From NCBI RefSeq assembly GCF_006539725.1, contig NZ_BJNO01000002.1:248001-312000 (forward strand): a DNA stretch of 64,000 nt, given 5' to 3'. This stretch comes from Klebsiella terrigena (lineage in GTDB: Bacteria; Pseudomonadota; Gammaproteobacteria; Enterobacterales; Enterobacteriaceae). Below the pieces are notes generated by a model. The model worked only from the letters and a program-made list of their open reading frames with translations. It was not told the origin of the DNA and did not search any database. A program made the translations under genes and the position numbers. Positions within the stretch are counted from its first letter, which is position 1, and each line of letters opens with the position of its first letter. Below, piece by piece: positions 1-64,000 of this stretch.

Positions 1-962
1 AAGGGGTAGAAGGTCAGGGATTCATCGCGATAGTAGATCTGGCTGACCAGATTCTGACCGTAGAAGTCGGCGTCGGAATACTGGAGGCTTATCAGGTGGC
101 GCTCGGTGCCGGGTACGCGGTCGGAGTCCAGCCCGTCGGTGGTGTAGGCCTTGCCGTCGCCGGTCACCGCCGACATGTTTTTCCCCAGGTACAGGCCGTA
201 GTCGTCGCCCTGGCTTTTATAGTACTGCGTGACCAGCTGAAGCTGACGATTATCGTCGATGTTGATGGTGCCGGTGCCCATCACGTCGAGGCGGTCGGAG
301 TGCTGTAAGCCGGTCTGGGTATTATCGAGGATCAGCGCATCGTTATTGCCGTCATACCAGCCGCCGAAGCGCTGATAGGCCACCGATAATCTGCCGGAGG
401 CGTGGTCGGTACCGCCGCTCACCGCTGCCGCCACCCGCTCATCATGATCGTTGCTGTTAGCAAAACCCGTTTTGCCGCCCAGTTCGAGATCGACCTGGCG
501 ATCCTGCTGGCCTTTTTTGGTGACAATATTGATCAGGCCGCCGGTACTGCCGCCGCCGTACAGCGAGGTGGCGCCGGAGATGACCTCGATGTGCTCGATG
601 TTGAACGGATCGATGGCGTCGAGCTGACGGCTGTCGGTGCGGGAGGAGTTTAGCCGCACGCCGTCGATCAGCACCACGATCGCGCGACCGCGCATATTCA
701 TGCCGTAATTTGTCCGTCCCTGGCTGCTGACGTCGATGCCTGGAATGAGCTGCGCCAGCACATCTTTGAACTCCTTGCCGCCCTGAACCTGCTGTTCAAT
801 TTCGTGACCTTCAATAACCCAGGTGGTCTGCGCCATTTCGGCAACGGTACGGTGCGTACGGTTGGCGCTAACGATCAGGTTTTCTTCAGCCGCCTGGGTG
901 CTAAAGACGGGGAGGGTGGTAGCCAGCAGCAGTGGGTTAAGCACCCAGAGACGCGTGTTCAT
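1..962 (-). CDS. iutA: TonB-dependent receptor, IutA-like (5' part only)
   Basis: Outer-membrane receptor of the ferric-aerobactin (IutA) family; the gene runs off the left edge, so only about 320 N-terminal residues are seen. The start at 962 gives a signal peptide beginning MNTRLWVLNPLLL, with AAGGA seven bases upstream; an in-frame ATG at 968 is less well placed. A TonB-box-like ENLIVSANR follows the signal peptide. Then comes the plug domain with IPGIDVSSQGRTNYGMNMRG and VIVLIDGVRLNSSRTDSRQL-type signatures (read as VVLIDGVRL here) and the plug end GGGSTGGLINIVTKKG. From memory it is very close to IutA throughout the plug. No aerobactin synthesis genes are visible in the window, so it probably takes up a siderophore made elsewhere. 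A Fur-box-like sequence lies about 130 bases upstream. Confidence 0.87.
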   Translation of the reverse strand, partial: MNTRLWVLNPLLLATTLPVFSTQAAEENLIVSANRTHRTVAEMAQTTWVIEGHEIEQQVQGGKEFKDVLAQLIPGIDVSSQGRTNYGMNMRGRAIVVLIDGVRLNSSRTDSRQLDAIDPFNIEHIEVISGATSLYGGGSTGGLINIVTKKGQQDRQVDLELGGKTGFANSNDHDERVAAAVSGGTDHASGRLSVAYQRFGGWYDGNNDALILDNTQTGLQHSDRLDVMGTGTINIDDNRQLQLVTQYYKSQGDDYGLYLGKNMSAVTGDGKAYTTDGLDSDRVPGTERHLISLQYSDADFYGQNLVSQIYYRDESLTFYP

Positions 963-1088
963 TCGCATTCCTTTTATGAGTTAATTGCTTTGTTGTTAAG
1001 CATTGTTGTTCTATTTTTTCGGCGCGTGTGCACCGATTGTTACAGGGTGAAACAAATTGAAAAACTCAAATGCGAATTCTGCACGTAG

Positions 1089-1115
1089 TGATTATTGTTA
1101 TCAATATCATTTACA
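1089..1115 (-). promoter_or_regulatory. Fur box upstream of the IutA-like receptor
   Basis: Read on the minus strand, AAATGATATTGATAACAATA fits the Fur pattern of repeated GATAAT-like hexamers. It lies in the AT-rich leader between comR and the receptor start, where iron repression of the receptor would be expected. Assigned by eye. Confidence 0.6.
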
Positions 1116-1225
1116 ACAAATTAACGCTTAAAGGTGTGAAAACATTAGTGAAAATGGGGTTAAGGCAGAGGATGGTACCGGGAGACGCAGGCCCGGTGAC
1201 TGAGATCACCGGGCAGCAGAGCGGG

Positions 1226-1861
1226 TTAGTGCTGGAGGATTTGCCGCCACAGGCGCAGGGTGGTCTCGGCAATTTGCATTAATTTGCTGAAATCGGCGCC
1301 TTCACGAGCGCTGATCGACATCCCCTGCAGGACGCAGTTTAAGAACTGCGCGAGCTGGCGAACGTCGCCGTTTTCCGGAAACTCGCCGCGCAGCTGGCGC
1401 TGCTGCAGGAACTGGGTCAGCGTCTGCTCCTGCATAGCGTGCCGCGACTTAATGGTGTTGGCGATATCGGTAGAGGAGGCCGCCAGCGCCGCGGAGGTGT
1501 TGATCATAAAGCAGCCCGCCGGGGTATCTTTACTGGTAAAGCAGGTGGCGATCGCGGTGAAATAGTCCCGCAGGGCCTGGTCGACCGACTTCTCTTCGTC
1601 AAACAGCTGCGCTTCGTGTCTGGCGGCAAAGCGCGAGATATAGCGATCGAGCACCGCGCGAAACAGCCCCTCTTTATTGACGAATTCGGCGTAGAGCGTA
1701 GGGGCCTTTGCCCCGGTAGCTTCCACCAGGTCGGCAAGGGAGGTTGCCTCATACCCATGCTGCCAGAACAGCGTCATGGCCTTATCCAGCGCCGCTTCCT
1801 TGTCGAACACTTTAGGTCGGCCACGGCTTTTTTTTGTGCAACTTTGAACGTCAGTTGTCAT
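1226..1861 (-). CDS. comR: TetR-family copper-responsive repressor ComR (YcfQ)
   Basis: TetR/AcrR repressor of 211 residues. In E. coli ComR represses bhsA (comC) and is released by copper. The N-terminus KKSRGRPKVFDKEAALDKAM leads into a helix-turn-helix (TSLADLVEATGAKAPTLYAE), and the C-terminal half is the ligand/dimer domain, ending LRLWRQILQH. The start at 1861 (MTTDVQSC) is chosen because it matches the E. coli N-terminus; a longer frame to 1918 adds residues unrelated to the family. It is divergent from bhsA and shares a 249-base control region with it. Family and gene identity are secure from synteny and sequence; copper response is inferred from E. coli. Confidence 0.93.
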   Translation of the reverse strand: MTTDVQSCTKKSRGRPKVFDKEAALDKAMTLFWQHGYEATSLADLVEATGAKAPTLYAEFVNKEGLFRAVLDRYISRFAARHEAQLFDEEKSVDQALRDYFTAIATCFTSKDTPAGCFMINTSAALAASSTDIANTIKSRHAMQEQTLTQFLQQRQLRGEFPENGDVRQLAQFLNCVLQGMSISAREGADFSKLMQIAETTLRLWRQILQH

Positions 1862-1992
1862 GATGCCGCCTGTACCTATGTTGGTTTGTTGAAGGGCCAT
1901 TATAAAAATAAACGGCATAACCTGCCAGCAGAGTCAGTCCAAAAATAAATAATTCATATATGTATGAATTTTAAGTTGTTTATAAATAATTA

Positions 1993-2059
1993 AACGATCG
2001 TTATAAAAATGCGTTGACGTGTGATGCAGGTCACATTATTATTTACCTATCGATCGTTA
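1993..2059 (+). promoter_or_regulatory. bhsA control region: repeated CGATCGTTA operators, promoter and CRP site
   Basis: CGATCGTTA occurs at 1995-2003, inside the palindrome AACGATCGTT (1993-2002), and again at 2051-2059: likely ComR half-operators flanking the promoter. Between them, TTGACG at 2014-2019 and TATTAT at 2037-2042 form a sigma-70 promoter with 17-base spacing. The spacer holds a perfect CRP consensus, TGTGA-N6-TCACA, at 2020-2035. Motifs are seen directly; assignment to ComR and CRP is inference. Confidence 0.6.
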
Positions 2060-2110
2060 AGTTAATTCTTGCGACCCTAACAAAAAATCATCTGCATAGG
2101 TATAATAATC

Positions 2111-2368
2111 ATGAAAACCATCAAAACTCTGACCCTCGCTGCCGTACTAAGCTCACTCTCTTTCGCAAGCTTTGCCGCCGTTGAAGTGCAATCCACTCCT
2201 GCTGGCCAGCAAAAAATCGGCACCGTTTCCGCTTCTGCCGGTACCAACCTGGGCTCTCTGGAAGACCAGCTGGCGCAGAAAGCTGAAGAAATGGGCGCGA
2301 CTTCATTCCGCATTACGTCGGTAACCGGTCCTAACACCCTGCACGGGACTGCGGTTATCTACAAATAA
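2111..2368 (+). CDS. bhsA: Multiple stress resistance protein BhsA (YcfR)
   Basis: Small exported protein of 85 residues in the BhsA/McbA (YhcN, DUF1471) family. In E. coli it is induced by copper, acid, peroxide and biofilm conditions and lowers outer-membrane copper permeability. A signal peptide (about 1-22, ending FASFA) is followed by the DUF1471 domain with the conserved stretches NLGSLEDQLAQKAEEMGATS and FRITSVTGPNTLHGTAVIY. Apart from the signal peptide it is nearly identical to the E. coli protein. It is divergent from its repressor comR. The full family length is present and nothing is missing. Confidence 0.95.
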   Translation: MKTIKTLTLAAVLSSLSFASFAAVEVQSTPAGQQKIGTVSASAGTNLGSLEDQLAQKAEEMGATSFRITSVTGPNTLHGTAVIYK

Positions 2369-2494
2369 GCTGTTCCCTCTGTCATGCCACTGACAAACGC
2401 GGTTCTGACCCCTTTATCAGGCCGCGGTAGTAAGCAGTAAGTTGTTCCCCTGTTATGCCAATATTGCGAAGCGGTCCACACCCTTATGGACCGC
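2369..2494. repeat. Two tandem imperfect repeat units, each ending in a hairpin
   Basis: The strings gctgttccctctgtcatgcc (from 2369) and gttgttcccctgttatgcc (from 2441) are near-copies about 71 bases apart. Each is followed by a hairpin with a similar loop: GCGGttCTGA/TCAGgCCGC at 2399-2425 (loop ccccttta), and a perfect GCGGTCCA/TGGACCGC at 2471-2494 (loop cacccttat-like). There is no T-run, so these are not classic terminators, though they may stabilise or end the bhsA transcript. Confidence 0.5.
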
Positions 2495-2550
2495 GACTCG
2501 CTGTCTGAATGTCCGGCTCTTCCCCCAATAAAACACCATAAAGACCCCCC

Positions 2551-2853
2551 TCAGTTAAGCGGTTTTCCGCTCAGCGGACGCCTTGCATCGCTGCGATCCC
2601 CGTTTCCTCGCGTGAGGTTGCAGGCAGTCCCGTCGCCATCTTGCAGCGGATAATATCGGTTGTTTTGAGCGACGCGGATAAACCGGTGCAGAGGAAAAGG
2701 CGAACCGAAGGCCGCAAGAGGTGAATTGAGGCAGGAGCGAGTAGGTCGAATTGAGCCGGGCGCAGCGCGCAGCAGCGATTTCGGCGCGGGATTGCGAAGA
2801 TGGTTACATGAGGTTAAAGGGGAAGAGGCTTCTCTTCCCACAAATCCGCTCAC
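2551..2853. repeat. Repeat-like noncoding segment with a long open frame
   Basis: This interval carries a 100-codon minus-strand frame with no ribosome-binding site and a composition (PGSIRPTRSCLNSPLAAFGS, VAQNNRYYPLQDGDGTACN) that I associate from memory with recurring spurious frames in Klebsiella genomes rather than a protein family. I read it as a dispersed intergenic repeat. Together with the tandem hairpins it fills the 540-base gap between bhsA and ldtC. Confidence 0.35.
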
Positions 2854-2910
2854 CCGGCGCCGGGGAAGGACGTTCTGCCTGACGGAAAGACGCCAGGCTG
2901 AATAGGGCGA

Positions 2911-3873
2911 TTACAGCGCCTGCCCGCTATCCGGCTGATGGCGGGTCACGTCAATCGGCATGCCCGAACGCAGTTCGATTGCGCGCTCCATAACCGGCCG
3001 GTCGGTCAGCTGCGCCTCCTTGAAGGCCAGCATTTCGGCGTTAAGCACGATGGGCAGCGTCTGCGGATCGTCATCAAGGTGCTTCGACAGCGGCTGATGA
3101 ATCTCGACCAGCCGGCTGCCGTTTGGCTCAACGGAAGCTTTAATCGGCGTGTTGATAATATTCACCCGGGTTCCGGGAGTAATTTTATTGAACAGCGTCT
3201 TAATATCATTATCGCGCAGGCGAATGCAGCCCGAGCTTACGCGCATACCGATGCCGAAATCGGCGTTGGTACCGTGCAGCAGATAGACGCCGCCGTAGGC
3301 CGCCAGGCGGATCGCGTGGTGCCCCATCGGGTTATCCGGCCCGGCGGGAACCACGGCAGGCAGCTCGATGCCCATCGCCTTGTAGCGGGCGCGGATATTG
3401 GCCGTCGGCGTCCAGGTCGGGTTGGCGCGCTTATCCGAGACGGTCGTGACCATCGTTGGCGTAAGGGTATCGCCCCCGAGCTGGCCGATACCGATAGGGT
3501 AGACGGTCACCTCATTCTTGCCCGGCGGATAGTAGTACAGACGAAGTTCGGCGAGATTAATCACCAGCCCTTCGCGCGGCGCGTCCGGCAGCAGCGTCTG
3601 CAGCGGAATGGTCAGCACGCTGCCGGCGCGGGGAACGTAGGGGTCGACGCCGGGGTTAGCCTGCAGGAGCGCCAGAAAACCGACGTTATACTTTTTGGCA
3701 ATGGCTTCCAGCGAACCGCCGTTATCCTGCACCACGTGGAACTGATTTTGCCCCACCAGACGGCTTCCCGGCGGCGGTAAAGGCCAGGTGTTAGCATGGG
3801 CCGGAAGCGCCAGCGCGGCGACAACGGCAACCAGCGCCAGCCACAGAGAGATACGCGAAGAGTTTATGACCAT
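2911..3873 (-). CDS. ldtC: L,D-transpeptidase LdtC (YcfS)
   Basis: Periplasmic L,D-transpeptidase of 320 residues; in E. coli LdtC links Braun lipoprotein to peptidoglycan. A signal peptide spans about 1-27 (ending LALPAHA). A LysM-like module follows at about 43-90 (FHVVQDNGGSLEAIAKKYNV). The YkuD catalytic domain carries the motif from H200 (HGTNADFGIGMRVSSGCIRL) with nucleophile C216, and the C-terminal tail is typical of the ErfK/YbiS/YcfS group. Its downstream position and divergence from bhsA match E. coli. All catalytic residues are present. Confidence 0.95.
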   Translation of the reverse strand: MVINSSRISLWLALVAVVAALALPAHANTWPLPPPGSRLVGQNQFHVVQDNGGSLEAIAKKYNVGFLALLQANPGVDPYVPRAGSVLTIPLQTLLPDAPREGLVINLAELRLYYYPPGKNEVTVYPIGIGQLGGDTLTPTMVTTVSDKRANPTWTPTANIRARYKAMGIELPAVVPAGPDNPMGHHAIRLAAYGGVYLLHGTNADFGIGMRVSSGCIRLRDNDIKTLFNKITPGTRVNIINTPIKASVEPNGSRLVEIHQPLSKHLDDDPQTLPIVLNAEMLAFKEAQLTDRPVMERAIELRSGMPIDVTRHQPDSGQAL

Positions 3874-3985
3874 AATAAGTAAGTGGTTATTTTCCTACGG
3901 AAACAGAGACAAATTATGGCGCGGGGGAGTGTGGGGAAACCCTGGTGGATTGCAAAACATTTGTAAAGTTTGCTGAATGTGTCGG

Positions 3986-4026
3986 ATGAAAAAATGGATA
4001 CGATGAATATCACCGTATCCATTTTC
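3986..4026 (-). terminator. Rho-independent terminator of mfd
   Basis: AATGGATACG and CGTATCCATT pair across a short AT loop, with one mismatch inside the stem. On the minus strand, just after the mfd stop, the stem is followed by a T-rich run; on the plus strand it is followed by TTTTCTCC, so it may work in both directions. Confidence 0.75.
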
Positions 4027-4036
4027 TCCGTCACGG

Positions 4037-7000
4037 TTAGGCGACGGCGTTCTCTTCCAGCTGGCGCATAAACTGGCGAACCCACTCCATGCGCGTTTTC
4101 CGCTCGGCGAGATCCTGCATAAACTTCAGCCGCGTCGGCCCGTCGAGGCGGAAGTGCTGCGGCTGTTTCTGCAGCAGGCCAATCAGCCACACCGGGTTGA
4201 CGTGGTTCTTTTCGTTAAACTCAATCATGCCGCCTTTTTCGTTCCCCTCCAGCTTGCGAATGCCAAGCTTCTGCGCCTGCTGGCGCAGACGGGCGATATC
4301 CAGCAGATTTCTGGCCGCGTCCGGCAGCAGGCCGAAGCGGTCGATAAGCTCAACCTTGATCTCCTCCAGCTCGTGCTCGCTTTTGGCGCTGGCGATGCGC
4401 TTGTAGAACGAGAGTCGGGTATTTACATCCGGGATAAAGTCGTCCGGCAGCAGGGACGGCATCCGCAGTTCGACCTCCGTTTGCTGGCTGGTCAGGTCTT
4501 CCAGCGACGGCTCGCGCCCGGCCTTCAGGGCATCAACGGCGTTCTCCAGCAGCTCCATATACAGCGAGAAGCCGATGGTGGTCATCTGCCCGCTCTGGTC
4601 TTCGCCCAGCAGCTCGCCGGCGCCGCGAATTTCCAGATCGTGGGTTGCCAGGGCGAACCCGGCGCCGAGGTCCTCCAGCGAGGCGATCGCTTCCAGACGC
4701 TTTTGCGCATCGGTGGACATCGCCTTTGGATGCGGAGTCAGCAGCCAGGCGTAGGCCTGATGGTGTGAACGCCCGACGCGCCCGCGCAGCTGGTGCAGCT
4801 GAGCAAGGCCGAAATGATCGGCGCGCTCGATGATGATCGTATTGGCGGTCGGGATATCGATCCCGGTTTCAATAATGGTGGTGCAGACCAGCACGTTAAA
4901 GCGCTGGTGGTGGAAATCGTTCATCACCCGCTCAAGCTCGCGTTCGCGCATCTGCCCGTGACCGATGGCGATGCGAGCCTCGGGCACCAGCTCGGCCAGG
5001 CGGTCGGCGGCTTTCTGGATGTTTTCCACGTCATTGTAGAGATAGTAGACCTGGCCGCCGCGCAGTATTTCACGCAGCATGGCCTCGCGTACCACCAGCG
5101 CATCGTACTCGCGAACGAAGGTTTTCACCGCCAGACGGCGAGCCGGAGGAGTGGCGATAATCGACAGATCGCGCATGCCGCTCATGGCCATATTCAGGGT
5201 ACGCGGGATCGGCGTCGCGGTGAGCGTCAGAATATCGACATCGGCGCGCATGGCCTTGATGCGCTCCTTATGCCGCACGCCGAAGCGGTGCTCCTCATCG
5301 ACGATCAGCAGACCAAGATCGCGCAGCTTCACTTCGCTCTGCAGCAGCTTGTGGGTGCCGATCAGAATATCGATTTTGCCCTCGGCCGCCTGTTCCAGAA
5401 TCTGCGCCTGTTCTTTGGCGCTGCGGAAGCGAGACAACATTTCGATGCGCACCGGCCAGTTGGCGAAGCGATCGCGGAAGTTGTCGAAGTGCTGCTGAGC
5501 GAGCAGGGTCGTTGGCACCAGCACCGCCACCTGCTTATGGTTTTCTACCGCCAGGAAGGCGGCGCGCATGGCAACTTCGGTTTTACCAAAGCCCACGTCG
5601 CCGCAGACCAGACGATCCATCGCCAGCGGCTGGCACATATCGCTCAGCACCGCGTTGATGGCCTGGGCCTGATCGGGGGTGGTTTCAAACGGGAAGCCGT
5701 CGCAAAAGAGCTGATACTGTTCGCGATCGTGCTTGAAGGCAAACCCGGATTTGACCGCGCGCTGGGCATAAATATCCAGCAGCTCCGCCGCCACGTCGCG
5801 CACCTTCTCCGCCGCTTTTTGCCGCGCTCGCGCCCAGGCGTCGCCGCCGAGCTTGTGCAGCGGGGCGCTCTCCTCCGCGCCGCCGGCATAGCGGCTAATC
5901 AGATGCAGCGAGGAGACCGGGACGTACAGTTTGGCGTCATTGGCGTAGGTGAGCATCAGGTATTCACCCTTGATGCCGCCGGCCTCGAGGGTGGTCATTC
6001 CCGCATAGCGGCCGACGCCGTGCTCAAGGTGCACCACCGGCTGGCCGATATGCAGCTCCGCGAGGTTGCGAATCAGGGTATCGGGGTTGATGGTGCGCCG
6101 CGAGTCCTGGCGTCGGCGCGCCACGCGCTCGCCCAGCAGATCGCTTTCACAAATCAGCGCCAGGCCGCGCGGGCCATCGATAAAGCCGTGCTCGGCGGCG
6201 CCAATCATCAGATAGCGGCCGCTGCCGGTCGCCTCTTCGAGACGCAGGATATGCTTTGGCGCAACCTTAATGCGCGCCAGCATTTCGCCCAACGCTTCGC
6301 GACGGCCCTCGCTCTCGACCGAGAAGATAACCGGCCCGCTGAAGGATTCGAGGAAGCGACGCAGGTTATCCAGCGGCGCTTTGTTCTGCGCCTGAATCGC
6401 CAGCTCCGGCAGCTTCTGATAGCCGAGGTTGGTATGGGCCGCTTTCTCCGCCAGGCGGTCGGTTTTTAACTGCACGCGCGGCCATTTTTTCAGCTCGCTG
6501 AACAGCTCATCGCTGCGCAGCCAGAGCAGCTCCGGCTGCAGCAGCGGGCGCATTGGGTCAACGCCGCGGCTCTCAAAGCGGGCGTGAGTTTCACTCTGGA
6601 AACGTTCGGCGCTGGCTTCCAGCTCGCCGGTATTGACGATCAGCGTGTTCGCCGGGAAGTAGCTAAACAGCGGCGGCAGCGGCTCGTTGAAAAACAGCGG
6701 CTGCCAGTATTCGATGCCGGTGGGCAGGGTGCCTTTGCTGACCTGCTGATAGATATGCTCGGCATCGCGCTTGACCTCGAAGCGATCGCGCCACTGGCTG
6801 CGGAACAGCTCGATGGCGGCCTGATCGGTCGGGAATTCGTGGGCGGGCAGCAGATTGATCGCCGCCACCTCTTCGAGCGTGCGCTGGCTGTCAACGTCAA
6901 ACAGGCGCAGGCTGTCTATCTCATCATCGAAGAAATCGAGGCGATACGGCTGCTCGCTGCCCATCGGGTAGAGGTCGAGCAGGGCGCCGCGGGTCGCGTA

Positions 7001-7483
7001 TTCGCCGTGCTCCATGACCTGATCGACGTGGCGATAGCCCGCGCTATCCAGCTGCTCGCGCAGGGTATCCCGCGACAGGCGCTGGCCTTTTTTCATCACC
7101 AGCGCGTGGCCGTGCAGGTAGTTATGCGGACAGACGCGCTGCATCAGCGTGCTGACCGGTACGATCAGCACGCCGCGCTGCATGGTCGGCAGCTGATAAA
7201 GGGTCGCCAGACGGGAGGAGATAATATCCTGATGCGGCGAGAAGCTATCGTAGGGCAGGGTTTCCCAGTCCGCCAGGGCGATGACCATGCTGTCGGTAAA
7301 CTGCCGAATTTCATCATTCAGGCGCAGGGCGTTTTGCATATCGGGGGCGACGAGGATCACCGGGCCGTCGTGGCGCTCGGTCATTTCTGCGACCAGGGTC
7401 GCGCAGGCCGCGCCGGTGAGTTCGCCGAGCTGCCGCTGATCGCCGGGTTTGACCGGCAGTGAGTATCGATATTGTTGAGACAT
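4037..7483 (-). CDS. mfd: Transcription-repair coupling factor Mfd
   Basis: ATP-dependent translocase of 1148 residues, the same length as E. coli Mfd. It removes RNA polymerase stalled at DNA lesions and recruits UvrA. Domains in order: UvrB-like N-terminal modules (to about 340), the RNA-polymerase-interacting CarD-like domain around QPVVHLEHGVGRYAGMTTLE, and the RecG-like motor with Walker A GDVGFGKTE and motif II DEEHRFGV. Helicase motifs LTATPIPRTLNMAMSG and HQLRGRVGRSHHQAYAW follow, then the C-terminal D7 domain. The ATG at 7483 begins MSQQYRYSLPVK as in relatives. It is divergent from lolC. Confidence 0.98.
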   Translation of the reverse strand: MSQQYRYSLPVKPGDQRQLGELTGAACATLVAEMTERHDGPVILVAPDMQNALRLNDEIRQFTDSMVIALADWETLPYDSFSPHQDIISSRLATLYQLPTMQRGVLIVPVSTLMQRVCPHNYLHGHALVMKKGQRLSRDTLREQLDSAGYRHVDQVMEHGEYATRGALLDLYPMGSEQPYRLDFFDDEIDSLRLFDVDSQRTLEEVAAINLLPAHEFPTDQAAIELFRSQWRDRFEVKRDAEHIYQQVSKGTLPTGIEYWQPLFFNEPLPPLFSYFPANTLIVNTGELEASAERFQSETHARFESRGVDPMRPLLQPELLWLRSDELFSELKKWPRVQLKTDRLAEKAAHTNLGYQKLPELAIQAQNKAPLDNLRRFLESFSGPVIFSVESEGRREALGEMLARIKVAPKHILRLEEATGSGRYLMIGAAEHGFIDGPRGLALICESDLLGERVARRRQDSRRTINPDTLIRNLAELHIGQPVVHLEHGVGRYAGMTTLEAGGIKGEYLMLTYANDAKLYVPVSSLHLISRYAGGAEESAPLHKLGGDAWARARQKAAEKVRDVAAELLDIYAQRAVKSGFAFKHDREQYQLFCDGFPFETTPDQAQAINAVLSDMCQPLAMDRLVCGDVGFGKTEVAMRAAFLAVENHKQVAVLVPTTLLAQQHFDNFRDRFANWPVRIEMLSRFRSAKEQAQILEQAAEGKIDILIGTHKLLQSEVKLRDLGLLIVDEEHRFGVRHKERIKAMRADVDILTLTATPIPRTLNMAMSGMRDLSIIATPPARRLAVKTFVREYDALVVREAMLREILRGGQVYYLYNDVENIQKAADRLAELVPEARIAIGHGQMRERELERVMNDFHHQRFNVLVCTTIIETGIDIPTANTIIIERADHFGLAQLHQLRGRVGRSHHQAYAWLLTPHPKAMSTDAQKRLEAIASLEDLGAGFALATHDLEIRGAGELLGEDQSGQMTTIGFSLYMELLENAVDALKAGREPSLEDLTSQQTEVELRMPSLLPDDFIPDVNTRLSFYKRIASAKSEHELEEIKVELIDRFGLLPDAARNLLDIARLRQQAQKLGIRKLEGNEKGGMIEFNEKNHVNPVWLIGLLQKQPQHFRLDGPTRLKFMQDLAERKTRMEWVRQFMRQLEENAVA

Positions 7484-7503
7484 AGCGGTTGTCAGGATCC
7501 CTT

Positions 7504-7563
7504 AGAGCCTATCCCATTAGGCTTTTTTATTTGCCAGCAAAGTACGCCTACCGCAATAGGCTC
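7504..7563. repeat. Palindromic element between mfd and lolC
   Basis: AGAGCCTAT (7504-7512) is repeated as its exact inverse ATAGGCTCT (7555-7563). Inside, AGCCTA-tcccat-TAGGCT (7506-7523) makes a second hairpin followed by TTTTTTA, which looks like a small plus-strand terminator. From memory, the string gcctatcccattaggc recurs in E. coli intergenic regions, so this is probably a dispersed repeat. The remainder of the 352-base gap (to 7835) holds the divergent mfd and lolC promoters, with a TATATA-like -10 near 7795. Confidence 0.5.
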
Positions 7564-7691
7564 TGAGTGATTCGCTCTACGATGTAGGGGCAAATCGCTG
7601 ATATTCAATGCCCCTGATTATCCGCGATTGGCCTTAATTCGCCAACCCGAATGACAAAAGGATGTTCGTTTGCGGGGAAAGATTCTGATAG

Positions 7692-9728
<2,037 letters not shown>

Positions 9729-9729
<1 letters not shown>

Positions 9730-10973
9730 TGGCCTCTCCGTTATCCCTATTGATCGCCCTGCGCTTTAGCCGGGGCCGTCGACGCGGCGGCATGGTATCG
9801 CTTATTTCGGTGATTTCGACCGTCGGCATTGCGCTGGGCGTGGCGGTGCTGATCGTCGGCCTGAGCGCTATGAACGGCTTTGAGCGCGAGCTCAATAACC
9901 GCATTCTGGCGGTGGTTCCCCACGGGGAAATCGAGCCGGTTAAGCAGCCCTGGAGCAACTGGAACGAGGCGCTGGCGAAGGTTGAGAAGGTCAAGGGCAT
10001 CGTTGCTGCGGCGCCCTATATCAACTTTACCGGGCTGGTGGAGAGCGGCAGCAACATGCGCGCCATTCAGGTCAAGGGCGTCGATCCTCAGCAGGAGAGC
10101 CGCCTGAGCTCGCTGCCGACCTTCGTGCAGAACAACGCCTGGGCCGGTTTTAAGCCCGGCGAGCAGCAGATTATTTTAGGCAAGGGCGTCGCCGATGCGC
10201 TGCACGTTAAGCAGGGCGACTGGGTATCGATAATGATCCCGAACTCCGACGCCGAGCACCAGCTGCTGCAGCCGAAACGCGTCAGGCTGCACGTCACCGG
10301 GATCCTGCAGCTGAGCGGCCAGCTCGATCACAGCTTCGCCATGATCCCGATGCCGGATGCTCAGCAGTATCTGGATATGGGCAGCAGCGTCACCGGGATC
10401 GCGATTAAAGTCACCGACGTCTTCCACGCCAACACCCTGGTGCGCGACGCCGGTGAAGTCACCAACAGCTACGTCTATATCAAGAGCTGGATCGGCACCT
10501 ACGGCTATATGTATCGCGATATCCAGATGATCCGCGCCATTATGTATCTCGCGATGGTGCTGGTTATCGGCGTTGCCTGCTTTAACATCGTCTCCACCCT
10601 GGTGATGGCGGTGAAAGATAAAAGCAGCGATATTGCGGTGCTGCGCACGCTCGGCGCGAAAGACGGCCTGATCCGCGCGATTTTCGTATGGTATGGTTTA
10701 CTTGCCGGTTCGGTCGGAAGCCTGATCGGGGTCGCCATTGGCGTGGTTTGCGCGCTGAAGCTGACGTCGATTATTAACGGCCTTGAATCCCTGATTGGGC
10801 ATAAATTCCTCTCCGGCGACATCTATTTTATCGACTTCCTGCCGTCTGAACTGCACTGGCTGGACGTCATTTACGTGCTGGTGACGGCACTGTTGCTGAG
10901 TTTGCTGGCCAGCTGGTATCCCGCCCGCCGCGCCAGCCGCATTGACCCGGCGAGGGTGCTGAGTGGCCAGTAA
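9729..10973 (+). CDS. lolE: Lipoprotein-releasing system permease LolE
   Basis: Second membrane subunit of LolCDE, 414 residues; in E. coli LolE binds the lipoprotein substrate. It has the same fold as LolC: an N-terminal helix after [20 protein letters not shown], a periplasmic domain, and three C-terminal helices ending in [18 protein letters not shown]. The start codon overlaps the lolD stop. Full length, with no changes seen in the conserved segments. Confidence 0.96.
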
Positions 10974-10994
10974 TTTATCGTCATGACCCGCTAA

Positions 10995-11022
10995 TGCGCT
11001 TCATTTTGCAAGGTGAAGCGCA
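10995..11022. repeat. Inverted repeat between lolE and nagK
   Basis: TGCGCTTCA (10995-11003) pairs perfectly with TGAAGCGCA (11014-11022) across a ten-base loop. There is no T-run, so read-through from lolCDE into nagK is likely; it may moderate transcription or protect the upstream mRNA. Confidence 0.5.
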
Positions 11023-11046
11023 GGGTTAGAAAGAGGAATTGCTGAA

Positions 11047-11958
11047 ATGTATTACGGATTTGACATTGGCGGCAGCAAGATTGCGTTGGGCGTATTTAAC
11101 AAGGAGCGGCGGCTGCAGTGGGAAAAGCGCGTCGCCACTCCGCAGGACAGTTATGAAGATTTTCTCCAGGCGGTAGAGGCGCTGGTGCTTGAGGCGGACG
11201 CCCGCTTCGATTGCCAGGGCTCGGTCGGGATCGGCATTCCGGGAATGCCGGAGACCGCGGACGGCACTCTGTACGCCGCCAACGTGCCTGCCGCCAGCGG
11301 TAAACCGCTGCGCGCCGACCTTAGCGCCCGGCTGGGGCGTGAAGTGCGTCTGGATAACGACGCCAACTGTTTTGCGCTCTCGGAAGCCTGGGACGACGAG
11401 TTTACCCGCTATCCGCTGGTGATGGGGCTGATTCTTGGCACCGGCGTAGGCGGCGGCCTGATCCTCAACGGCAAATCGATTACCGGACATAGCTATATCA
11501 CCGGCGAATTTGGCCATATCCGCCTGCCGGTGGATGCCCTGGAGGTGGTGGGGCGTGACTTTCCACTGACCCGCTGCGGCTGCGGCCAGCTGGGCTGCAT
11601 CGAAAACTACCTTTCCGGCCGCGGCTTTGCCTGGCTGTACCAGCACTTTTATCACCAATCCCTGACCTCACCCGAAATCGTCGCGCTGTGGCAGCAGGGC
11701 GATGAAAAAGCGCGCGCCCACGTCGAGCGTTATCTTGATCTGCTGGCGGTGTGTCTGGGGAATATTTTAACCATCGTTGACCCGGATCTGCTGGTAGTTG
11801 GCGGAGGATTGTCTAACTTTACTGCAATAACCGAAGGGCTGGCGCAGCGCCTGCCGCGTCACTTACTTCCCGTTGCCCGGGTGCCTCGGATTGAGCGGGC
11901 GCGCCACGGCGATGCGGGAGGAATGCGCGGTGCGGCCTTCCTTCATTTGACTGATTAA
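11047..11958 (+). CDS. nagK: N-acetyl-D-glucosamine kinase NagK
   Basis: ROK-family kinase of 303 residues that phosphorylates N-acetylglucosamine freed by cell-wall recycling. The phosphate motif is [12 protein letters not shown] at the N-terminus, the ROK glycine loop is [13 protein letters not shown], and the zinc site is [17 protein letters not shown]. An AGGAATTG-type Shine-Dalgarno precedes the ATG. It sits between lolE and cobB as in E. coli, with a 14-base gap to cobB. Confidence 0.96.
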
Positions 11959-11972
11959 TCACAGAGGTAGCT

Positions 11973-12797
11973 ATGTTGTCGCGCCGCTTACATCGATTGA
12001 GCCGTTTTCGCCGCAATAAACGACGCCTGCGCGAGCGACTGCGTCAGCGAATTTTCTTTAAAGAGGATAAGGTGGCTCCGGAAACGATGGAAAAACCCAG
12101 GGTAGTGGTGCTCACCGGCGCAGGCATTTCCGCTGAGTCGGGGATTAAAACCTTCCGCGCGGCCGACGGCCTGTGGGAAGAACATCGGGTGGAAGACGTG
12201 GCGACGCCGGAAGGCTTTGCCCGCGATCCCGCGCTGGTGCAGGCGTTTTACAACGCCCGCCGTCGTCAGCTGCAGGGGCAGGATATCGCCCCTAACGCCG
12301 CGCATCTGGCGCTGGCGCGGCTGGAAGAGGCGCTGGGGGATCGTTTTGTGCTGGTGACGCAGAATATCGACAACCTGCACGAGCGCGCCGGCAACCGCCG
12401 GGTTATCCATATGCACGGCGAGCTGCTGAAGGTGCGCTGTTCGTGGAGCGGACAGGTGCTGGAGTGGACCGGGGACGTCACCGTGGACGACAAGTGCCAC
12501 TGCTGCCAGTTCCCGGCGCCGCTGCGCCCGCACGTGGTCTGGTTTGGCGAGATGCCGCTGGGAATGGACGACATTTACAGCGCGCTGGCCGATGCTGATA
12601 TTTTCATCGCTATCGGCACTTCCGGGCACGTCTATCCGGCGGCGGGCTTCGTTCACGAGGCCCGCCTGCAGGGGGCGCATACGGTTGAGCTCAACCTTGA
12701 GCCGAGCCAGGTGGGCAGCGAGTTTGCCGAAAAACGCTATGGCCTCGCAAGCCAGGTGGTACCGGAGTTTATCGACCAGCTGCTCAAAGATCTCTGA
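11973..12797 (+). CDS. cobB: NAD-dependent deacylase CobB (sirtuin)
   Basis: Sirtuin of 274 residues that removes acetyl and succinyl groups from lysines, e.g. on acetyl-CoA synthetase. It shows the NAD motif [32 protein letters not shown], and the catalytic His in [11 protein letters not shown]. The structural zinc cysteines lie around [18 protein letters not shown], and the NAD-binding [11 protein letters not shown] follows. The long basic N-terminus ([20 protein letters not shown]) matches the E. coli long form. A REP-like hairpin follows the stop. Confidence 0.96.
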
Positions 12798-12818
12798 TCG
12801 CGCGACGCGAATCTCAGG

Positions 12819-12851
12819 GCCGGAGGGCGTTACCGGGTAGCGCCCTCCGGC
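12819..12851. repeat. REP-like palindrome after cobB
   Basis: GCCGGAGGGCG (12819-12829) and CGCCCTCCGGC (12841-12851) are exact inverses around an eleven-base loop. The GCCGGA...TCCGGC ends are typical of enterobacterial REP elements. It lacks a T-tract and so probably acts as an mRNA-stabilising or repeat element. Confidence 0.65.
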
Positions 12852-12985
12852 GTATTGCCGCCCGGCGCTCCCGGCATTATCGTCTGAGGTTGTGGAATTG
12901 ATACGATGATGTGACAGGTAAAACAGTATTGCGTGCTCTTTTATGACATCTTCTTACATTCTTGCAACAGAAAGGGAGTGTAAGC

Positions 12986-13279
12986 ATGCGCACAGAGTAT
13001 TTTGACTACCTGATCCTCGGGGATGAACATCACGGCGAGATCTACAGCGGCGTTAAAACCCACCGTCTTGAAGTTCGTTCGAAATACCCGCTGGCGAATC
13101 ATGCCCATTCCCCTGCTGAAGAAGCCTCCGGCATCCAGCCGCGAACGGTGAATTACAACGTCCACGAATATCCAGCCCAGGATGGCCGCTTCTATATGGT
13201 GGCGACGAACTACCCGCTGAGCGATTTTGACGTGGAAGATGCGTTGATTAAATCGCGGGCGCATCCCGTGCGCGCCTGA
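12986..13279 (+). CDS. Conserved small hypothetical protein
   Basis: A 97-residue protein I cannot assign to a family. GGGAG eight bases upstream supports the start at 12986 (MRTEYFDYLILGDEHHGEIY) over an in-frame ATG at 12962. There is no signal peptide or membrane helix. The sequence is polar, with several histidines (DEHHGE, KTHRLEV, ANHAHSPAEE) and an acidic, ordered-looking C-terminal half (SDFDVEDALIKSRAH). It is monocistronic: a REP-like hairpin lies upstream and a clear terminator follows. With the next gene it occupies the place of E. coli ycfZ-ymfA. Confidence 0.7.
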   Translation: MRTEYFDYLILGDEHHGEIYSGVKTHRLEVRSKYPLANHAHSPAEEASGIQPRTVNYNVHEYPAQDGRFYMVATNYPLSDFDVEDALIKSRAHPVRA

Positions 13280-13325
13280 TCGCTGGCCGCGAAACCGAAT
13301 CCAGAAAATTCGCATCATCCCCTAA

Positions 13326-13350
13326 GGCGCCCGTATCGGCGCTTTTTTTT
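13326..13350 (+). terminator. Rho-independent terminator
   Basis: GCGCC (13327-13331) and GGCGC (13338-13342) form the stem, extended by flanking A/T pairs, and are followed by eight T residues. It ends the preceding small gene. Confidence 0.85.
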
Positions 13351-13386
13351 GCCCGAAAAGCGCGCCAACGCCGCGGAGAAGCTGCC

Positions 13387-15018
13387 ATGCACCCATCGAT
13401 GATGTATCAGGATTTAACCACCGGAACGTTAATCAATCACGCGGCGCGCTATCATGCCGATAGCGAAATCGTCTCCGTGTCCACGAGCGGGGAGAGGGAG
13501 TACAGCAGTTGGGGAGCGGTGGCGGATAACGCGCGCCGCCTGGCGTCTGCCGTCGATCGGCTGGGCATTCCCGCCGACGCCCGCTGTGCTACCCTGGCGT
13601 GGAATAATCGCCGCCATCTGGAGATCTATTTCGCCATCGGCTCGGGAGGGCGGGTTACCCATACCCTCAACCCGCGGCTGTCGATTGAGCACCTGACCTT
13701 TATCATCAACGACGCCGAGGATCAGGTGCTGTTTTTTGACGCCACCTTCCTGCCGCTGCTGCGCCAGCTGCGACCCCATCTGACCACCGTGCGCTACTTT
13801 GTGCTGATGGAAGCCCGCAGCGAAGAGGCGCTCAGCGAGCTCGATTCGCTGCTGTTTTACGATGAGCTGCTGGCCTCAGGGGATCCCGGCTACGACTGGC
13901 CGGCGCTGAGCGAAACCACCCCCGCATCGCTGTGCTACACCTCGGGCACAACGGGGAAACCCAAAGGGGTGCTCAATACCCATCGTTCGCTGGTGCTGCA
14001 CGCGCTGAGCGGCAATCAGCCCGATGCCGCCGGGATCTCCGCCTGCGACTCCCTGCTGCCGGTGGTGCCGATGTTTCACGTCAACGCCTGGGGAACGCCG
14101 TTTATCGCCGCGATGGTCGGGGCGCGGCTGGTGCTGCCGGGGCCGCATCTCGACGGCGAGAGCCTGCTGCGGCTGCTGAGCGCCGAGCGGGTCAGCGTGG
14201 CCTTTGGCGTGCCGGTGATTTGGGCCGGACTGCTGGCGGCGCTGCGTAAATCGGATATCCGCCTGCCCTATTTTAAACGCTCGTTCGTCGGCGGTTCGGC
14301 GCTGCCTCCTTCGATGGCGGAGGCGTTTCGCCGCGACTACGGTATCGAGCTGATCCACGCCTGGGGGATGACCGAAACGTCGCCCATCGGCACCATCAAT
14401 ACGCCATTGGGTAAACATCAGGCGCTGACCGAGGCGCAGCGCCAGCGGGTGGCCGAGGGGCAGGGAAGGGCTATCTTTGGCATCGATCTGCGGGTGGTGG
14501 ACGTCGACGGAGAGCCGCTGCCCGACGATGGCGAAAGCCGCGGGTATCTGCAGGTCCGCGGTCACTGGGTGGTGGCCAGCTACTTTGGTCGCAGCGAAAC
14601 GGCGCTCACCGACGACGGCTGGTTTGATACCGGCGATATCGGCACCGTCGATGCGAACGGCTATCTGACGATTCAGGATCGGGCCAAAGACATTATCAAG
14701 TCCGGCGGGGAGTGGATCTCAACGGTGGAGCTGGAAAATATTGCCCTTGCCCACCCGGCCATTCGCAGCGCGGCGGCGATTGCCGCGCAGCATCCGCGCT
14801 GGGATGAGCGTCCGGTGCTGCTGTGCGTCAGGGCGGAAGGGGGAGAGGTCGAGGAGCAGGCGCTGCTGGCGTGGTACCAGCAGCGGGTGCCGAAATGGCA
14901 GGTACCGGACCGCATCGTTTTCATTGATGCCCTGCCTGTGAGCGCCACCGGCAAGGTCCTGAAGAATCAGCTGCGGGCCGAATTCGGCCAGATACTGATG
15001 CGCGAGCCGCGGGATTAA
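13387..15018 (+). CDS. AMP-dependent fatty-acyl-CoA ligase
   Basis: ANL-superfamily enzyme of 543 residues, most like medium/long-chain acyl-CoA synthetases (AlkK/FadD type). It would activate a carboxylic acid to acyl-AMP and then acyl-CoA. The P-loop YTSGTTGKPKG lies at 184-194; HAWGMTETSPIG, GWFDTGDIGTVDANGYL and DRAKDIIKSGGEWIS are the A5-A8 motifs; the catalytic lysine sits in LPVSATGKVLKNQLR near the C-terminus. The pocket segment HTLNPRLSIEHLTFIINDAE points to a fatty acid rather than acetate. It has no partner genes, lies convergent with potD, and E. coli has no gene here. The exact substrate is unknown. Confidence 0.85.
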   Translation: MHPSMMYQDLTTGTLINHAARYHADSEIVSVSTSGEREYSSWGAVADNARRLASAVDRLGIPADARCATLAWNNRRHLEIYFAIGSGGRVTHTLNPRLSIEHLTFIINDAEDQVLFFDATFLPLLRQLRPHLTTVRYFVLMEARSEEALSELDSLLFYDELLASGDPGYDWPALSETTPASLCYTSGTTGKPKGVLNTHRSLVLHALSGNQPDAAGISACDSLLPVVPMFHVNAWGTPFIAAMVGARLVLPGPHLDGESLLRLLSAERVSVAFGVPVIWAGLLAALRKSDIRLPYFKRSFVGGSALPPSMAEAFRRDYGIELIHAWGMTETSPIGTINTPLGKHQALTEAQRQRVAEGQGRAIFGIDLRVVDVDGEPLPDDGESRGYLQVRGHWVVASYFGRSETALTDDGWFDTGDIGTVDANGYLTIQDRAKDIIKSGGEWISTVELENIALAHPAIRSAAAIAAQHPRWDERPVLLCVRAEGGEVEEQALLAWYQQRVPKWQVPDRIVFIDALPVSATGKVLKNQLRAEFGQILMREPRD

Positions 15019-16061
15019 CGACCGGCCTTAAGCTTTTGATAATACTCTTCGTACAGGGTGCTGGCGCTGCCGACGTCGTTCTGCCATTCGCCTTTCTGGA
15101 TGGTTTCCGCATCCGGGTAGAGCGACTTATCGTTGGCAACGCTCGGGCTGAGCATCCGGCGCGCGGCGAGGTTCGGCGTCGGATAGCCGATGGTCTCGGC
15201 AACCTGTTTGGCGACGTCCGGGCGCAGCAGGAAGTTGATAAGCTTCAGCGCGCCGTCGACGTTTTTGGCATTGGCCGGAATCGACAGGCTATCCATCCAG
15301 AAGATGCCGCCTTCTTTCGGCCATACCACCTCCAGCGGCGTCCCGGCCTGGCGAGCGACGAACGCCGAGCCGTTCCATACCATGCCGAGATTCACTTCCC
15401 CTTCCATATACGGATTCGCCGGGTTATCGGAATTGAACGCCGCGACGTTTGGCATCAGCTTTTTCAGTTCGTTATACGCGGCGGCAATCTCTTTCGGATC
15501 GGTGGTGTTGCCGGAGTAGCCCAGCTTGCGCAGCGCAATCTGGAACACCTCCCGGGCATCGTCGGTCAGCAGCAGGCTGCTTTTGTACTCGGGCTTCCAC
15601 AGGTCGGCCCAGCTGGTCACGGTTTTCGGGTCGATGGCGTCGCTGTTTACGCCGATCGCCGTTGCGCCCCAGATATAGGGAATAGAGTAGTCGTTATTCG
15701 GGTCGAACGGCTTATTCAGCATCTGCGGATCGAGGTTGCTGAAATTGCTCAGCTTGCTCTTATCGATCTTCTGCAGCATGCCCTCTTTGCGCATCTTATC
15801 GACGAAATAGGTCGACGGCACCACCAGGTCGTAGGCGCCGTCTTTATAGGTTTTGAGCTTGGCGTACATGGTTTCATTCGACTCGTAGGTCGAATAGATA
15901 ACCTTGATCCCGGTCTCTTTGGTGAACTGTTCCAGCAGGCCTGGCGGCACGTATTCGGTCCAGTTATAGAAATAGAGCGTTTTGCTATCGTCCGCGTGCG
16001 CGGCGCTCATCCCGACTGCCAGAGCACCCGCCGCGAGCAGGTGGCGTGACCATTTTTTCAT
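15015..16061 (-). CDS. potD: Spermidine/putrescine-binding protein PotD
   Basis: Periplasmic substrate-binding protein of 348 residues for PotABCD. A signal peptide of about 23 residues ends AAHA. The mature N-terminus DDSKTLYFYNWTEYVPPGLL and the segment VPSTYFVDKMRKEGMLQKID are typical of PotD, and the acidic and aromatic polyamine-binding residues lie in NWTEY and GMVWNGSAF. AGGGGA precedes the ATG. It is the last gene of the operon, here separated from potC by 80 bases; its stop overlaps the end of the convergent acyl-CoA ligase gene. Confidence 0.96.
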   Translation of the reverse strand: MKKWSRHLLAAGALAVGMSAAHADDSKTLYFYNWTEYVPPGLLEQFTKETGIKVIYSTYESNETMYAKLKTYKDGAYDLVVPSTYFVDKMRKEGMLQKIDKSKLSNFSNLDPQMLNKPFDPNNDYSIPYIWGATAIGVNSDAIDPKTVTSWADLWKPEYKSSLLLTDDAREVFQIALRKLGYSGNTTDPKEIAAAYNELKKLMPNVAAFNSDNPANPYMEGEVNLGMVWNGSAFVARQAGTPLEVVWPKEGGIFWMDSLSIPANAKNVDGALKLINFLLRPDVAKQVAETIGYPTPNLAARRMLSPSVANDKSLYPDAETIQKGEWQNDVGSASTLYEEYYQKLKAGR

Positions 16062-16079
16062 TTAACGTCCCCTGGTTTA

Positions 16080-16133
16080 AGCCTGTTCAGCAGGCTATGG
16101 TAGTTGCCGGTCCGGGACGAGGCCCGAACCGGC
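16080..16133 (-). promoter_or_regulatory. Two hairpins in the potC-potD gap
   Basis: AGCCTG/CAGGCT (16080-16096) and an 11-bp stem with one mismatch (GCCGGTCCGGG with CCCGAACCGGC, 16106-16133) lie in the 80-base spacer upstream of potD. No T-run follows. Such structures could protect the potABC mRNA end or set a different PotD level. Function is inferred. Confidence 0.45.
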
Positions 16134-16141
16134 TGCAGTAA

Positions 16142-16933
16142 TCAGGCCCGTTTGGGTGAGCCTTTGGTGCCGTCGCGGGCAATGAGCTGGCTGGCGACAA
16201 CCATCACCAGCGACAGAATCAGCAGGATGGTTGCCAGCGCGTTCACCTCCGGCGACACGCCCACTTTGACCATCGAGTAGATCTTCAGCGGCAGTATTTC
16301 ATAGCCCGGTCCGGTGACGAACGATGACACCACGACGTCATCCATCGATAGCGTAAAGCTCAGCAGCCATCCCGCCGCCACCGCCGGCAGCGCCAGCGGC
16401 AGGATTATCTTGCGCAAAATGGTTAACTCGCTGGCGCCGAGATCCTTCGCGGCTTCCAGCATCCGCACGTCGAACCCCTTGAGCCGCGAAAACACCGTCA
16501 CCACCACGAAAGGCAGGCAGAAGGTGATATGCGAGAACAGCAGCGACCAGAAGCCCAGCTGAATGCCAATCAGCATAAACAGCACCAGCAGGGAGATCGC
16601 CATCACGATATCCGGCGACATCATCACCACAAACAGCATTCCGCTGACGAAGGGCTTACCGCGAAAGCGGTAGCGGTAGAGCGCAACGGCGGTCAGCGAA
16701 CCGATCAGGGTGGCAAAGGTCGCCGACAGCACCGCCATGGTGAGCGAGTGCTGCGCGGCCTGCAGCAGGCTGTCGTTGTTCATCAGCAGGCTATACCAAT
16801 GGGTGGTAAACCCCTGCCAGCTGATGCCGAAGCGCGAACTGTTAAACGAGTTAACGATCAGAATAATAATGGGAATGTAGAGATACGCGTAAATGGCGGT
16901 CATAAAACCGCCGCGCAGCAGTCGACCGATCAT
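16142..16933 (-). CDS. potC: Spermidine/putrescine ABC permease PotC
   Basis: Inner-membrane permease of 263 residues with about six helices. The cytoplasmic EAA loop ([20 protein letters not shown]) docks to PotA. The N-terminus [20 protein letters not shown] and the segment FSLSMDD-like SFTLSMDDVVVSSFVTGPG are characteristic of PotC. Its start overlaps the potB stop by four bases (ATGA). Confidence 0.96.
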   Translation of the reverse strand: MIGRLLRGGFMTAIYAYLYIPIIILIVNSFNSSRFGISWQGFTTHWYSLLMNNDSLLQAAQHSLTMAVLSATFATLIGSLTAVALYRYRFRGKPFVSGMLFVVMMSPDIVMAISLLVLFMLIGIQLGFWSLLFSHITFCLPFVVVTVFSRLKGFDVRMLEAAKDLGASELTILRKIILPLALPAVAAGWLLSFTLSMDDVVVSSFVTGPGYEILPLKIYSMVKVGVSPEVNALATILLILSLVMVVASQLIARDGTKGSPKRA

Positions 16934-17787
16934 TCCAGCTCCACCTTGTTGTTAAGCAGCCTTGCCGCGCGCCAGTAAATCAGCAGCATCAGGCCCATCA
17001 CGAGGGTTAACGTAATGCTGGTGGCCGCGCCAAACGGCCAGTCGCGAATATTGAGGAACTGGCTCTTAATGACGTTGCCGATCAGCAGGTTCTTCGCGCC
17101 GCCCATCAGGTCGGAGACGTAGAACAGCCCCATCGCCGGCAGCATCACCAGCAGGCAGCCGGCGATAATCCCCGGCATGGTCAGCGGGATGATAATGCGG
17201 ATAAAGGTTTGCAGCCGGCTGGCGCCGAGGTCCTTCGCCGCTTCCAGCAGCGGGCGATCCAGCTTCTCAATGCTGGAGTAGAGCGGCATCACCATAAACG
17301 GCAGCAGAATGTAGACCAGGCCGATAATCACCGCCGACGGGGTGTACATGATGCGCAGAGGCGTCTCAATGACCCCCAGCCACAGCAGAAACTCGTTGAG
17401 GTAGCCCTTGGTGCTGAGAAAGATTTTCAGCCCATAGATGCGGATCAGCGAGTTGGTCCAGAACGGGACGATCAGCAGAAACAGCAGCAGCGGACGGACC
17501 TTTTCCGGCAGCCTGGCGAGAAACCAGGCAAAAGGGTAGCCGAGCAGCAGGCAGGCGAGCGTCGCCATCAGCGCCATATTCAGCGAGTGCAGCAGCACGG
17601 CGTAATAGAGCGGATCCAGCAGGCGCGCATAGTTATCCAGCGTAAAGACCAATTTGACGAAGTTAGCGTCGTCGCGGGTCAAAAAGCTGGTGCCGATAAT
17701 CATCAGGTTGGGCAGGAAAACAAACAGCACCAGCCAGCCGACGATGGTGGCAATCACCACATTTTGGAATTTACTGGTGTTCTTCAT
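16930..17787 (-). CDS. potB: Spermidine/putrescine ABC permease PotB
   Basis: Inner-membrane permease of 285 residues, partner of PotC. The EAA loop reads [20 protein letters not shown]. The start at 17787 ([20 protein letters not shown]) is chosen because it matches the E. coli long form; the frame extends to 17853 but there lies inside potA. It overlaps potA by 17 bases and potC by four, consistent with one transcript potA-potB-potC-potD. Confidence 0.95.
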
Positions 17788-18889
17788 TAGCCAGTACAAC
17801 CTCCCAGCTCTCGACCCAGTTAATGGACATTTTCTGGTCAAGCGGGTGGTCAAAGTCGGGATCGTCCTCGTTAAAGAATTCGCTGACCAGCACCATTTTG
17901 CCGTTTTCCAGTTCGACCACCGATTCGAGGGTCATGCCTTTGTAATTGCGCTCGCGGATATAGCCTATCAGGCCATCGGCTTCGCTGGCGTCGTGAACCT
18001 CATCGACGCGCAGATCCTCAGGACGCAGCATGACGTTCAGCGACTGCCCCTGCTCAACGGCAAAGTTAACGTAGATATTGCATTCGCGGCCTTCAACGCA
18101 GGCGCGAACGCGCTGCTCGTCGAGGCGCTCAATCACCGTCGCGCTAAAGATATTGATCTCGCCGATAAAGCTGGCAACAAACAGGTTCTTCGGCTCTTCG
18201 TAAATTTCGCGCGGGGTGCCGTCCTGCTCAATTTTGCCATCGCGCATCACCACGATGCGGTCGGACATCGTCAGCGCCTCTTCCTGATCGTGGGTGACGA
18301 AGACGAAGGTGATGCCGAGCTTGCGCTGGAGCGCTTTGAGCTCGTTTTGCATCTGCTTGCGCAGCTTGTAGTCCAGCGCCGAGAGGGATTCATCGAGCAG
18401 CAGCAGGCGCGGCTTGTTGACCACCGCTCTGGCAATGGCTACGCGCTGCTGCTGGCCGCCGGAGAGCTGGTGCGGCTTGCGCTGGGCAAACTCCTCCAGC
18501 TGCACCATGCGCAGGGCGTCGACGACGCGGGGCGCTATCTGCGCCGCCGGCGTTTTTTGCATCCGCAGGCCGAAGGCGACGTTTTCGAATACCGTCATAT
18601 GCGGGAACAGGGCGTAGCTTTGAAAGACGGTATTGACGTGACGGTTTTCCGCCGGAACGTGGGTGATATCGTGCTCTTCGAGATGAATGTGTCCGCAATC
18701 GACATTTTCCAGCCCGGCAATAAGGCGGAGAACGGTTGTTTTACCGCAGCCAGAAGGGCCAAGCAGAGTGAGAAACTCACCGTTATTGATGGTCAGATTC
18801 AGATCGGCGATAACCGTTTTGCCATCAAAGCTTTTACCAATTCCCGCCAGCTGAACCAGCGGAGAACGTGAACGCGGTTGTATATTCAA
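17771..18889 (-). CDS. potA: Spermidine/putrescine ABC ATPase PotA
   Basis: ABC ATPase of the polyamine importer, 372 residues if started at the TTG at 18889. Walker A is [11 protein letters not shown], the signature [14 protein letters not shown], and Walker [13 protein letters not shown]; the C-terminal TOBE-type domain holds [13 protein letters not shown]. The start is uncertain. The codons upstream still spell GQSQKLN in line with E. coli (MGQSKKLN), but the codon matching the E. coli ATG is ACG (18905-18907), and a stop lies at 18926-18928. No ATG or GTG is available nearby, so translation must begin at TTG 18889 or at the ACG. Confidence 0.93.
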
Positions 18890-19163
18890 TTTTTGACTCT
18901 GTCCCGTGTAGACGCAGCGGAAGGCTTACCGATGCGGGGTTTGTGGTTAACCACCTTTGGGGCTGCACATAATTAATAAGGGCAAGCATTCTACGGCAAA
19001 GGTTACCGATCGCCAATCCTTGTAGCCTGCAGATAGCTTACCTTTACAACATTACGTGAGTTAATGTATTAAATTCCTGTTTGCCGGGTTAAAAATGACC
19101 TGACGCAATATTTGTCTTTTCGGGCTTATCAATAATGTTGTCACAAAAGATGAGGGTGGCCAC

Positions 19164-20396
19164 ATGGATAAATTGCTTGAGCGTTTTTTACAGTACGTTT
19201 CTTTAGACACGCAGTCGAAGGCCGGCGTGCGTCAGGTTCCGAGCACGGAAGGGCAGTGGAAGTTGTTGCGCCTGCTGCAGGCGCAGCTGGAAGAAATGGG
19301 GCTGGTTAACGTGACGCTAAGCGAGAAAGGGACGGTGATGGGAACCCTGGCCGCGAACGTGGCGGGGGATATTCCGCCCATTGGCTTTATCTCCCACGTC
19401 GATACCGCGCCTGACTTCAGCGGCAAGCACGTCAGCCCGCAAATTGTCGAAAACTACCGCGGCGGCGATATCGCCCTCGGCATCGGCGACGAGGTGCTCT
19501 CGCCGGTGATGTTCCCGGTGCTGCATCAGCTGCTGGGGCAAACGCTGATCACCACCGATGGCAAAACGCTGCTCGGCGCGGACGATAAGGCCGGCATTGC
19601 CGAAATTATGACCGCGCTGGCGACGCTGCAGGCGAAAAATATTCCCCACGGCGATATCCGCGTGGCGTTTACCCCCGACGAAGAGGTGGGGAAAGGGGCG
19701 AAGCACTTTGACGTTGCCGCCTTCGACGCGCGCTGGGCCTACACCGTTGACGGCGGCGGCGTCGGCGAGCTGGAGTTTGAGAACTTCAATGCCGCCTCGG
19801 TGACCATTAAAATCGTTGGCAATAACGTTCACCCCGGCACCGCCAAAGGGGTGATGGTTAACGCCCTGTCGCTGGCGGCAAGAATTCATGCCGAAGTCCC
19901 GGCCGATGAGGCGCCGGAAACCACCGAAGGCTATGAAGGCTTTTACCATCTGTCGACTATCAAGGGCAGCGTTGACCGCGCCGAGATGCACTACATTATC
20001 CGCGATTTTGACCGCAAGCAGTTTGAAGCCCGCAAGCGCAGGATGATGGAGATCGCCAAAAAGGTCGGCAAAGGGCTGCATCCGGACTGCTATATCGAGC
20101 TGGTAATTGAAGACAGCTACTACAACATGCATGAAAAAGTGATCGCCCATCCGCACGTCGTGGAGATTGCCCGCCAGGCGATGGTCGATTGCCATATCGA
20201 ACCGGAAATGAAGCCCATTCGCGGCGGCACCGACGGGGCGCAGCTCTCTTTTATGGGCTTGCCCTGCCCGAACCTGTTTACCGGCGGCTATAACTACCAC
20301 GGCAAGCATGAGTTCGTGACGCTGGAAGGGATGGAGAAGGCGGTACAGGTTATCGTGCGGATAGCCGAACTGACGGCAAAGCGGGGCGCGCAGTAG
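19164..20396 (+). CDS. pepT: Peptidase T (tripeptidase)
   Basis: Zinc aminotripeptidase of 410 residues, M20 family, cytoplasmic. The metal site includes H78 and D80 (SHVDTAPD), the bridging Asp in [13 protein letters not shown], and the Glu pair in [10 protein letters not shown]. The lid domain contains [15 protein letters not shown], and the C-terminal ligand is in [17 protein letters not shown] precedes the ATG. The 274-base gap upstream holds its promoter; E. coli pepT is FNR-activated, but I see no clean FNR site. Full length; the insertion starts just downstream. Confidence 0.97.
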
Positions 20397-20462
20397 CGCC
20401 CGGCTGAACCGGGCTGCCGGCATCGCGACCACTTAGCAGGCATTAACCGGATGTATGAGTGC

Positions 20463-20493
20463 GTTTGTACGTTACCCGAGTGGACGTACAAAC
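20463..20493. repeat. Perfect inverted repeat at the parA remnant start
   Basis: GTTTGTACGT (20463-20472) and ACGTACAAAC (20484-20493) are exact 10-bp inverses separated by 11 bases. The repeat covers the likely parA start, a position suited to autoregulation or a parS-like site. Confidence 0.6.
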
Positions 20494-20647
20494 TGCGAAA
20501 ATTCTATCCGTTATTTCCCCAAAAGGCGGTGAAGGCAAGTCGACTTTCGCTGCCTACCTCGCTCGTGGCAAGTTCAAAGCGATAGAATCAATTATCACCA
20601 CTGCTACCGTGAGGGGCAAGAAGATTAACTGGAGGCTTTGGGCCTGA
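20480..20647 (+). pseudogene. ParA-like ATPase, N-terminal remnant
   Basis: Translation from the GTG at 20480 gives VDVQTAKILSVISPKGGEGK followed by STFAAYLA: the deviant Walker A (KGGEGKST) and first strand of ParA/Soj partition ATPases, in the form I know from integrative conjugative elements. After about 27 residues similarity stops and the frame closes at 20647, so Walker B and the rest are gone. A full ParA is about 250 residues or more. It lies downstream of pepT in the same direction. Confidence 0.7.
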
Positions 20648-20793
20648 CTCCTCTCTCCAAATAAACGACTCACGTCACAACATCTGTTCACCTTTATGAC
20701 CCTATTCTGTTCATCCTTTGGTATTTTAGTTTCTTCCCTGCATTGCTATAACTAACATTAAAGAAGCCCCATATCTCCACCAGGATGTTGATA

Positions 20794-22317
20794 ATGAGCG
20801 TGCTGAATCAAAGACAAATTAACCTGATTAACTTGTTGGCTAACGAAAATGAATGGTTGGCAACGAATCACGCGGCTGAAATTTTAAATGTTTCGGTCAG
20901 CACGTTGCGTAGAGATATCGACACTGTCAATGCTTTCTATCGTTATAAAGGGAACCGCATTGACAGCAAACCTGGGTTAGGCCTCAAACTTGTCGGTACT
21001 AAAGTACTCACTCGGCCGCACAACTCCGGTGATAGTTCTATTAAGGAAATATTAAAAAGCAAGCGGCTTATCGGAATTGCCACCGATTTATTAACTCATT
21101 CTCCGGCTCCTCTCTCCATCAATGCGCTTGCAGAAAAATATTTCATTAGTCGTTCATCTATTGTTGTTGACTTAAAGAAGGTGGAGGCATGGGTAGCGTC
21201 TTTTAATCTAACGATGATAAGAAATCATACCGGAACCTATATTGGAGGTAATGATTTTAATATTCGCATAGCCTTAAAAGATATTATTACTTATAGCGTA
21301 CTCAATAATTACCAGATGACCGATAGCCGTATCGACCGCTTTTCACGCATACAGCTCATCAAGGAATTTGGCAAGAAAAATGTCGCTAATTGCATGACGC
21401 TGATTTCACTCATCGAAGAGGACCTGCAATCCTCAATTAGTGAGCCGTATTATACCAATTTATTCTCACATCTTTTAGTCACCATTCGACGGGCTAAAAA
21501 TCATTTTCGCGATCATTGCGATGATGATTACGTACGCGCCGAGAATAAAGAGTGGCATATTGCGGAGAAGGCCATCCAGTGGCTGGAAACAGAATACAGC
21601 ACCTCACTGCCGACAATCGAAGTGAGCTATATCTATCAGTATATTGTCTCTTCAGGAATTCACTCCACTCTCGCTCCGCCGGATGAAAACCTGCATAGCA
21701 ACCACGAGGCGACTCATTACGTGGAACAGCTTATACAAGAGATTTCGGCGTCGCTGGCTATCGATCTGTCGTACGACCCCACTCTCAAAAGTGCCCTGAT
21801 ATCACATATCAAACCGATGCTTAACCGGCTAGCCTATGGCATTACCATCCATAACCCATTACTGGAAGAGATTAAACAGGAGCTGACTTCCGTCTTCACA
21901 TCGGTCAAGGCAACGGTCGAAAAAATCAATACACAGCAGGCGCTTCTCTCTGCCTCAGACGACGAAGTCGCATACCTGACCGTTTATATTCAGGCCGCCA
22001 TTGAGAAAATAAAAATTAGCAAGAAAATTATTCTTGTCTGTTCCAGCGGCATTGGTACCTCACAACTATTGTATAGCCGAATTAAACGGGCATTTCCGGA
22101 GTGGGACATCGTAGATATTGTACCAGGTGCCCGTCTGAAAGAAACGCTGGAGCAGAAAGCTTGCGACCTTATCATTTCCACCATTCGTCTCGACGATATT
22201 AATCTGCCAATCGCTTATGTTTCGGCCCTGTTCTCAACCAAAGATATTATCCGCGTGACTGAGTGTCTTGGGTCAGACCTGAATATAAATATTAAGGAGA
22301 ATTATGATGTTAGATAA
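20794..22317 (+). CDS. PRD-domain transcriptional regulator of the PTS operon
   Basis: Regulator of 507 residues in the BglG/MtlR/Mga-like group. It has an N-terminal helix-turn-helix (ATNHAAEILNVSVSTLRRDI), a second HTH around 105-130, two PRD domains, and a C-terminal EIIB-like domain with C416 in VCSSGIGTSQLLYSRI. Each PRD keeps its first histidine (SHLLVTIRRAK; HIKPMLNRLAYG), but the usual second one looks replaced (IYQYIV, LTVYIQ). No EIIA domain follows, so it is shorter than MtlR-type proteins. AGGA eight bases upstream favours the ATG at 20794 over 20785. Probably an activator tuned by PTS phosphorylation; it overlaps the EIIA gene by 11 bases. Confidence 0.85.
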   Translation: MSVLNQRQINLINLLANENEWLATNHAAEILNVSVSTLRRDIDTVNAFYRYKGNRIDSKPGLGLKLVGTKVLTRPHNSGDSSIKEILKSKRLIGIATDLLTHSPAPLSINALAEKYFISRSSIVVDLKKVEAWVASFNLTMIRNHTGTYIGGNDFNIRIALKDIITYSVLNNYQMTDSRIDRFSRIQLIKEFGKKNVANCMTLISLIEEDLQSSISEPYYTNLFSHLLVTIRRAKNHFRDHCDDDYVRAENKEWHIAEKAIQWLETEYSTSLPTIEVSYIYQYIVSSGIHSTLAPPDENLHSNHEATHYVEQLIQEISASLAIDLSYDPTLKSALISHIKPMLNRLAYGITIHNPLLEEIKQELTSVFTSVKATVEKINTQQALLSASDDEVAYLTVYIQAAIEKIKISKKIILVCSSGIGTSQLLYSRIKRAFPEWDIVDIVPGARLKETLEQKACDLIISTIRLDDINLPIAYVSALFSTKDIIRVTECLGSDLNINIKENYDVR

Positions 22318-22780
22318 GATTGTCATCTCTGATCTACTTAGTAAAGAGTGCGTGCTGACTGACCTGGTCGCCAATACCAAACTTGATGTTATTGAAAAAA
22401 TGACCGATCGACTGTGCTCAGCAGGAGCGATAAGTGATAAAAAAGGGTTTATTCAGGATGTTCTGGCCCGTGAGGAATTAGGCTCTACCGGTTTCGAAAA
22501 TCAAATTGCGATTCCTCATGGAAAATCACCGTGGGTCAGAGAGACACGTATCGCCGTGGCGAAATTAAAACATACCGTTGATTGGGAAACGATGGACAGC
22601 ACGGATGTCAAACTCGTCATTCTTTTTGCCGTAAAAGATGCTGATAGCGGTGCCGGACATATTCGTGTCCTCGCCAAAATTTCTATTGCTCTTGGTGATG
22701 ATGACACTGTCGAAAAATTACTTAATGCTAATTCACAAGAGGAACTATACGGTTTGATTGTTAACAATACTGAAGAATAA
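22307..22780 (+). CDS. PTS EIIA component, fructose/mannitol type
   Basis: Phosphocarrier of 157 residues, PTS_EIIA_2 fold. The phospho-accepting histidine is H71 in QIAIPHGKS, preceded by the typical REELGSTGFENQIAI. A second conserved segment is VKLVILFAVKD. It receives phosphate from HPr and passes it to the downstream EIIB. AAGGAG lies four bases before the ATG at 22304 and seven before the ATG at 22307; the latter spacing is better. It sits between the regulator and EIIBC in one transcript. Confidence 0.88.
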   Translation: MLDKIVISDLLSKECVLTDLVANTKLDVIEKMTDRLCSAGAISDKKGFIQDVLAREELGSTGFENQIAIPHGKSPWVRETRIAVAKLKHTVDWETMDSTDVKLVILFAVKDADSGAGHIRVLAKISIALGDDDTVEKLLNANSQEELYGLIVNNTEE

Positions 22781-22802
22781 TAACTTTCCCAGGAGAGATA
22801 TC

Positions 22803-24215
22803 TTGAACATTATAGCCATAACGGCCTGTCCAACAGGCGTTGCTCACACGTACCTTGCAGAAGCTAATTTAAAAAAACATGCAAAAAAGATGGGCCTCAA
22901 TCTACTGGTTGAAACGCAGGGCGCAGTAGAAAGTGAATATATATTTACTGTCGATGATATTAAATTAGCGGATATTGTTCTGATTGCCGCAGATAAAGTT
23001 ATCGACATGTCCCGCTTCGCAGGTAAAAAAATCATTCGGGTTTCAGTCACCCGTGCAGCTAAAGATGCATCAGGATTATTACAAGATATTGTCTCAGGTA
23101 ATTTAGCGCCTGAGTTGATGGAAAGCCGCGATGCGAAATCTGCCAATGAACCCACTACAGCGGGAGATAAATCAACATTACTATCGCAAATTTACGTCCA
23201 TTTGATCACTGGCGTTAATTTGATGATCCCCTTCGTCGTTGCGGGAGGGATATTGATTGCCTTGAGCTTTTCGTTCGGTATTACAGCCGCCACTCCGGGA
23301 GATCCGCATTTCAGCCCCCTCGCTAAAATGCTTTCCGATATTGGTGGGGGAGCAGCATTTGCACTGATGTTGCCGATCCTATCATTGGGGATCAGTAAAT
23401 CAATTAGCGGCAACGCCGGAATTGTCTCCGGCGCGGTAGGAGGGATGCTGGCCATTCATACCGGTTCAGGCTTCCTGGGGGCGCTACTTGCCGGATTTAT
23501 GGCCGGATACGTCACCTTTGCTATCGTGAAGTATATCAACCTGCCTAAAGCTATCGCAGGCCTGAAGCCTATTCTGATAGTCCCTCTGCTAAGCGTTTTT
23601 ATCACCGGCGCATTGATGATTCTGGTGATTGGCGAACCGATCAAACTGCTTCTCGAAGCCCTGACGGCTTTCCTCGCCAATATGGGGAATACCAATGCGG
23701 CAATTATGGGTTTGATGATGGGCATGATGGTTGCCTTTGATATGGGCGGGCCGTTAAACAAAACGGTATGTATGTTCGCCATTGGCTTAATGTCCACCGG
23801 TATCTATGAGCCCATTGCCGCATGTATGGCGGCGGGCATGGTGCCACCGCTGGGCATCGCCCTGGCAACCACCTTATTTAAAAGCAAATTCACTGAACAG
23901 GAGAGAGAAACGGGCAAAGTCACTTATGTGCTGGGTCTTTCATTCATTACTGAAGGTGCAATCCCTTACGCCGTTGCCGATCCCCTGAGAGTGATCCCCG
24001 CAATCGTCGCGGGTTCTGGTCTGGCGGGGGCGCTTTCAATGGCGCTGGGCTGCGCCTCTCGAGCACCGCACGGTGGTGTGTTCGTGATGTTTATTCCCAA
24101 TGTTATTACCAATGTACTGGGCTATCTCTTTGCCATTCTTGCAGGTGCAATTTTGACCGCCCTCATTCTGCGCTTTATTAAAAAAGACGCTCCACAAACT
24201 GTTCTGGAGAATTAA
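22803..24215 (+). CDS. PTS EIIBC component, fructose type
   Basis: Membrane permease/phosphotransferase of 470 residues. The EIIB domain starts MNIIAITACPTGVAHTYLAE with phospho-accepting C9 and extends to about 100. After a linker (about 105-130) comes EIIC, with around nine to ten helices. The conserved PHGG-type loop is RAPHGGVFVMF and the substrate loop contains FDMGGPLNKTVCMF. The start is the TTG at 22803, with AGGAG seven bases upstream; an in-frame ATG at 22758 would add 15 residues before the EIIB motif and overlap the EIIA gene. Substrate unknown; fructose-like ketoses or polyols are plausible. Confidence 0.87.
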   Translation: MNIIAITACPTGVAHTYLAEANLKKHAKKMGLNLLVETQGAVESEYIFTVDDIKLADIVLIAADKVIDMSRFAGKKIIRVSVTRAAKDASGLLQDIVSGNLAPELMESRDAKSANEPTTAGDKSTLLSQIYVHLITGVNLMIPFVVAGGILIALSFSFGITAATPGDPHFSPLAKMLSDIGGGAAFALMLPILSLGISKSISGNAGIVSGAVGGMLAIHTGSGFLGALLAGFMAGYVTFAIVKYINLPKAIAGLKPILIVPLLSVFITGALMILVIGEPIKLLLEALTAFLANMGNTNAAIMGLMMGMMVAFDMGGPLNKTVCMFAIGLMSTGIYEPIAACMAAGMVPPLGIALATTLFKSKFTEQERETGKVTYVLGLSFITEGAIPYAVADPLRVIPAIVAGSGLAGALSMALGCASRAPHGGVFVMFIPNVITNVLGYLFAILAGAILTALILRFIKKDAPQTVLEN

Positions 24216-24218
24216 ACC

Positions 24219-25079
24219 ATGTTGATAAATATGAAAGATCTGCTGCGCGTTGCACAGGAAAACCAATTTGGGGTAGGCGCATTTAATATCGCCTCGGCGG
24301 AATTTGCCCGGTTGGTTATTGAGGTTGCCGAAGCGCAGCGCTCACCGGTTATTCTGGAAATCCACCCGGATGAACATGAGTTTGTGGGGGATGCATTCAT
24401 CGGTTATTTGCGGGAACTGGCGATAACCGCCACGGTGCCGGTCGTTATTCATCAGGATCACGGGCAGACGTTTGAACATATTATGCGGGCGATCCGCACT
24501 GGCTATACCTCAGTGATGATCGATGCCTCCGCAGTACCGCTAGAAGATAATATTGAAATTACCCGACGCGTCGTCGAAGTCGCTCATACGGTGAACGTTT
24601 CCGTTGAAGCAGAATTGGGTACCATCGGTGTCGCCCTGGGTAGTGCAGAAGGCGGACACAGCGAGATCCTCTATACCGATCCCGCGCAGGCAGAACGTTT
24701 TGTTGCTGAAACTGGAGTCGACACGCTTGCGGTGGCGATTGGTACCTCTCACGGACTTTATCCTGTGGGGATGCAACCTAAGCTCGATATTGAACGTTTG
24801 CAGGAAATCCGTCAGCGTCTGAATATCCCACTAGTGTTGCACGGCGGTTCCGGCAATAAGGACAGCGAAGTCGCCGAATCTATTCAATTTGGCGTGGGTA
24901 AAATCAATATTTCCAGCGATATGAAAAAGGCATTCTTTGTGGCGCTGGAAGAGGAGCTCAAAGGTAACAGCCATGAGCCAAATGCGCTGTTTCTCAAGCC
25001 GATGGCTGCGGCTCGAGAAGTCGTCGCACACAAAATGCGTCTGTTTTCGTCTGTAGGCAAAGCATCACTTTACGCTTAA
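24219..25079 (+). CDS. Class II ketose-(bis)phosphate aldolase
   Basis: Metal-dependent aldolase of 286 residues in the FbaA/GatY/KbaY/IolJ family. The catalytic acid is D80 and zinc ligands are H81 (HQDHGQTFE), H178 (AIGTSHGLYP) and H208 (LVLHGGSGNKD); E132 lies in VEAELGTIG. NISSDMKKAFF near 225-240 binds phosphate. It starts three bases after the EIIBC stop and ends the operon. As there is no kinase in the operon, the aldolase either cleaves the PTS product directly or relies on a kinase encoded elsewhere. The substrate cannot be read from the sequence. Confidence 0.87.
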   Translation: MLINMKDLLRVAQENQFGVGAFNIASAEFARLVIEVAEAQRSPVILEIHPDEHEFVGDAFIGYLRELAITATVPVVIHQDHGQTFEHIMRAIRTGYTSVMIDASAVPLEDNIEITRRVVEVAHTVNVSVEAELGTIGVALGSAEGGHSEILYTDPAQAERFVAETGVDTLAVAIGTSHGLYPVGMQPKLDIERLQEIRQRLNIPLVLHGGSGNKDSEVAESIQFGVGKINISSDMKKAFFVALEEELKGNSHEPNALFLKPMAAAREVVAHKMRLFSSVGKASLYA

Positions 25080-25149
25080 CGACCAGAACGGGGATGAGGG
25101 CGGCATCGCTCTCATTCTCCCTGGCTCAGACTGGCTCAGGTAAAACAGG

Positions 25150-25236
25150 TTAAGCGGGAAAGCGAAGGCAAACGGAAACTTTGGTTGGCTGTTCTGAAGG
25201 CCTGGCGTTTTTTACTGCAATATCAGTTAAGCGCAT
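25150..25236 (-). pseudogene. P4-type tyrosine integrase, N-terminal remnant
   Basis: From the ATG at 25236, with GGAGG seven bases upstream, the minus strand reads MRLTDIAVKNARPSEQPTKV, which fits the DUF4102 N-terminus of P4-family integrases (MxLTDxxVRxAKPxxKPYKL). It loses similarity after about 20 residues and stops at residue 28. The catalytic domain is missing. Its start lies about 185 bases from the tRNA-like 3' end and it reads away from it, the usual layout of tRNA-linked integrases. Confidence 0.65.
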
Positions 25237-25285
25237 GGCGGGCCTCCGGTAAGGTAGATGTCGGTAAAAAACTCACCGAACTGAG

Positions 25286-25305
25286 TTTACCAACTTTTTA
25301 CCAAC
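25286..25305. repeat. Direct repeats resembling integrase arm sites
   Basis: TTTACCAAC occurs at 25286-25294 and 25297-25305, eleven bases apart (one helical turn), between the integrase remnant and the tRNA-like end. Closely spaced short direct repeats in this position are typical arm-binding sites of tyrosine integrases. Inferred role. Confidence 0.45.
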
Positions 25306-25385
25306 AAAAAGCGGTGGCTGCCAGTGTATGTCAAGGAACAGTAGTGAACATGAAGAACGGGATAACATGTTGACTTCATAAAGCA

Positions 25386-25411
25386 AAACGGACGCCAAAG
25401 AGCGTCCGTTT
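25386..25411 (-). terminator. Terminator following the tRNA-like end
   Basis: AAACGGACGC (25386-25395) and GCGTCCGTTT (25402-25411) pair perfectly over ten bases. On the minus strand it follows the CCA end of the tRNA-like sequence by about ten bases and continues into TTTTGC, as for tRNA gene terminators. It would also stop transcripts coming from roxA. Confidence 0.75.
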
Positions 25412-25420
25412 CTGAATGTC

Positions 25421-25452
25421 TGGTGCCCCGAGCTCGGAATCGAACCAAGGAC
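25421..25452 (-). other. tRNA-Phe-like 3' end (probable attachment site)
   Basis: The minus strand reads GTCCTTGGTTCGATTCCGAG then CTCGGGGCACCA. The first 20 bases are identical, as I recall it, to the T-arm of enterobacterial tRNA-Phe. The acceptor strand differs (TCCGGGCACCA in tRNA-Phe) and has one extra base, and no 5' tRNA half is present, so this is not a working tRNA. A 3' tRNA fragment beside an integrase start is what an att site looks like. Confidence 0.65.
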
Positions 25453-25495
25453 GCAGGGAGCTCATTATTCCGGCCCGCAGGCCGGGAAAGCTAGC

Positions 25496-26617
25496 TTAGT
25501 CTTCGAAGAACCAGTAGCCGCTGTTGACCAGCGCCGCCAGCATCGCGAGGAACGACGGATCTTCCAGCGCATCGCCGAAGTGCTCCGCGTTGAGCGCCAG
25601 GTGCATGGCCAGCGCGTCCAGCGCCGGACGATGCGGGGAGTTAATCCTCTCGCCGTTGACGAACACTTCGCCGTCAATGCGCACCACGCGCAGCCCGCCG
25701 AGCCTCACCAGCTTGTCGCCCTGCTGCAGCGCGTCGTAAATTTCATCCGGCTGATACGGCGGCTCCGCAGGGGCCACGTCCAGCTCGTGACGGGACTGGG
25801 TAATAAACTCGCCATACCACTGTTTGAAATGCTCAGGCTGGTTAATCAGCTCCAGCATCATCTCGCGCAGGCGATCCAGCTCGACGGGTAAAATATCCGC
25901 CGGATGCTCGCGCGACGGTACGTCAGGATCGGCGTAGCGCTGGCTGCCGAGCTCGCGCTGCAGGATATAGTCGGCAAAGCCGCTGAACAGCTCGCGGGCG
26001 TTCGGCGCGCGGTAGCCCACGGAATAGTTCAGCGAGTTTTCCAGCGAATAGCCTTCGTGCGGGAATCCCGGCGGAATATAAAGGATATCGCCCGGCTCCA
26101 TCTCTTCATCGATGATCGCCTCGAACGGGTCAACCTGCAGCAGATCCGGATGCGGGCAGTGCTGCTTCATCGGTACCTTGTCGCCCACGCGCCAGCGGCG
26201 GCGTCCGGTTCCCTGAATAATAAACACGTCGTACTGATCGAGATGCGGGCCTACGCCGCCGCCGGGAACCGAGAAGGAGATCATCAGATCGTCGATGCGC
26301 CAGTCCGGCAGGGCGCGGAACGGGTGCATCAGCGCCGCCGTCGGCTCGTGCCAGTTGTTGACCGCCTGCACCAGCAGCGACCAGTTGTTCTCGCTCAGGT
26401 GATCGTAGCTTTCAAACGGGCCGTGGCTGACCTGCCATTTTCCGTCCTGATGGCTGACCAGGCGGCTATCGACTTCGTTTTCCATCGCCAGTCCGGCCAG
26501 CTCATCCGGGCTAATGGGATCGACGAAATTGGCAAAGCCCCGCTTTAATACCACCGGGCGTTTTTGCCAGTAGCGTTCGATAAAGTCAGGCCAGTTAAGC
26601 GTTAATTGATAATCCAT
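25496..26617 (-). CDS. roxA: Ribosomal protein uL16 arginine hydroxylase RoxA (YcfD)
   Basis: Fe(II)/2-oxoglutarate oxygenase of 373 residues, JmjC-like; in E. coli it hydroxylates Arg81 of ribosomal protein L16. The metal motif is HLDQYDVF with the distal His in GFPHEGYSLENSLNYSVGYR, and IIQGTGRRRWRVGDK contributes to the cofactor pocket. The C-terminal winged-helix-like domain ends SGYWFFED. The start at 26617 (MDYQLTLNWPDFIERYWQKR) matches E. coli; the longer frame to 26662 has no family support. Its transcript points into the element relic; a GC-rich hairpin CCGGCC/GGCCGG follows the stop. Confidence 0.95.
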   Translation of the reverse strand: MDYQLTLNWPDFIERYWQKRPVVLKRGFANFVDPISPDELAGLAMENEVDSRLVSHQDGKWQVSHGPFESYDHLSENNWSLLVQAVNNWHEPTAALMHPFRALPDWRIDDLMISFSVPGGGVGPHLDQYDVFIIQGTGRRRWRVGDKVPMKQHCPHPDLLQVDPFEAIIDEEMEPGDILYIPPGFPHEGYSLENSLNYSVGYRAPNARELFSGFADYILQRELGSQRYADPDVPSREHPADILPVELDRLREMMLELINQPEHFKQWYGEFITQSRHELDVAPAEPPYQPDEIYDALQQGDKLVRLGGLRVVRIDGEVFVNGERINSPHRPALDALAMHLALNAEHFGDALEDPSFLAMLAALVNSGYWFFED

Positions 26618-26758
26618 TTTTATATTCCACAGCAGGTGTCTGTTTGGGATTATACACGCCATCCCTCAAACTGCCTCTTTGTTGGCAGCGTTTGTTCGTC
26701 TGGTCACAGAGATCCGCGACGCCCGCAGGACGCAGGCGTCATTGGGGGAGAAGGGCGG

Positions 26759-28225
26759 TTAGCCTTCGCTCTCGTCGGGCAGCTGGCGGCCGAAAATCAC
26801 CTCCATACAGGCGCCGCCGAGCAGGCTGTCGCCGGTAAGAATATCGCCATCGTACTGCTCAACGATATCGCGGGCGACGGCGAGGCCTACGCCCTGGCCT
26901 GGACGCAGCGTATCGGCGCGCTGTCCGCGATCGAACACTACGCTCCGCTGGCCGTGCGGGATCCCCGGGCCGTCGTCTTCGACCAGAATATGCAGGTAGT
27001 TATCGTTCGCCTGGCGGACGGAGACTTCAACAAACTCCAGGCAGTATTTACAGGCGTTATCCAGCACGTTGCCCATCACCTCCATAAAGTCGTTCTGTTC
27101 GCCGACGAAGCTAATTTCGGGCGAGATATCGAGGGTGATGTTGACCCCTTTGCGCTGATAAACCTTATTCAGCGCCGAGGTGAGGCTGTCGAGCAGCGGG
27201 GCAATAGGATGCAGCTCGCGGCTGAGCAGGGTTCCGCCGCTGCGCATGCTGGCGCGGTGCAGGTAGTAGCCAATCTGCTGCGAGATGCGGCTGATCTGCT
27301 CGAGCATTACCGGCTCCGCGGCGTTGACGTCAATCTTTTCGCTGCGCAGCGAGCGCAGGGTGCTCTGCATCACCGCCAGCGGCGTTTTCAGGCTGTGGGT
27401 GAGATCGGTCAGCGTCGTGCGGTACTTATCGTAGCGCTCGCGCTCGCTTTTCAGCAGACGGTTCAGGTTGCTGACCAGCCGCGTCAGCTCCCGGGTGGTA
27501 TTCGGGTTGAGCATTTCGCGGTGGTGCTCTTCCAGCTCGCGGACCTCTTTAGCCAGCGATTCGATGGGCCGCAGGCTCCACCACGCGGCGACCCACAGCA
27601 GCGGAATCACCAGCAGCAGGTTGGCGACCAGGACGTAGATAAACCAGCTCCACACCATATAGGAGCGTTTGAGCTCCACCGGGATGGTGTCGACCACCAC
27701 GATGCTCAGCTGCGGCATCTTGTCGGTTGCCGGATAGATATTGATAGCCACCGAGTGGGTCATCTCAGAACCATCGTCCTGCTGGCGCAGCGCGTCCAGC
27801 TCCTCCTGCACCTCATGGTTATTGCGCAGCAGCATGCTGGTGCTGTCGACGTCGGATTCAATTTCGTGGAAGCCGTTGCTCTTCAGCCACTCCGGCTGAA
27901 TACGTTTGGTCAGCCACGGGACGTCGTGCTGAGTCCACAGCAGCTTGCCGTTAGCGTCGTAGATAAGGGTGACCGTCGGGCTCTGCATATTGAGATTTTC
28001 GGGGATATCAACGTCGATGCGGTTGTTTTCCCACTTCGCCAGCATATAGAACAAATTGCTTTCGCCGCGCAGCAGGCGGAAGGTGGTTTTATCGAAGCTG
28101 ACGCTATAGCCGACCAGCGCGACCATGCCGTAGGCCAGCGAGAGCACCAGCACCACGGCCGCCGTCGCCAGCAGAAAGCGGACGCGCAGGGAAAGCGGCA
28201 AAATATGCCGTAGCGGACCCTTCAT
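26759..28225 (-). CDS. phoQ: Sensor histidine kinase PhoQ
   Basis: Membrane kinase of 488 residues sensing low divalent cations, acid pH and antimicrobial peptides, and phosphorylating PhoP. Helices lie at about 17-40 and 193-215 around a periplasmic PAS-like sensor, then HAMP ([17 protein letters not shown]), the phospho-accepting H277 ([15 protein letters not shown]), and the ATPase with [10 protein letters not shown] and EDDGPGIP. The acidic surface patch of the sensor is poor: residues 148-154 read QQDDGSE where E. coli has EDDDDAE. It overlaps phoP by four bases. Confidence 0.96.
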
Positions 28226-28896
28226 CCGCGCAGTTCGAACAGATAGCCCTGGCCGCGCACCGTGGTAATCACGTCGTGCGGATGCTGAGCCTGGATTTTT
28301 TTGCGCAGACGCCCCATCAGCACGTCGATAGTGTGGCTTTCGCGCAGCTCGGCGTCAGGATAGAGCTGCAGCATCAGCGAATCTTTGCTGACCACTTTGC
28401 CGCGGTTGCGGATCAGCGTTTCCATAATGGTGTACTCAAACGCCGTCAGCTTAATCGGCTGCTCGTTGACCGACAGCTCGCGCCGCGACAGGTCGACCTG
28501 GAAAGGCGGCAGGGAGATAACCTGCGACGCCAGGCCGCTGTTGCGGCGCAGCAGGGCCTGCATGCGGGCGGCGACCTCTTCGATATGGAAGGGTTTGGTG
28601 ACGTAGTCGTCCGCGCCGGCGCTCAGCACCTCGACCTTATCCTGCCAGCCTTCGCGGGCGGTGAGCACCAGTACCGGCACCGACACCTCGTGGCTGCGCC
28701 AGCGGCGGATCAGCGACAGGCCGTCTTCATCCGGCAGGCCGAGGTCGACAATGGCGATATCCGGCACGTGTTCGCCGAGATAGTAGTCGGCCTCTTTTGC
28801 ATCTTCCGCCGCATCGACCTGGTGGCCTAACTCCTGAAGCTGAACTTTCAGGTGATGGCGCAGTAAAGCGTTATCTTCAACCACGAGTACGCGCAT
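28222..28896 (-). CDS. phoP: Response regulator PhoP
   Basis: OmpR-family regulator of 224 residues. The receiver has D51 ([12 protein letters not shown]) and K102-type VTKPFHIEE; the winged helix contains [20 protein letters not shown] and [19 protein letters not shown]. It is almost identical to E. coli PhoP, with one extra C-terminal Gly. It controls Mg2+ transport, lipid A modification and, in relatives, iraP. A PhoP box upstream indicates autoregulation. Confidence 0.97.
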
Positions 28897-28941
28897 GCCG
28901 GTTCTCCATATTCATTATTTGATTTGAATAGTTTAGCGCTA

Positions 28942-28975
28942 ATTATACACGTTGAATATAAACGGCTGTTAAATA
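28942..28975 (-). promoter_or_regulatory. phoP promoter with PhoP box
   Basis: On the minus strand TATTTA-ACAGC-CGTTTA (28975-28959) fits the PhoP box of two (T/G)GTTTA half-sites spaced by five bases, with one mismatch in each half. A perfect TATAAT -10 lies 11 bases downstream (28947-28942), the spacing usual for PhoP-activated promoters. Confidence 0.7.
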
Positions 28976-29077
28976 ACGAATTTCAATTATTTTTCCCCGC
29001 GCTTTCTCGCTGGGCCGCTATTTTCGCAGCAGGTCATTGATAAGCGGGCGGAATATTTAAACGCGCGGCGCCGGCCG

Positions 29078-29518
29078 CTATCCGTCCGCCTGCACCTTGC
29101 GGACCTCGGTCGCCGAAGGCAACAGCGGGGCGCCGTCTTCGGCCGTCGGCGCCATGGGCGGAACCGCCTGCAGCGTGCGTTTATCGATCAGGACGGAATG
29201 TGGCTCGCCGCTGGCGAAAAGATAGCGCTCCCCCCACTGACGCAGCGCGACCACGAGGGGAAACAGGCGCTCTCCCTTTTCCGTCAGGACATACTCCTGA
29301 TACGCGGTGCCGTCCGAGGCGGCCTGGGTTCTGAGGATGCCGGCAGCAACCAGCTTTTGCAGGCGATCGGAGAGAATATTGCGCGCCATTCCCAGGCTGC
29401 GCTGAAAGTCGCTAAACCGGCTCATGCCATCAAAAGCGTCGCGCACGATCAGCAGCGACCAGCGGTCGCCGATAATATCCACGCTGCGGGCGACGGGACA
29501 GGTTTCGTTTTTCATCAT
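29078..29518 (-). CDS. HxlR-family transcriptional regulator
   Basis: Winged-helix regulator of 146 residues. It has the N-terminal cysteine and signature CPVARSVDIIGDRWSLLIVR, the recognition region RFSDFQRSLGMARNILSDRL, and the wing YVLTEKGERLFPLVVALRQW. Members often sense electrophiles or oxidants through the N-terminal Cys. It is divergent from the MFS transporter, with about 115 bases between their starts, so it probably controls it. The start could be the second Met (29515); no strong ribosome site is seen. Confidence 0.85.
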   Translation of the reverse strand: MMKNETCPVARSVDIIGDRWSLLIVRDAFDGMSRFSDFQRSLGMARNILSDRLQKLVAAGILRTQAASDGTAYQEYVLTEKGERLFPLVVALRQWGERYLFASGEPHSVLIDKRTLQAVPPMAPTAEDGAPLLPSATEVRKVQADG

Positions 29519-29634
29519 GTTGTGCCGCGCGATGCGCGCTCCTCGGCGTGATGTAATGTAGTTGCATTTTAAAACTACATGCTCTAGCCTTCAAGTGGTT
29601 TTATTTTGAAACCAGATTAGTGAGGCAGAGAATC

Positions 29635-30849
29635 ATGAAGGCATCCATTGCATCCCTGGCACCCGCTGACCCGGCCGTGGCTATGCCCGCAGGCCTGGTC
29701 TGGCTGTTCGCTATCGCCAGCGGCCTGAGCGTCGCAAACGTCTATTACGCCCAGCCGCTGCTCGATGCCCTGGGACGGGAGTTTGCTATCAGCGACGCCT
29801 CCGTCGGCGGCGTGGTAACGGCGACCCAGATTGGCTGCGCGCTGGCGCTATTGCTGCTGGTGCCGCTTGGCGATCGGCTAAATCGCCGTCGGCTGATGGG
29901 CGCGCAGCTGATCCTGCTGATCGCCGCGCTGGTGGCGGTCAGCGCCGCAACGTCGGCGCTTATGCTGCTGGTCAGCATGCTGGCGGTGGGCCTGCTGGGC
30001 ACCGCGATGACCCAGGGGCTGATTGCCTATGCCGCCAGCGCCGCCGGGACGCACGAGCAGGGGCGGGTGGTCGGCGCCGCCCAGAGCGGGGTGTTTATCG
30101 GCCTGCTGCTGGCGCGGGTATTCTCCGGCGGCATCAGCGACCTCGTCGGCTGGCGCGGGGTTTATCTCTTTGCCGCGCTGCTGATGCTGGGTATTGCCCT
30201 GCCGCTCTGGCGACGGCTGCCGGCGCTGGCGGCGGCAAGGAGTCCGCTGAGCTATCCCCAGCTGCTGGCATCGATGCTGACGCTGCTGCGCCAGGAGAAA
30301 ATACTCCAGGTTCGCGGCGTGCTGGCGCTGCTGATGTTTGCCGCCTTCAATATCTTCTGGTGCGCGCTGGTGCTGCCGCTGAGCGCGCCGCCCTATAGCT
30401 ACTCCCATACCGCTATCGGCGCCCTGGGGCTGGTGGGGGTTATCGGGGCGCTGGCCGCCGGACGTGCCGGGAAGTGGGCCGACAGGGGCTACGGGCAGCG
30501 TACCAGCGCCGCGGCGCTGGTGATCCTGCTGCTCGCCTGGTGGCCACTCGCGCTGATGGCGTGGTCGCCGGTGGCGCTGCTTATTGGCATCGTGCTGCTG
30601 GATCTGGGCGGCCAGGCGCTACACGTGACCAATCAGAGTATGATTTTTCGCACCCGGCCGGAAGCCCACGGCCGGCTGGTGGGCCTCTATATGCTGTTTT
30701 ATGCCGCCGGCAGCGGCCTGGGCGCCGCCGCTACGACGGCGGTATACGCCGCCGCCGGATGGCAGGGGGTGTGCCTGCTGGGGTCTGCCGTCAGCCTGCT
30801 GGCGCTCATATTCTGGTTTGCGACCCGGCGCGTGGCCTCCGGCAAATAG
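29635..30849 (+). CDS. MFS transporter
   Basis: Twelve-helix major facilitator of 404 residues in the drug/metabolite:H+ antiporter group. The early segment GLSVANVYYAQPLLDALGRE and the loop PLGDRLNRRRLM between helices 2 and 3 are typical. The start at 29635 is chosen because GAGG lies just upstream; a GTG at 29620 is also in frame. It is divergent from the HxlR gene, its likely regulator. Substrate unknown. Confidence 0.82.
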   Translation: MKASIASLAPADPAVAMPAGLVWLFAIASGLSVANVYYAQPLLDALGREFAISDASVGGVVTATQIGCALALLLLVPLGDRLNRRRLMGAQLILLIAALVAVSAATSALMLLVSMLAVGLLGTAMTQGLIAYAASAAGTHEQGRVVGAAQSGVFIGLLLARVFSGGISDLVGWRGVYLFAALLMLGIALPLWRRLPALAAARSPLSYPQLLASMLTLLRQEKILQVRGVLALLMFAAFNIFWCALVLPLSAPPYSYSHTAIGALGLVGVIGALAAGRAGKWADRGYGQRTSAAALVILLLAWWPLALMAWSPVALLIGIVLLDLGGQALHVTNQSMIFRTRPEAHGRLVGLYMLFYAAGSGLGAAATTAVYAAAGWQGVCLLGSAVSLLALIFWFATRRVASGK

Positions 30850-30867
30850 GCCGCCAGGCACGCTGAC

Positions 30868-31647
30868 TTAGACGGTTGGGATGGTGCCGCCGTCAATAAC
30901 GTACTCGGCGCCGGTGATGGCGCTGGCGCGCTCGGAGGCCAGGAAGGCGATCAGATTGGCTATCTCATCTGGCCGGCAGGGGCGGCCGAGCGGAATGCCG
31001 CCGAGGGCGTCCATAATGATCTTTTGTCCGCCAGCGTAGTCAGTACCCGCCTGCGCCGCCAGCCGGTTGGCTAAGCCGACGGCGGCTTCGGTTTCAATCC
31101 AGCCGGGGGATACGCTAAGCACGCGCACGCCTGCCGGCGAAACCTCTTTGGACAGGCTTTTGCTGTACACCGAGAGCGCGGCCTTGGCGGCGGCGTAGGC
31201 GGTGGTCGCTTCCGGCAGCGGCAGGGTCCGCTGGATGGAGGAGACGTGAATAATCACCCCGGACCGCCTTTCGAGCATCTCAGGCAGCAGGAGCCGATCG
31301 AGGCGCACCGCCGGAAACAGATTAAGCGCCAGCTCCCGCTGCCACTGCGCGTCATCGAGTGCGGCAAACCCGCCCGCCGGCGCGGAAGAGCCTCCCAGCA
31401 TATGCACGATAATATCGACGCCACCCAGCTGCTCCTGTACGCGCTTTGCCAGCAGGGCGCAGCCCGCCTCGTCGCTCAGATCGGCTTTGACAAAGAGCGC
31501 CTCTGAGGGGACGGCGGGCGAATGGCGGGCGCAGGTGAGCACCCGCGCGCCGAGCTGGCTGAACAGCGCGACGGTGGCGGCGCCGGCGCCTTTGGTTCCG
31601 GAGGTGATGAGAACGCGTTTGCCGCTGAAGGTCAGAAAGTCAGCCAT
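30868..31647 (-). CDS. SDR-family oxidoreductase
   Basis: Short-chain dehydrogenase of 259 residues. The cofactor motif is TSGTKGAG near the N-terminus, the catalytic set includes S in [20 protein letters not shown] with Y-x3-K (YAAAKAAL), and NLFP replaces the usual N-helix motif. The C-terminus [18 protein letters not shown] is typical of NAD(P)-dependent reductases. It overlaps the NTF2-like gene by one base (TAATG), making a two-gene operon next to a divergent LysR gene. Substrate unknown. Confidence 0.85.
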
Positions 31648-31958
31648 TATTTAATCTCCAGGCGGGCGATGCGCGCATCCGCCAGCTGAAAGCGGTAGTC
31701 GAGCACCACCGGGCTGCCGGGGAAATTACCGCTCACCCTGGCGCGTACCGTCACGATATCGTCCTGGCTCAGCGCTTCGAAGGGCTCGGCAACGAACTGA
31801 TACTGCGCTCTTGCTGCGATCCGCCATGCCCGAATGGCCTGACGCCCGCGGTAGGTATGACCCTCATCGCGGACCACGGCGTCGGCGGTGAACGCTTCGG
31901 CAATCGAATCTTCATCGTGGGCGGTAAAAAAAAGCTGGACGGCTGCGGGTATATTCAT
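31647..31958 (-). CDS. SnoaL/NTF2-like protein
   Basis: Cone-fold protein of 103 residues of the SnoaL-like group: [40 protein letters not shown] and the C-terminal beta sheet. Such proteins act as small isomerases or hydrolases, or as partners of SDR enzymes. It is the first gene of a pair with the SDR, divergent from a LysR regulator 100 bases away. Confidence 0.8.
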
Positions 31959-32058
31959 CGGTAAACTCCGGTAATTAAATGACCTGCTTACTGTAAGAAC
32001 TCTTTATAATTTAAACAATTGGGTCCAACCGGGATGCCACAATGAAGGAATCGGGATA

Positions 32059-32976
32059 ATGTCGCGTATTGCGCTCACTGATTTAGATGCTGTGATGGCG
32101 ATTGCTCGCCGGGGAACGTTTCGGGCGGCGGCCATTGAACTTGGGGTGTCCACCACCGCGCTGAGCCATGCCGTTGCCAAATTTGAGGCCAGCCTTGGCG
32201 TGCGGCTATTTAATCGCACCTCGCGCAGCGTGGCGTTAACCGATGCCGGGCAGCTGTTCATCGCGCGCATGGGCCCCTCGCTGCAGGGCGTTCACGACGC
32301 GCTGACGGAGGTGCGTTCGCGGCGGGAGACCCCGTCGGGCGTGCTGCGGATTAACGCGCCGCCGTTTGCCGGGCGCGCGATTCTGACGCCGCTGGTGCTG
32401 GAGTTCCTGCGGCGCTATCCGGAGATGCACGTCGATCTGGTGACGGAGGGGCGGCTGATAGATATCGTCGCCGAGGGTTTTGATATCGGAGTCCGCGTCG
32501 CCCATTTGATACCCAATGACATGATCGCCCTCTCCCTCGGGCAGCCGCAGCGCTATGCGGTGGTCGCCTCCCCGGGCTATCTGGCCAACCGCGAGGCGCC
32601 GCGCGAGCCGGCAGATCTGCACAATCATCCGTGCATTCGCGTGCGGCTGCCGGACGGCTCTCTCTATCGCTGGCATCTGGAAAAGCAGGGGGAGGTAGTC
32701 CATCCGCAGATCGATGGCCCGCTGACGCTGGACGAGGCCTCGCTGGTCCGCGCTGCGGTGCTTGAAAACGTCGGGATCGGTTTTTTTCTGGAGCAAAACG
32801 TGATGGATGACATTGCCGCCGGGCGACTGGTTCGGCTGCTGTCGGACTGGACGCCGCCGTTTCCGGGGCTGTGTCTTTACTATCCCGGTCGGCGCAATCC
32901 GTCTGCCGGACTGACCGCTTTTTTGGCGCTGGCACGCGAGGTGGCAAAACCCTCTTCCCCTGCGGGAAGAGGGTAG
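32059..32976 (+). CDS. LysR-family regulator
   Basis: LysR regulator of 305 residues. The HTH is at about 18-40 ([20 protein letters not shown]) followed by [20 protein letters not shown], then a substrate-binding domain. AAGGAA precedes the ATG. It is divergent from the NTF2/SDR pair, which it probably regulates. The last codons (KPSSPAGRG) are made by a perfect 10-bp hairpin repeat (32950-32973), so the C-terminus is probably recent. Convergent with purB. Confidence 0.88.
32950..32973. repeat. Perfect hairpin repeat within the lysR 3' end
   Basis: CCCTCTTCCC and GGGAAGAGGG pair perfectly over ten bases with a CTGC loop. Elements of this type (ccctct...agaggg) are, from memory, common intergenic repeats in enterobacteria. 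Here it lies inside the coding region, just before the stop at 32974, between convergent genes. Confidence 0.6.
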
Positions 32977-32982
32977 CGGGGC

Positions 32983-34356
<1,374 letters not shown>

Positions 34357-34998
34357 TCATAACTCCGGGGTTAAATGAGCAAGAATTTGTTTTGCCTGGT
34401 TAACCAGACGATTACGAGAAAACATGAGCTGCAGACGTCCGCCGCCAACCTGGTTCCACAGCACCGCCGCGCGGATGCCGGCCAGCAGCGAGGCGCGAAC
34501 CTTCGCCTGCACCTGCGGGCTTTGCAGCACGGCAGGAGAACCGGTGACCTGGATGCGCGGTCCCAGCGGGCTGATAACGTCTACGTAGATGCCCGCCATG
34601 GCGCTGAGCAGGGTTTCAGACTGCAGATCGAAATGTTCCAGCTGGCGGTGCAGGCCGGCGATGCGGTTGCCAAGGGTATCCATGGCGCCTTTGCCTGCCG
34701 CAAGCTTACGTTCGAGCACCATCATGCTTAAGGTGTAGCGGGTCAGTTCAGCGTTCAGCCCCTGACGGCTGCCGGTGTTGAGGACGCCGAGCAGGGTTTC
34801 AAGCCCGAGGCGAAGATTGGCTTCACTGCCACCGAACACCGCCAGCGTTGAATCCGGGTTGAGGTCGATGATGCTGTTCAGCGAGACGTGCAGGGCGTCG
34901 CTATCGCAATGCCCCTGGTGCGCCAGCTGCTGAACCAGACGGGCTGCCTGGCAAACGCCAGCCAGCGCCAGCGTGATGTCATAGTAATTCTTCGCCAC
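34357..34998 (-). CDS. hflD: Lysogenization regulator HflD
   Basis: Inner-membrane-associated protein of 213 residues that in E. coli binds phage lambda CII and lowers lysogeny; its host role is unclear. It starts at a GTG (34998) with AAGGAG upstream and reads [20 protein letters not shown] as in E. coli; the frame to 35112 runs back into mnmA. Conserved segments are [20 protein letters not shown] and [20 protein letters not shown]. It lies between mnmA and purB. Confidence 0.95.
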
Positions 34999-35056
34999 AG
35001 GTGCTCCTTGTAAGCCGCCGGTAGCGGATTCAGCTATCGGCGGTAAAAACTGTCTG

Positions 35057-36271
<1,215 letters not shown>

Positions 36272-36348
36272 TTATCTCCGCGGGGATAGCGCGCGAGCGC
36301 GCCAAAAGTGCCGCCGCGTCCCGCCAGCGCTGGCTCCGGTTTTACGTG

Positions 36349-36795
36349 TTAAAACGGCCAGTTAAAGGCGCCGATCAGCGACAGCGGGTGGCGCGGATCG
36401 CCCTGATAGCTGCGGATACTTTCTGCCACCAGCTGAGAGCGCAGGTTGGGCGCGTGGAGTATCTCCTCGGCGCTTAGCCACAGGCAGCGGTCGATATCGC
36501 TGTCGTGCGGTTCGGTAGCGCAGGGTTCGTCAAGCTCGATGGCGAACAGAAAGCGCAGAAACGGCGTGCGGTCCGGCGCGATCCACTGATGCATGCGGAT
36601 AAAGTGCTGGGGAGTGGCGCGGATCCCGGTCTCTTCCCACAGCTCGCGTTCGGCCGCCTGCACCAGGGTTTCATCCGCCTCGAGATGACCGGCCGGCTGG
36701 TTCCACAGCGCTTTGCCGTTGATGGTCTCTTCTACCACTAAAAATTTATCTTTAGCGTGTACGATGCAGGCTACGGTGACGTGCGGTTTAAACAT
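36349..36795 (-). CDS. nudJ: Nudix phosphatase NudJ
   Basis: Nudix hydrolase of 148 residues; in E. coli NudJ hydrolyses HMP-PP, a thiamine precursor, and nucleoside di- and triphosphates. The Nudix box [20 protein letters not shown] is at 36-55, continuing TGI. It is five residues shorter than the E. coli protein at the C-terminus. It lies 18 bases after rluE, probably in one transcript. Confidence 0.94.
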
Positions 36796-36813
36796 ATTCC
36801 ACTCCTGGGATGA

Positions 36814-37464
36814 TTATTCGACCTGACGCCACTGGCCGTTGTCCAGACCGTCGAGAGTATAGCCGCCCATCGCGTAGCGAATCAGGCGCAGCGTGGGGTA
36901 GCCCACGTGCGCGGTCATGCGGCGTACCTGACGGTTGCGGCCTTCATAGAGGGTGATTTGCAGCCAGCTGGTGGGGATCGCCTTGCGTTCACGGATGGGG
37001 GGATTGCGCGGCCACAGCCATTCGGGCTGCGCGACGCGCTCAATTTCGGCGGGCAGGGTGGGGCCGTCGTTGAGCGTAATGCCGTTGCGCAGCGCCTCCA
37101 GCGCTTCTGGCGTCGGTTCGCCTTCCACCTGGACGTAGTAAATTTTACCGGTGCGCTTGCCCGGCTGGGTGAGCCGCGCCTGGAGCGCGCCGTCGTTGGT
37201 TAACACCAGCAGCCCTTCGCTATCGCGGTCAAGACGGCCCGCCGCGTAGACGCCGGCGTGCGGAATAAAATCTTTTAGCGTGCTGCGTCCGGCTTCGTCG
37301 GTAAACTGCGGCAACACATCATAGGGTTTATTGAACAAGATCACGCTGGTTGGTTGGCGTTCTTTACGTTGTCTGGTGACTTGTTGTGAGCTGAATCGCT
37401 CAACGCGATGTTTTCTAAATGAAGTTTTCTGCATGGTATTTTCAGGCCCCGTCAATTGCCGCAT
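36814..37464 (-). CDS. rluE: 23S rRNA pseudouridine synthase RluE
   Basis: Pseudouridine synthase of the RsuA family making Psi2457 in 23S rRNA. The catalytic Asp is in [19 protein letters not shown], and [20 protein letters not shown] is the C-terminal signature. The start is uncertain: the ATG at 37464 ([10 protein letters not shown]) overlaps a TATAAT-like -10, while the ATG at 37434 ([11 protein letters not shown]) begins the part best conserved with E. coli. It is divergent from icd. Confidence 0.93.
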
Positions 37465-37697
37465 TATAGCCTAATTACGAATGCCTTTCATGGATGCAAA
37501 CATTCAGGTAGTATTGACATGCTCATCACAATTTTTTAACAAAAATATTGCTCAAACTGATTCGCGCTACTAGAAGGCGGCACGGACGCGAATCTCCGGT
37601 TAGCGGGATCACCCGGTAGCGGAGTGGGCGGATAAAGCCAACGCTCGGTTAGTGTGAAAAGGAAGAGCAGAACCAGAAGCGCTCGAAGGAGAGGTTA

Positions 37698-38948
37698 ATG
37701 GAAAGCAAAGTAGTAGTTCCGGCGGAAGGTCAAAAAATCACCCTGAAAGATGGCAAACTGAACGTCCCTAATAACCCGATTATCCCGTTTATCGAGGGTG
37801 ATGGTATCGGTGTTGATGTGACCCCAGCGATGCTGAAAGTGGTGGATGCCGCCGTTGAGAAAGCCTATAAAGGCGAGCGTAAAATTTCCTGGATGGAAGT
37901 TTACACCGGCGAAAAATCGACCCAGGTTTATGGCCAGGACGTCTGGCTGCCTGCCGAAACTCTTGATCTGATTCGTGACTATCGTGTTGCTATCAAAGGC
38001 CCTCTGACGACGCCAGTTGGCGGCGGTATTCGTTCTCTGAACGTTGCCCTGCGCCAGGAGCTGGACCTGTACGTCTGCCTGCGCCCGGTACGCTACTACC
38101 AGGGTACGCCAAGCCCGGTTAAACATCCTGAACTGACCGATATGGTTATCTTCCGTGAAAACTCAGAAGATATCTATGCGGGCATCGAATGGAAAGCAGA
38201 CTCCGCTGAAGCCGAAAAAGTTATCAAATTCCTGCGTGATGAGATGGGCGTGAAGAAAATTCGCTTCCCGGAACATTGCGGCATCGGCATCAAGCCGTGC
38301 TCCGAAGAAGGCACCAAACGCCTGGTTCGCGCTGCTATCGAATATGCCATTACCAACGACCGTGATTCGCTGACGCTGGTACACAAAGGCAACATCATGA
38401 AGTTCACCGAAGGCGCCTTTAAAGACTGGGGCTACGAGCTGATTCGCGAAGAATTCGGCGGTGAACTGATTGACGGCGGCCCGTGGCAGAAGGTTAAAAA
38501 CCCGAACACCGGTAAAGAGATCATCATCAAAGACGTTATCGCTGACGCCTTCCTGCAGCAGATCCTGCTGCGTCCGGCCGAGTATGACGTTATTGCCTGT
38601 ATGAACCTGAACGGCGACTACATCTCTGACGCCCTGGCGGCGCAGGTTGGCGGTATCGGTATTGCACCGGGCGCGAACATCGGTGACGAGTGTGCGCTGT
38701 TCGAAGCGACCCACGGTACTGCACCGAAATACGCCGGCCAGGACAAAGTGAACCCAGGTTCCATTATCCTCTCCGCTGAGATGATGCTGCGCCACCTGCA
38801 GTGGTTCGAAGCCGCAGACCTGATCGTTAAAGGCACCGAAGGCGCAATCGCCGCTAAGACCGTGACCTATGACTTTGAACGTCTGATGGAAGGCGCTAAA
38901 CTGCTGAAATGTAGCGAGTTTGGCGACGCGATTATCGCGAACATGTAA
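37698..38948 (+). CDS. icd: NADP-dependent isocitrate dehydrogenase
   Basis: TCA-cycle enzyme of 416 residues converting isocitrate to 2-oxoglutarate with NADP+. S113, the AceK phosphorylation site, is in [46 protein letters not shown] and [19 protein letters not shown] are active-site segments. Codon use is that of a highly expressed gene, and GGAGAGG precedes the ATG. TTGACA at 37514-37519 is a likely -35. The 3' end is intact even though a phage-integrase relic lies just downstream. Confidence 0.98.
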
Positions 38949-38967
38949 TCCAGTCTCTGGGTTAGAC

Positions 38968-38999
38968 AAAAACGGGAGCCATTGAGCTCCCGTTTTTAT
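38968..38999 (+). terminator. Rho-independent terminator of icd
   Basis: AAAAACGGGAGC (38968-38979) and GCTCCCGTTTTT (38986-38997) pair over 12 bases with a six-base loop, ending in a T-run. Confidence 0.9.
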
Positions 39000-39086
39000 T
39001 ATCATCCAACGCTTTCCCCAAAATCTTCTCCAAAACTATTCCCCAAAACCGACGAAAAATTATACCGATTTATTTCCTACAACGAC

Positions 39087-39295
39087 CTATTCTTTGACTC
39101 GGTCATCGTTGTAGTTATCCGCCATTTCTTAGATTTATGGCCTAACAGTTTTGAGTATCCAAACCCTGTTCACGATATAAACGTTCAGAAAGAGACCTCT
39201 GCTCATGAAAGGTGGGCGCAGTTCCGTCATCCCGGATATCTGACAGCTTCATATTGCATATGTCACCAATGCGTTGGCAGGTCAACTGCACCGTC
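39087..39295 (-). pseudogene. Phage tyrosine integrase remnant next to icd (intE-like)
   Basis: The minus strand retains broken pieces of a lambdoid integrase catalytic domain: QLTCQRIGDICNMKLSDI (first catalytic Arg), a deletion, TFHEQRSLSERLYREQG (His box), a frameshift to LLGHKS, and a second shift to MADNYNDDRVKE with the catalytic Tyr. Position (directly after icd) and direction (toward icd) match intE of E. coli prophage e14, which uses icd as its attachment site. It is not functional. The AT-richer stretch 39000-39086 between it and the icd terminator shows nothing else. Confidence 0.8.
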
Positions 39296-39664
39296 TCAAA
39301 AGACGTCTACACAACGCTGGCCGACCTTGTTAAGGGCATTTATCAGTCCGACCCTCAGCTCAGCTAATGCCTTTGCTTTCTCTTCAAGCTGTTCGAGCTT
39401 GCGGTGCAGACAGGCCTGCTTTTGCGCAACGGTAAATTGGTCTTCTATCCAGACAGCTAAGACATCAGAAATCTCTGCCAGAGTAAACCCCAGCATTTTG
39501 GCATGTTTGATCATTTTTAAACGTTGCAAATCCACCGCGGAATAGACTTTATAGTTGTTGCTGCCATTAGGTTGAGGAATTTTCTCCAGCAATCCCAGTC
39601 TTTCATAGTAGCGTACCGTATCCTTAGATAACCCCGCTTTTACACACAGCTCACCGATTCTCAT
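39296..39664 (-). CDS. MerR-family regulator
   Basis: MerR regulator of 122 residues. The HTH and wing are MRIGELCVKAGLSKDTVRYY and ERLGLLEKIPQPNGSNNYKV, followed by a dimer coiled coil (QKQACLHRKLEQLEEKAKAL). The C-terminus lacks a metal-binding cysteine cluster, with one Cys in GQRCVDVF. AAGGGCGG before 39664 fixes the start; the longer frame reaches into the divergent gene. It is divergent from the SDR gene, its likely target. Confidence 0.85.
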   Translation of the reverse strand: MRIGELCVKAGLSKDTVRYYERLGLLEKIPQPNGSNNYKVYSAVDLQRLKMIKHAKMLGFTLAEISDVLAVWIEDQFTVAQKQACLHRKLEQLEEKAKALAELRVGLINALNKVGQRCVDVF

Positions 39665-39698
39665 ATTGCCGCCCTTACCTCGTATAAAATCACTCTGG

Positions 39699-39720
39699 AC
39701 CGTTGACCTAAGTGCACGGT
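39699..39720 (+). promoter_or_regulatory. Probable MerR operator in the SDR promoter
   Basis: ACCGT (39699-39703) and ACGGT (39716-39720) form a dyad, with TTGACC at 39703-39708 as a -35 element; a -10 would lie around 39726. MerR regulators usually bind dyads between -35 and -10. Seen by eye. Confidence 0.45.
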
Positions 39721-39760
39721 TTATCTTGTTGTGCGCATAATGGCAAACAGGAAACATGGT

Positions 39761-40561
39761 ATGAATTCTTTTGATTATACAGGGAAAACAGCGCTGGTTA
39801 CGGGGGCATCCTCAGGAATAGGGAGGGTCTTCGCTCAACAGCTGGCTGCTCGCGGTGTGGTACTGATCCTAACGGCTCGCTCAGAGCTAAAACTGCAGGT
39901 TCTCGCGGCCGAGTTAGAAAGGGATCATGGTGTATCAGTGACTATCATTGTGCAGGACTTAATGGCATCTGATGCCATTCCGCACATTGCGGCACGACTT
40001 GATGCATTACGGCTTTATCCCGATATTCTTATTAATAACGCTGGCTTTGCGACATATGGGCCGTTCGAAACGCTATCTCTTGAGCGACAACGTGAAGAAA
40101 TAAAAGTTAACTGCCTGGCGCCCGTCGAACTCACTCACGCTATGCTGCCCAAAATGCTGCTAAGCGGTTCCGGTGTGATTATTAACGTCGCCTCTACAGC
40201 CGCTATGCAACCAGATCCATATATGGCGGTTTATGGTGCCACGAAATCATTTTTGCTTTCATTTTCGAATGCGCTTTGGGCGGAATATCGCGCGCGCGGC
40301 ATCCGCGTATTGGCGCTTTGCCCCGGCGCAACGGATACGGCCTTTTTTGATGTGGTCAATGCGCAGAAGGCTTCAGTGGGTAAACGAATGTCGGCTGAAA
40401 GCGTGGTAAAACAGGCGCTATACGCCGTTGATACTAACCGTAATTATCTGATTACTGGCTGCAAAAACTGGTTGCTCGGCCAGTTACAACGTTTCGTTAC
40501 GCGCCAGCGCCTCTTGCTCATTGCAGAAAAAGTCTTACGCCCAAAGCCAGCGCGAGATTAA
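39761..40561 (+). CDS. SDR-family NAD(P)-dependent oxidoreductase
   Basis: Short-chain dehydrogenase of 266 residues, DltE/YqjQ-like. The cofactor motif is TGASSGIG (14-21), NNAG lies in ILINNAGFATYG, and the catalytic Ser and Tyr are in NVASTAAMQPDPYMAVYGAT with Lys following. AGGA eight bases upstream favours the ATG at 39761; an ATG at 39740 is also in frame. It is divergent from and probably controlled by the MerR gene. Codon use is less GC-rich than the core genes. Confidence 0.85.
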   Translation: MNSFDYTGKTALVTGASSGIGRVFAQQLAARGVVLILTARSELKLQVLAAELERDHGVSVTIIVQDLMASDAIPHIAARLDALRLYPDILINNAGFATYGPFETLSLERQREEIKVNCLAPVELTHAMLPKMLLSGSGVIINVASTAAMQPDPYMAVYGATKSFLLSFSNALWAEYRARGIRVLALCPGATDTAFFDVVNAQKASVGKRMSAESVVKQALYAVDTNRNYLITGCKNWLLGQLQRFVTRQRLLLIAEKVLRPKPARD

Positions 40562-40747
40562 TCGCAGCTGGGCCTGGACATCAATGTGTGCAAGCCCAAA
40601 AACCTTTATGAACTGCCATCGAACATAAGGGGGAGACGGCAATGACCGGGCGCTGCGACAGGTAAGCAACGGAAATATCGCGCACATGGCGTAAAGGTTA
40701 ACCGGCAACCGCTTATCTGTCTTAATCATCAAGGGCAGGGTCCGAAT

Positions 40748-40781
40748 ATTCGACCTCAGCAAGCACATGCTCAGGTCGAAT
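40748..40781. repeat. Inverted repeat between SDR and rcnA
   Basis: ATTCGACCT (40748-40756) and AGGTCGAAT (40773-40781) are exact inverses, with further partial pairing inside. It lies downstream of both convergent genes and may act as a terminator or a remnant repeat. The rest of the gap 40562-40814 shows nothing else I can name. Confidence 0.5.
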
Positions 40782-40814
40782 TGCAAAGCGGGTCTGGAGA
40801 GAGTCTTCAGCGAG

Positions 40815-41933
40815 TTACTGCATGACGCCGGTCCAGCCGTGATAGCCCATATAAATCCCCACCAGAGCAATCAACACGCAGGAAAAATAGGGAGCACGTC
40901 GCGCCAGCGTATCAAGACCACTCCAGCGTTTTGTCGCCTGCCGCACGCTGTATGCCGCAGTAGCACCGACCGTGACCAGGGTGATCGCCAGACCGACGCT
41001 GAAGCATAAAACCAGCGCCGCGCCGAGCGAAAATTCTTTCACCTGGATGCAAAGCAGAAGCACGGTGATGGCCGCCGGGCACGGGATCAGTCCGCCCGTC
41101 AGACCAAAGAGGATTATCTGACCCGTGGTCACATTCCGGTTGGCAAAACGTTTTGCAATGTCGTTGGCGTGCGCTTTTTCATGTGCATCCTGGTACTCCT
41201 GTGATGATGCATCCACTCCTGCCAGCGCCGAACGATCGTGATGGTGCTCATGGAATGTCAGGTCGTAGTCATGAACATGGCCGCGATGGCCCAGCGTCAG
41301 ACGAACATCAAAGCTGTGCGGTTCAGGGATAGTCTTTGTGGACTCCATGAAACCGTCCATGTCGACAAAATCGAAAACCTGCGAGGAAGTGCCTTGCCCC
41401 CGGTTTGTCTCCAGTGACACATCCCGCGTTTGCCAGCTGCGTCCGCTCAGGGTGCGCAAACGCCAGCGCGCTAACTGTCCTTCTGCAAAAATAGAGAGTT
41501 CAACTCGACCGTGGCCGGTATCAATAATCCGCGTTTCGGCATGATGATGATGGCCGTGCGTATGCTCTTCTTCCTGCTCCCGTTGCCACAGGCGCTCTCC
41601 GCGCCAGGTGCGCCAGAACATCCAGGCCGCAGTGCCCAGAATGATGACGGCAGAAATGAGCTGAAACCAGGGTTCAGCCGATTCAGCGGTGAATTTGCGG
41701 CTTATATACATGCCGCCTGCCGCAATCATCCAGACTATTACCGTATGCGAAAGCGTGGCGGCGAGGCCCAGCATAACGGCCTGCTTCACCGTGCCGCGGA
41801 TAGCGATGATAAAAGCCGCCATCATCGTTTTTGAGTGACCGGGCTCCAGGCCGTGCATGGCACCGAGAAGGATCGCGCTGGGGATGAAGATCCAGGCATT
41901 GCCCTGCTGCAAAAGCGTTGTGAATTCAAACAT
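40815..41933 (-). CDS. rcnA: Nickel/cobalt efflux protein RcnA, long form
   Basis: Inner-membrane Ni/Co exporter of 372 residues, about 100 more than the E. coli protein. The membrane halves match RcnA: FTTLLQQGNAWIFIPSAILL, GLEPGHSKTMMAAFIIAIRG at the start and GLTGGLIPCPAAITVLLLCI at the end. Between them, after the His cluster EEHTHGHHHHAE, an inserted beta-rich domain of about 95 residues ends in a second His cluster (FHEHHHDR). The ATG at 41933 (MFEFTTLL) matches the E. coli start. It is divergent from rcnR across two RcnR operators. Confidence 0.92.
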   Translation of the reverse strand: MFEFTTLLQQGNAWIFIPSAILLGAMHGLEPGHSKTMMAAFIIAIRGTVKQAVMLGLAATLSHTVIVWMIAAGGMYISRKFTAESAEPWFQLISAVIILGTAAWMFWRTWRGERLWQREQEEEHTHGHHHHAETRIIDTGHGRVELSIFAEGQLARWRLRTLSGRSWQTRDVSLETNRGQGTSSQVFDFVDMDGFMESTKTIPEPHSFDVRLTLGHRGHVHDYDLTFHEHHHDRSALAGVDASSQEYQDAHEKAHANDIAKRFANRNVTTGQIILFGLTGGLIPCPAAITVLLLCIQVKEFSLGAALVLCFSVGLAITLVTVGATAAYSVRQATKRWSGLDTLARRAPYFSCVLIALVGIYMGYHGWTGVMQ

Positions 41934-41971
41934 GAGGATGATCGACATAGTAGAATACGTGACGGGAATTC

Positions 41972-42006
41972 TACTCCCCCCCAGTACCAAATACTACCCC
42001 CCAGTA
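41972..42006. promoter_or_regulatory. Two RcnR operators
   Basis: TACT-N-C6-AGTA, the inverse of the TACT-G6-N-AGTA site known for RcnR, occurs exactly at 41972-41986 and 41992-42006, 20 bases apart between the divergent rcnA and rcnR. Binding without metal would repress; Ni or Co releases. Confidence 0.9.
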
Positions 42007-42056
42007 GAACGACAATGATATAATCTCTAATAATTTACAGCTTTTAAGAGGGCAGC

Positions 42057-42329
42057 ATGTCACACACTATTCGTGATAAACAGAAACTTAAGGCCCGGGC
42101 CAGTAAAATCCAGGGACAGGTCATTGCGCTAAAAAAAATGCTCGATGAACCTCATGAATGCGCTGCCGTACTACAGCAAATTGCCGCCATTCGTGGAGCA
42201 GTCAATGGCTTGATGCGTGAGGTTATTAAAGGCCATCTGAGCGAACACATTGTTCATGAAGAGAGTGAAGCAAAACGTGAGGGTGATTTAGACGTAGTGC
42301 TGAAAGTTTTAGACTCTTATATTAAATAA
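42057..42329 (+). CDS. rcnR: Nickel/cobalt-responsive repressor RcnR
   Basis: CsoR/RcnR-family repressor of 90 residues, nearly identical to E. coli RcnR over the first 60. Metal ligands are the N-terminal amine, H3, C35 ([12 protein letters not shown]), H60 and H64 ([11 protein letters not shown] region). It represses rcnA and itself via the operators just upstream. Confidence 0.96.
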
Positions 42330-43080
42330 ATCAATTACCTGACACTCACCCGCGTTGTAGATTAATCAGGCTGCCTGGGCGATAAACTGAAGCGGTCAGC
42401 GTATGGGTGACTGTTGCACCTTAAATCACCCTCCGGCGCCATCGAAGCCACTCCATGCAATATGTTGAAATCAGCAATCGGGTAGCCATTTTGGCGCTTG
42501 AAACCAGGCACTAATAATTTCGCACGATCCTCTCTGTAACCCGACCCGGAATTCCCCTTCAGTTAGTACTTAATTCAAAATTAATACTGATCGTTATATC
42601 CAGAATCGTGAACGGTTATTCGAGCGGGCGGCCCTCGGCGTCAACGTCTGATTGAGACTGGAGCACATTGGTCAGGGCAGGGCCACAGCATAAGATTTAA
42701 CTCATTTATCTGCTGGGTATTACGGCGTAATCGGGCGGCCCGCGTCGAGCGTTGATGAGGGGCAAGTATTGGCGAAATAATGGCGCTCAATGTAAAGCTT
42801 TGTATGATCTTCTGCACGGTTTCTCCTCAATTTTCGCTCATTAACTGCAGCTCTTTTTGGCATAGCGGCGGAGAGGAACCAAAAGCCAGATAATTGCGGT
42901 GCGTTATTACTGTTTTCATTACTATGATTTATAAGAATATTAATGAGTGTTTGGTGGTTGAGTATTTTCCAATATCTATTTCTTTGTTCCTCTATCGATG
43001 GCCTTACGTTTATTTACATATAAACCGCAAAGCCATCAAATAATGTAGAAAAAAAGGAGGATCTATTTCGGCGTGTATAC
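42330..43080. other. Long intergenic region before the IroN-like receptor
   Basis: About 750 bases without a convincing gene, apart from a weak 58-codon minus frame (see 42641-42817). Base composition alternates between GC-rich patches and the AT-rich leader of the receptor gene. I found no homology I can name, no repeat longer than a few bases, and no remnant of rcnB. Confidence 0.4.
42641..42817 (-). CDS. Possible small ORF (weak)
   Basis: A GTG at 42817, five bases after GAGGAG, opens a 58-codon frame beginning VQKIIQSFTLSAIISPILAP, which could be a short export signal, then an Arg-rich stretch (HQRSTRAARLRRNTQQINEL). It could instead be a decayed leftover of a larger gene. Supported only by the ribosome-binding site. 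Confidence 0.25.
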   Translation of the reverse strand: MQKIIQSFTLSAIISPILAPHQRSTRAARLRRNTQQINELNLMLWPCPDQCAPVSIRR

Positions 43081-43107
43081 AATGAGAATCACTCTCATTA
43101 TCATAAG
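43081..43107 (+). promoter_or_regulatory. Fur box of the IroN-like receptor
   Basis: AATGAGAATCACTCTCATTA, followed by TCATAAG, is a near-palindromic Fur box about 45 bases upstream of the start codon, so the receptor should be iron-repressed. Confidence 0.75.
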
Positions 43108-43147
43108 CATTTACTTACAAATATTAACTCTTCTGGGGATTATTTAA

Positions 43148-45322
43148 GTGAATGTAACTTTAGATAAAAAGCGCCCAATTGCGCTGTTTTTGGCCGGCTT
43201 GCTCAGCTCACCCGTTTTTGCACAAGAAGCCACGGAGAAATTGGCTGACGACGAAACGATGCTCGTCACCGCCGAACAGGTGCTCAAACAGCAGCCCGGT
43301 GTGTCAATTATCACCGAAGAAGATATTCAAAAAAGCCCTCCTGTTAACGATCTTGCCGACATCATCCGCAAAATGCCGGGTGTGAACCTGACCGGCAATG
43401 GCGCCAGCGGCAGCCGCGGTAACAATCGGCAAATCGACATCCGCGGCATGGGCCCGGAAAACACCCTGGTGCTGATTGACGGCGTGCCGGTGAGCTCTCG
43501 CAACTCCGTGCGCTACAGCTGGCGCGGCGAACGCGACTCTCGCGGCGATACCAACTGGGTGCCGGCAGAAATGGTGGAACGTATTGAGGTGATTCGCGGC
43601 CCGGCAGCGGCCCGCTATGGTTCTGGCGCTGCGGGCGGCGTGGTCAATATTATTACTAAACGCCCCACCAATGACTGGCATGGCTCGCTCTCCCTCTTCA
43701 CCAATCAGCCGGAAAGCAGCAAAGAAGGTGACACCCGACGCGCTAACTTCAACCTCAGCGGCCCGCTGGCGGGTGACGCGCTAACGATGCGTCTGTATGG
43801 CAATATCAACCGCACCGATGCCGATGCCTATGACATCAATACCGCACAAAACGGTTCCTATGCTGCGGGTCGCGAAGGCGTGCGTAATAAAGATATCAGC
43901 GGCGTGCTCTCCTGGAAAATCACCCCGGCCCAGATCGTTGATTTCTCCTATGGCTATAGCCGTCAGGGCAATATCTACGCGGGCGATACGCAAAACAGCA
44001 ACAGTAATAGCAGCGCTGGTGGCTTAGTAGAGTCGCTCTATGGCGATGAAACCAACCGCTTATACCGTCAAAACTATGGCATCACTCACAACGGTATTTG
44101 GGATTGGGGGACGTCCAGACTTAACTTTAACTATGAAAAGACCAATAACACCCGTTTAAAAGAGGGCACCGGCGGCAGTACGGAAGGGATGATCAACAGC
44201 GATGTCTACTCAACCAGCCGGCTGGAAAGCTATCGGGCGGGCGGGGAGGTCAGCTTCCCGCTGCAGCTGCTGGTCGATCAAACGGTGACCCTCGGCGCGG
44301 AGTGGAACCGCGATGAGCTCAACGATCCCGCCTCCATGCAGTCGTCGAGTACTAACCTCTATTTACCGGGTAGCTCAGGCGATCCGTCCCAGCGCAGCAG
44401 TGAAAACTCGGCCACGATTAGCTCACTCTATTTCGAGGATAATATTGCCGCGACCGACAGCACCGAGGTGATTCCGGGGCTGCGCTTTGATTATCACGAT
44501 AATTTCGGCGCTAACTGGAGCCCAGGCCTGAATATTTCGCAGGGGCTGGGGGAATATTTCACCATGAAAGCCGGTATCGCCCGCGCGTTCAAAGCGCCTA
44601 ATCTTTATCAGTCAACGCCGGGCTACCTGCTTTCTACGCGCGGCAACGGCTGCCCGATTGGCCTCAGTCAATGTTATTTACTGGGTAACGACAATCTCGA
44701 CCCTGAAATTAGCGTGAACAAAGAGGTGGGTCTGGAATTCAGTCATGCGGGCTATGCCGCGGGTATTACCTACTTCCGCAATGACTACAAAAATAAAATC
44801 GTCTCTGGCACTTCGGCTATTTACAGCAACGGCGCCTATAACGTGCTGCAGTGGGAGAATGGCGGTAAAGCTATCGTTGAAGGGCTGGAAGGTAACCTGA
44901 CCATTCCTCTGATTGCCGATACGCTGGAGTGGCGCTCTAACGCCACCTACATGTTCCGTTCTGAAAGCAAGAAGACCGGCAATCCGCTGTCGGTGATCCC
45001 GGAATTTACCATCAACTCCCAGCTGGAATGGCAGGCCACTGAAGATCTGAGCGCGAACGTTAACTGGACGCAATATGGTCGGCAGAAACCGCGCCAGTAT
45101 GCGGAAACGTCCCTTGAAAACAATAACGGCCTTTCACAACGTGAAATTAGTCCTTATTCCATCGTTGGCCTGAACGTTAACTACGATATTACCAGGAATC
45201 TGCGCGCCAATGCGGGTATCAACAACCTGTTTGATAAGCAGATCTACCGTGAGAACGCGGGGGCTTCAACCTATAACGAACCGGGTCGCGCTTATTACGC
45301 CGGCGTAACCATGTCGTTTTAA
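43148..45322 (+). CDS. Catecholate siderophore receptor, IroN/FepA family
   Basis: TonB-dependent receptor of 724 residues, the length of IroN. A signal peptide (to about 25, VFAQ) is followed by a TonB box (DETMLVTAEQ) and the plug with QPGVSIITEEDIQKSPPVND, RGNNRQIDIRGMGPENTLVL and GSGAAGGVVNIITKRPTNDW, almost as in IroN. The barrel ends NEPGRAYYAGVTMSF. The variable loop RGNGCPIGLSQCYLLGNDNL keeps the FepA/IroN disulfide. The start is a GTG. It probably takes up salmochelin, enterobactin or similar catecholates; no iroBCDE genes are nearby. Confidence 0.9.
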   Translation: MNVTLDKKRPIALFLAGLLSSPVFAQEATEKLADDETMLVTAEQVLKQQPGVSIITEEDIQKSPPVNDLADIIRKMPGVNLTGNGASGSRGNNRQIDIRGMGPENTLVLIDGVPVSSRNSVRYSWRGERDSRGDTNWVPAEMVERIEVIRGPAAARYGSGAAGGVVNIITKRPTNDWHGSLSLFTNQPESSKEGDTRRANFNLSGPLAGDALTMRLYGNINRTDADAYDINTAQNGSYAAGREGVRNKDISGVLSWKITPAQIVDFSYGYSRQGNIYAGDTQNSNSNSSAGGLVESLYGDETNRLYRQNYGITHNGIWDWGTSRLNFNYEKTNNTRLKEGTGGSTEGMINSDVYSTSRLESYRAGGEVSFPLQLLVDQTVTLGAEWNRDELNDPASMQSSSTNLYLPGSSGDPSQRSSENSATISSLYFEDNIAATDSTEVIPGLRFDYHDNFGANWSPGLNISQGLGEYFTMKAGIARAFKAPNLYQSTPGYLLSTRGNGCPIGLSQCYLLGNDNLDPEISVNKEVGLEFSHAGYAAGITYFRNDYKNKIVSGTSAIYSNGAYNVLQWENGGKAIVEGLEGNLTIPLIADTLEWRSNATYMFRSESKKTGNPLSVIPEFTINSQLEWQATEDLSANVNWTQYGRQKPRQYAETSLENNNGLSQREISPYSIVGLNVNYDITRNLRANAGINNLFDKQIYRENAGASTYNEPGRAYYAGVTMSF

Positions 45323-45327
45323 TCAAC

Positions 45328-45360
45328 GGGGCGGTCTTCAGGCCGCCCTCATTGTTTTTA
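45328..45360 (+). terminator. Terminator after the IroN-like receptor
   Basis: GGGCGG (45329-45334) pairs with CCGCCC (45343-45348), followed shortly by TTGTTTTTA. Confidence 0.75.
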
Positions 45361-45371
45361 TCGCTGCCGGC

Positions 45372-45713
45372 TCAATCAGGGCGCGGATCGGAAGAGGGGG
45401 AGGAACCGTCCGTCGCTTCCGGGTGTATCTCCTCGCCATGCGTGCTGATCAGCTGCGTCAGCGCGATTTGCTCCTGGAATTTGGTCAACAGAAGCTCAGC
45501 GTCCGTTTTCAGAACCTCTTCGGACGATTCAAGAACGGAATTTATCGCCTTAGAAACGCTGCCTACCAGTTCTGATACGCCGCCTTCCTTGCCGATGGCC
45601 AGCATTAAGGCGCTGATAAGTAATGACTGTGCTTCAACCTGAGCAGCAAGCTGTTTGCTTTCTGCGTCCATAGAAGAGATTTTCGCGATTATGCTGAGAA
45701 TGACATTGTTCAT
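45372..45713 (-). CDS. iraP: IraP-like anti-adaptor protein
   Basis: Protein of 113 residues resembling IraP, which binds RssB and so protects sigma-S from ClpXP. The N-terminal part MNNVILSIIAKISSMDAESK followed by QLAAQVEAQSLLISALML matches the IraP coiled coil ([20 protein letters not shown] in E. coli). It is about 27 residues longer than E. coli IraP, with a Ser/Pro/Asp-rich tail. GAGGAG before 45713 fixes the start. In Salmonella iraP is PhoP-activated; I see no convincing PhoP box here. Assignment rests on N-terminal similarity. Confidence 0.65.
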   Translation of the reverse strand: MNNVILSIIAKISSMDAESKQLAAQVEAQSLLISALMLAIGKEGGVSELVGSVSKAINSVLESSEEVLKTDAELLLTKFQEQIALTQLISTHGEEIHPEATDGSSPSSDPRPD

Positions 45714-46180
45714 GATACTCCTCAAATCAATAAGATAAACGGGGTTGCCGATGGCTATCTTCGTTGTTGGTGCGGCGAAATACCCATAGCACATAAATAT
45801 GCCAGAAAAAATATCTTCAGTGTTAGCAGGGCTGCGATCTTGTCGCCATGTTGTCACAACACGGGCCGTTTTCCCGATGCGGATATCCTCAACCAGCGTT
45901 CACCGGGGTCGGTACGCGAGCATACGTCATCTGAAAAAAGAGAATCAAGCAGAGAAGTGCGTGTTTATATTAAGATGGTGCGGCTGTTATTTATCCTCAT
46001 GCCTTAATAATGCCTATTTTGTTTAATTTTAAATAATTTTAGCGCTGCGGTGATGTGTAAAAATAAACTTTATCAATGCGGTTGTTCTGACCTGAAAATA
46101 ACAATAAGATATTTTTTATTAATAAGTTTCAACAACGTCCGGCGCTGATAATATCAGGCCAACTTAATAGAGATAATACG
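45714..46180. other. Intergenic region between iraP-like gene and small exported protein
   Basis: AT-rich stretch of 467 bases holding the divergent promoters of the two flanking genes. I see no reading frame with a ribosome-binding site, no strong hairpin and no recognised operator. Confidence 0.4.
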
Positions 46181-46396
46181 ATGAAAAAAATCATTCTGGC
46201 CCTGGCCTTCGCTACCGTCGCGCTTCCTGCCTTTGCTAATCATCCCGTCGCCCGCACCACCATTGTGGCTAAGTCCGACCACCCCGTTGCCGCCGCTGCC
46301 GTCACCGGCGATAACACCAAACATCCTGTCGCCACCGCCGATGCGCTGAGCTGCAATGACGGGCACTGCATTAAAGACAATAGCGTCCGTCGTTAA
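46181..46396 (+). CDS. Small exported protein with HPVA repeats
   Basis: A 71-residue protein of no family I recognise. It has a clear signal peptide (MKKIILALAFATVALPAFA) and a mature part of about 52 residues in which HPVA occurs three times (NHPVARTT, DHPVAAAAV, KHPVATAD), followed by a Cys pair (SCNDGHCIKDN). The His residues and CxxxxC could bind a metal, or the cysteines could form a disulfide. It is monocistronic, with an AT-rich promoter region; no terminator is obvious. Confidence 0.7.
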   Translation: MKKIILALAFATVALPAFANHPVARTTIVAKSDHPVAAAAVTGDNTKHPVATADALSCNDGHCIKDNSVRR

Positions 46397-46515
46397 TTCC
46401 GCAGATTGCTGAACCTATTTTTAGCCGAGCGCTGAGCGAGCAAGGAGCGGAATTTCCTGCCCCAAATGCGGAGGTTAAAATATCGCCGTGAACGCACGTT
46501 CATTCACCTGCGCGG

Positions 46516-47310
46516 TCAGGAAGCCGCGGTTTTACGCTCGGCGAAATAGTGCGCCGGGGTACTGCCCATCATTTTTCTGAACATGGTGATGAAGGCATTC
46601 ACGGACTCATAGCCCAATTGAGCCGCGACGTTCTGCACGGAGGTGCCGCTGGCCAGCTCCCGTAGCGCAATAATCAGGTGCAGCTGCTGGCGCCAACGCC
46701 CGAAGGTTAAGCCCGTCTCGCGCTGCATCAGCCGCGCCAGCGAGCGCTCGCTGAGCGCTAGCCGCTTCGCCCACTCCTGCAGCGTGCTGCGATCCTCCGG
46801 ATGGCTCACCAGCGCATCGGCCATGGCGCGTATTTTGGCATTCGCCGAGACCGGCAGGCTGAAGTTCTGCTGCGGCATGGCGGCCAGCTCATCGAGCGTT
46901 ACTCGGGTCAGCCTGGCGGCGTGGCTGTCTGCCGAATAGCCGACCTCCTCGCGGGTTAAGCGCTCGACCAGCTCTTTGATCAGCCCGGATACCGCCAGGG
47001 TACAGCAGCGTTCCGGCAGCGCCGCGGCGCCGGGCTCAATGAATAAATAGTTGAGATGCGCGTTCCACGTGGCTTTAGCGCTATGAGGGACGCCGCCGGG
47101 GATCCACACGGCGCAGTCGGGTGGGACGATCCACAGGTTGTTCTCCGCGCGACAGATAACGGCGCCGTAAAGCGCGATAATCAGCTGCCCCTTACGGTGG
47201 GTGTGGACCGGCACTTCCGCGGCGTAATCAACGAAATCAAGCTGCCGGGCGACCGCCGGCGATCCTGCGGCGTCCGGGTCAAAGAATGTGGTGGCGTATT
47301 GGGACGGCAT
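46516..47310 (-). CDS. AraC-family regulator
   Basis: Regulator of 264 residues: an N-terminal cupin (EVPVHTHRKGQLIIALYGAV, PPDCAVWIPGGVPHS) and a C-terminal pair of HTH motifs (TLQEWAKRLALSERSLARLM and TSVQNVAAQLGYESVNAFIT). It is divergent from the FUSC/DUF1656/HlyD efflux operon 50 bases away, which it most likely controls. The arrangement is like aaeR-aaeXAB, although aaeR is of the LysR type. Confidence 0.87.
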   Translation of the reverse strand: MPSQYATTFFDPDAAGSPAVARQLDFVDYAAEVPVHTHRKGQLIIALYGAVICRAENNLWIVPPDCAVWIPGGVPHSAKATWNAHLNYLFIEPGAAALPERCCTLAVSGLIKELVERLTREEVGYSADSHAARLTRVTLDELAAMPQQNFSLPVSANAKIRAMADALVSHPEDRSTLQEWAKRLALSERSLARLMQRETGLTFGRWRQQLHLIIALRELASGTSVQNVAAQLGYESVNAFITMFRKMMGSTPAHYFAERKTAAS

Positions 47311-47360
47311 CGTATTGGCAGTATTTAGGTATTTTTTGACAGAATATAGTATTTAATGAG

Positions 47361-49451
47361 ATGCGCAACCCGGTAATAATTGCCGGCATGAGCCAAATAA
47401 ACGATTGTCCCTCCCGCCTGCTGCGGGCTAAAAGCGTGGTCTTCCGTCGTGCGGGGGCGCTACTCTCCTCGCCCGGCCTCCTGAGCGATGCCGGCGCTCT
47501 GCTCTATTCCGCGAGAAGTTTTGCGGCCGCGATGCTGGCATATTACCTCGCCTTATCCATCGGCCTGGAAAGGCCCTCCTGGGCCATTATTACCGTCTAC
47601 ATTGTGTCGCAAACGTCGGTGGGCGCGTCGCTGAGCCGGTGCGTCTATCGCCTGATCGGCACGATAGCCGGCGCCGGGGCGACCGTACTGATCGTGCCGG
47701 CCTTTGTTAATATGCCGCTGGTCTGCAGCGCGGTGCTCGCCGGCTGGATCACCTTCTGTCTTTACCTGTCGCTGCTTGAGCGCACGCCCCGCGCCTATGC
47801 GTATGTATTAGCCGGCTACACCGCCAGCCTGATCGGCTTTCCCGCGGTGCTCGATCCCGGCGCCATTTTTGATGTCGCCATCACCCGGGTGCAGGAAATC
47901 ACCATCGGCATCTTCTGTGCAGCGCTGGTCCACAGGTACGTTTTGCCAAAGCGGCTCTCCGGAGTGTTTAACAGCAAGGTTGCGGATACGCTGCGCGCCG
48001 TGCGCCAGACCCTCGCCCACGCGCTAACGGGTAAACCCGATGAGGCCGCGGGTAGCCTGCAGCTGGCGCTGGCGCTGCAGTTCCTGCAGGGCGTCAATCA
48101 CCATCTCCCCTATGACTTTGCGATCCCGGGACTTGCCCGCAACGGCCGAAAAGCGATCCATGACCGGCTGGCGCAGCTGCTGGTGGTCAGCTGCGAATTA
48201 CGCGATCGCCTGCAGATGAACGGCGCCATTCCGGGCGATCTGCAGCGGCTGCTGGAGGAGGTCAAAACATGGCTGACCTGGGAGGAGGCGGGGCCGCGGA
48301 AAATAGCGGGAGACGCGCTGGCAGAACGCAGCGCACGCCTCACGGCGCGGCTCGCGGCCGATGCGCAGACGTTTGCCCGACACCAGCAGGTGAGCCTGGC
48401 TCGTCACCTTCAGCAGGCAATCATCCTGCTGCAGCAGTGCGAGCGACTCGCTGACGCCATCCGCCATGCGCAGCCCGCGCAAATAGCGGCCGAAGGCAGG
48501 GCGGTAAAAGGCTACGTTTTCCACCGCGACGGCCTGTCGGCTGCGCGTACCGCGTTGGGCGCTTTCACGATAATAGCGAGCGGCTGCGCGGTATGGATTG
48601 ACTCTGCCTGGCCCGATGGCGGCACGGCGGTTTCCATTCTCGGAGTCTGCTGCACGCTGTTTGGCAGTTTCGATACTCCGGCGCCCCATATCGTTAAGTA
48701 TATCGTCGGCTCGGCCTATGGCGTGGCGGCCAGCCTGCTCTACAGCTTCGTGCTTCTCCCCCAGATTACCGATTTCAGCGTGCTGGTTGCGGCGCTGGCC
48801 CCGGTCTATTTGCTGGCCGGCTCGCTGCAGGCGCGGCCGCCCACCACGTTTATGGCCATGGGGATTACGCTGACGCTGCCCATTTTATGCGAGCTGGGCC
48901 CTCACTATAGCGGCGACTTCGCGGTGGCGATCAACACGGCCATCGCCCTGTTTGCCGCCACCGGTTTTGCCGTAGCGAGCATGGGCGTGCTGCAAACGGT
49001 GCAGGCAGACTCCGCCATCAATCGCCTGCTGCGCATTTGCCGCCGCGACGTCAGGCGCAGCCTGAAGGGGACGTTTGCGCCGGATGAGGCGCAGTGGACG
49101 AATCTGATGATTGACCGCACGGCGCTCCTGCTGCCGCGCCTGCCGCGAAGCCGGCAATCGTCGGGGCAGGCGCTCAACCACATGCTGCACCATCTGCGCG
49201 TGGGGCTCTGCGTGATGCGGTTACGCCACCTGCGTCTTCAGATGGGGAGCGAGGCGGCGAAAGAGATTAACGCGCTATTTTCCCTGCTGGCCCGTGGGGA
49301 AGAGGCCGCCGTCTTACGCCAGCGGATCCTGGCCATAGCGGAGCGCTATGCGCCGGCGACGGATGGCCTATCGCGTCGGCTGACGGACGAGCTTGTCGAT
49401 CTGCACTGTGCCTTAAGTGAACAAAACAGGAAGTCATCCGATGATGAGTGA
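47361..49451 (+). CDS. FUSC-family inner-membrane efflux protein (AaeB-like)
   Basis: Membrane protein of 696 residues with two blocks of about six helices, each followed by a cytoplasmic region, as in AaeB/YccS/FUSC proteins. The first block includes ERPSWAIITVYIVSQTSVGA and the second begins YVFHRDGLSAARTALGAFTI. It probably exports aromatic acids or drugs with the HlyD partner encoded downstream. The start is unclear: 47361 or the ATG at 47388 (MSQINDCPSRLL); neither has a strong ribosome site. It overlaps the DUF1656 gene. Confidence 0.85.
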   Translation: MRNPVIIAGMSQINDCPSRLLRAKSVVFRRAGALLSSPGLLSDAGALLYSARSFAAAMLAYYLALSIGLERPSWAIITVYIVSQTSVGASLSRCVYRLIGTIAGAGATVLIVPAFVNMPLVCSAVLAGWITFCLYLSLLERTPRAYAYVLAGYTASLIGFPAVLDPGAIFDVAITRVQEITIGIFCAALVHRYVLPKRLSGVFNSKVADTLRAVRQTLAHALTGKPDEAAGSLQLALALQFLQGVNHHLPYDFAIPGLARNGRKAIHDRLAQLLVVSCELRDRLQMNGAIPGDLQRLLEEVKTWLTWEEAGPRKIAGDALAERSARLTARLAADAQTFARHQQVSLARHLQQAIILLQQCERLADAIRHAQPAQIAAEGRAVKGYVFHRDGLSAARTALGAFTIIASGCAVWIDSAWPDGGTAVSILGVCCTLFGSFDTPAPHIVKYIVGSAYGVAASLLYSFVLLPQITDFSVLVAALAPVYLLAGSLQARPPTTFMAMGITLTLPILCELGPHYSGDFAVAINTAIALFAATGFAVASMGVLQTVQADSAINRLLRICRRDVRRSLKGTFAPDEAQWTNLMIDRTALLLPRLPRSRQSSGQALNHMLHHLRVGLCVMRLRHLRLQMGSEAAKEINALFSLLARGEEAAVLRQRILAIAERYAPATDGLSRRLTDELVDLHCALSEQNRKSSDDE

Positions 49452-49656
49452 CGTTAATTTTGGCGGAGTCTTCGTTCCCGGTCTGCTGGTGGTCGCGCTG
49501 GTGACCCTGCTGTGCACGCTGCTGCTGGTGGCGCTTTTCGCCTTCAGCAGGCTATACCGCAGTTTGCCCTGTCGTCCGCTGATTGGGCTCTCGACCTATA
49601 TTTTCACCTTTTTCCTGCTGCTGCAGGGACTGAACGCGCTGGGGTTATTAGCATGA
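49441..49656 (+). CDS. DUF1656 (AaeX-like) membrane protein
   Basis: A 71-residue protein with two helices (VPGLLVVALVTLLCTLLLVA and IFTFFLLLQGLNALGLL), the size and shape of AaeX. AGGAAG seven bases upstream supports the ATG at 49441. It overlaps the FUSC gene by 11 bases and the HlyD gene by four (ATGA), so the three form one translationally coupled operon. AaeX function is unknown. Confidence 0.85.
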   Translation: MMSDVNFGGVFVPGLLVVALVTLLCTLLLVALFAFSRLYRSLPCRPLIGLSTYIFTFFLLLQGLNALGLLA

Positions 49657-50516
49657 AGTCATTTCTGTCTCTCCTGAGCCGCTACGCGCTGACGCTTATT
49701 GCGGTCGCGGCGGCATCCATTCTGGCTTTCATGATGTGGAAGCATTATGCCCAGAGACCCTGGACCCGGGATGGCCGGGTGCGCGCGGATGTGGTGCGGA
49801 TTGCGCCGGATGTTTCCGGGCCGGTGAACGGCGTGGCGGTGAGGGATAATCAGTGGGTCAATCGGGGCGATGTGCTCTATACCATCGATCCGCACTGGCT
49901 GAAGCTGGCGGTAGCCAGCGCCGAGGCCGAAGTTGAAGCCAGGCGCCATGAGATGTCGATGCGTCAGGACGCCGCCCGCAGGCGCGCGCAGCTCAGCAGC
50001 GTGATTTCGAAGGAGGATTTACAGCAAACGGGCAGCGCGGCGAACGTCGCGGCGGCGAACTATCACGGCGCGCTGGCGGCGCTGGAGCTGGCGCAGCTCA
50101 ACCTGGCCCATGCTACGGTTCGGGCGCCGGTCGCCGGCTACGTCACCCATCTCAGGCTGCGTCCCGGCGATTACGCCACCGCCGGAGTGACCACCGTTGC
50201 CGTTATCGATGCGCAGAGTTTCTGGGTAGTGGGCTATTTTGAGGAGACGAAGCTGCGCCATATTCGGGTGGGCAACAGCGCGCAGATCGCGCTGATGGGA
50301 TTTGAAGCGACCATCGCCGGCCACGTTGAGAGTATCGGACACGGCATCGGCGACAGTAATGATGAAACCGGCGGGCTGGGTCTACCGGAGGTAAACCCGA
50401 CCTTCAGCTGGGTGCGGCTTGCGCAGCGGGTGCCGGTACGTATCCATATAGACAGGCTACCGGCAGGGGTTGAGCTGGTCGCCGGGCTGTCGGCGAGTAT
50501 CGCCATCACCCCGTAA
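49653..50516 (+). CDS. HlyD-family membrane fusion protein (AaeA-like)
   Basis: Periplasmic adaptor of 287 residues that would link the FUSC pump to TolC. An N-terminal anchor helix (ALTLIAVAAASILAFMMW) is followed by the biotinyl-lipoyl half (DVSGPVNGVAVRDNQWVNRG), a short hairpin, then ATVRAPVAGYVTHLRLRPGD and the beta-barrel domain. The ATG at 49653 overlaps the DUF1656 stop; the upstream open frame lies inside that gene. Confidence 0.88.
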   Translation: MKSFLSLLSRYALTLIAVAAASILAFMMWKHYAQRPWTRDGRVRADVVRIAPDVSGPVNGVAVRDNQWVNRGDVLYTIDPHWLKLAVASAEAEVEARRHEMSMRQDAARRRAQLSSVISKEDLQQTGSAANVAAANYHGALAALELAQLNLAHATVRAPVAGYVTHLRLRPGDYATAGVTTVAVIDAQSFWVVGYFEETKLRHIRVGNSAQIALMGFEATIAGHVESIGHGIGDSNDETGGLGLPEVNPTFSWVRLAQRVPVRIHIDRLPAGVELVAGLSASIAITP

Positions 50517-50521
50517 CGAGA

Positions 50522-51553
50522 CTACCTGTTTGCGAGCTCGCGGCGAATAATCTCCGCGCCCGCGCTTAAGGCGTTGAGTTTACCCGTGGCTACCCGGCGA
50601 GAGAGGGGAGCCATGCCGCAGTTGGTCGAAGGGTAGAGCTTGTCGGCATCGACAAACTGCAGCGCTTTTCGCAGGGTAGCGGCGACTTCCTCTGCCGTCT
50701 CGATGGTATTGGTTGCCACGTCGATGGCCCCGACCATCACTTTTTTACCGCGGATCAGTTCGAGCAGATCCATCGGCACGCGCGAGTTGTGGCACTCCAG
50801 CGAGATGATATCAATATTAGAGGTTTGCAGTTTGGGGAACGCTTCTTCGTATTGCCGCCACTCTGAGCCCAGGGTCTTTTTCCAGTCGGTGTTGGCCTTG
50901 ATGCCGTATCCATAGCAGATATGTACCGCCGTTTCACATTTCAGCCCTTCGACGGCTCTCTCTAAAGCGGCGATCCCCCAGTCATTCACCTCGTCAAAAA
51001 AGACGTTAAAGGCGGGCTCATCAAACTGAATGATATCGACGCCGGCCGCCTCCAGCTCTTTTGCTTCCTGATTGAGAATTTTTGCGAATTCCCAGGCGAG
51101 TTTTTCGCGGCTTTTATAGTGGTTATCGTAAAGCGTATCGATCATCGTCATCGGCCCCGGCAGGGCCCATTTAATCGGCTGACTGGTGAGCTGGCGCAAA
51201 AAGCGCGCATCTTCGACGAAAACGGGCTTTTGACGCGCCACGGCGCCAACAACCGTCGGAACGCTGGCGTCGTAGCGGTTACGTATTTTAACCACCTCGC
51301 GTTTCTCAAAATCAACGCCGCTGAGGTGCTCAATAAACGTGGTGACAAAGTGCTGACGGGTTTGTTCGCCGTCGCTGACGATATCGATCCCCGCACGAAG
51401 CTGATCATCCAGGGAGAGGCGCAGCGCATCCTGTTTGCCCTCGACGAGCTCCTCGTTGTGCAGTTTCCACGGCGACCACAGGGTCTCGGGCTGCGCAAGC
51501 CAGGAAGGTTTCGGTAAGCTGCCGGCGGTTGAAGTCGGTAATAACGTTTTCAT
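50522..51553 (-). CDS. mesD: Folate-independent methionine synthase MesD (core-MetE)
   Basis: Protein of 343 residues equal to the C-terminal catalytic half of MetE, without the N-terminal folate-binding domain. Zinc/thiol-binding residues are H211 and C213 (VHICYGYG), E253 (SLECHNS) and C312 (STNCGMAPLS). DGEQTRQHFV and QFDEPAF line the homocysteine site. Together with the adjacent DUF1852 gene this is the MesD-MesX pair reported to make methionine from homocysteine without folate, in an oxygen-requiring way. It lies 26 bases after mesX. Assignment rests on the pairing; the methyl donor is not known to me. Confidence 0.85.
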   Translation of the reverse strand: MKTLLPTSTAGSLPKPSWLAQPETLWSPWKLHNEELVEGKQDALRLSLDDQLRAGIDIVSDGEQTRQHFVTTFIEHLSGVDFEKREVVKIRNRYDASVPTVVGAVARQKPVFVEDARFLRQLTSQPIKWALPGPMTMIDTLYDNHYKSREKLAWEFAKILNQEAKELEAAGVDIIQFDEPAFNVFFDEVNDWGIAALERAVEGLKCETAVHICYGYGIKANTDWKKTLGSEWRQYEEAFPKLQTSNIDIISLECHNSRVPMDLLELIRGKKVMVGAIDVATNTIETAEEVAATLRKALQFVDADKLYPSTNCGMAPLSRRVATGKLNALSAGAEIIRRELANR

Positions 51554-51579
51554 AATGGATGACCTTTATTTTCTATTAA

Positions 51580-52557
51580 TCAAAGAGGGCAGCTAGCAGA
51601 CCATTGCGCAAGAATATTCTGGTATGGTTTGATGAAATGCTCTTCGGTAAATTTTCCCTGCTCAATAGCCAGCCGGCTACGCTCTTCCCGGTCATAAACG
51701 ATTTTGGTCAATGAATGATCCTGGTGATTCAGGTTGGGCTGATAGTATTGCCCTGCTGCGGAGTTGGCGTTGTAAATCTCCGGGCGGTAAATTTTCTGGA
51801 ATGTCTCCATGGTGCTGATGGTGGCGATCAGCTCAAGGTCGGTGTAATCACTCAGCAGATCCCCGGTGAAATAAAAGGCCAAAGGCGCCGCGCTATTTTT
51901 AGGCATGAAATAGCGAACCGTTAAGCCCATTTTTCCGAAATACTCTTCGGTCAAAGACGATCCGTTTTGCTGGTATTCGATACCTAATACCGGATGCTGG
52001 TTGCCGGTTCGCTGGTAGGTATCCTTACTTGAAATGCTTAAGCAGATGACCGGCGGTTTTTTAAAGTTCTCTTTATATTCGCTGGAGCTAACAAAGTTTT
52101 TAAATATATTGCCGTGCAGCACGCCGAAGTTGTCCGGGATGCTAAACTGCGCCTGGTTCTTATTGTGCTCTAACAGCACGACGCTAAAGTCATAATCTCG
52201 CACGTAGGATGAGAAATTATTCCCCGCAATACCGTCAAGGCGCTGCTGGGTCTTTTTATCAATAATATTGGGTTTTAAAATTTCGATCGCCGGGAAGGTT
52301 TCGCCATTGGCTTCGAGCTTCATTTCAACAGAAATAATTTCAAGTTCGACAGCATAGCGATCGCCTTTAGGGTTATCCCAATGCGCCAGCGTATTAAAAC
52401 GATTGTCAATCATCACCAGCGTGTTGCGCAAATTCTGCTGCCGCTCTTTCCCGCGGGCTAAATTCGCGAAGTTGGTGGTAATACGCGTATTTTCAGAAGG
52501 ATTATAGTTTTCATCGAAAAGCGTGCGCTTAACCGTAAACGTAAAGTCTTTATTCAT
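51580..52557 (-). CDS. mesX: MesX, DUF1852 partner of MesD
   Basis: DUF1852 protein of 325 residues, beginning MNKDFTFTVKRTLFDENYNP and containing SSYVRDYDFSVVLLEHNKNQ and GLTVRYFMPKNSAAPLAFYF. In the described system MesX is required for MesD activity, perhaps supplying the methyl group or an oxidised intermediate; its chemistry is unsolved. It has no signal peptide or membrane helix. First gene of the two-gene operon. Confidence 0.83.
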   Translation of the reverse strand: MNKDFTFTVKRTLFDENYNPSENTRITTNFANLARGKERQQNLRNTLVMIDNRFNTLAHWDNPKGDRYAVELEIISVEMKLEANGETFPAIEILKPNIIDKKTQQRLDGIAGNNFSSYVRDYDFSVVLLEHNKNQAQFSIPDNFGVLHGNIFKNFVSSSEYKENFKKPPVICLSISSKDTYQRTGNQHPVLGIEYQQNGSSLTEEYFGKMGLTVRYFMPKNSAAPLAFYFTGDLLSDYTDLELIATISTMETFQKIYRPEIYNANSAAGQYYQPNLNHQDHSLTKIVYDREERSRLAIEQGKFTEEHFIKPYQNILAQWSASCPL

Positions 52558-52615
52558 CGCGATCTGGTATCCCTGGTTCTAACATGAAAACTGAATTTGC
52601 GTGGTGATTTTCCAG

Positions 52616-52643
52616 CAGCGGCTGGTCTTTTCGTCCGCCGCTG
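52616..52643 (-). promoter_or_regulatory. Hairpin in the mesX leader
   Basis: CAGCGGC (52616-52622) and GCCGCTG (52637-52643) pair perfectly around a 14-base loop about 60 bases before the mesX start. TTGACA (minus, 52656-52651) lies just upstream, though without a good -10. It may be an operator or leader structure; no MetJ box is evident. Confidence 0.35.
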
Positions 52644-52793
52644 TTCATGTTGTCAATAAGTTAATATTGTGTATTTATGCCAGAGGCGTTAGATGAGCGA
52701 AAGCGACTTAATTTCATTACAACATGAGCTATCTTCATGATCCGGGAAACAGCAGAATGCGTCGGCGTTGTGCACGGCCCTTGAGTGGAGGAT

Positions 52794-52817
52794 TTCCCCC
52801 ATCAACCGATGGGGGAA
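52794..52817. repeat. Perfect 10-bp hairpin before the VOC gene stop
   Basis: TTCCCCCATC and GATGGGGGAA pair exactly with an AACC tetraloop, between the mesX promoter and the end of the VOC-family gene. On the minus strand it could terminate the VOC transcript, although no T-run follows. Confidence 0.6.
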
Positions 52818-52845
52818 GGGCGCTGCGCGGAGGTTTTGGCGGGGA

Positions 52846-53376
52846 TTAGCTTTCGCAGAAGCGCAGCCTGTTGCCAAAGGGATCGTGAACCTCGAGGGTT
52901 TTTCCCCACGCCTGGTGCACGATTTCCGGCCGCCCGTAGCCGTAATTCTTGTGCCTTAACTCATCCCTGAATAATTCAATGTTGCGCATCGGTATGAAAA
53001 TTGTCGCTCCCGGGCTGGCGTCTCCGTGATGTTCAGAGAGGTGAATCTGCAGGCCGTTTCGGCCGATCCCGAGATAAAGGGGGAGGTCTGGCGCGAAACG
53101 ATGCTCAAATTCAACGCTGAAGGCGAGGAAATCGACGTAGAATTCGCGCGCTTTACGCTCGTCAAACATGCGTAAAATGGGGATGCTTTTTTCAAATGAG
53201 ACCGCAGCGGGCGCCGCTGGCGGATCTAACCTTGCCGCTGCCGTATTCCAGTCCTTATAGCCCAGCTGCTGCGCCACAATTTCAAGCGCGGAAGAGTGGG
53301 GGAGGGTGACGTTGCGCGACTCAAGGGAGTTGCGCAGTTTGGTTGCCATAAGCTTTGCCTGCTCGATCGAAAACAT
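52846..53376 (-). CDS. Glyoxalase-superfamily (VOC) protein
   Basis: Protein of 176 residues. An N-terminal helical module of about 55 residues (MFSIEQAKLMATKLRNSLES, IVAQQLGYKDWNTAAARL) resembles the extra domain seen in some VOC proteins. A VOC domain follows from about 60 (ILRMFDERKAREFYVDFLAF, GLQIHLSEHHGD, WGKTLEVHDPFGNRLRFCES), like bleomycin-resistance and lactoylglutathione-lyase folds. AGGAG gives better spacing to the second ATG (53376) than the first (53379). Function unknown. Confidence 0.8.
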   Translation of the reverse strand: MFSIEQAKLMATKLRNSLESRNVTLPHSSALEIVAQQLGYKDWNTAAARLDPPAAPAAVSFEKSIPILRMFDERKAREFYVDFLAFSVEFEHRFAPDLPLYLGIGRNGLQIHLSEHHGDASPGATIFIPMRNIELFRDELRHKNYGYGRPEIVHQAWGKTLEVHDPFGNRLRFCES

Positions 53377-53379
53377 CAT

Positions 53380-53804
53380 TTTCTCCTGTCGTCAGGGCAT
53401 TTTGGCGCTCGCATTACCAAACCCCGATCGTCACAAGATGTGAGCTAAGCAACGTGGGTCAATGATGTGCTTTCACCTTTTCCTTCCGGAAGCGAGCGGC
53501 GGGCAGCACGGGCCAGGGATTAAAATATATAATGAGGGTCAATGACGCAAGCCCTGCGCCAGGCCGCTATCCCTGAATGAAAAAAGCGCTAACAGCGGGC
53601 GTCGGTTTCTTCGTCCGACCGTCGCCGATCGCTGGCGTACCGCTTATCGCTGCCCGTAGGTTCTTAAGCGGCTTAACGCGGATGAGCGCTTTTGCTCGGG
53701 CGCGCCGTTTGGGAAACCCCTCGCAAACGGGGCAGGTGGCCTGGTATATCGGCTAAAATTACGGGTATAATCCCACGCATTATTCAACGGGTTCAGAAGC
53801 GGAA
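53380..53804. other. Intergenic region upstream of yaiL
   Basis: 425 bases. TATAAT at 53766-53771 is a likely -10 for yaiL. A 59-codon plus frame (53577-53756, beginning MKKALTAGVGFFVRPSPIAG) has no ribosome-binding site and reads like GC-rich noncoding sequence. Nothing else is recognised. Confidence 0.4.
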
Positions 53805-54344
53805 ATGACAAAACTTACCTTACAAGAGCAGATGCTAAAAGCGGGTCTGGTGACCAGCAAGAAAATGGCTAAAGTCCAAAGAACGGCTAAAAAATCACGG
53901 GTTCAGGCGCGTGAGGCCAGAGAGGCGGTGGAAGAAAACAAAAAGACCCAGCTTGAGCGTGATAAGCAGCTGAGCGAACAGCAAAAGCAGGCCACCTTAT
54001 CGAAAGAGTATAAAGCGCAGGTCAAGCAGCTGATTGAAATGAACCGAATCAGCGTCGCCAGAGGCAATATCGATTTTAACTTCACCGATAACAACTTAAT
54101 TAAAAAAATCGTGGTCGATAAGCCAACCCACGCTCAGCTGATTAGCGGCCGTCTCGCCATCGCGCGCCTGATTGCTGAGGGCAGCGGCGAGAACGAATAC
54201 GCGATTATCCCCGCCGTCGTCGCCGATAAAATTGCCCAGCGCGATGCCAACAGCATTGTCTTAAACAGCGCGCTGAGTCAGGAAGTGCAGGATGAAGACG
54301 ATCCGTACGCCGACTTCAAAGTGCCTGATGATTTGATGTGGTAA
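53805..54344 (+). CDS. yaiL: DUF2058 nucleoprotein YaiL
   Basis: Protein of 179 residues, the E. coli YaiL length. It has a basic coiled-coil first half (KMAKVQRTAKKSRVQAREAR, QLSEQQKQATLSKEYKAQVK) and a conserved second half (ISVARGNIDFNFTDNNLIKK, YAIIPAVVADKIAQRD) with an acidic end (DEDDPYADFKVPDDLMW). Described as a polynucleotide-associated protein; its role is unknown. In E. coli it lies elsewhere in the genome. Confidence 0.9.
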   Translation: MTKLTLQEQMLKAGLVTSKKMAKVQRTAKKSRVQAREAREAVEENKKTQLERDKQLSEQQKQATLSKEYKAQVKQLIEMNRISVARGNIDFNFTDNNLIKKIVVDKPTHAQLISGRLAIARLIAEGSGENEYAIIPAVVADKIAQRDANSIVLNSALSQEVQDEDDPYADFKVPDDLMW

Positions 54345-54368
54345 ATCTGCCTGTGCCGCCGCGTTCAG

Positions 54369-54394
54369 ATGAAAAGTCCTGTCGGACTTTTCAT
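54369..54394. terminator. Probable bidirectional terminator
   Basis: ATGAAAAGTCC (54369-54379) and GGACTTTTCAT (54384-54394) pair perfectly over 11 bases with a TGTC loop, just after yaiL and facing the convergent cold-shock gene. Confidence 0.65.
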
Positions 54395-54494
54395 TCACTC
54401 TGCGGTGCGGATAGCTTTTGCAAAACGCGGCCTTGGTCCCGGACGCTGCGCCATGCGCTGGCGGGGCTTTAGCCGCGGGCCCGTTCGCAGGTTC

Positions 54495-54977
54495 TCAGAC
54501 TTTGAGCATTTTCACCGTGGCATCGACGTCTATCTCGTCTTCCGAGAAGATTAACGTCGTCCCCTGGAAGGTGGTGATCGCCAGCTTTTTCAGCGCGCGC
54601 ATTTCACCCGGCTCGGCGGCTGCCTTCGGCCGAATGCTGCCCATCAGCGCCCCCACGGAGAGCACCGCATTTTCTTTATCAATGCGGATATCGGCAGGCA
54701 CTTCTTCGCTGTAGACCAGGTAAGACTTGATCGACGTGAGCTTAATGCGCTCGCCGGCGATATAGATATATTTGCTTTCCGGGGCCACCTTCACCGCATA
54801 GGCTGACAGGCCCTTGTTATTGGTCGTGGGCTCAAAAGTCACCGCCGCATCTTTCTTAATCAGCTCCGGATTGGCGACCTTAATCACATGAAAATAACGG
54901 TTATCGCCGTTTTCATCTTTGATAAATCCAAAGCCTTTATCTTTAAACCAGGTTGTGATTGTTCCGTTCATCGCCAT
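54495..54977 (-). CDS. Cold-shock-domain protein with C-terminal extension
   Basis: Protein of 160 residues. The N-terminal cold-shock domain (about 1-65) has RNP1 KDKGFGFIKDENGDNRYFHV; RNP2 is less typical. The C-terminal half (about 70-160) is a separate beta-rich region (YIYIAGERIKLTSIKSYLVY, GTTLIFSEDEIDVDATVKML) resembling DUF1294-free, PH-like folds only by eye. It is longer than CspA-type proteins (about 70 residues). Start at 54977 or at the Met two codons in (54971). Likely RNA-binding. Confidence 0.75.
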   Translation of the reverse strand: MAMNGTITTWFKDKGFGFIKDENGDNRYFHVIKVANPELIKKDAAVTFEPTTNNKGLSAYAVKVAPESKYIYIAGERIKLTSIKSYLVYSEEVPADIRIDKENAVLSVGALMGSIRPKAAAEPGEMRALKKLAITTFQGTTLIFSEDEIDVDATVKMLKV

Positions 54978-55115
54978 TACCGCCTACTTAATCGTTTATC
55001 TACTGAGTTTTTGCAGCGCGCAGTGTAAAACACAATCCCTGCGCAGACTACGTCTTTGCTTTAAGTCTGGATGATAAATTTCAGCTATGCGAGCAGGCGG
55101 CGGCCGGCTAACGGC

Positions 55116-55159
55116 GAATGAGCCGTGGCCAGGCTCATTCAGCGCGGGTTAACCCGCGC
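55116..55159. repeat. Adjacent palindromes downstream of the PRISE reductase
   Basis: GAATGAGCC/GGCTCATTC (55116-55140, seven-base loop) is followed directly by the perfect palindrome GCGCGGGTTAACCCGCGC (55142-55159). They lie ten bases after the minus-strand gene and probably end its transcript, although T-runs are lacking. Confidence 0.55.
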
Positions 55160-55168
55160 AGACATCGC

Positions 55169-56224
55169 TCAGGGAATGAGCTTCAGCTGGCGGAACTGGG
55201 TAAACAGCTGAAAGAACATCTGCTCGGTTTCACAGTAATCATGGAAGCCGGCGCGGCGTATTTTGCTGCCATCGGCGAACATGTCGTAGTCCCAGCTGAA
55301 AACGAAATCGACGAATTCCCAGCCCGTAATGGCGCCGATATTGCTCTCCCTGAGCTGATATTTGGCCGCCATTTTTTGCCAGATGGCCGCTTTATCCGCC
55401 ATCACCTCCTGCAGCGACATCGGCAGAGGCGAGGCGACCGGCAGATCGAACCAGGCGGCAATACGCGGCCACATCTCCTGCCAGCGGAACAGATCGCCAT
55501 TATTGACGTTGAACGCCTGGTTCTCAGCCGCCTCGCTGGTGGCCGCCCACAGCGTCGCCCTGGCCAGCAGGCCGGAATCGGTCATCTCAATCAGGCTGTG
55601 CCAGGCGCCCGGTCGGCCGGGGAAGCGCAGCGGAATATTGAGCTCCTTGCAGATAGCCGCATACACCGCCAGCGACAGGGCAAGGTTCATCGGATTACCG
55701 GTGGATAGCCCGCCCACGACCGACGGGCGTAACGCCGTCCAGTGCCAGTTTGTTCCCGGCTGACGCGCTTCCAGCAGCATCTGCTGCGCCACGTTGAACT
55801 CCGGGGGCATATGCCCCGCATCGCTTTCGCGCGCCGGGGTCTTAAACGGGCCAAGATGCGCGCCATAGACCTTATAGCCCTGCATCAGGCTGACGTGCAC
55901 AAGCCGGGGCGACTGCTCGGCGGCGCTGAGCACGTTATCCAGCATCGTGAGGTTCGGCTCCACCAGTCCGGCCCAGCTATCGGCATGCTGATAGGCGGCA
56001 TAAAACAGATGGCTGACCGGCAGACTCGCCAGCGCCGCCATCGTCGCCTTGCGATCGTGCAGGTCCACCGCCAGGTAGCGAACGCCGGGACGCGAGGCGC
56101 CTCCCCGCCGCGACAGCCCGATGACCTGCCAGCCGGAGCGCTCCAGCTCATCAATAAGCTTGTTTCCGGCGACGCCGTTGGCGCCGGCAACCACGGCCAA
56201 ACGCTGATGTTGTTGAGTCTTCAT
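55169..56224 (-). CDS. PRISE-type SDR reductase
   Basis: Extended short-chain dehydrogenase of 351 residues resembling progesterone-5-beta-reductase/iridoid-synthase-like (PRISE) enzymes. The NAD(P) motif is VVAGANGVAGNKLIDELERS; QGYKVYGAHLGPF holds the catalytic Lys and Tyr found in PRISE; the C-terminal part WEFVDFVFSWDYDMFADGSK is also typical. GAGG before 56224 fixes the start (MKTQQHQRL). It probably reduces an enone. It is divergent from a LysR gene across 130 bases, its likely regulator. Confidence 0.8.
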   Translation of the reverse strand: MKTQQHQRLAVVAGANGVAGNKLIDELERSGWQVIGLSRRGGASRPGVRYLAVDLHDRKATMAALASLPVSHLFYAAYQHADSWAGLVEPNLTMLDNVLSAAEQSPRLVHVSLMQGYKVYGAHLGPFKTPARESDAGHMPPEFNVAQQMLLEARQPGTNWHWTALRPSVVGGLSTGNPMNLALSLAVYAAICKELNIPLRFPGRPGAWHSLIEMTDSGLLARATLWAATSEAAENQAFNVNNGDLFRWQEMWPRIAAWFDLPVASPLPMSLQEVMADKAAIWQKMAAKYQLRESNIGAITGWEFVDFVFSWDYDMFADGSKIRRAGFHDYCETEQMFFQLFTQFRQLKLIP

Positions 56225-56357
56225 GCTAAGCACCTCTTTGCGAGTCGAAAGTGGAATTGCGGGTCAAAAGTGAAACCTGAGCATGATTCATTAGGGATGA
56301 AGGCAGAAGAGGGGCATTTGTAATAAGATTAATAACAAAATCTTTGAAGTGAAGACG

Positions 56358-57287
56358 ATGAACAAGCTCAAAGCGATGGAAGTTTTTATCCGGGTGGCTG
56401 AAACCGGCAATCTCTCGGCCGCGGCCCGCAGCCTCGGGCTGACCCAGCCGGCGGTCAGCCAGCAGGTGATGGCCCTCGAGCAGAGCCTCGGGGTGGCGTT
56501 ACTGTTGCGCACCACCCGCTCGGTGACCCTGACCGTGCCGGGCGAGCGCTACTATCAGCAGATCCGCCCAATCCTCGATGCGCTGAGCGAAACGGAAGAG
56601 ACGCTGCTTGAGCAGCAGCAGAAACTTAGCGGAACGCTGCGCGTGCAGGCGCCAACGGGGATTGGCCAGCATCTTCTGACGCCGATCGTTGTCGCCTTTC
56701 AGCAGCAGAATCCGCAGCTCAGCGTCGAGCTGACGCTGGAGGACCGGCTTGCCGATGTGGTGAGCGAGGGCGTCGATCTGGCCATCCGCCTGGGAGAGCC
56801 CGCAGGTCTCAGCCAGGTCGTCAGACGGCTGGCTAACGTTCAGCGCGTGCTGGTCGCCGCGCCGCACTATCTGCAGCAGGCGGGGACGCCGGCGCGGCTG
56901 TCAGAGCTGGCACAGCACCGGACGCTTCGCTACAGCGGCCTCGCCGCCGGAGACGAACTAACCCTGCAAGGCGCGGGCGGCAAAGAGAGCGTCCGCCTGA
57001 ACCCTGTCTTTCGCGCCAACAATAGCTTCTCGCTCATTGCCGCGCTGGAGGCGGGGGCCGGGATTGGCGGCATACAGCAGCCGCTGGTGGCCAGGCAGTT
57101 GGGACAGGGAACGCTGGTCCAGGTGCTGCCGGAGTACCGCTGGCAGCCACTCGCGCTGTATGCGCTCTATCCTACCCGACGCTTTATCCCGCTGAAGGCG
57201 CGGATGCTCACCGAGGCCATTATCAGCGGGATGAGCAACGTCAGTGGAATAGCCATGCACCCGTCCCTGGCCCCTCGCGAAAAATAG
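56358..57287 (+). CDS. LysR-family regulator
   Basis: LysR regulator of 309 residues: HTH LSAARSLGLTQPAVSQQ-type (NLSAAARSLGLTQPAVSQQV) followed by ALEQSLGVALLLRTTRSVTL, then a two-lobed effector domain. The ATG at 56358 (MNKLKAMEVFIRVAETG) is chosen over an in-frame GTG at 56349. It is divergent from the PRISE reductase and convergent with the diguanylate cyclase. Confidence 0.88.
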   Translation: MNKLKAMEVFIRVAETGNLSAAARSLGLTQPAVSQQVMALEQSLGVALLLRTTRSVTLTVPGERYYQQIRPILDALSETEETLLEQQQKLSGTLRVQAPTGIGQHLLTPIVVAFQQQNPQLSVELTLEDRLADVVSEGVDLAIRLGEPAGLSQVVRRLANVQRVLVAAPHYLQQAGTPARLSELAQHRTLRYSGLAAGDELTLQGAGGKESVRLNPVFRANNSFSLIAALEAGAGIGGIQQPLVARQLGQGTLVQVLPEYRWQPLALYALYPTRRFIPLKARMLTEAIISGMSNVSGIAMHPSLAPREK

Positions 57288-57297
57288 CGGGTTGAAT

Positions 57298-59082
57298 TCA
57301 GTCGGTCTTTAGCATCCCGAAGCTGACGATCCGCGAGCGGCCGAGCTCTTTTGCCCGGTACAGCGCGGCATCGGCGGCGCGCAGCAGGCTGTCGCTTTGC
57401 GTATGCTGCGGGAAGCTGGCAATCCCGATAGAGACATCGATCTGACCCATTTCGCTCAGGCCGTAGCGCAGCGTCATGTTGCGAACGTTGTTGTAGATAT
57501 CCTCGGCGCAGGCCAGGGCGGACTCTTCGTTGGTCCCGGCGAGCAGGACTAAAAACTCTTCCCCGCCGTAGCGGAAAGCCATGCCGATATCACGCACCGC
57601 GCGCTGAACGATGGTCGCCACGTTTTTAATCACCAGATCGCCCGCCTCGTGACCGTACCTGTCGTTGATCGCCTTGAAGTGATCAATATCGATCATCAGG
57701 CAGCTCAGCGGCGTGCCGTTGCGCGCCGCCAGGTTCATCTGGGTATGCAGGGCGTCTTCAAGGTGATGGCGATTGCGCAGCCCGGTTAGCGAGTCGAAAA
57801 GCGCCTTTTCCAGCAGCGCGCTGCGCAGGCGCTGGTTCGCCAGCGCCAGGCCCAGCGCTTCGGCCATCAGCTCAAGGTAGGCGCGCGAAGGGGCGGTGGC
57901 CGGCGTGACGTTTCTGAAGGAGAGCAGGCCGATGGCTTCTCCCTGGGCAATCAGCGGGACGCAAAGCGACCACTGGGCGCTTGACTCCGGCAGATGGTAG
58001 CAGGCGATATCCGGCTCGCCGTTGACCGGAGGATGGCTCAGCCCGCGACGCACGGCCCAGCAGTCATCGGGATGAAAGAGCTCGGGCTCATCCGGCGGCG
58101 AGAGCCAGCTGGCGACGCAGCGCATCTGCCAGGGATCGAGGTCGAGAATATAGAGCCGCCCGGGGATCTCCGGCGCGATGTTGGGCGCGAAAAGCTCGGC
58201 CACTTTAATCACATCCTCGAAAGACTCGCATCCCTGCAGGCGCTGGGTCATCCGCGCCAGCAGCTCGCGGATCGCCCAGTCAGCGTCGCGCTCCTGTTCC
58301 AGACGCTGGCGCGCCAGGCCGTTCTCGCGGAAAATGCGGATCGCCTGCGCCATATCGCCAATCTCATCAATCTGGGTGAAGTTAGGCGCCTCGACGGCGT
58401 AATCCTGCGAGGCGAGCCTTTGCACGACATCGCTCAGGCGTACAACCGGGTACAGCACCCGGCGCTGCAGAATAAAACCTAGCACAAACAGGAACATCAG
58501 TGCCGTCAGCCCGACCATCAGCTCGGAGAGGCTGCGCCAGGTGTGGGACTTCTCGGTGGCCTGCACAATAGCGCCGCTGGCCCGGCCATCCAGCAGCAGG
58601 CGGAAGTGGTCGATCTGCGTCTGAATCCGTTCGAGCTCGCGCTCATAGGCCTTGCCGTAGAGCAGGTCGATAGCCTCTCTCTCTTCGCCGCGGGCAACGC
58701 TAGCCAGCGCCGCCTGCTGTTCGTCCTGCAGCTCGTCGGCAATGCGTAAACCCTCGCGCAGCAGCGCCAGCTCCTGGGGCGTCGCGCCGCTATCTTTAAG
58801 CTTTCCTAGCCGGTGCTCGATAGCGATCGTCGCCTGAGCCTGCTGGCGATACTCCTCTAAAACGTCAGGATTTTTATTGATGACATAGGTCCGCGCGAGG
58901 TCTGAAAGCTCCCAGGTGTCGGTTTCGACTTCTTCGGTAAGCTGGTCGAAAATCTGGCGCTGCTGTACCGCCTGGCGTTCGGCAGTATCCGCGTTTGAGG
59001 CCATCAGCATCGCAATGCCTGAGGCGAGGGTCAGGGCGACGGTTATACCGTAGGCCCAGTTGGTCATGGTGGCGATTCTCAC
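57298..59082 (-). CDS. Membrane diguanylate cyclase (HAMP-GAF-GGDEF)
   Basis: Protein of 594 residues. Helix at about 7-27, a periplasmic four-helix sensor (about 30-190), helix at about 190-215, HAMP (RRVLYPVVRLSDVVQRLASQ), a coiled coil, a GAF domain (about 290-420) and GGDEF. The active-site loop is RYGGEEF with GGEEF at 506-510, so it should make c-di-GMP. The inhibitory I-site is changed: RDIG stands where RxxD is expected. It lies 80 bases after the HD-GYP gene in the same direction and may share its transcript. Confidence 0.88.
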   Translation of the reverse strand: MRIATMTNWAYGITVALTLASGIAMLMASNADTAERQAVQQRQIFDQLTEEVETDTWELSDLARTYVINKNPDVLEEYRQQAQATIAIEHRLGKLKDSGATPQELALLREGLRIADELQDEQQAALASVARGEEREAIDLLYGKAYERELERIQTQIDHFRLLLDGRASGAIVQATEKSHTWRSLSELMVGLTALMFLFVLGFILQRRVLYPVVRLSDVVQRLASQDYAVEAPNFTQIDEIGDMAQAIRIFRENGLARQRLEQERDADWAIRELLARMTQRLQGCESFEDVIKVAELFAPNIAPEIPGRLYILDLDPWQMRCVASWLSPPDEPELFHPDDCWAVRRGLSHPPVNGEPDIACYHLPESSAQWSLCVPLIAQGEAIGLLSFRNVTPATAPSRAYLELMAEALGLALANQRLRSALLEKALFDSLTGLRNRHHLEDALHTQMNLAARNGTPLSCLMIDIDHFKAINDRYGHEAGDLVIKNVATIVQRAVRDIGMAFRYGGEEFLVLLAGTNEESALACAEDIYNNVRNMTLRYGLSEMGQIDVSIGIASFPQHTQSDSLLRAADAALYRAKELGRSRIVSFGMLKTD

Positions 59083-59165
59083 CGGTAATTTCCTTGCGTG
59101 CAGATGAATTTATAACGTTATTTTTTTATTATAGAACCCCGTCCTGTCCGCAGGCTGCCGGCAGG

Positions 59166-60365
59166 TTACGGCGGTGACCGATCGCGTTTTTTACCGATGA
59201 TGTCGCGATGAAGCGTGTCGGCATGCTGGCATAAAACGGCAAAAACATTCGCGTCCAGCGCGCCATTTATAACATCGTTTTCAATCAGCCGTAATGCCTG
59301 CTGATAGCCCATTGCCTGACGATAGGGGCGATTTTCGGTCAGCGCGGTAAAAATATCGGCGATGGCGATGATTCTGTCCGGCAGATGCAGATAATCCGCG
59401 TTCAGATGCAGCGGATAGCCGCTGCCATCGAGCTTTTCATGATGGTTGGCGGCCCAGTTAATAATCTCGCCGAGCTCGCTAAAGGCGCTGAGGAGTTCGC
59501 CGGTCATATAGCTATGTTCGCGCACCTGCAGCAGCTCCTCGGGGGCGAGCTCCCCCTGTTTTTCCAGAATATCCAGCGGGATAAATATTTTGCCAATATC
59601 GTGCAGGTAGCCGGCAGCCTCGATTTTCTTACACTCCTCGGGCGGCAGATCCATATAGCGCGCCAGCTGCCAGGAGATTTCCCCGACCATAATGCTGTGG
59701 CTGGCGGTGAAGCTGCTGTAGGTATCGACGATTTTGGCGATCAGCAGGCAGATATCCTTCAGGCCGTCGATATCGATGTACAGATCGTTAATCGGGCCGA
59801 TGATCTCCAGCATCCGCTGAATATGGCCGGGATTAAGATGCAGCCAGAAGTGCTCCTTTTTCGCCAGCTGACACAGGGTCTGGCACAGCTGCGGATCCAG
59901 CTCCTGATGCAGGGCGCGGAATTTATCAATAATAATATCAGTCTGATACTCGGCGTTGGCTTCGCTGGCGGAGAGCAGGCGTTCGAAGGCGTCGGCAAAA
60001 CAGACGATATGCTCGTCGAGGCTACCTTTGTAGTCCGCGCTGAGGTGGTGGTGGCGAATAATGGGCAGAATGGGCGCGAGGGTGGTCAGGCCGCTGAGCA
60101 TTTCCGCCCCCCGATGCTGGTGAGGATCGTTCAGGTTATCTATCGCATTGAGCGAGGTAATCATCCGCTTGTCGCCCAGCACGCCGATGTCGTGCAGCAG
60201 CGCGGCGCAAAAGATGGTCTGCTGCTGCTGACGCGGCAGCTGCAGCGCCAGCGAGAGCTCAAGGGCGATCAGCGCCGTGCGCTGCATATGCAGGTGGAGT
60301 TCGGGATTGATTGTCTGTATGACGCGAGTGGTAAGCATCAATGCTGATTTTAAGGCGAGACGCAT
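59166..60365 (-). CDS. HD-GYP-domain protein, probable c-di-GMP phosphodiesterase
   Basis: Protein of 399 residues with two HD-type halves. The first (about 35-190) has LLHDIGVLGDKRM and IIRHHHLS; the second (about 215-385) has AAGYLHDIGKIFIPLDIL, then HHEKLDGSGYPLHLN, the full HD-GYP signature, and RIIAIADIFTALTENRPYR. No signal peptide or receiver domain. GAGGGA before 60365 fixes the start (MRLALKSALMLTTRV). Predicted to hydrolyse c-di-GMP (or a related dinucleotide), opposing the cyclase encoded just downstream. Confidence 0.85.
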   Translation of the reverse strand: MRLALKSALMLTTRVIQTINPELHLHMQRTALIALELSLALQLPRQQQQTIFCAALLHDIGVLGDKRMITSLNAIDNLNDPHQHRGAEMLSGLTTLAPILPIIRHHHLSADYKGSLDEHIVCFADAFERLLSASEANAEYQTDIIIDKFRALHQELDPQLCQTLCQLAKKEHFWLHLNPGHIQRMLEIIGPINDLYIDIDGLKDICLLIAKIVDTYSSFTASHSIMVGEISWQLARYMDLPPEECKKIEAAGYLHDIGKIFIPLDILEKQGELAPEELLQVREHSYMTGELLSAFSELGEIINWAANHHEKLDGSGYPLHLNADYLHLPDRIIAIADIFTALTENRPYRQAMGYQQALRLIENDVINGALDANVFAVLCQHADTLHRDIIGKKRDRSPP

Positions 60366-60676
60366 CGTTATTCCCTCTTCGCGATATCCACATAAAATAG
60401 GTCGATCATGTCCGTTACGGTATTGATAATTTAATGGCAAGGCGTCTGAAGCGGGACGACGAAAAATAATAAACGGTGAGCCCGGCGGCGGTTTCACCGT
60501 CTGACGCGCCCGTCCTGGGAGCATCGCTGCACCAAATTTGCGCGAAAAATGAATGAAAAAGCCTTTGTTGCCCGATAGTTAACCATTTTGCCCGTAAAAA
60601 GAAAATAAATAGTGGCAAGCCGTTTGCATTAACTCTCCGCCAGTTTGATAAATGTCTATTTTGGGGAAGAGTGAAT
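60366..60676. other. Control region between the HD-GYP gene and ansB
   Basis: 311 bases with the two divergent promoters. TTGATAAATGTCTA at 60644 is at best half an FNR site (TTGAT-N4-ATCAA); E. coli ansB is controlled by FNR and CRP. No other signal recognised. Confidence 0.35.
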
Positions 60677-61720
60677 ATGAATTTTAGAGCATTACTTGCG
60701 ATTGCGTTACTGACGATGAGCTCCCTGGCTGCCAGCGAAACGCGCCTGCCGCATATCGTGATCCTCGCCACCGGCGGAACCATTGCCGGGTCGGCGGCCA
60801 GCAATACCCAAACCACCGGCTATAAGGCCGGCGCGATTGGCGTCCAGACCCTGATCAACGCGGTGCCCGAAATGAGCAAGGTGGCGCGGGTGGACGGCGA
60901 GCAGGTGGCGAATATCGGCAGCGAAAATATGACCAGCGATATTATTCTCAAACTCTCTAAGCGGGTGAATGAGCTGCTGGCCAGGGATGACGTTGACGGG
61001 GTGGTGATCACCCACGGTACCGATACGCTGGATGAGACGCCTTACTTCCTCAACCTGACGGTGAAAAGCAATAAGCCGGTGGTGCTGACGGCGGCGATGC
61101 GGCCGGCAACGGCGATAAGCGCCGATGGCCCGATGAACCTGCTGGAGGCGGTAACCGTCGCCGCCGATCCCGAGGCGAAGGGGCGGGGCGTGATGGTGGT
61201 GCTGAACGACCGCATCGGCGCCGCACGCTTTGTGACCAAAACCAACGCTAACAGCCTCGATACCTTCAAGGCGCCGGAAGAGGGCTACCTGGGCGTTATC
61301 GTCGGCGGCAAGCCGCAGTTTGAAACGCGCGTCGATAAGATTCATACCCTGCGCTCGGTCTTTGACGTTCGTCAGCTGAATACGCTGCCGAAGGTGGTGA
61401 TTATCTACGGCTATCAGGACGACCCGGAATATATGTACGATGCGGCGATTGCCCATCACGTTGACGGCATCGTCTACGCCGGAACCGGCGCCGGTTCGGT
61501 ATCCGTGCGCAGCGCCGCTGGGATCGAAAAAGCGCAAAAAGCCGGTATCGTGGTGGTACGCGCCTCCCGCACCGGCAGCGGCGTGGTCCCGGCCGACGAT
61601 AGCCAGCCTGGGCTGGTGGCCGACTCGCTGAACCCGGCAAAAGCGCGCATCCTGCTGATGACCGCCCTGACGCAAACGCGTAACCCGGAAGTGATTCAGA
61701 ACTACTTCCATACTTACTGA
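60677..61720 (+). CDS. ansB: Periplasmic L-asparaginase II
   Basis: L-asparaginase of 347 residues converting asparagine to aspartate and ammonia in the periplasm. The signal peptide is [20 protein letters not shown]. The first catalytic Thr is in [12 protein letters not shown] and the second in [16 protein letters not shown]; the substrate-binding Ser/Glu lie in [19 protein letters not shown] precedes the ATG at 60677; a GTG at 60671 is also in frame. It is of the high-affinity type II form. Confidence 0.94.
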
Positions 61721-61745
61721 TTCTCCTGCGAGCGCAAGGTGTACA

Positions 61746-62513
61746 CTATTTCATCACGCACATCGGGCGCCGTGAGATAGGGTCGGGGTGGATTTCAGCC
61801 TCCAGCTGGAAAACGCTGCGCAGCAGCGCGGGCCTCAGCACCTGCTCCGGCAGGCCCTGGGCCCGCACTTTCCCGCTTTCCAGCACCACCAGGTGGTCGC
61901 AGTAGCGGCTGGCCTGATTAAGATCGTGAAGGACGGTCACCACCGTCTTTCCGCACATCTGCAGCTCGCGCATCAGCTTCATCAGCTCCACCTGATGATT
62001 GATATCCAGCCAGGTTGTCGGCTCATCAAGCAGTACCAGTGGCGTCTGCTGGGTAAGGATCAGCGCCACAAACGCCCGCTGCCTCTGCCCCCCGGACAGC
62101 TCGCTCAGCGCCTGCCCGGCGAGCGGCGTCATGCCGGTACGCTCGAGCGCTTCGTCAACTATCCGCCGATCGTCGGCATTGAGGCGTCCCCACAGCGGCA
62201 GCCACGGGCTGCGGCCGTAGCTCACCAGCTCGCGTACGCTAATCCCCTCCGGAACGTGGTGCTGCTGCGGCAGCAGCGCCAGATGCCGTGCCAGTTGGCG
62301 CGGGCTAAAGCTAGGCAGGGGCCGCTCACCGAGCCATATTTTGCCGGCGGTCGGCGCCAGCAGCCGCGAGAAGCACTTCAGCAGCGTCGATTTACCGCAG
62401 CCGTTTGGCCCGAGGAGGGCGCTGATCTGTCCGCCGGGCAGGGTCAGATCCAGCCGGTCGATAATGCGCTTTGCGCCATAGCCGGCGCTCAGGTTTTCGG
62501 TTCTTAGTTCCAT
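61746..62513 (-). CDS. fecE: Fe(III)-dicitrate ABC ATPase FecE
   Basis: ABC ATPase of 255 residues, close to E. coli FecE over its whole length (MELRTENLSAGYGAKRIIDR, ending SRRPMCVMK). Walker A is LLGPNGCGKST, the signature LSGGQRQRAFVALI, and Walker B LVLLDEPTTWLD. It powers import of iron from periplasmic ferric citrate. It starts one base after the fecD stop. Confidence 0.92.
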   Translation of the reverse strand: MELRTENLSAGYGAKRIIDRLDLTLPGGQISALLGPNGCGKSTLLKCFSRLLAPTAGKIWLGERPLPSFSPRQLARHLALLPQQHHVPEGISVRELVSYGRSPWLPLWGRLNADDRRIVDEALERTGMTPLAGQALSELSGGQRQRAFVALILTQQTPLVLLDEPTTWLDINHQVELMKLMRELQMCGKTVVTVLHDLNQASRYCDHLVVLESGKVRAQGLPEQVLRPALLRSVFQLEAEIHPDPISRRPMCVMK

Positions 62514-63467
62514 TCAACGTATCCTTACCAGCAGCCAGATGAACCATGGCGCGCCGATAACGGCGGTTAATACGCCCGCCGGCAGCTCCATTGGGGGATG
62601 AATCGTACGGGCCAGCAGGTCGGCCAACAGCAGCACCAGCCCGCCGGTCAGCGCCGAAACGGGCAGCAGGTAGCGATGGCTGCCGCCCGTTAAGCGGCGC
62701 ACGAGGTGCGGCACCACCAGGCTAATAAACGCGATTGGGCCGCAGACGGCGACGCTCACCGAAGCGAGTGCGACCGCCAGCAGCAGGCCGCCGCGCTGAA
62801 GCTGGCGGAGATTGACGCCGAGGGTCCCGGCCCGCTCATGACCGAGCGCCAGTAAGTCCAGGCCGCGGCTGAGCAGCAGGCTTAACGGCAGCAGGAGCGC
62901 CAGAACGGGTAGGGCGATAGCGACGAATGAACCGTCCCGCGCCCACAGGCTCCCCGTCAGCCACAGCAGCGCGTTGTTGATCTCCTGGGGCCGGGAGAGC
63001 AGCAGGTAGTCGGTAAGGCTGGCCCAGCAGGCCGACAGCGCCACGCCGGTGAGCGCCAGACGCATCGGGCGGGCAAATCCGGCCAGCGCAATCAGCGCCA
63101 GCATCGCCGCCATGCCGCCGCTAAACGCCACCAGCGGCAGCCACAGCACGGACAGCGAGGGGATAAAATAGAGCGTGGCGACCGACGCCAGGCTGGCGGC
63201 GTGGTTGATGCCAAGAATATCCGGCGAGGCCAGAGGGTTGCGCACCAGGCCCTGAATCAGCACCCCGGCGACCGCCAGCGCGGCGCCGACGATCTGCGCC
63301 AGCACCACCCGCGGCAGGCGATACTGCGTCAGCGCGTAGTGGTACTCGCTGGCGCCGTTCCAGCCCTCGAACAACGCCCGCCAGGGCAGCGGAACGGCCC
63401 CCATAAGCAGGGAGATAACGTTTAACGCCAGCAGCGCCAGCAGCAGGCAGGCGATGCGCATTTTCAT
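62514..63467 (-). CDS. fecD: Fe(III)-dicitrate permease FecD
   Basis: Inner-membrane permease of 317 residues, FecCD family, with about ten helices. YRLPRVVLAQIVGAALAVAG, GLVRNPLASPDILGINHAAS and TGVALSACWASLTDYLLLSR match FecD of E. coli. The start at 63467 overlaps the fecC stop by four bases (ATGA); the frame continues upstream but lies in fecC. Confidence 0.92.
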   Translation of the reverse strand: MKMRIACLLLALLALNVISLLMGAVPLPWRALFEGWNGASEYHYALTQYRLPRVVLAQIVGAALAVAGVLIQGLVRNPLASPDILGINHAASLASVATLYFIPSLSVLWLPLVAFSGGMAAMLALIALAGFARPMRLALTGVALSACWASLTDYLLLSRPQEINNALLWLTGSLWARDGSFVAIALPVLALLLPLSLLLSRGLDLLALGHERAGTLGVNLRQLQRGGLLLAVALASVSVAVCGPIAFISLVVPHLVRRLTGGSHRYLLPVSALTGGLVLLLADLLARTIHPPMELPAGVLTAVIGAPWFIWLLVRIR

Positions 63468-64000
63468 CCGCGCCTCCTGACCAGCCAGACAAAGCACGGC
63501 GCCCCAACCAGCGCCAGCACTGCGCCCGCCGGAAGCTCCGCGGGCCAGGCCAGGGCGCGGGCGAGAATATCCGCCAGCAGCATAAATACGCCCCCCAGCA
63601 GCACCGCCATCGGCAGCAGGACGCGGCAGTCCTGGCCCACCCATAGCCGCGCGAGGTGCGGTACAAGCAGGCCGATAAATGCCACCGGCCCCGCCACGCT
63701 GACGCAGGCGCCGGTCAGCAGCAGCACCGCCGCGTTGATTAGCAGCCGCAACCGGGAGATATTTACTCCCAGCGAGTGGGCGGTGCTATCGCCGACGTGG
63801 AGCAGGTTCAGGGCGTTCGCCAGCAGAAACACGCCGGGGATAATCAACGCCGCAAAGGGAAACAGCTGCCAGAACTCCGGCCAGCGAACGTGCGAAACGC
63901 CCCCGGCCAGCCAGTATAAAATGCCGTAGGCGCGATCTTCGGCGAGCAGCAGCGTGACGCGGGTCAGCGCCATGCACAGCGCTGACAGGGCGATCCCGGC
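63464..64000 (-). CDS. fecC: Fe(III)-dicitrate permease FecC (3' part only)
   Basis: C-terminal 178 residues of the FecC permease; the gene runs off the right edge. Reading from the edge gives AGIALSALCMALTRVTLLLA, then EDRAYGILYWLAGGVSHVRW and SVAGPVAFIGLLVPHLARLW, ending FVWLVRRRG as in E. coli. A Met at 63973 is internal, not the start. fecB, and fecA/fecIR if present, would lie beyond the window. Confidence 0.92.
   Translation of the reverse strand, partial: AGIALSALCMALTRVTLLLAEDRAYGILYWLAGGVSHVRWPEFWQLFPFAALIIPGVFLLANALNLLHVGDSTAHSLGVNISRLRLLINAAVLLLTGACVSVAGPVAFIGLLVPHLARLWVGQDCRVLLPMAVLLGGVFMLLADILARALAWPAELPAGAVLALVGAPCFVWLVRRRG

Follow-up and report, generated by a model that had tools for sequence, protein, structure and literature searches.

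The interval between pepT and roxA in Klebsiella terrigena holds an insert of 5,026 bp (positions 20428-25453 of the window, that is, the whole 64,000-nucleotide stretch of DNA analysed). We lean, with moderate confidence, towards explaining it as the relic of a composite tRNA-Phe element, a chimera that would have inserted away from its usual target and, with its interior lost, retained a single metabolic operon. The insert is flanked by pepT (19164..20396, plus strand; NCBIfam TIGR01882, 513.9 bits against a cut-off of 285.75) and by roxA (25496..26662, minus strand; PF08007 JmjC_2 and PF20514 ROXA-like_wH), in a draft assembly of 54 contigs, and its GC content is 0.466 compared with 0.572 for the window. 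A search of 19 further genomes of the genus showed it to be absent from all 19, with the pepT and roxA ends no more than 2.5 kb apart. The closest of these (G015) provides a near-exact empty site, with both flanks of the window matching apart from a few substitutions, as judged by eye. The empty site reads CCGGCAACGCGCAGGGAG; the window has CCGGCATCGCG on the left side and CAGGGAG on the right, which means that the host bases at the target were all kept. The host junction at 20427/20428 was placed with an empty-site locus (L032), and host DNA resumes at 25454..25475, which together with the left flank closely follows the empty site of G015.

A sequence-only reading had described this place as the relic of an integrative element with a tRNA-Phe-like end, around an AT-richer operon at a locus unbroken in E. 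coli. A relic of tRNA-Phe integrative elements at a locus empty in relatives was borne out by the matches found for the two ends, the lower GC content and the 19 empty relatives. Its limits (20459..25455) need correction, since the left edge lies a little further out. That the interval is instead ancestral and was lost in the relatives is extremely improbable, as no supporting point was found and the 19 genomes lacking it, the empty site and the GC contrast all argue against it; it is not shared by all relatives, as an ancestral interval might be.

The left end (20432..20566, plus strand) corresponds to the end region of an SGI-4/SPI-7-type ICE followed by approximately 22-23 codons of parA. 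In a search of plasmid records, its best match was the parA end of pSGI4, a circular form of the Salmonella ICE SGI-4 (85.9% identity, E 6e-36), followed at 82.2% identity (E 2e-29) by an SPI-7-type element, with a dnaB-PI of that type, in a K. michiganensis plasmid. Only three plasmid records were matched, namely two of equal plasmid size for pSGI4 and the K. michiganensis plasmid, and no match was obtained in E. coli genomes. The truncated ParA start noticed in the sequence-only reading is thus real and has significant ICE matches, although the homology ends after about 22-23 residues and not after 27; moreover, the start codon is gone, with GCG in the window where the other copies have ATG. 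In pSGI4, the K. michiganensis plasmid and one family genome (G155), a 49-bp tRNA-Phe 3' sequence stands directly before the parA end, and in the loci L043, L044 and L086 this core directly adjoins TTCGCAGG or TTCACAG. Alignment with these three loci and the empty site of L032 placed the last bases of the core at 20428..20432 (plus strand), where the window has ACCAC and the ICEs have ATCCC (by eye), leaving about 5 diverged core bases. SGI-4-like elements are reported to insert at the phe-tRNA gene with parA at the left end (PMC6543542); the insert likewise has parA near its left end against the tRNA-Phe core, though in truncated form and with both the start codon and most of the core lost.

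The right end contains, in order, the start of a P4-type tyrosine integrase gene, truncated at about 20 codons (25175..25237, minus strand, identified by sequence comparison), its upstream region with two arm-type repeats (25238..25385, minus strand, identified by repeat search and alignment), a hairpin with a perfect 10-bp stem (25386..25411; z -3.77) and a tRNA-Phe 3' end (25421..25453, minus strand) equivalent to core positions 1-31. All four features are those of a P4-integrase tRNA-Phe island, with the integrase truncated. The segment 25175-25420 was 90% identical to integrase regions adjoining tRNA-Phe in G131 and G072, 89% in G366 and 81% in E. coli ECONIH5, with a best E of 2e-91 and an overall identity of 80-91% to P4-type integrase starts; G017 was 81.5% identical over 25175-25459. 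Loci L036, L047, L082, L084 and L085 have this region next to a tRNA-Phe gene, and the right end was present in 4 of 5,426 E. coli genomes. The integrase fragment shares 15 of 19 aligned residues with the integrase of G366, and homology ends after 20 codons, as the sequence-only reading had estimated. The repeats it had called arm-like were also recovered, as TTTACCAAC at 25286-25294 and 25297-25305, with TTACCAAC occurring twice in each of the seven related regions compared, and so was its tRNA-Phe-like 3' end with a terminator. The hairpin may now terminate the PTS operon described below. Relative to the tRNA-Phe core, the window has one substitution and one inserted base over positions 1-31, and the local alignment continues to position 38 (25459). 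Because the bases at 25454-25459 are those of the empty site as well, core positions 32-38 are attributable to host or core. No tRNA gene was called in the window by ARAGORN.

Between the two ends, four intact genes on the plus strand form an operon in the order regulator, IIA, IIBC and aldolase, in agreement with the earlier proposal that transfer genes were lost while a PTS operon was kept. The first gene encodes a 510-aa PRD-domain (BglG/MtlR-like) regulator (20785..22317; Pfam PRD, HTH_11 and Mga) that is 99% identical to a database protein representing a cluster of 63 member sequences. It is followed by genes encoding a 158-aa fructose-type PTS IIA protein (22304..22780; TIGR00848, 122.4 bits against 103.5; PF00359), a 470-aa fructose-type PTS IIBC protein for which a TTG start was assumed (22803..24215; TIGR01427, 380.8 bits against 157.55; TIGR00829, 96.2 bits against 76.85) and a 286-aa class II ketose-bisphosphate aldolase (24219..25079; NF006042, 419.7 bits against 405; PF01116). 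The operon would import and phosphorylate a hexose and cleave its bisphosphate; a sugar kinase is absent from the four genes, so a host kinase would presumably supply the bisphosphate. A 42-bp stretch upstream (20685-20726) is 81% identical in a Pantoea locus (L089), which suggests that the operon retains its own control region.

Operons of this gene order are known from Pantoea, K. oxytoca and Enterobacter ludwigii. Among 21 related loci drawn by their IIBC gene, 14 carried all four genes in the same order at a query coverage of at least 90%, and the protein identities in four such operons (L089-L092) ranged from 56 to 85%. Besides the genome of the window, the only long operon match within the genus was in K. 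oxytoca (G010, 72%), elsewhere in the genome. The related operons thus differ from that of the insert in their genomic place and in having no island end or IS piece adjoining. Specifically, neither was found in the 21 related loci, most of which extended some 8 kb to either side, nor, among 59 fetched loci searched, in any of the 58 that did not come from the window itself, of which 53 were obtained through PTS-operon genes (many by one gene, some from the same place) and five were pepT-roxA intervals.

On either side of the operon lies a fragment of an ISNCY (IS1202-family) transposase gene, both on the plus strand: the last codons with the stop (20565..20597), 90.9% identical to L033 (3404-3436; E 5e-6) with weaker gapped similarity running on to about 20633, and an internal piece (25125..25179) that is 91-95% identical to L033, L034 and L035 and 94.5% identical in the 18 plasmid matches listed (of 425 records). 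The two match a single gene in G003, G004 and G005, in which they lie 92 bp apart when intact. The internal piece is upstream in the intact gene, and their order is therefore swapped around the operon. This arrangement fits two directly repeated IS copies that enclosed the operon and were later truncated. The pieces measure only 33 and 55 bp and abut parA and the integrase start, with overlaps of 2-5 bp at the inner joints; they are absent from the sequence-only account. Published work places the IS1202 family as the former IS1202 group of ISNCY and gives the tISKpn65 transposase 452 aa (PMC10132070). Our assignment to the family follows from annotation and length, and the name tISKpn65 is suggested solely by equal length (452 aa). 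The insert offers two fragments in place of a complete transposase, with no terminal inverted repeats or dif-like site identified in it, and a search for the ends of the reference IS located none. An origin as a dif module, considered because of the IS1202-family pieces, was rejected, as no dif-like site within 3 mismatches was present; XerD half sites numbered 11, against 7.45 expected.

The two ends probably derive from different elements, since pSGI4 has a different integrase in the opposite orientation and the right end resembles small islands bearing a relaxase. In pSGI4, the single SGI-4-type element whose other end was compared, the terminal integrase (336 aa) has a SAM-like N-terminus and its 3' end towards the core, whereas the P4-type integrase (421 aa) has an Arm-DNA-bind_3 domain and its 5' end towards the core; PF00589 is common to both, but BLASTP gave no significant match between them. 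A relaxase gene is carried by the P4-integrase islands L036, L047 and L140, and these islands showed no left-end match. Additionally, of 392 family genomes, 8 matched the left end and 20 the right end (E up to 0.001, the window's own genome in both lists and several matches short), and the two occurred together in none of the 391 other genomes. No donor was found with both ends, or with this PTS-aldolase operon between such ends. In an SPI-7-type ICE of E. coli CFSAN051542, the integrase-domain protein matched neither integrase by BLASTP, and no tRNA-Phe was annotated beside the ParA gene in the stretch read. The sequence-only reading saw here a single SPI-7/PAPI-1-type element, a view with weak support at best, the left end being of the SGI-4/SPI-7 type and the right end matching the relaxase-bearing islands. 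In its fuller form, a single SPI-7-type ICE would have exchanged its own integrase for a P4-type one, integrated and decayed. This requires one event less and agrees with the order and direction of the ends, which are those of one element, as well as with the reported mosaic nature of tRNA-Phe islands (PMC11537424). The comparison of a single SGI-4-type far end also leaves it some room. Nevertheless, we regard it as unlikely, in view of the dissimilar pSGI4 integrase, the islands with a relaxase and without the left end, and the separation of the ends in the family genomes.

The junctions themselves bear on how the insert arrived. The right junction retains core positions 1-31 (or 38) and the left junction about 45-49, which places both outer breaks within a single 49-bp core; 6 to 13 core bases (positions 39-44 or 32-44) are absent from both junctions. 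Flanking direct repeats of 49-52 bp were not found; one partial core is split between the ends, as if a circle bearing one core had been opened inside it. The random opening of a circle of about 5 kb would place both breaks within the core with a chance of approximately 1% (49/5026). The right core part extends beyond the 18-bp far repeats of L047 and L140 (core positions 7-24) and is longer than the 19-23 bp reported for E. coli GI-pheV repeats (PMC11537424), which points to the use of a 49-52-bp core of the SGI-4 type. In the composite reading, an SGI-4/SPI-7-type ICE and a mobilizable island with a P4 integrase would have supplied the left and right ends, respectively, after accumulating side by side at a tRNA-Phe gene as a tandem array. 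Tandem ICEs with 52-bp repeats at tRNA-Phe are reported for Proteus mirabilis (PMC11278526). A tandem junction (P4-integrase end, core and parA end) was present in none of 387 family genomes at up to 3 mismatches and in one of the two possible orders; the route is accordingly one that we infer. The array or a remnant of it would then have been excised as a circle with a single tRNA-Phe core and, by recombining within this core, have entered the gap between pepT and roxA. Around or before insertion, the interior, comprising parA past codon ~22, the conjugation genes and the integrase gene past codon 20, would have been replaced by the four-gene operon flanked by ISNCY-family pieces. Self-mobility would have ended with the breakage of both attachment ends and the integrase, and the operon would have survived through its usefulness. 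In a more specific version, offered tentatively, an SGI-4-type integrase co-excised the adjacent P4-integrase island as a chimeric circle that was inserted off target at a non-tRNA site, after which the hairpin became the operon terminator.

Against the composite reading, the target bears little resemblance to the core (5 of 7 bases, as judged by eye). The loss of 6-13 core bases, moreover, is unlike a clean integrase reaction, so that a later small deletion or an event without integrase is needed. The latter is the basis of an alternative in which a mosaic preassembled elsewhere, on a plasmid or in a tRNA-Phe island, entered the gap by end joining or short homology. The missing core bases speak for it, as do the outer junctions, which have just CG in common, and the short ISNCY fragments and inner overlaps, which resemble illegitimate joints. 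The position of both breaks in one core and a target site with no host base lost favour the composite reading, and we consider illegitimate insertion rather doubtful. A further alternative has the ends and the PTS operon arriving unrelated and at different times. The IS pieces imply at least one additional event, and the 21 related PTS loci lack island ends and IS pieces, but the ends are oriented consistently about one core, bracket the insert exactly and meet a single clean break at the empty site, which makes separate arrivals improbable.

Decay of the ends was compared with the intactness of the operon. At the left end, changes private to the window, with the three other copies in agreement, number 14 in 117 columns, against 1, 6 and 6 for those copies; at the right end, they number 9 in 183 columns, against 0, 3, 6, 0, 0, 7 and 0, where three of the copies are almost identical, which holds their counts at 0. 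A neutral, substitution-only simulation (300 runs) left all four reading frames without a stop in 0.67% of cases at a divergence of 5%, in 4.7% at 3% and in 37% at 1%. Retention of the operon by selection is therefore likely, provided that it has been in place as long as the ends. The earlier suggestion of domestication agrees with intact reading frames beside decayed ends, while selection after insertion is presumed.

All components of the insert are already known, and it departs from each system they recall. Its left end and parA start are 82-86% identical to SGI-4 and SGI-4-like ICEs (the SPI-7/ICEPm1 kind), likewise against a tRNA-Phe core; in contrast to these ICEs, the insert lies outside a tRNA gene and lacks an ICE integrase, and its intact genes (those of the operon) include no dnaB-PI, parB or conjugation gene. 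Its right end is unlike that of pSGI4, the one reference element, in that a P4-type integrase start faces inward. It shares the integrase start, repeats, hairpin and tRNA end, at 80-91% identity, with P4-integrase tRNA-Phe islands such as those of E. coli ECONIH5, G017 and G131, but neither their relaxase gene nor their short far-end repeat was found in it. With the IS1202-family element, e.g., tISKpn65, it shares two transposase pieces (91-95%), which differ in being short, swapped in order and without recognisable IS ends. Such a relic would illustrate a route by which a metabolic operon becomes chromosomal, through mobile delivery followed by the stripping of all mobile parts but the two diagnostic ends. 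Should the chimera be correct, a relic of this kind named from one end would be assigned to the wrong parent, and tRNA-Phe elements would be able to leave traces at sites other than tRNA genes.

A literature search of thin coverage yielded no description of the pepT-roxA site. Chance matches at the ends were ruled out by their E values. A known RNA in the insert was also rejected, the single Rfam match being sub-threshold (E 0.46), and RAYT-like reading frames had no Pfam support. Consensus scans for promoters and terminators, which did not list the hairpin at 25386-25411, gave 6 and 5 sites, respectively, against shuffle means of 8.3 and 4.8.

The P4-integrase right end that borders the insert between pepT and roxA recurs, each time accompanied by a truncated tRNA-Phe 3' end, in two of the compared genomes, namely at L037 5588-5870 in G006 and L038 5524-5789 in G017. 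ARAGORN predicted no tRNA at either truncated end, and both loci are candidates for additional relics or for array junctions. A search of the whole K. terrigena assembly (G000) did not reveal an intact tRNA-Phe sequence, which probably reflects an assembly gap where tRNA-Phe loci are repeated. Elsewhere in this assembly, at G000:C21:48708-49972 and G000:C19:73045-98309, lie a stretch that matches the dnaB region of SGI-4 in diverged form (72% over 333 bp) and two further P4-type integrases (53% and 58%).

Regarding the pepT-roxA gap in relatives, G008 (L169) bore another, different insert with a radical SAM gene and a LysE-type gene. Palindromes and ORFs that we take, by eye, to be REP-like and RAYT-like, respectively, were frequent in this gap (L008, L011, L015, L019, L041, and L172); for four of the RAYT-like ORFs, a Pfam search gave no family.

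Within the insert, the hairpin of the tRNA/integrase end (25386-25411) comes after the aldolase gene, for which it may act as a terminator and which it may set apart from the convergent roxA. As for the ISNCY transposase gene, which two short pieces at the inner joints match, a TPR-protein gene starts 58 bp after it in both L033 (3424-4286) and L046 (3168-4018), and the element at these loci is possibly a transporter IS carrying a passenger.
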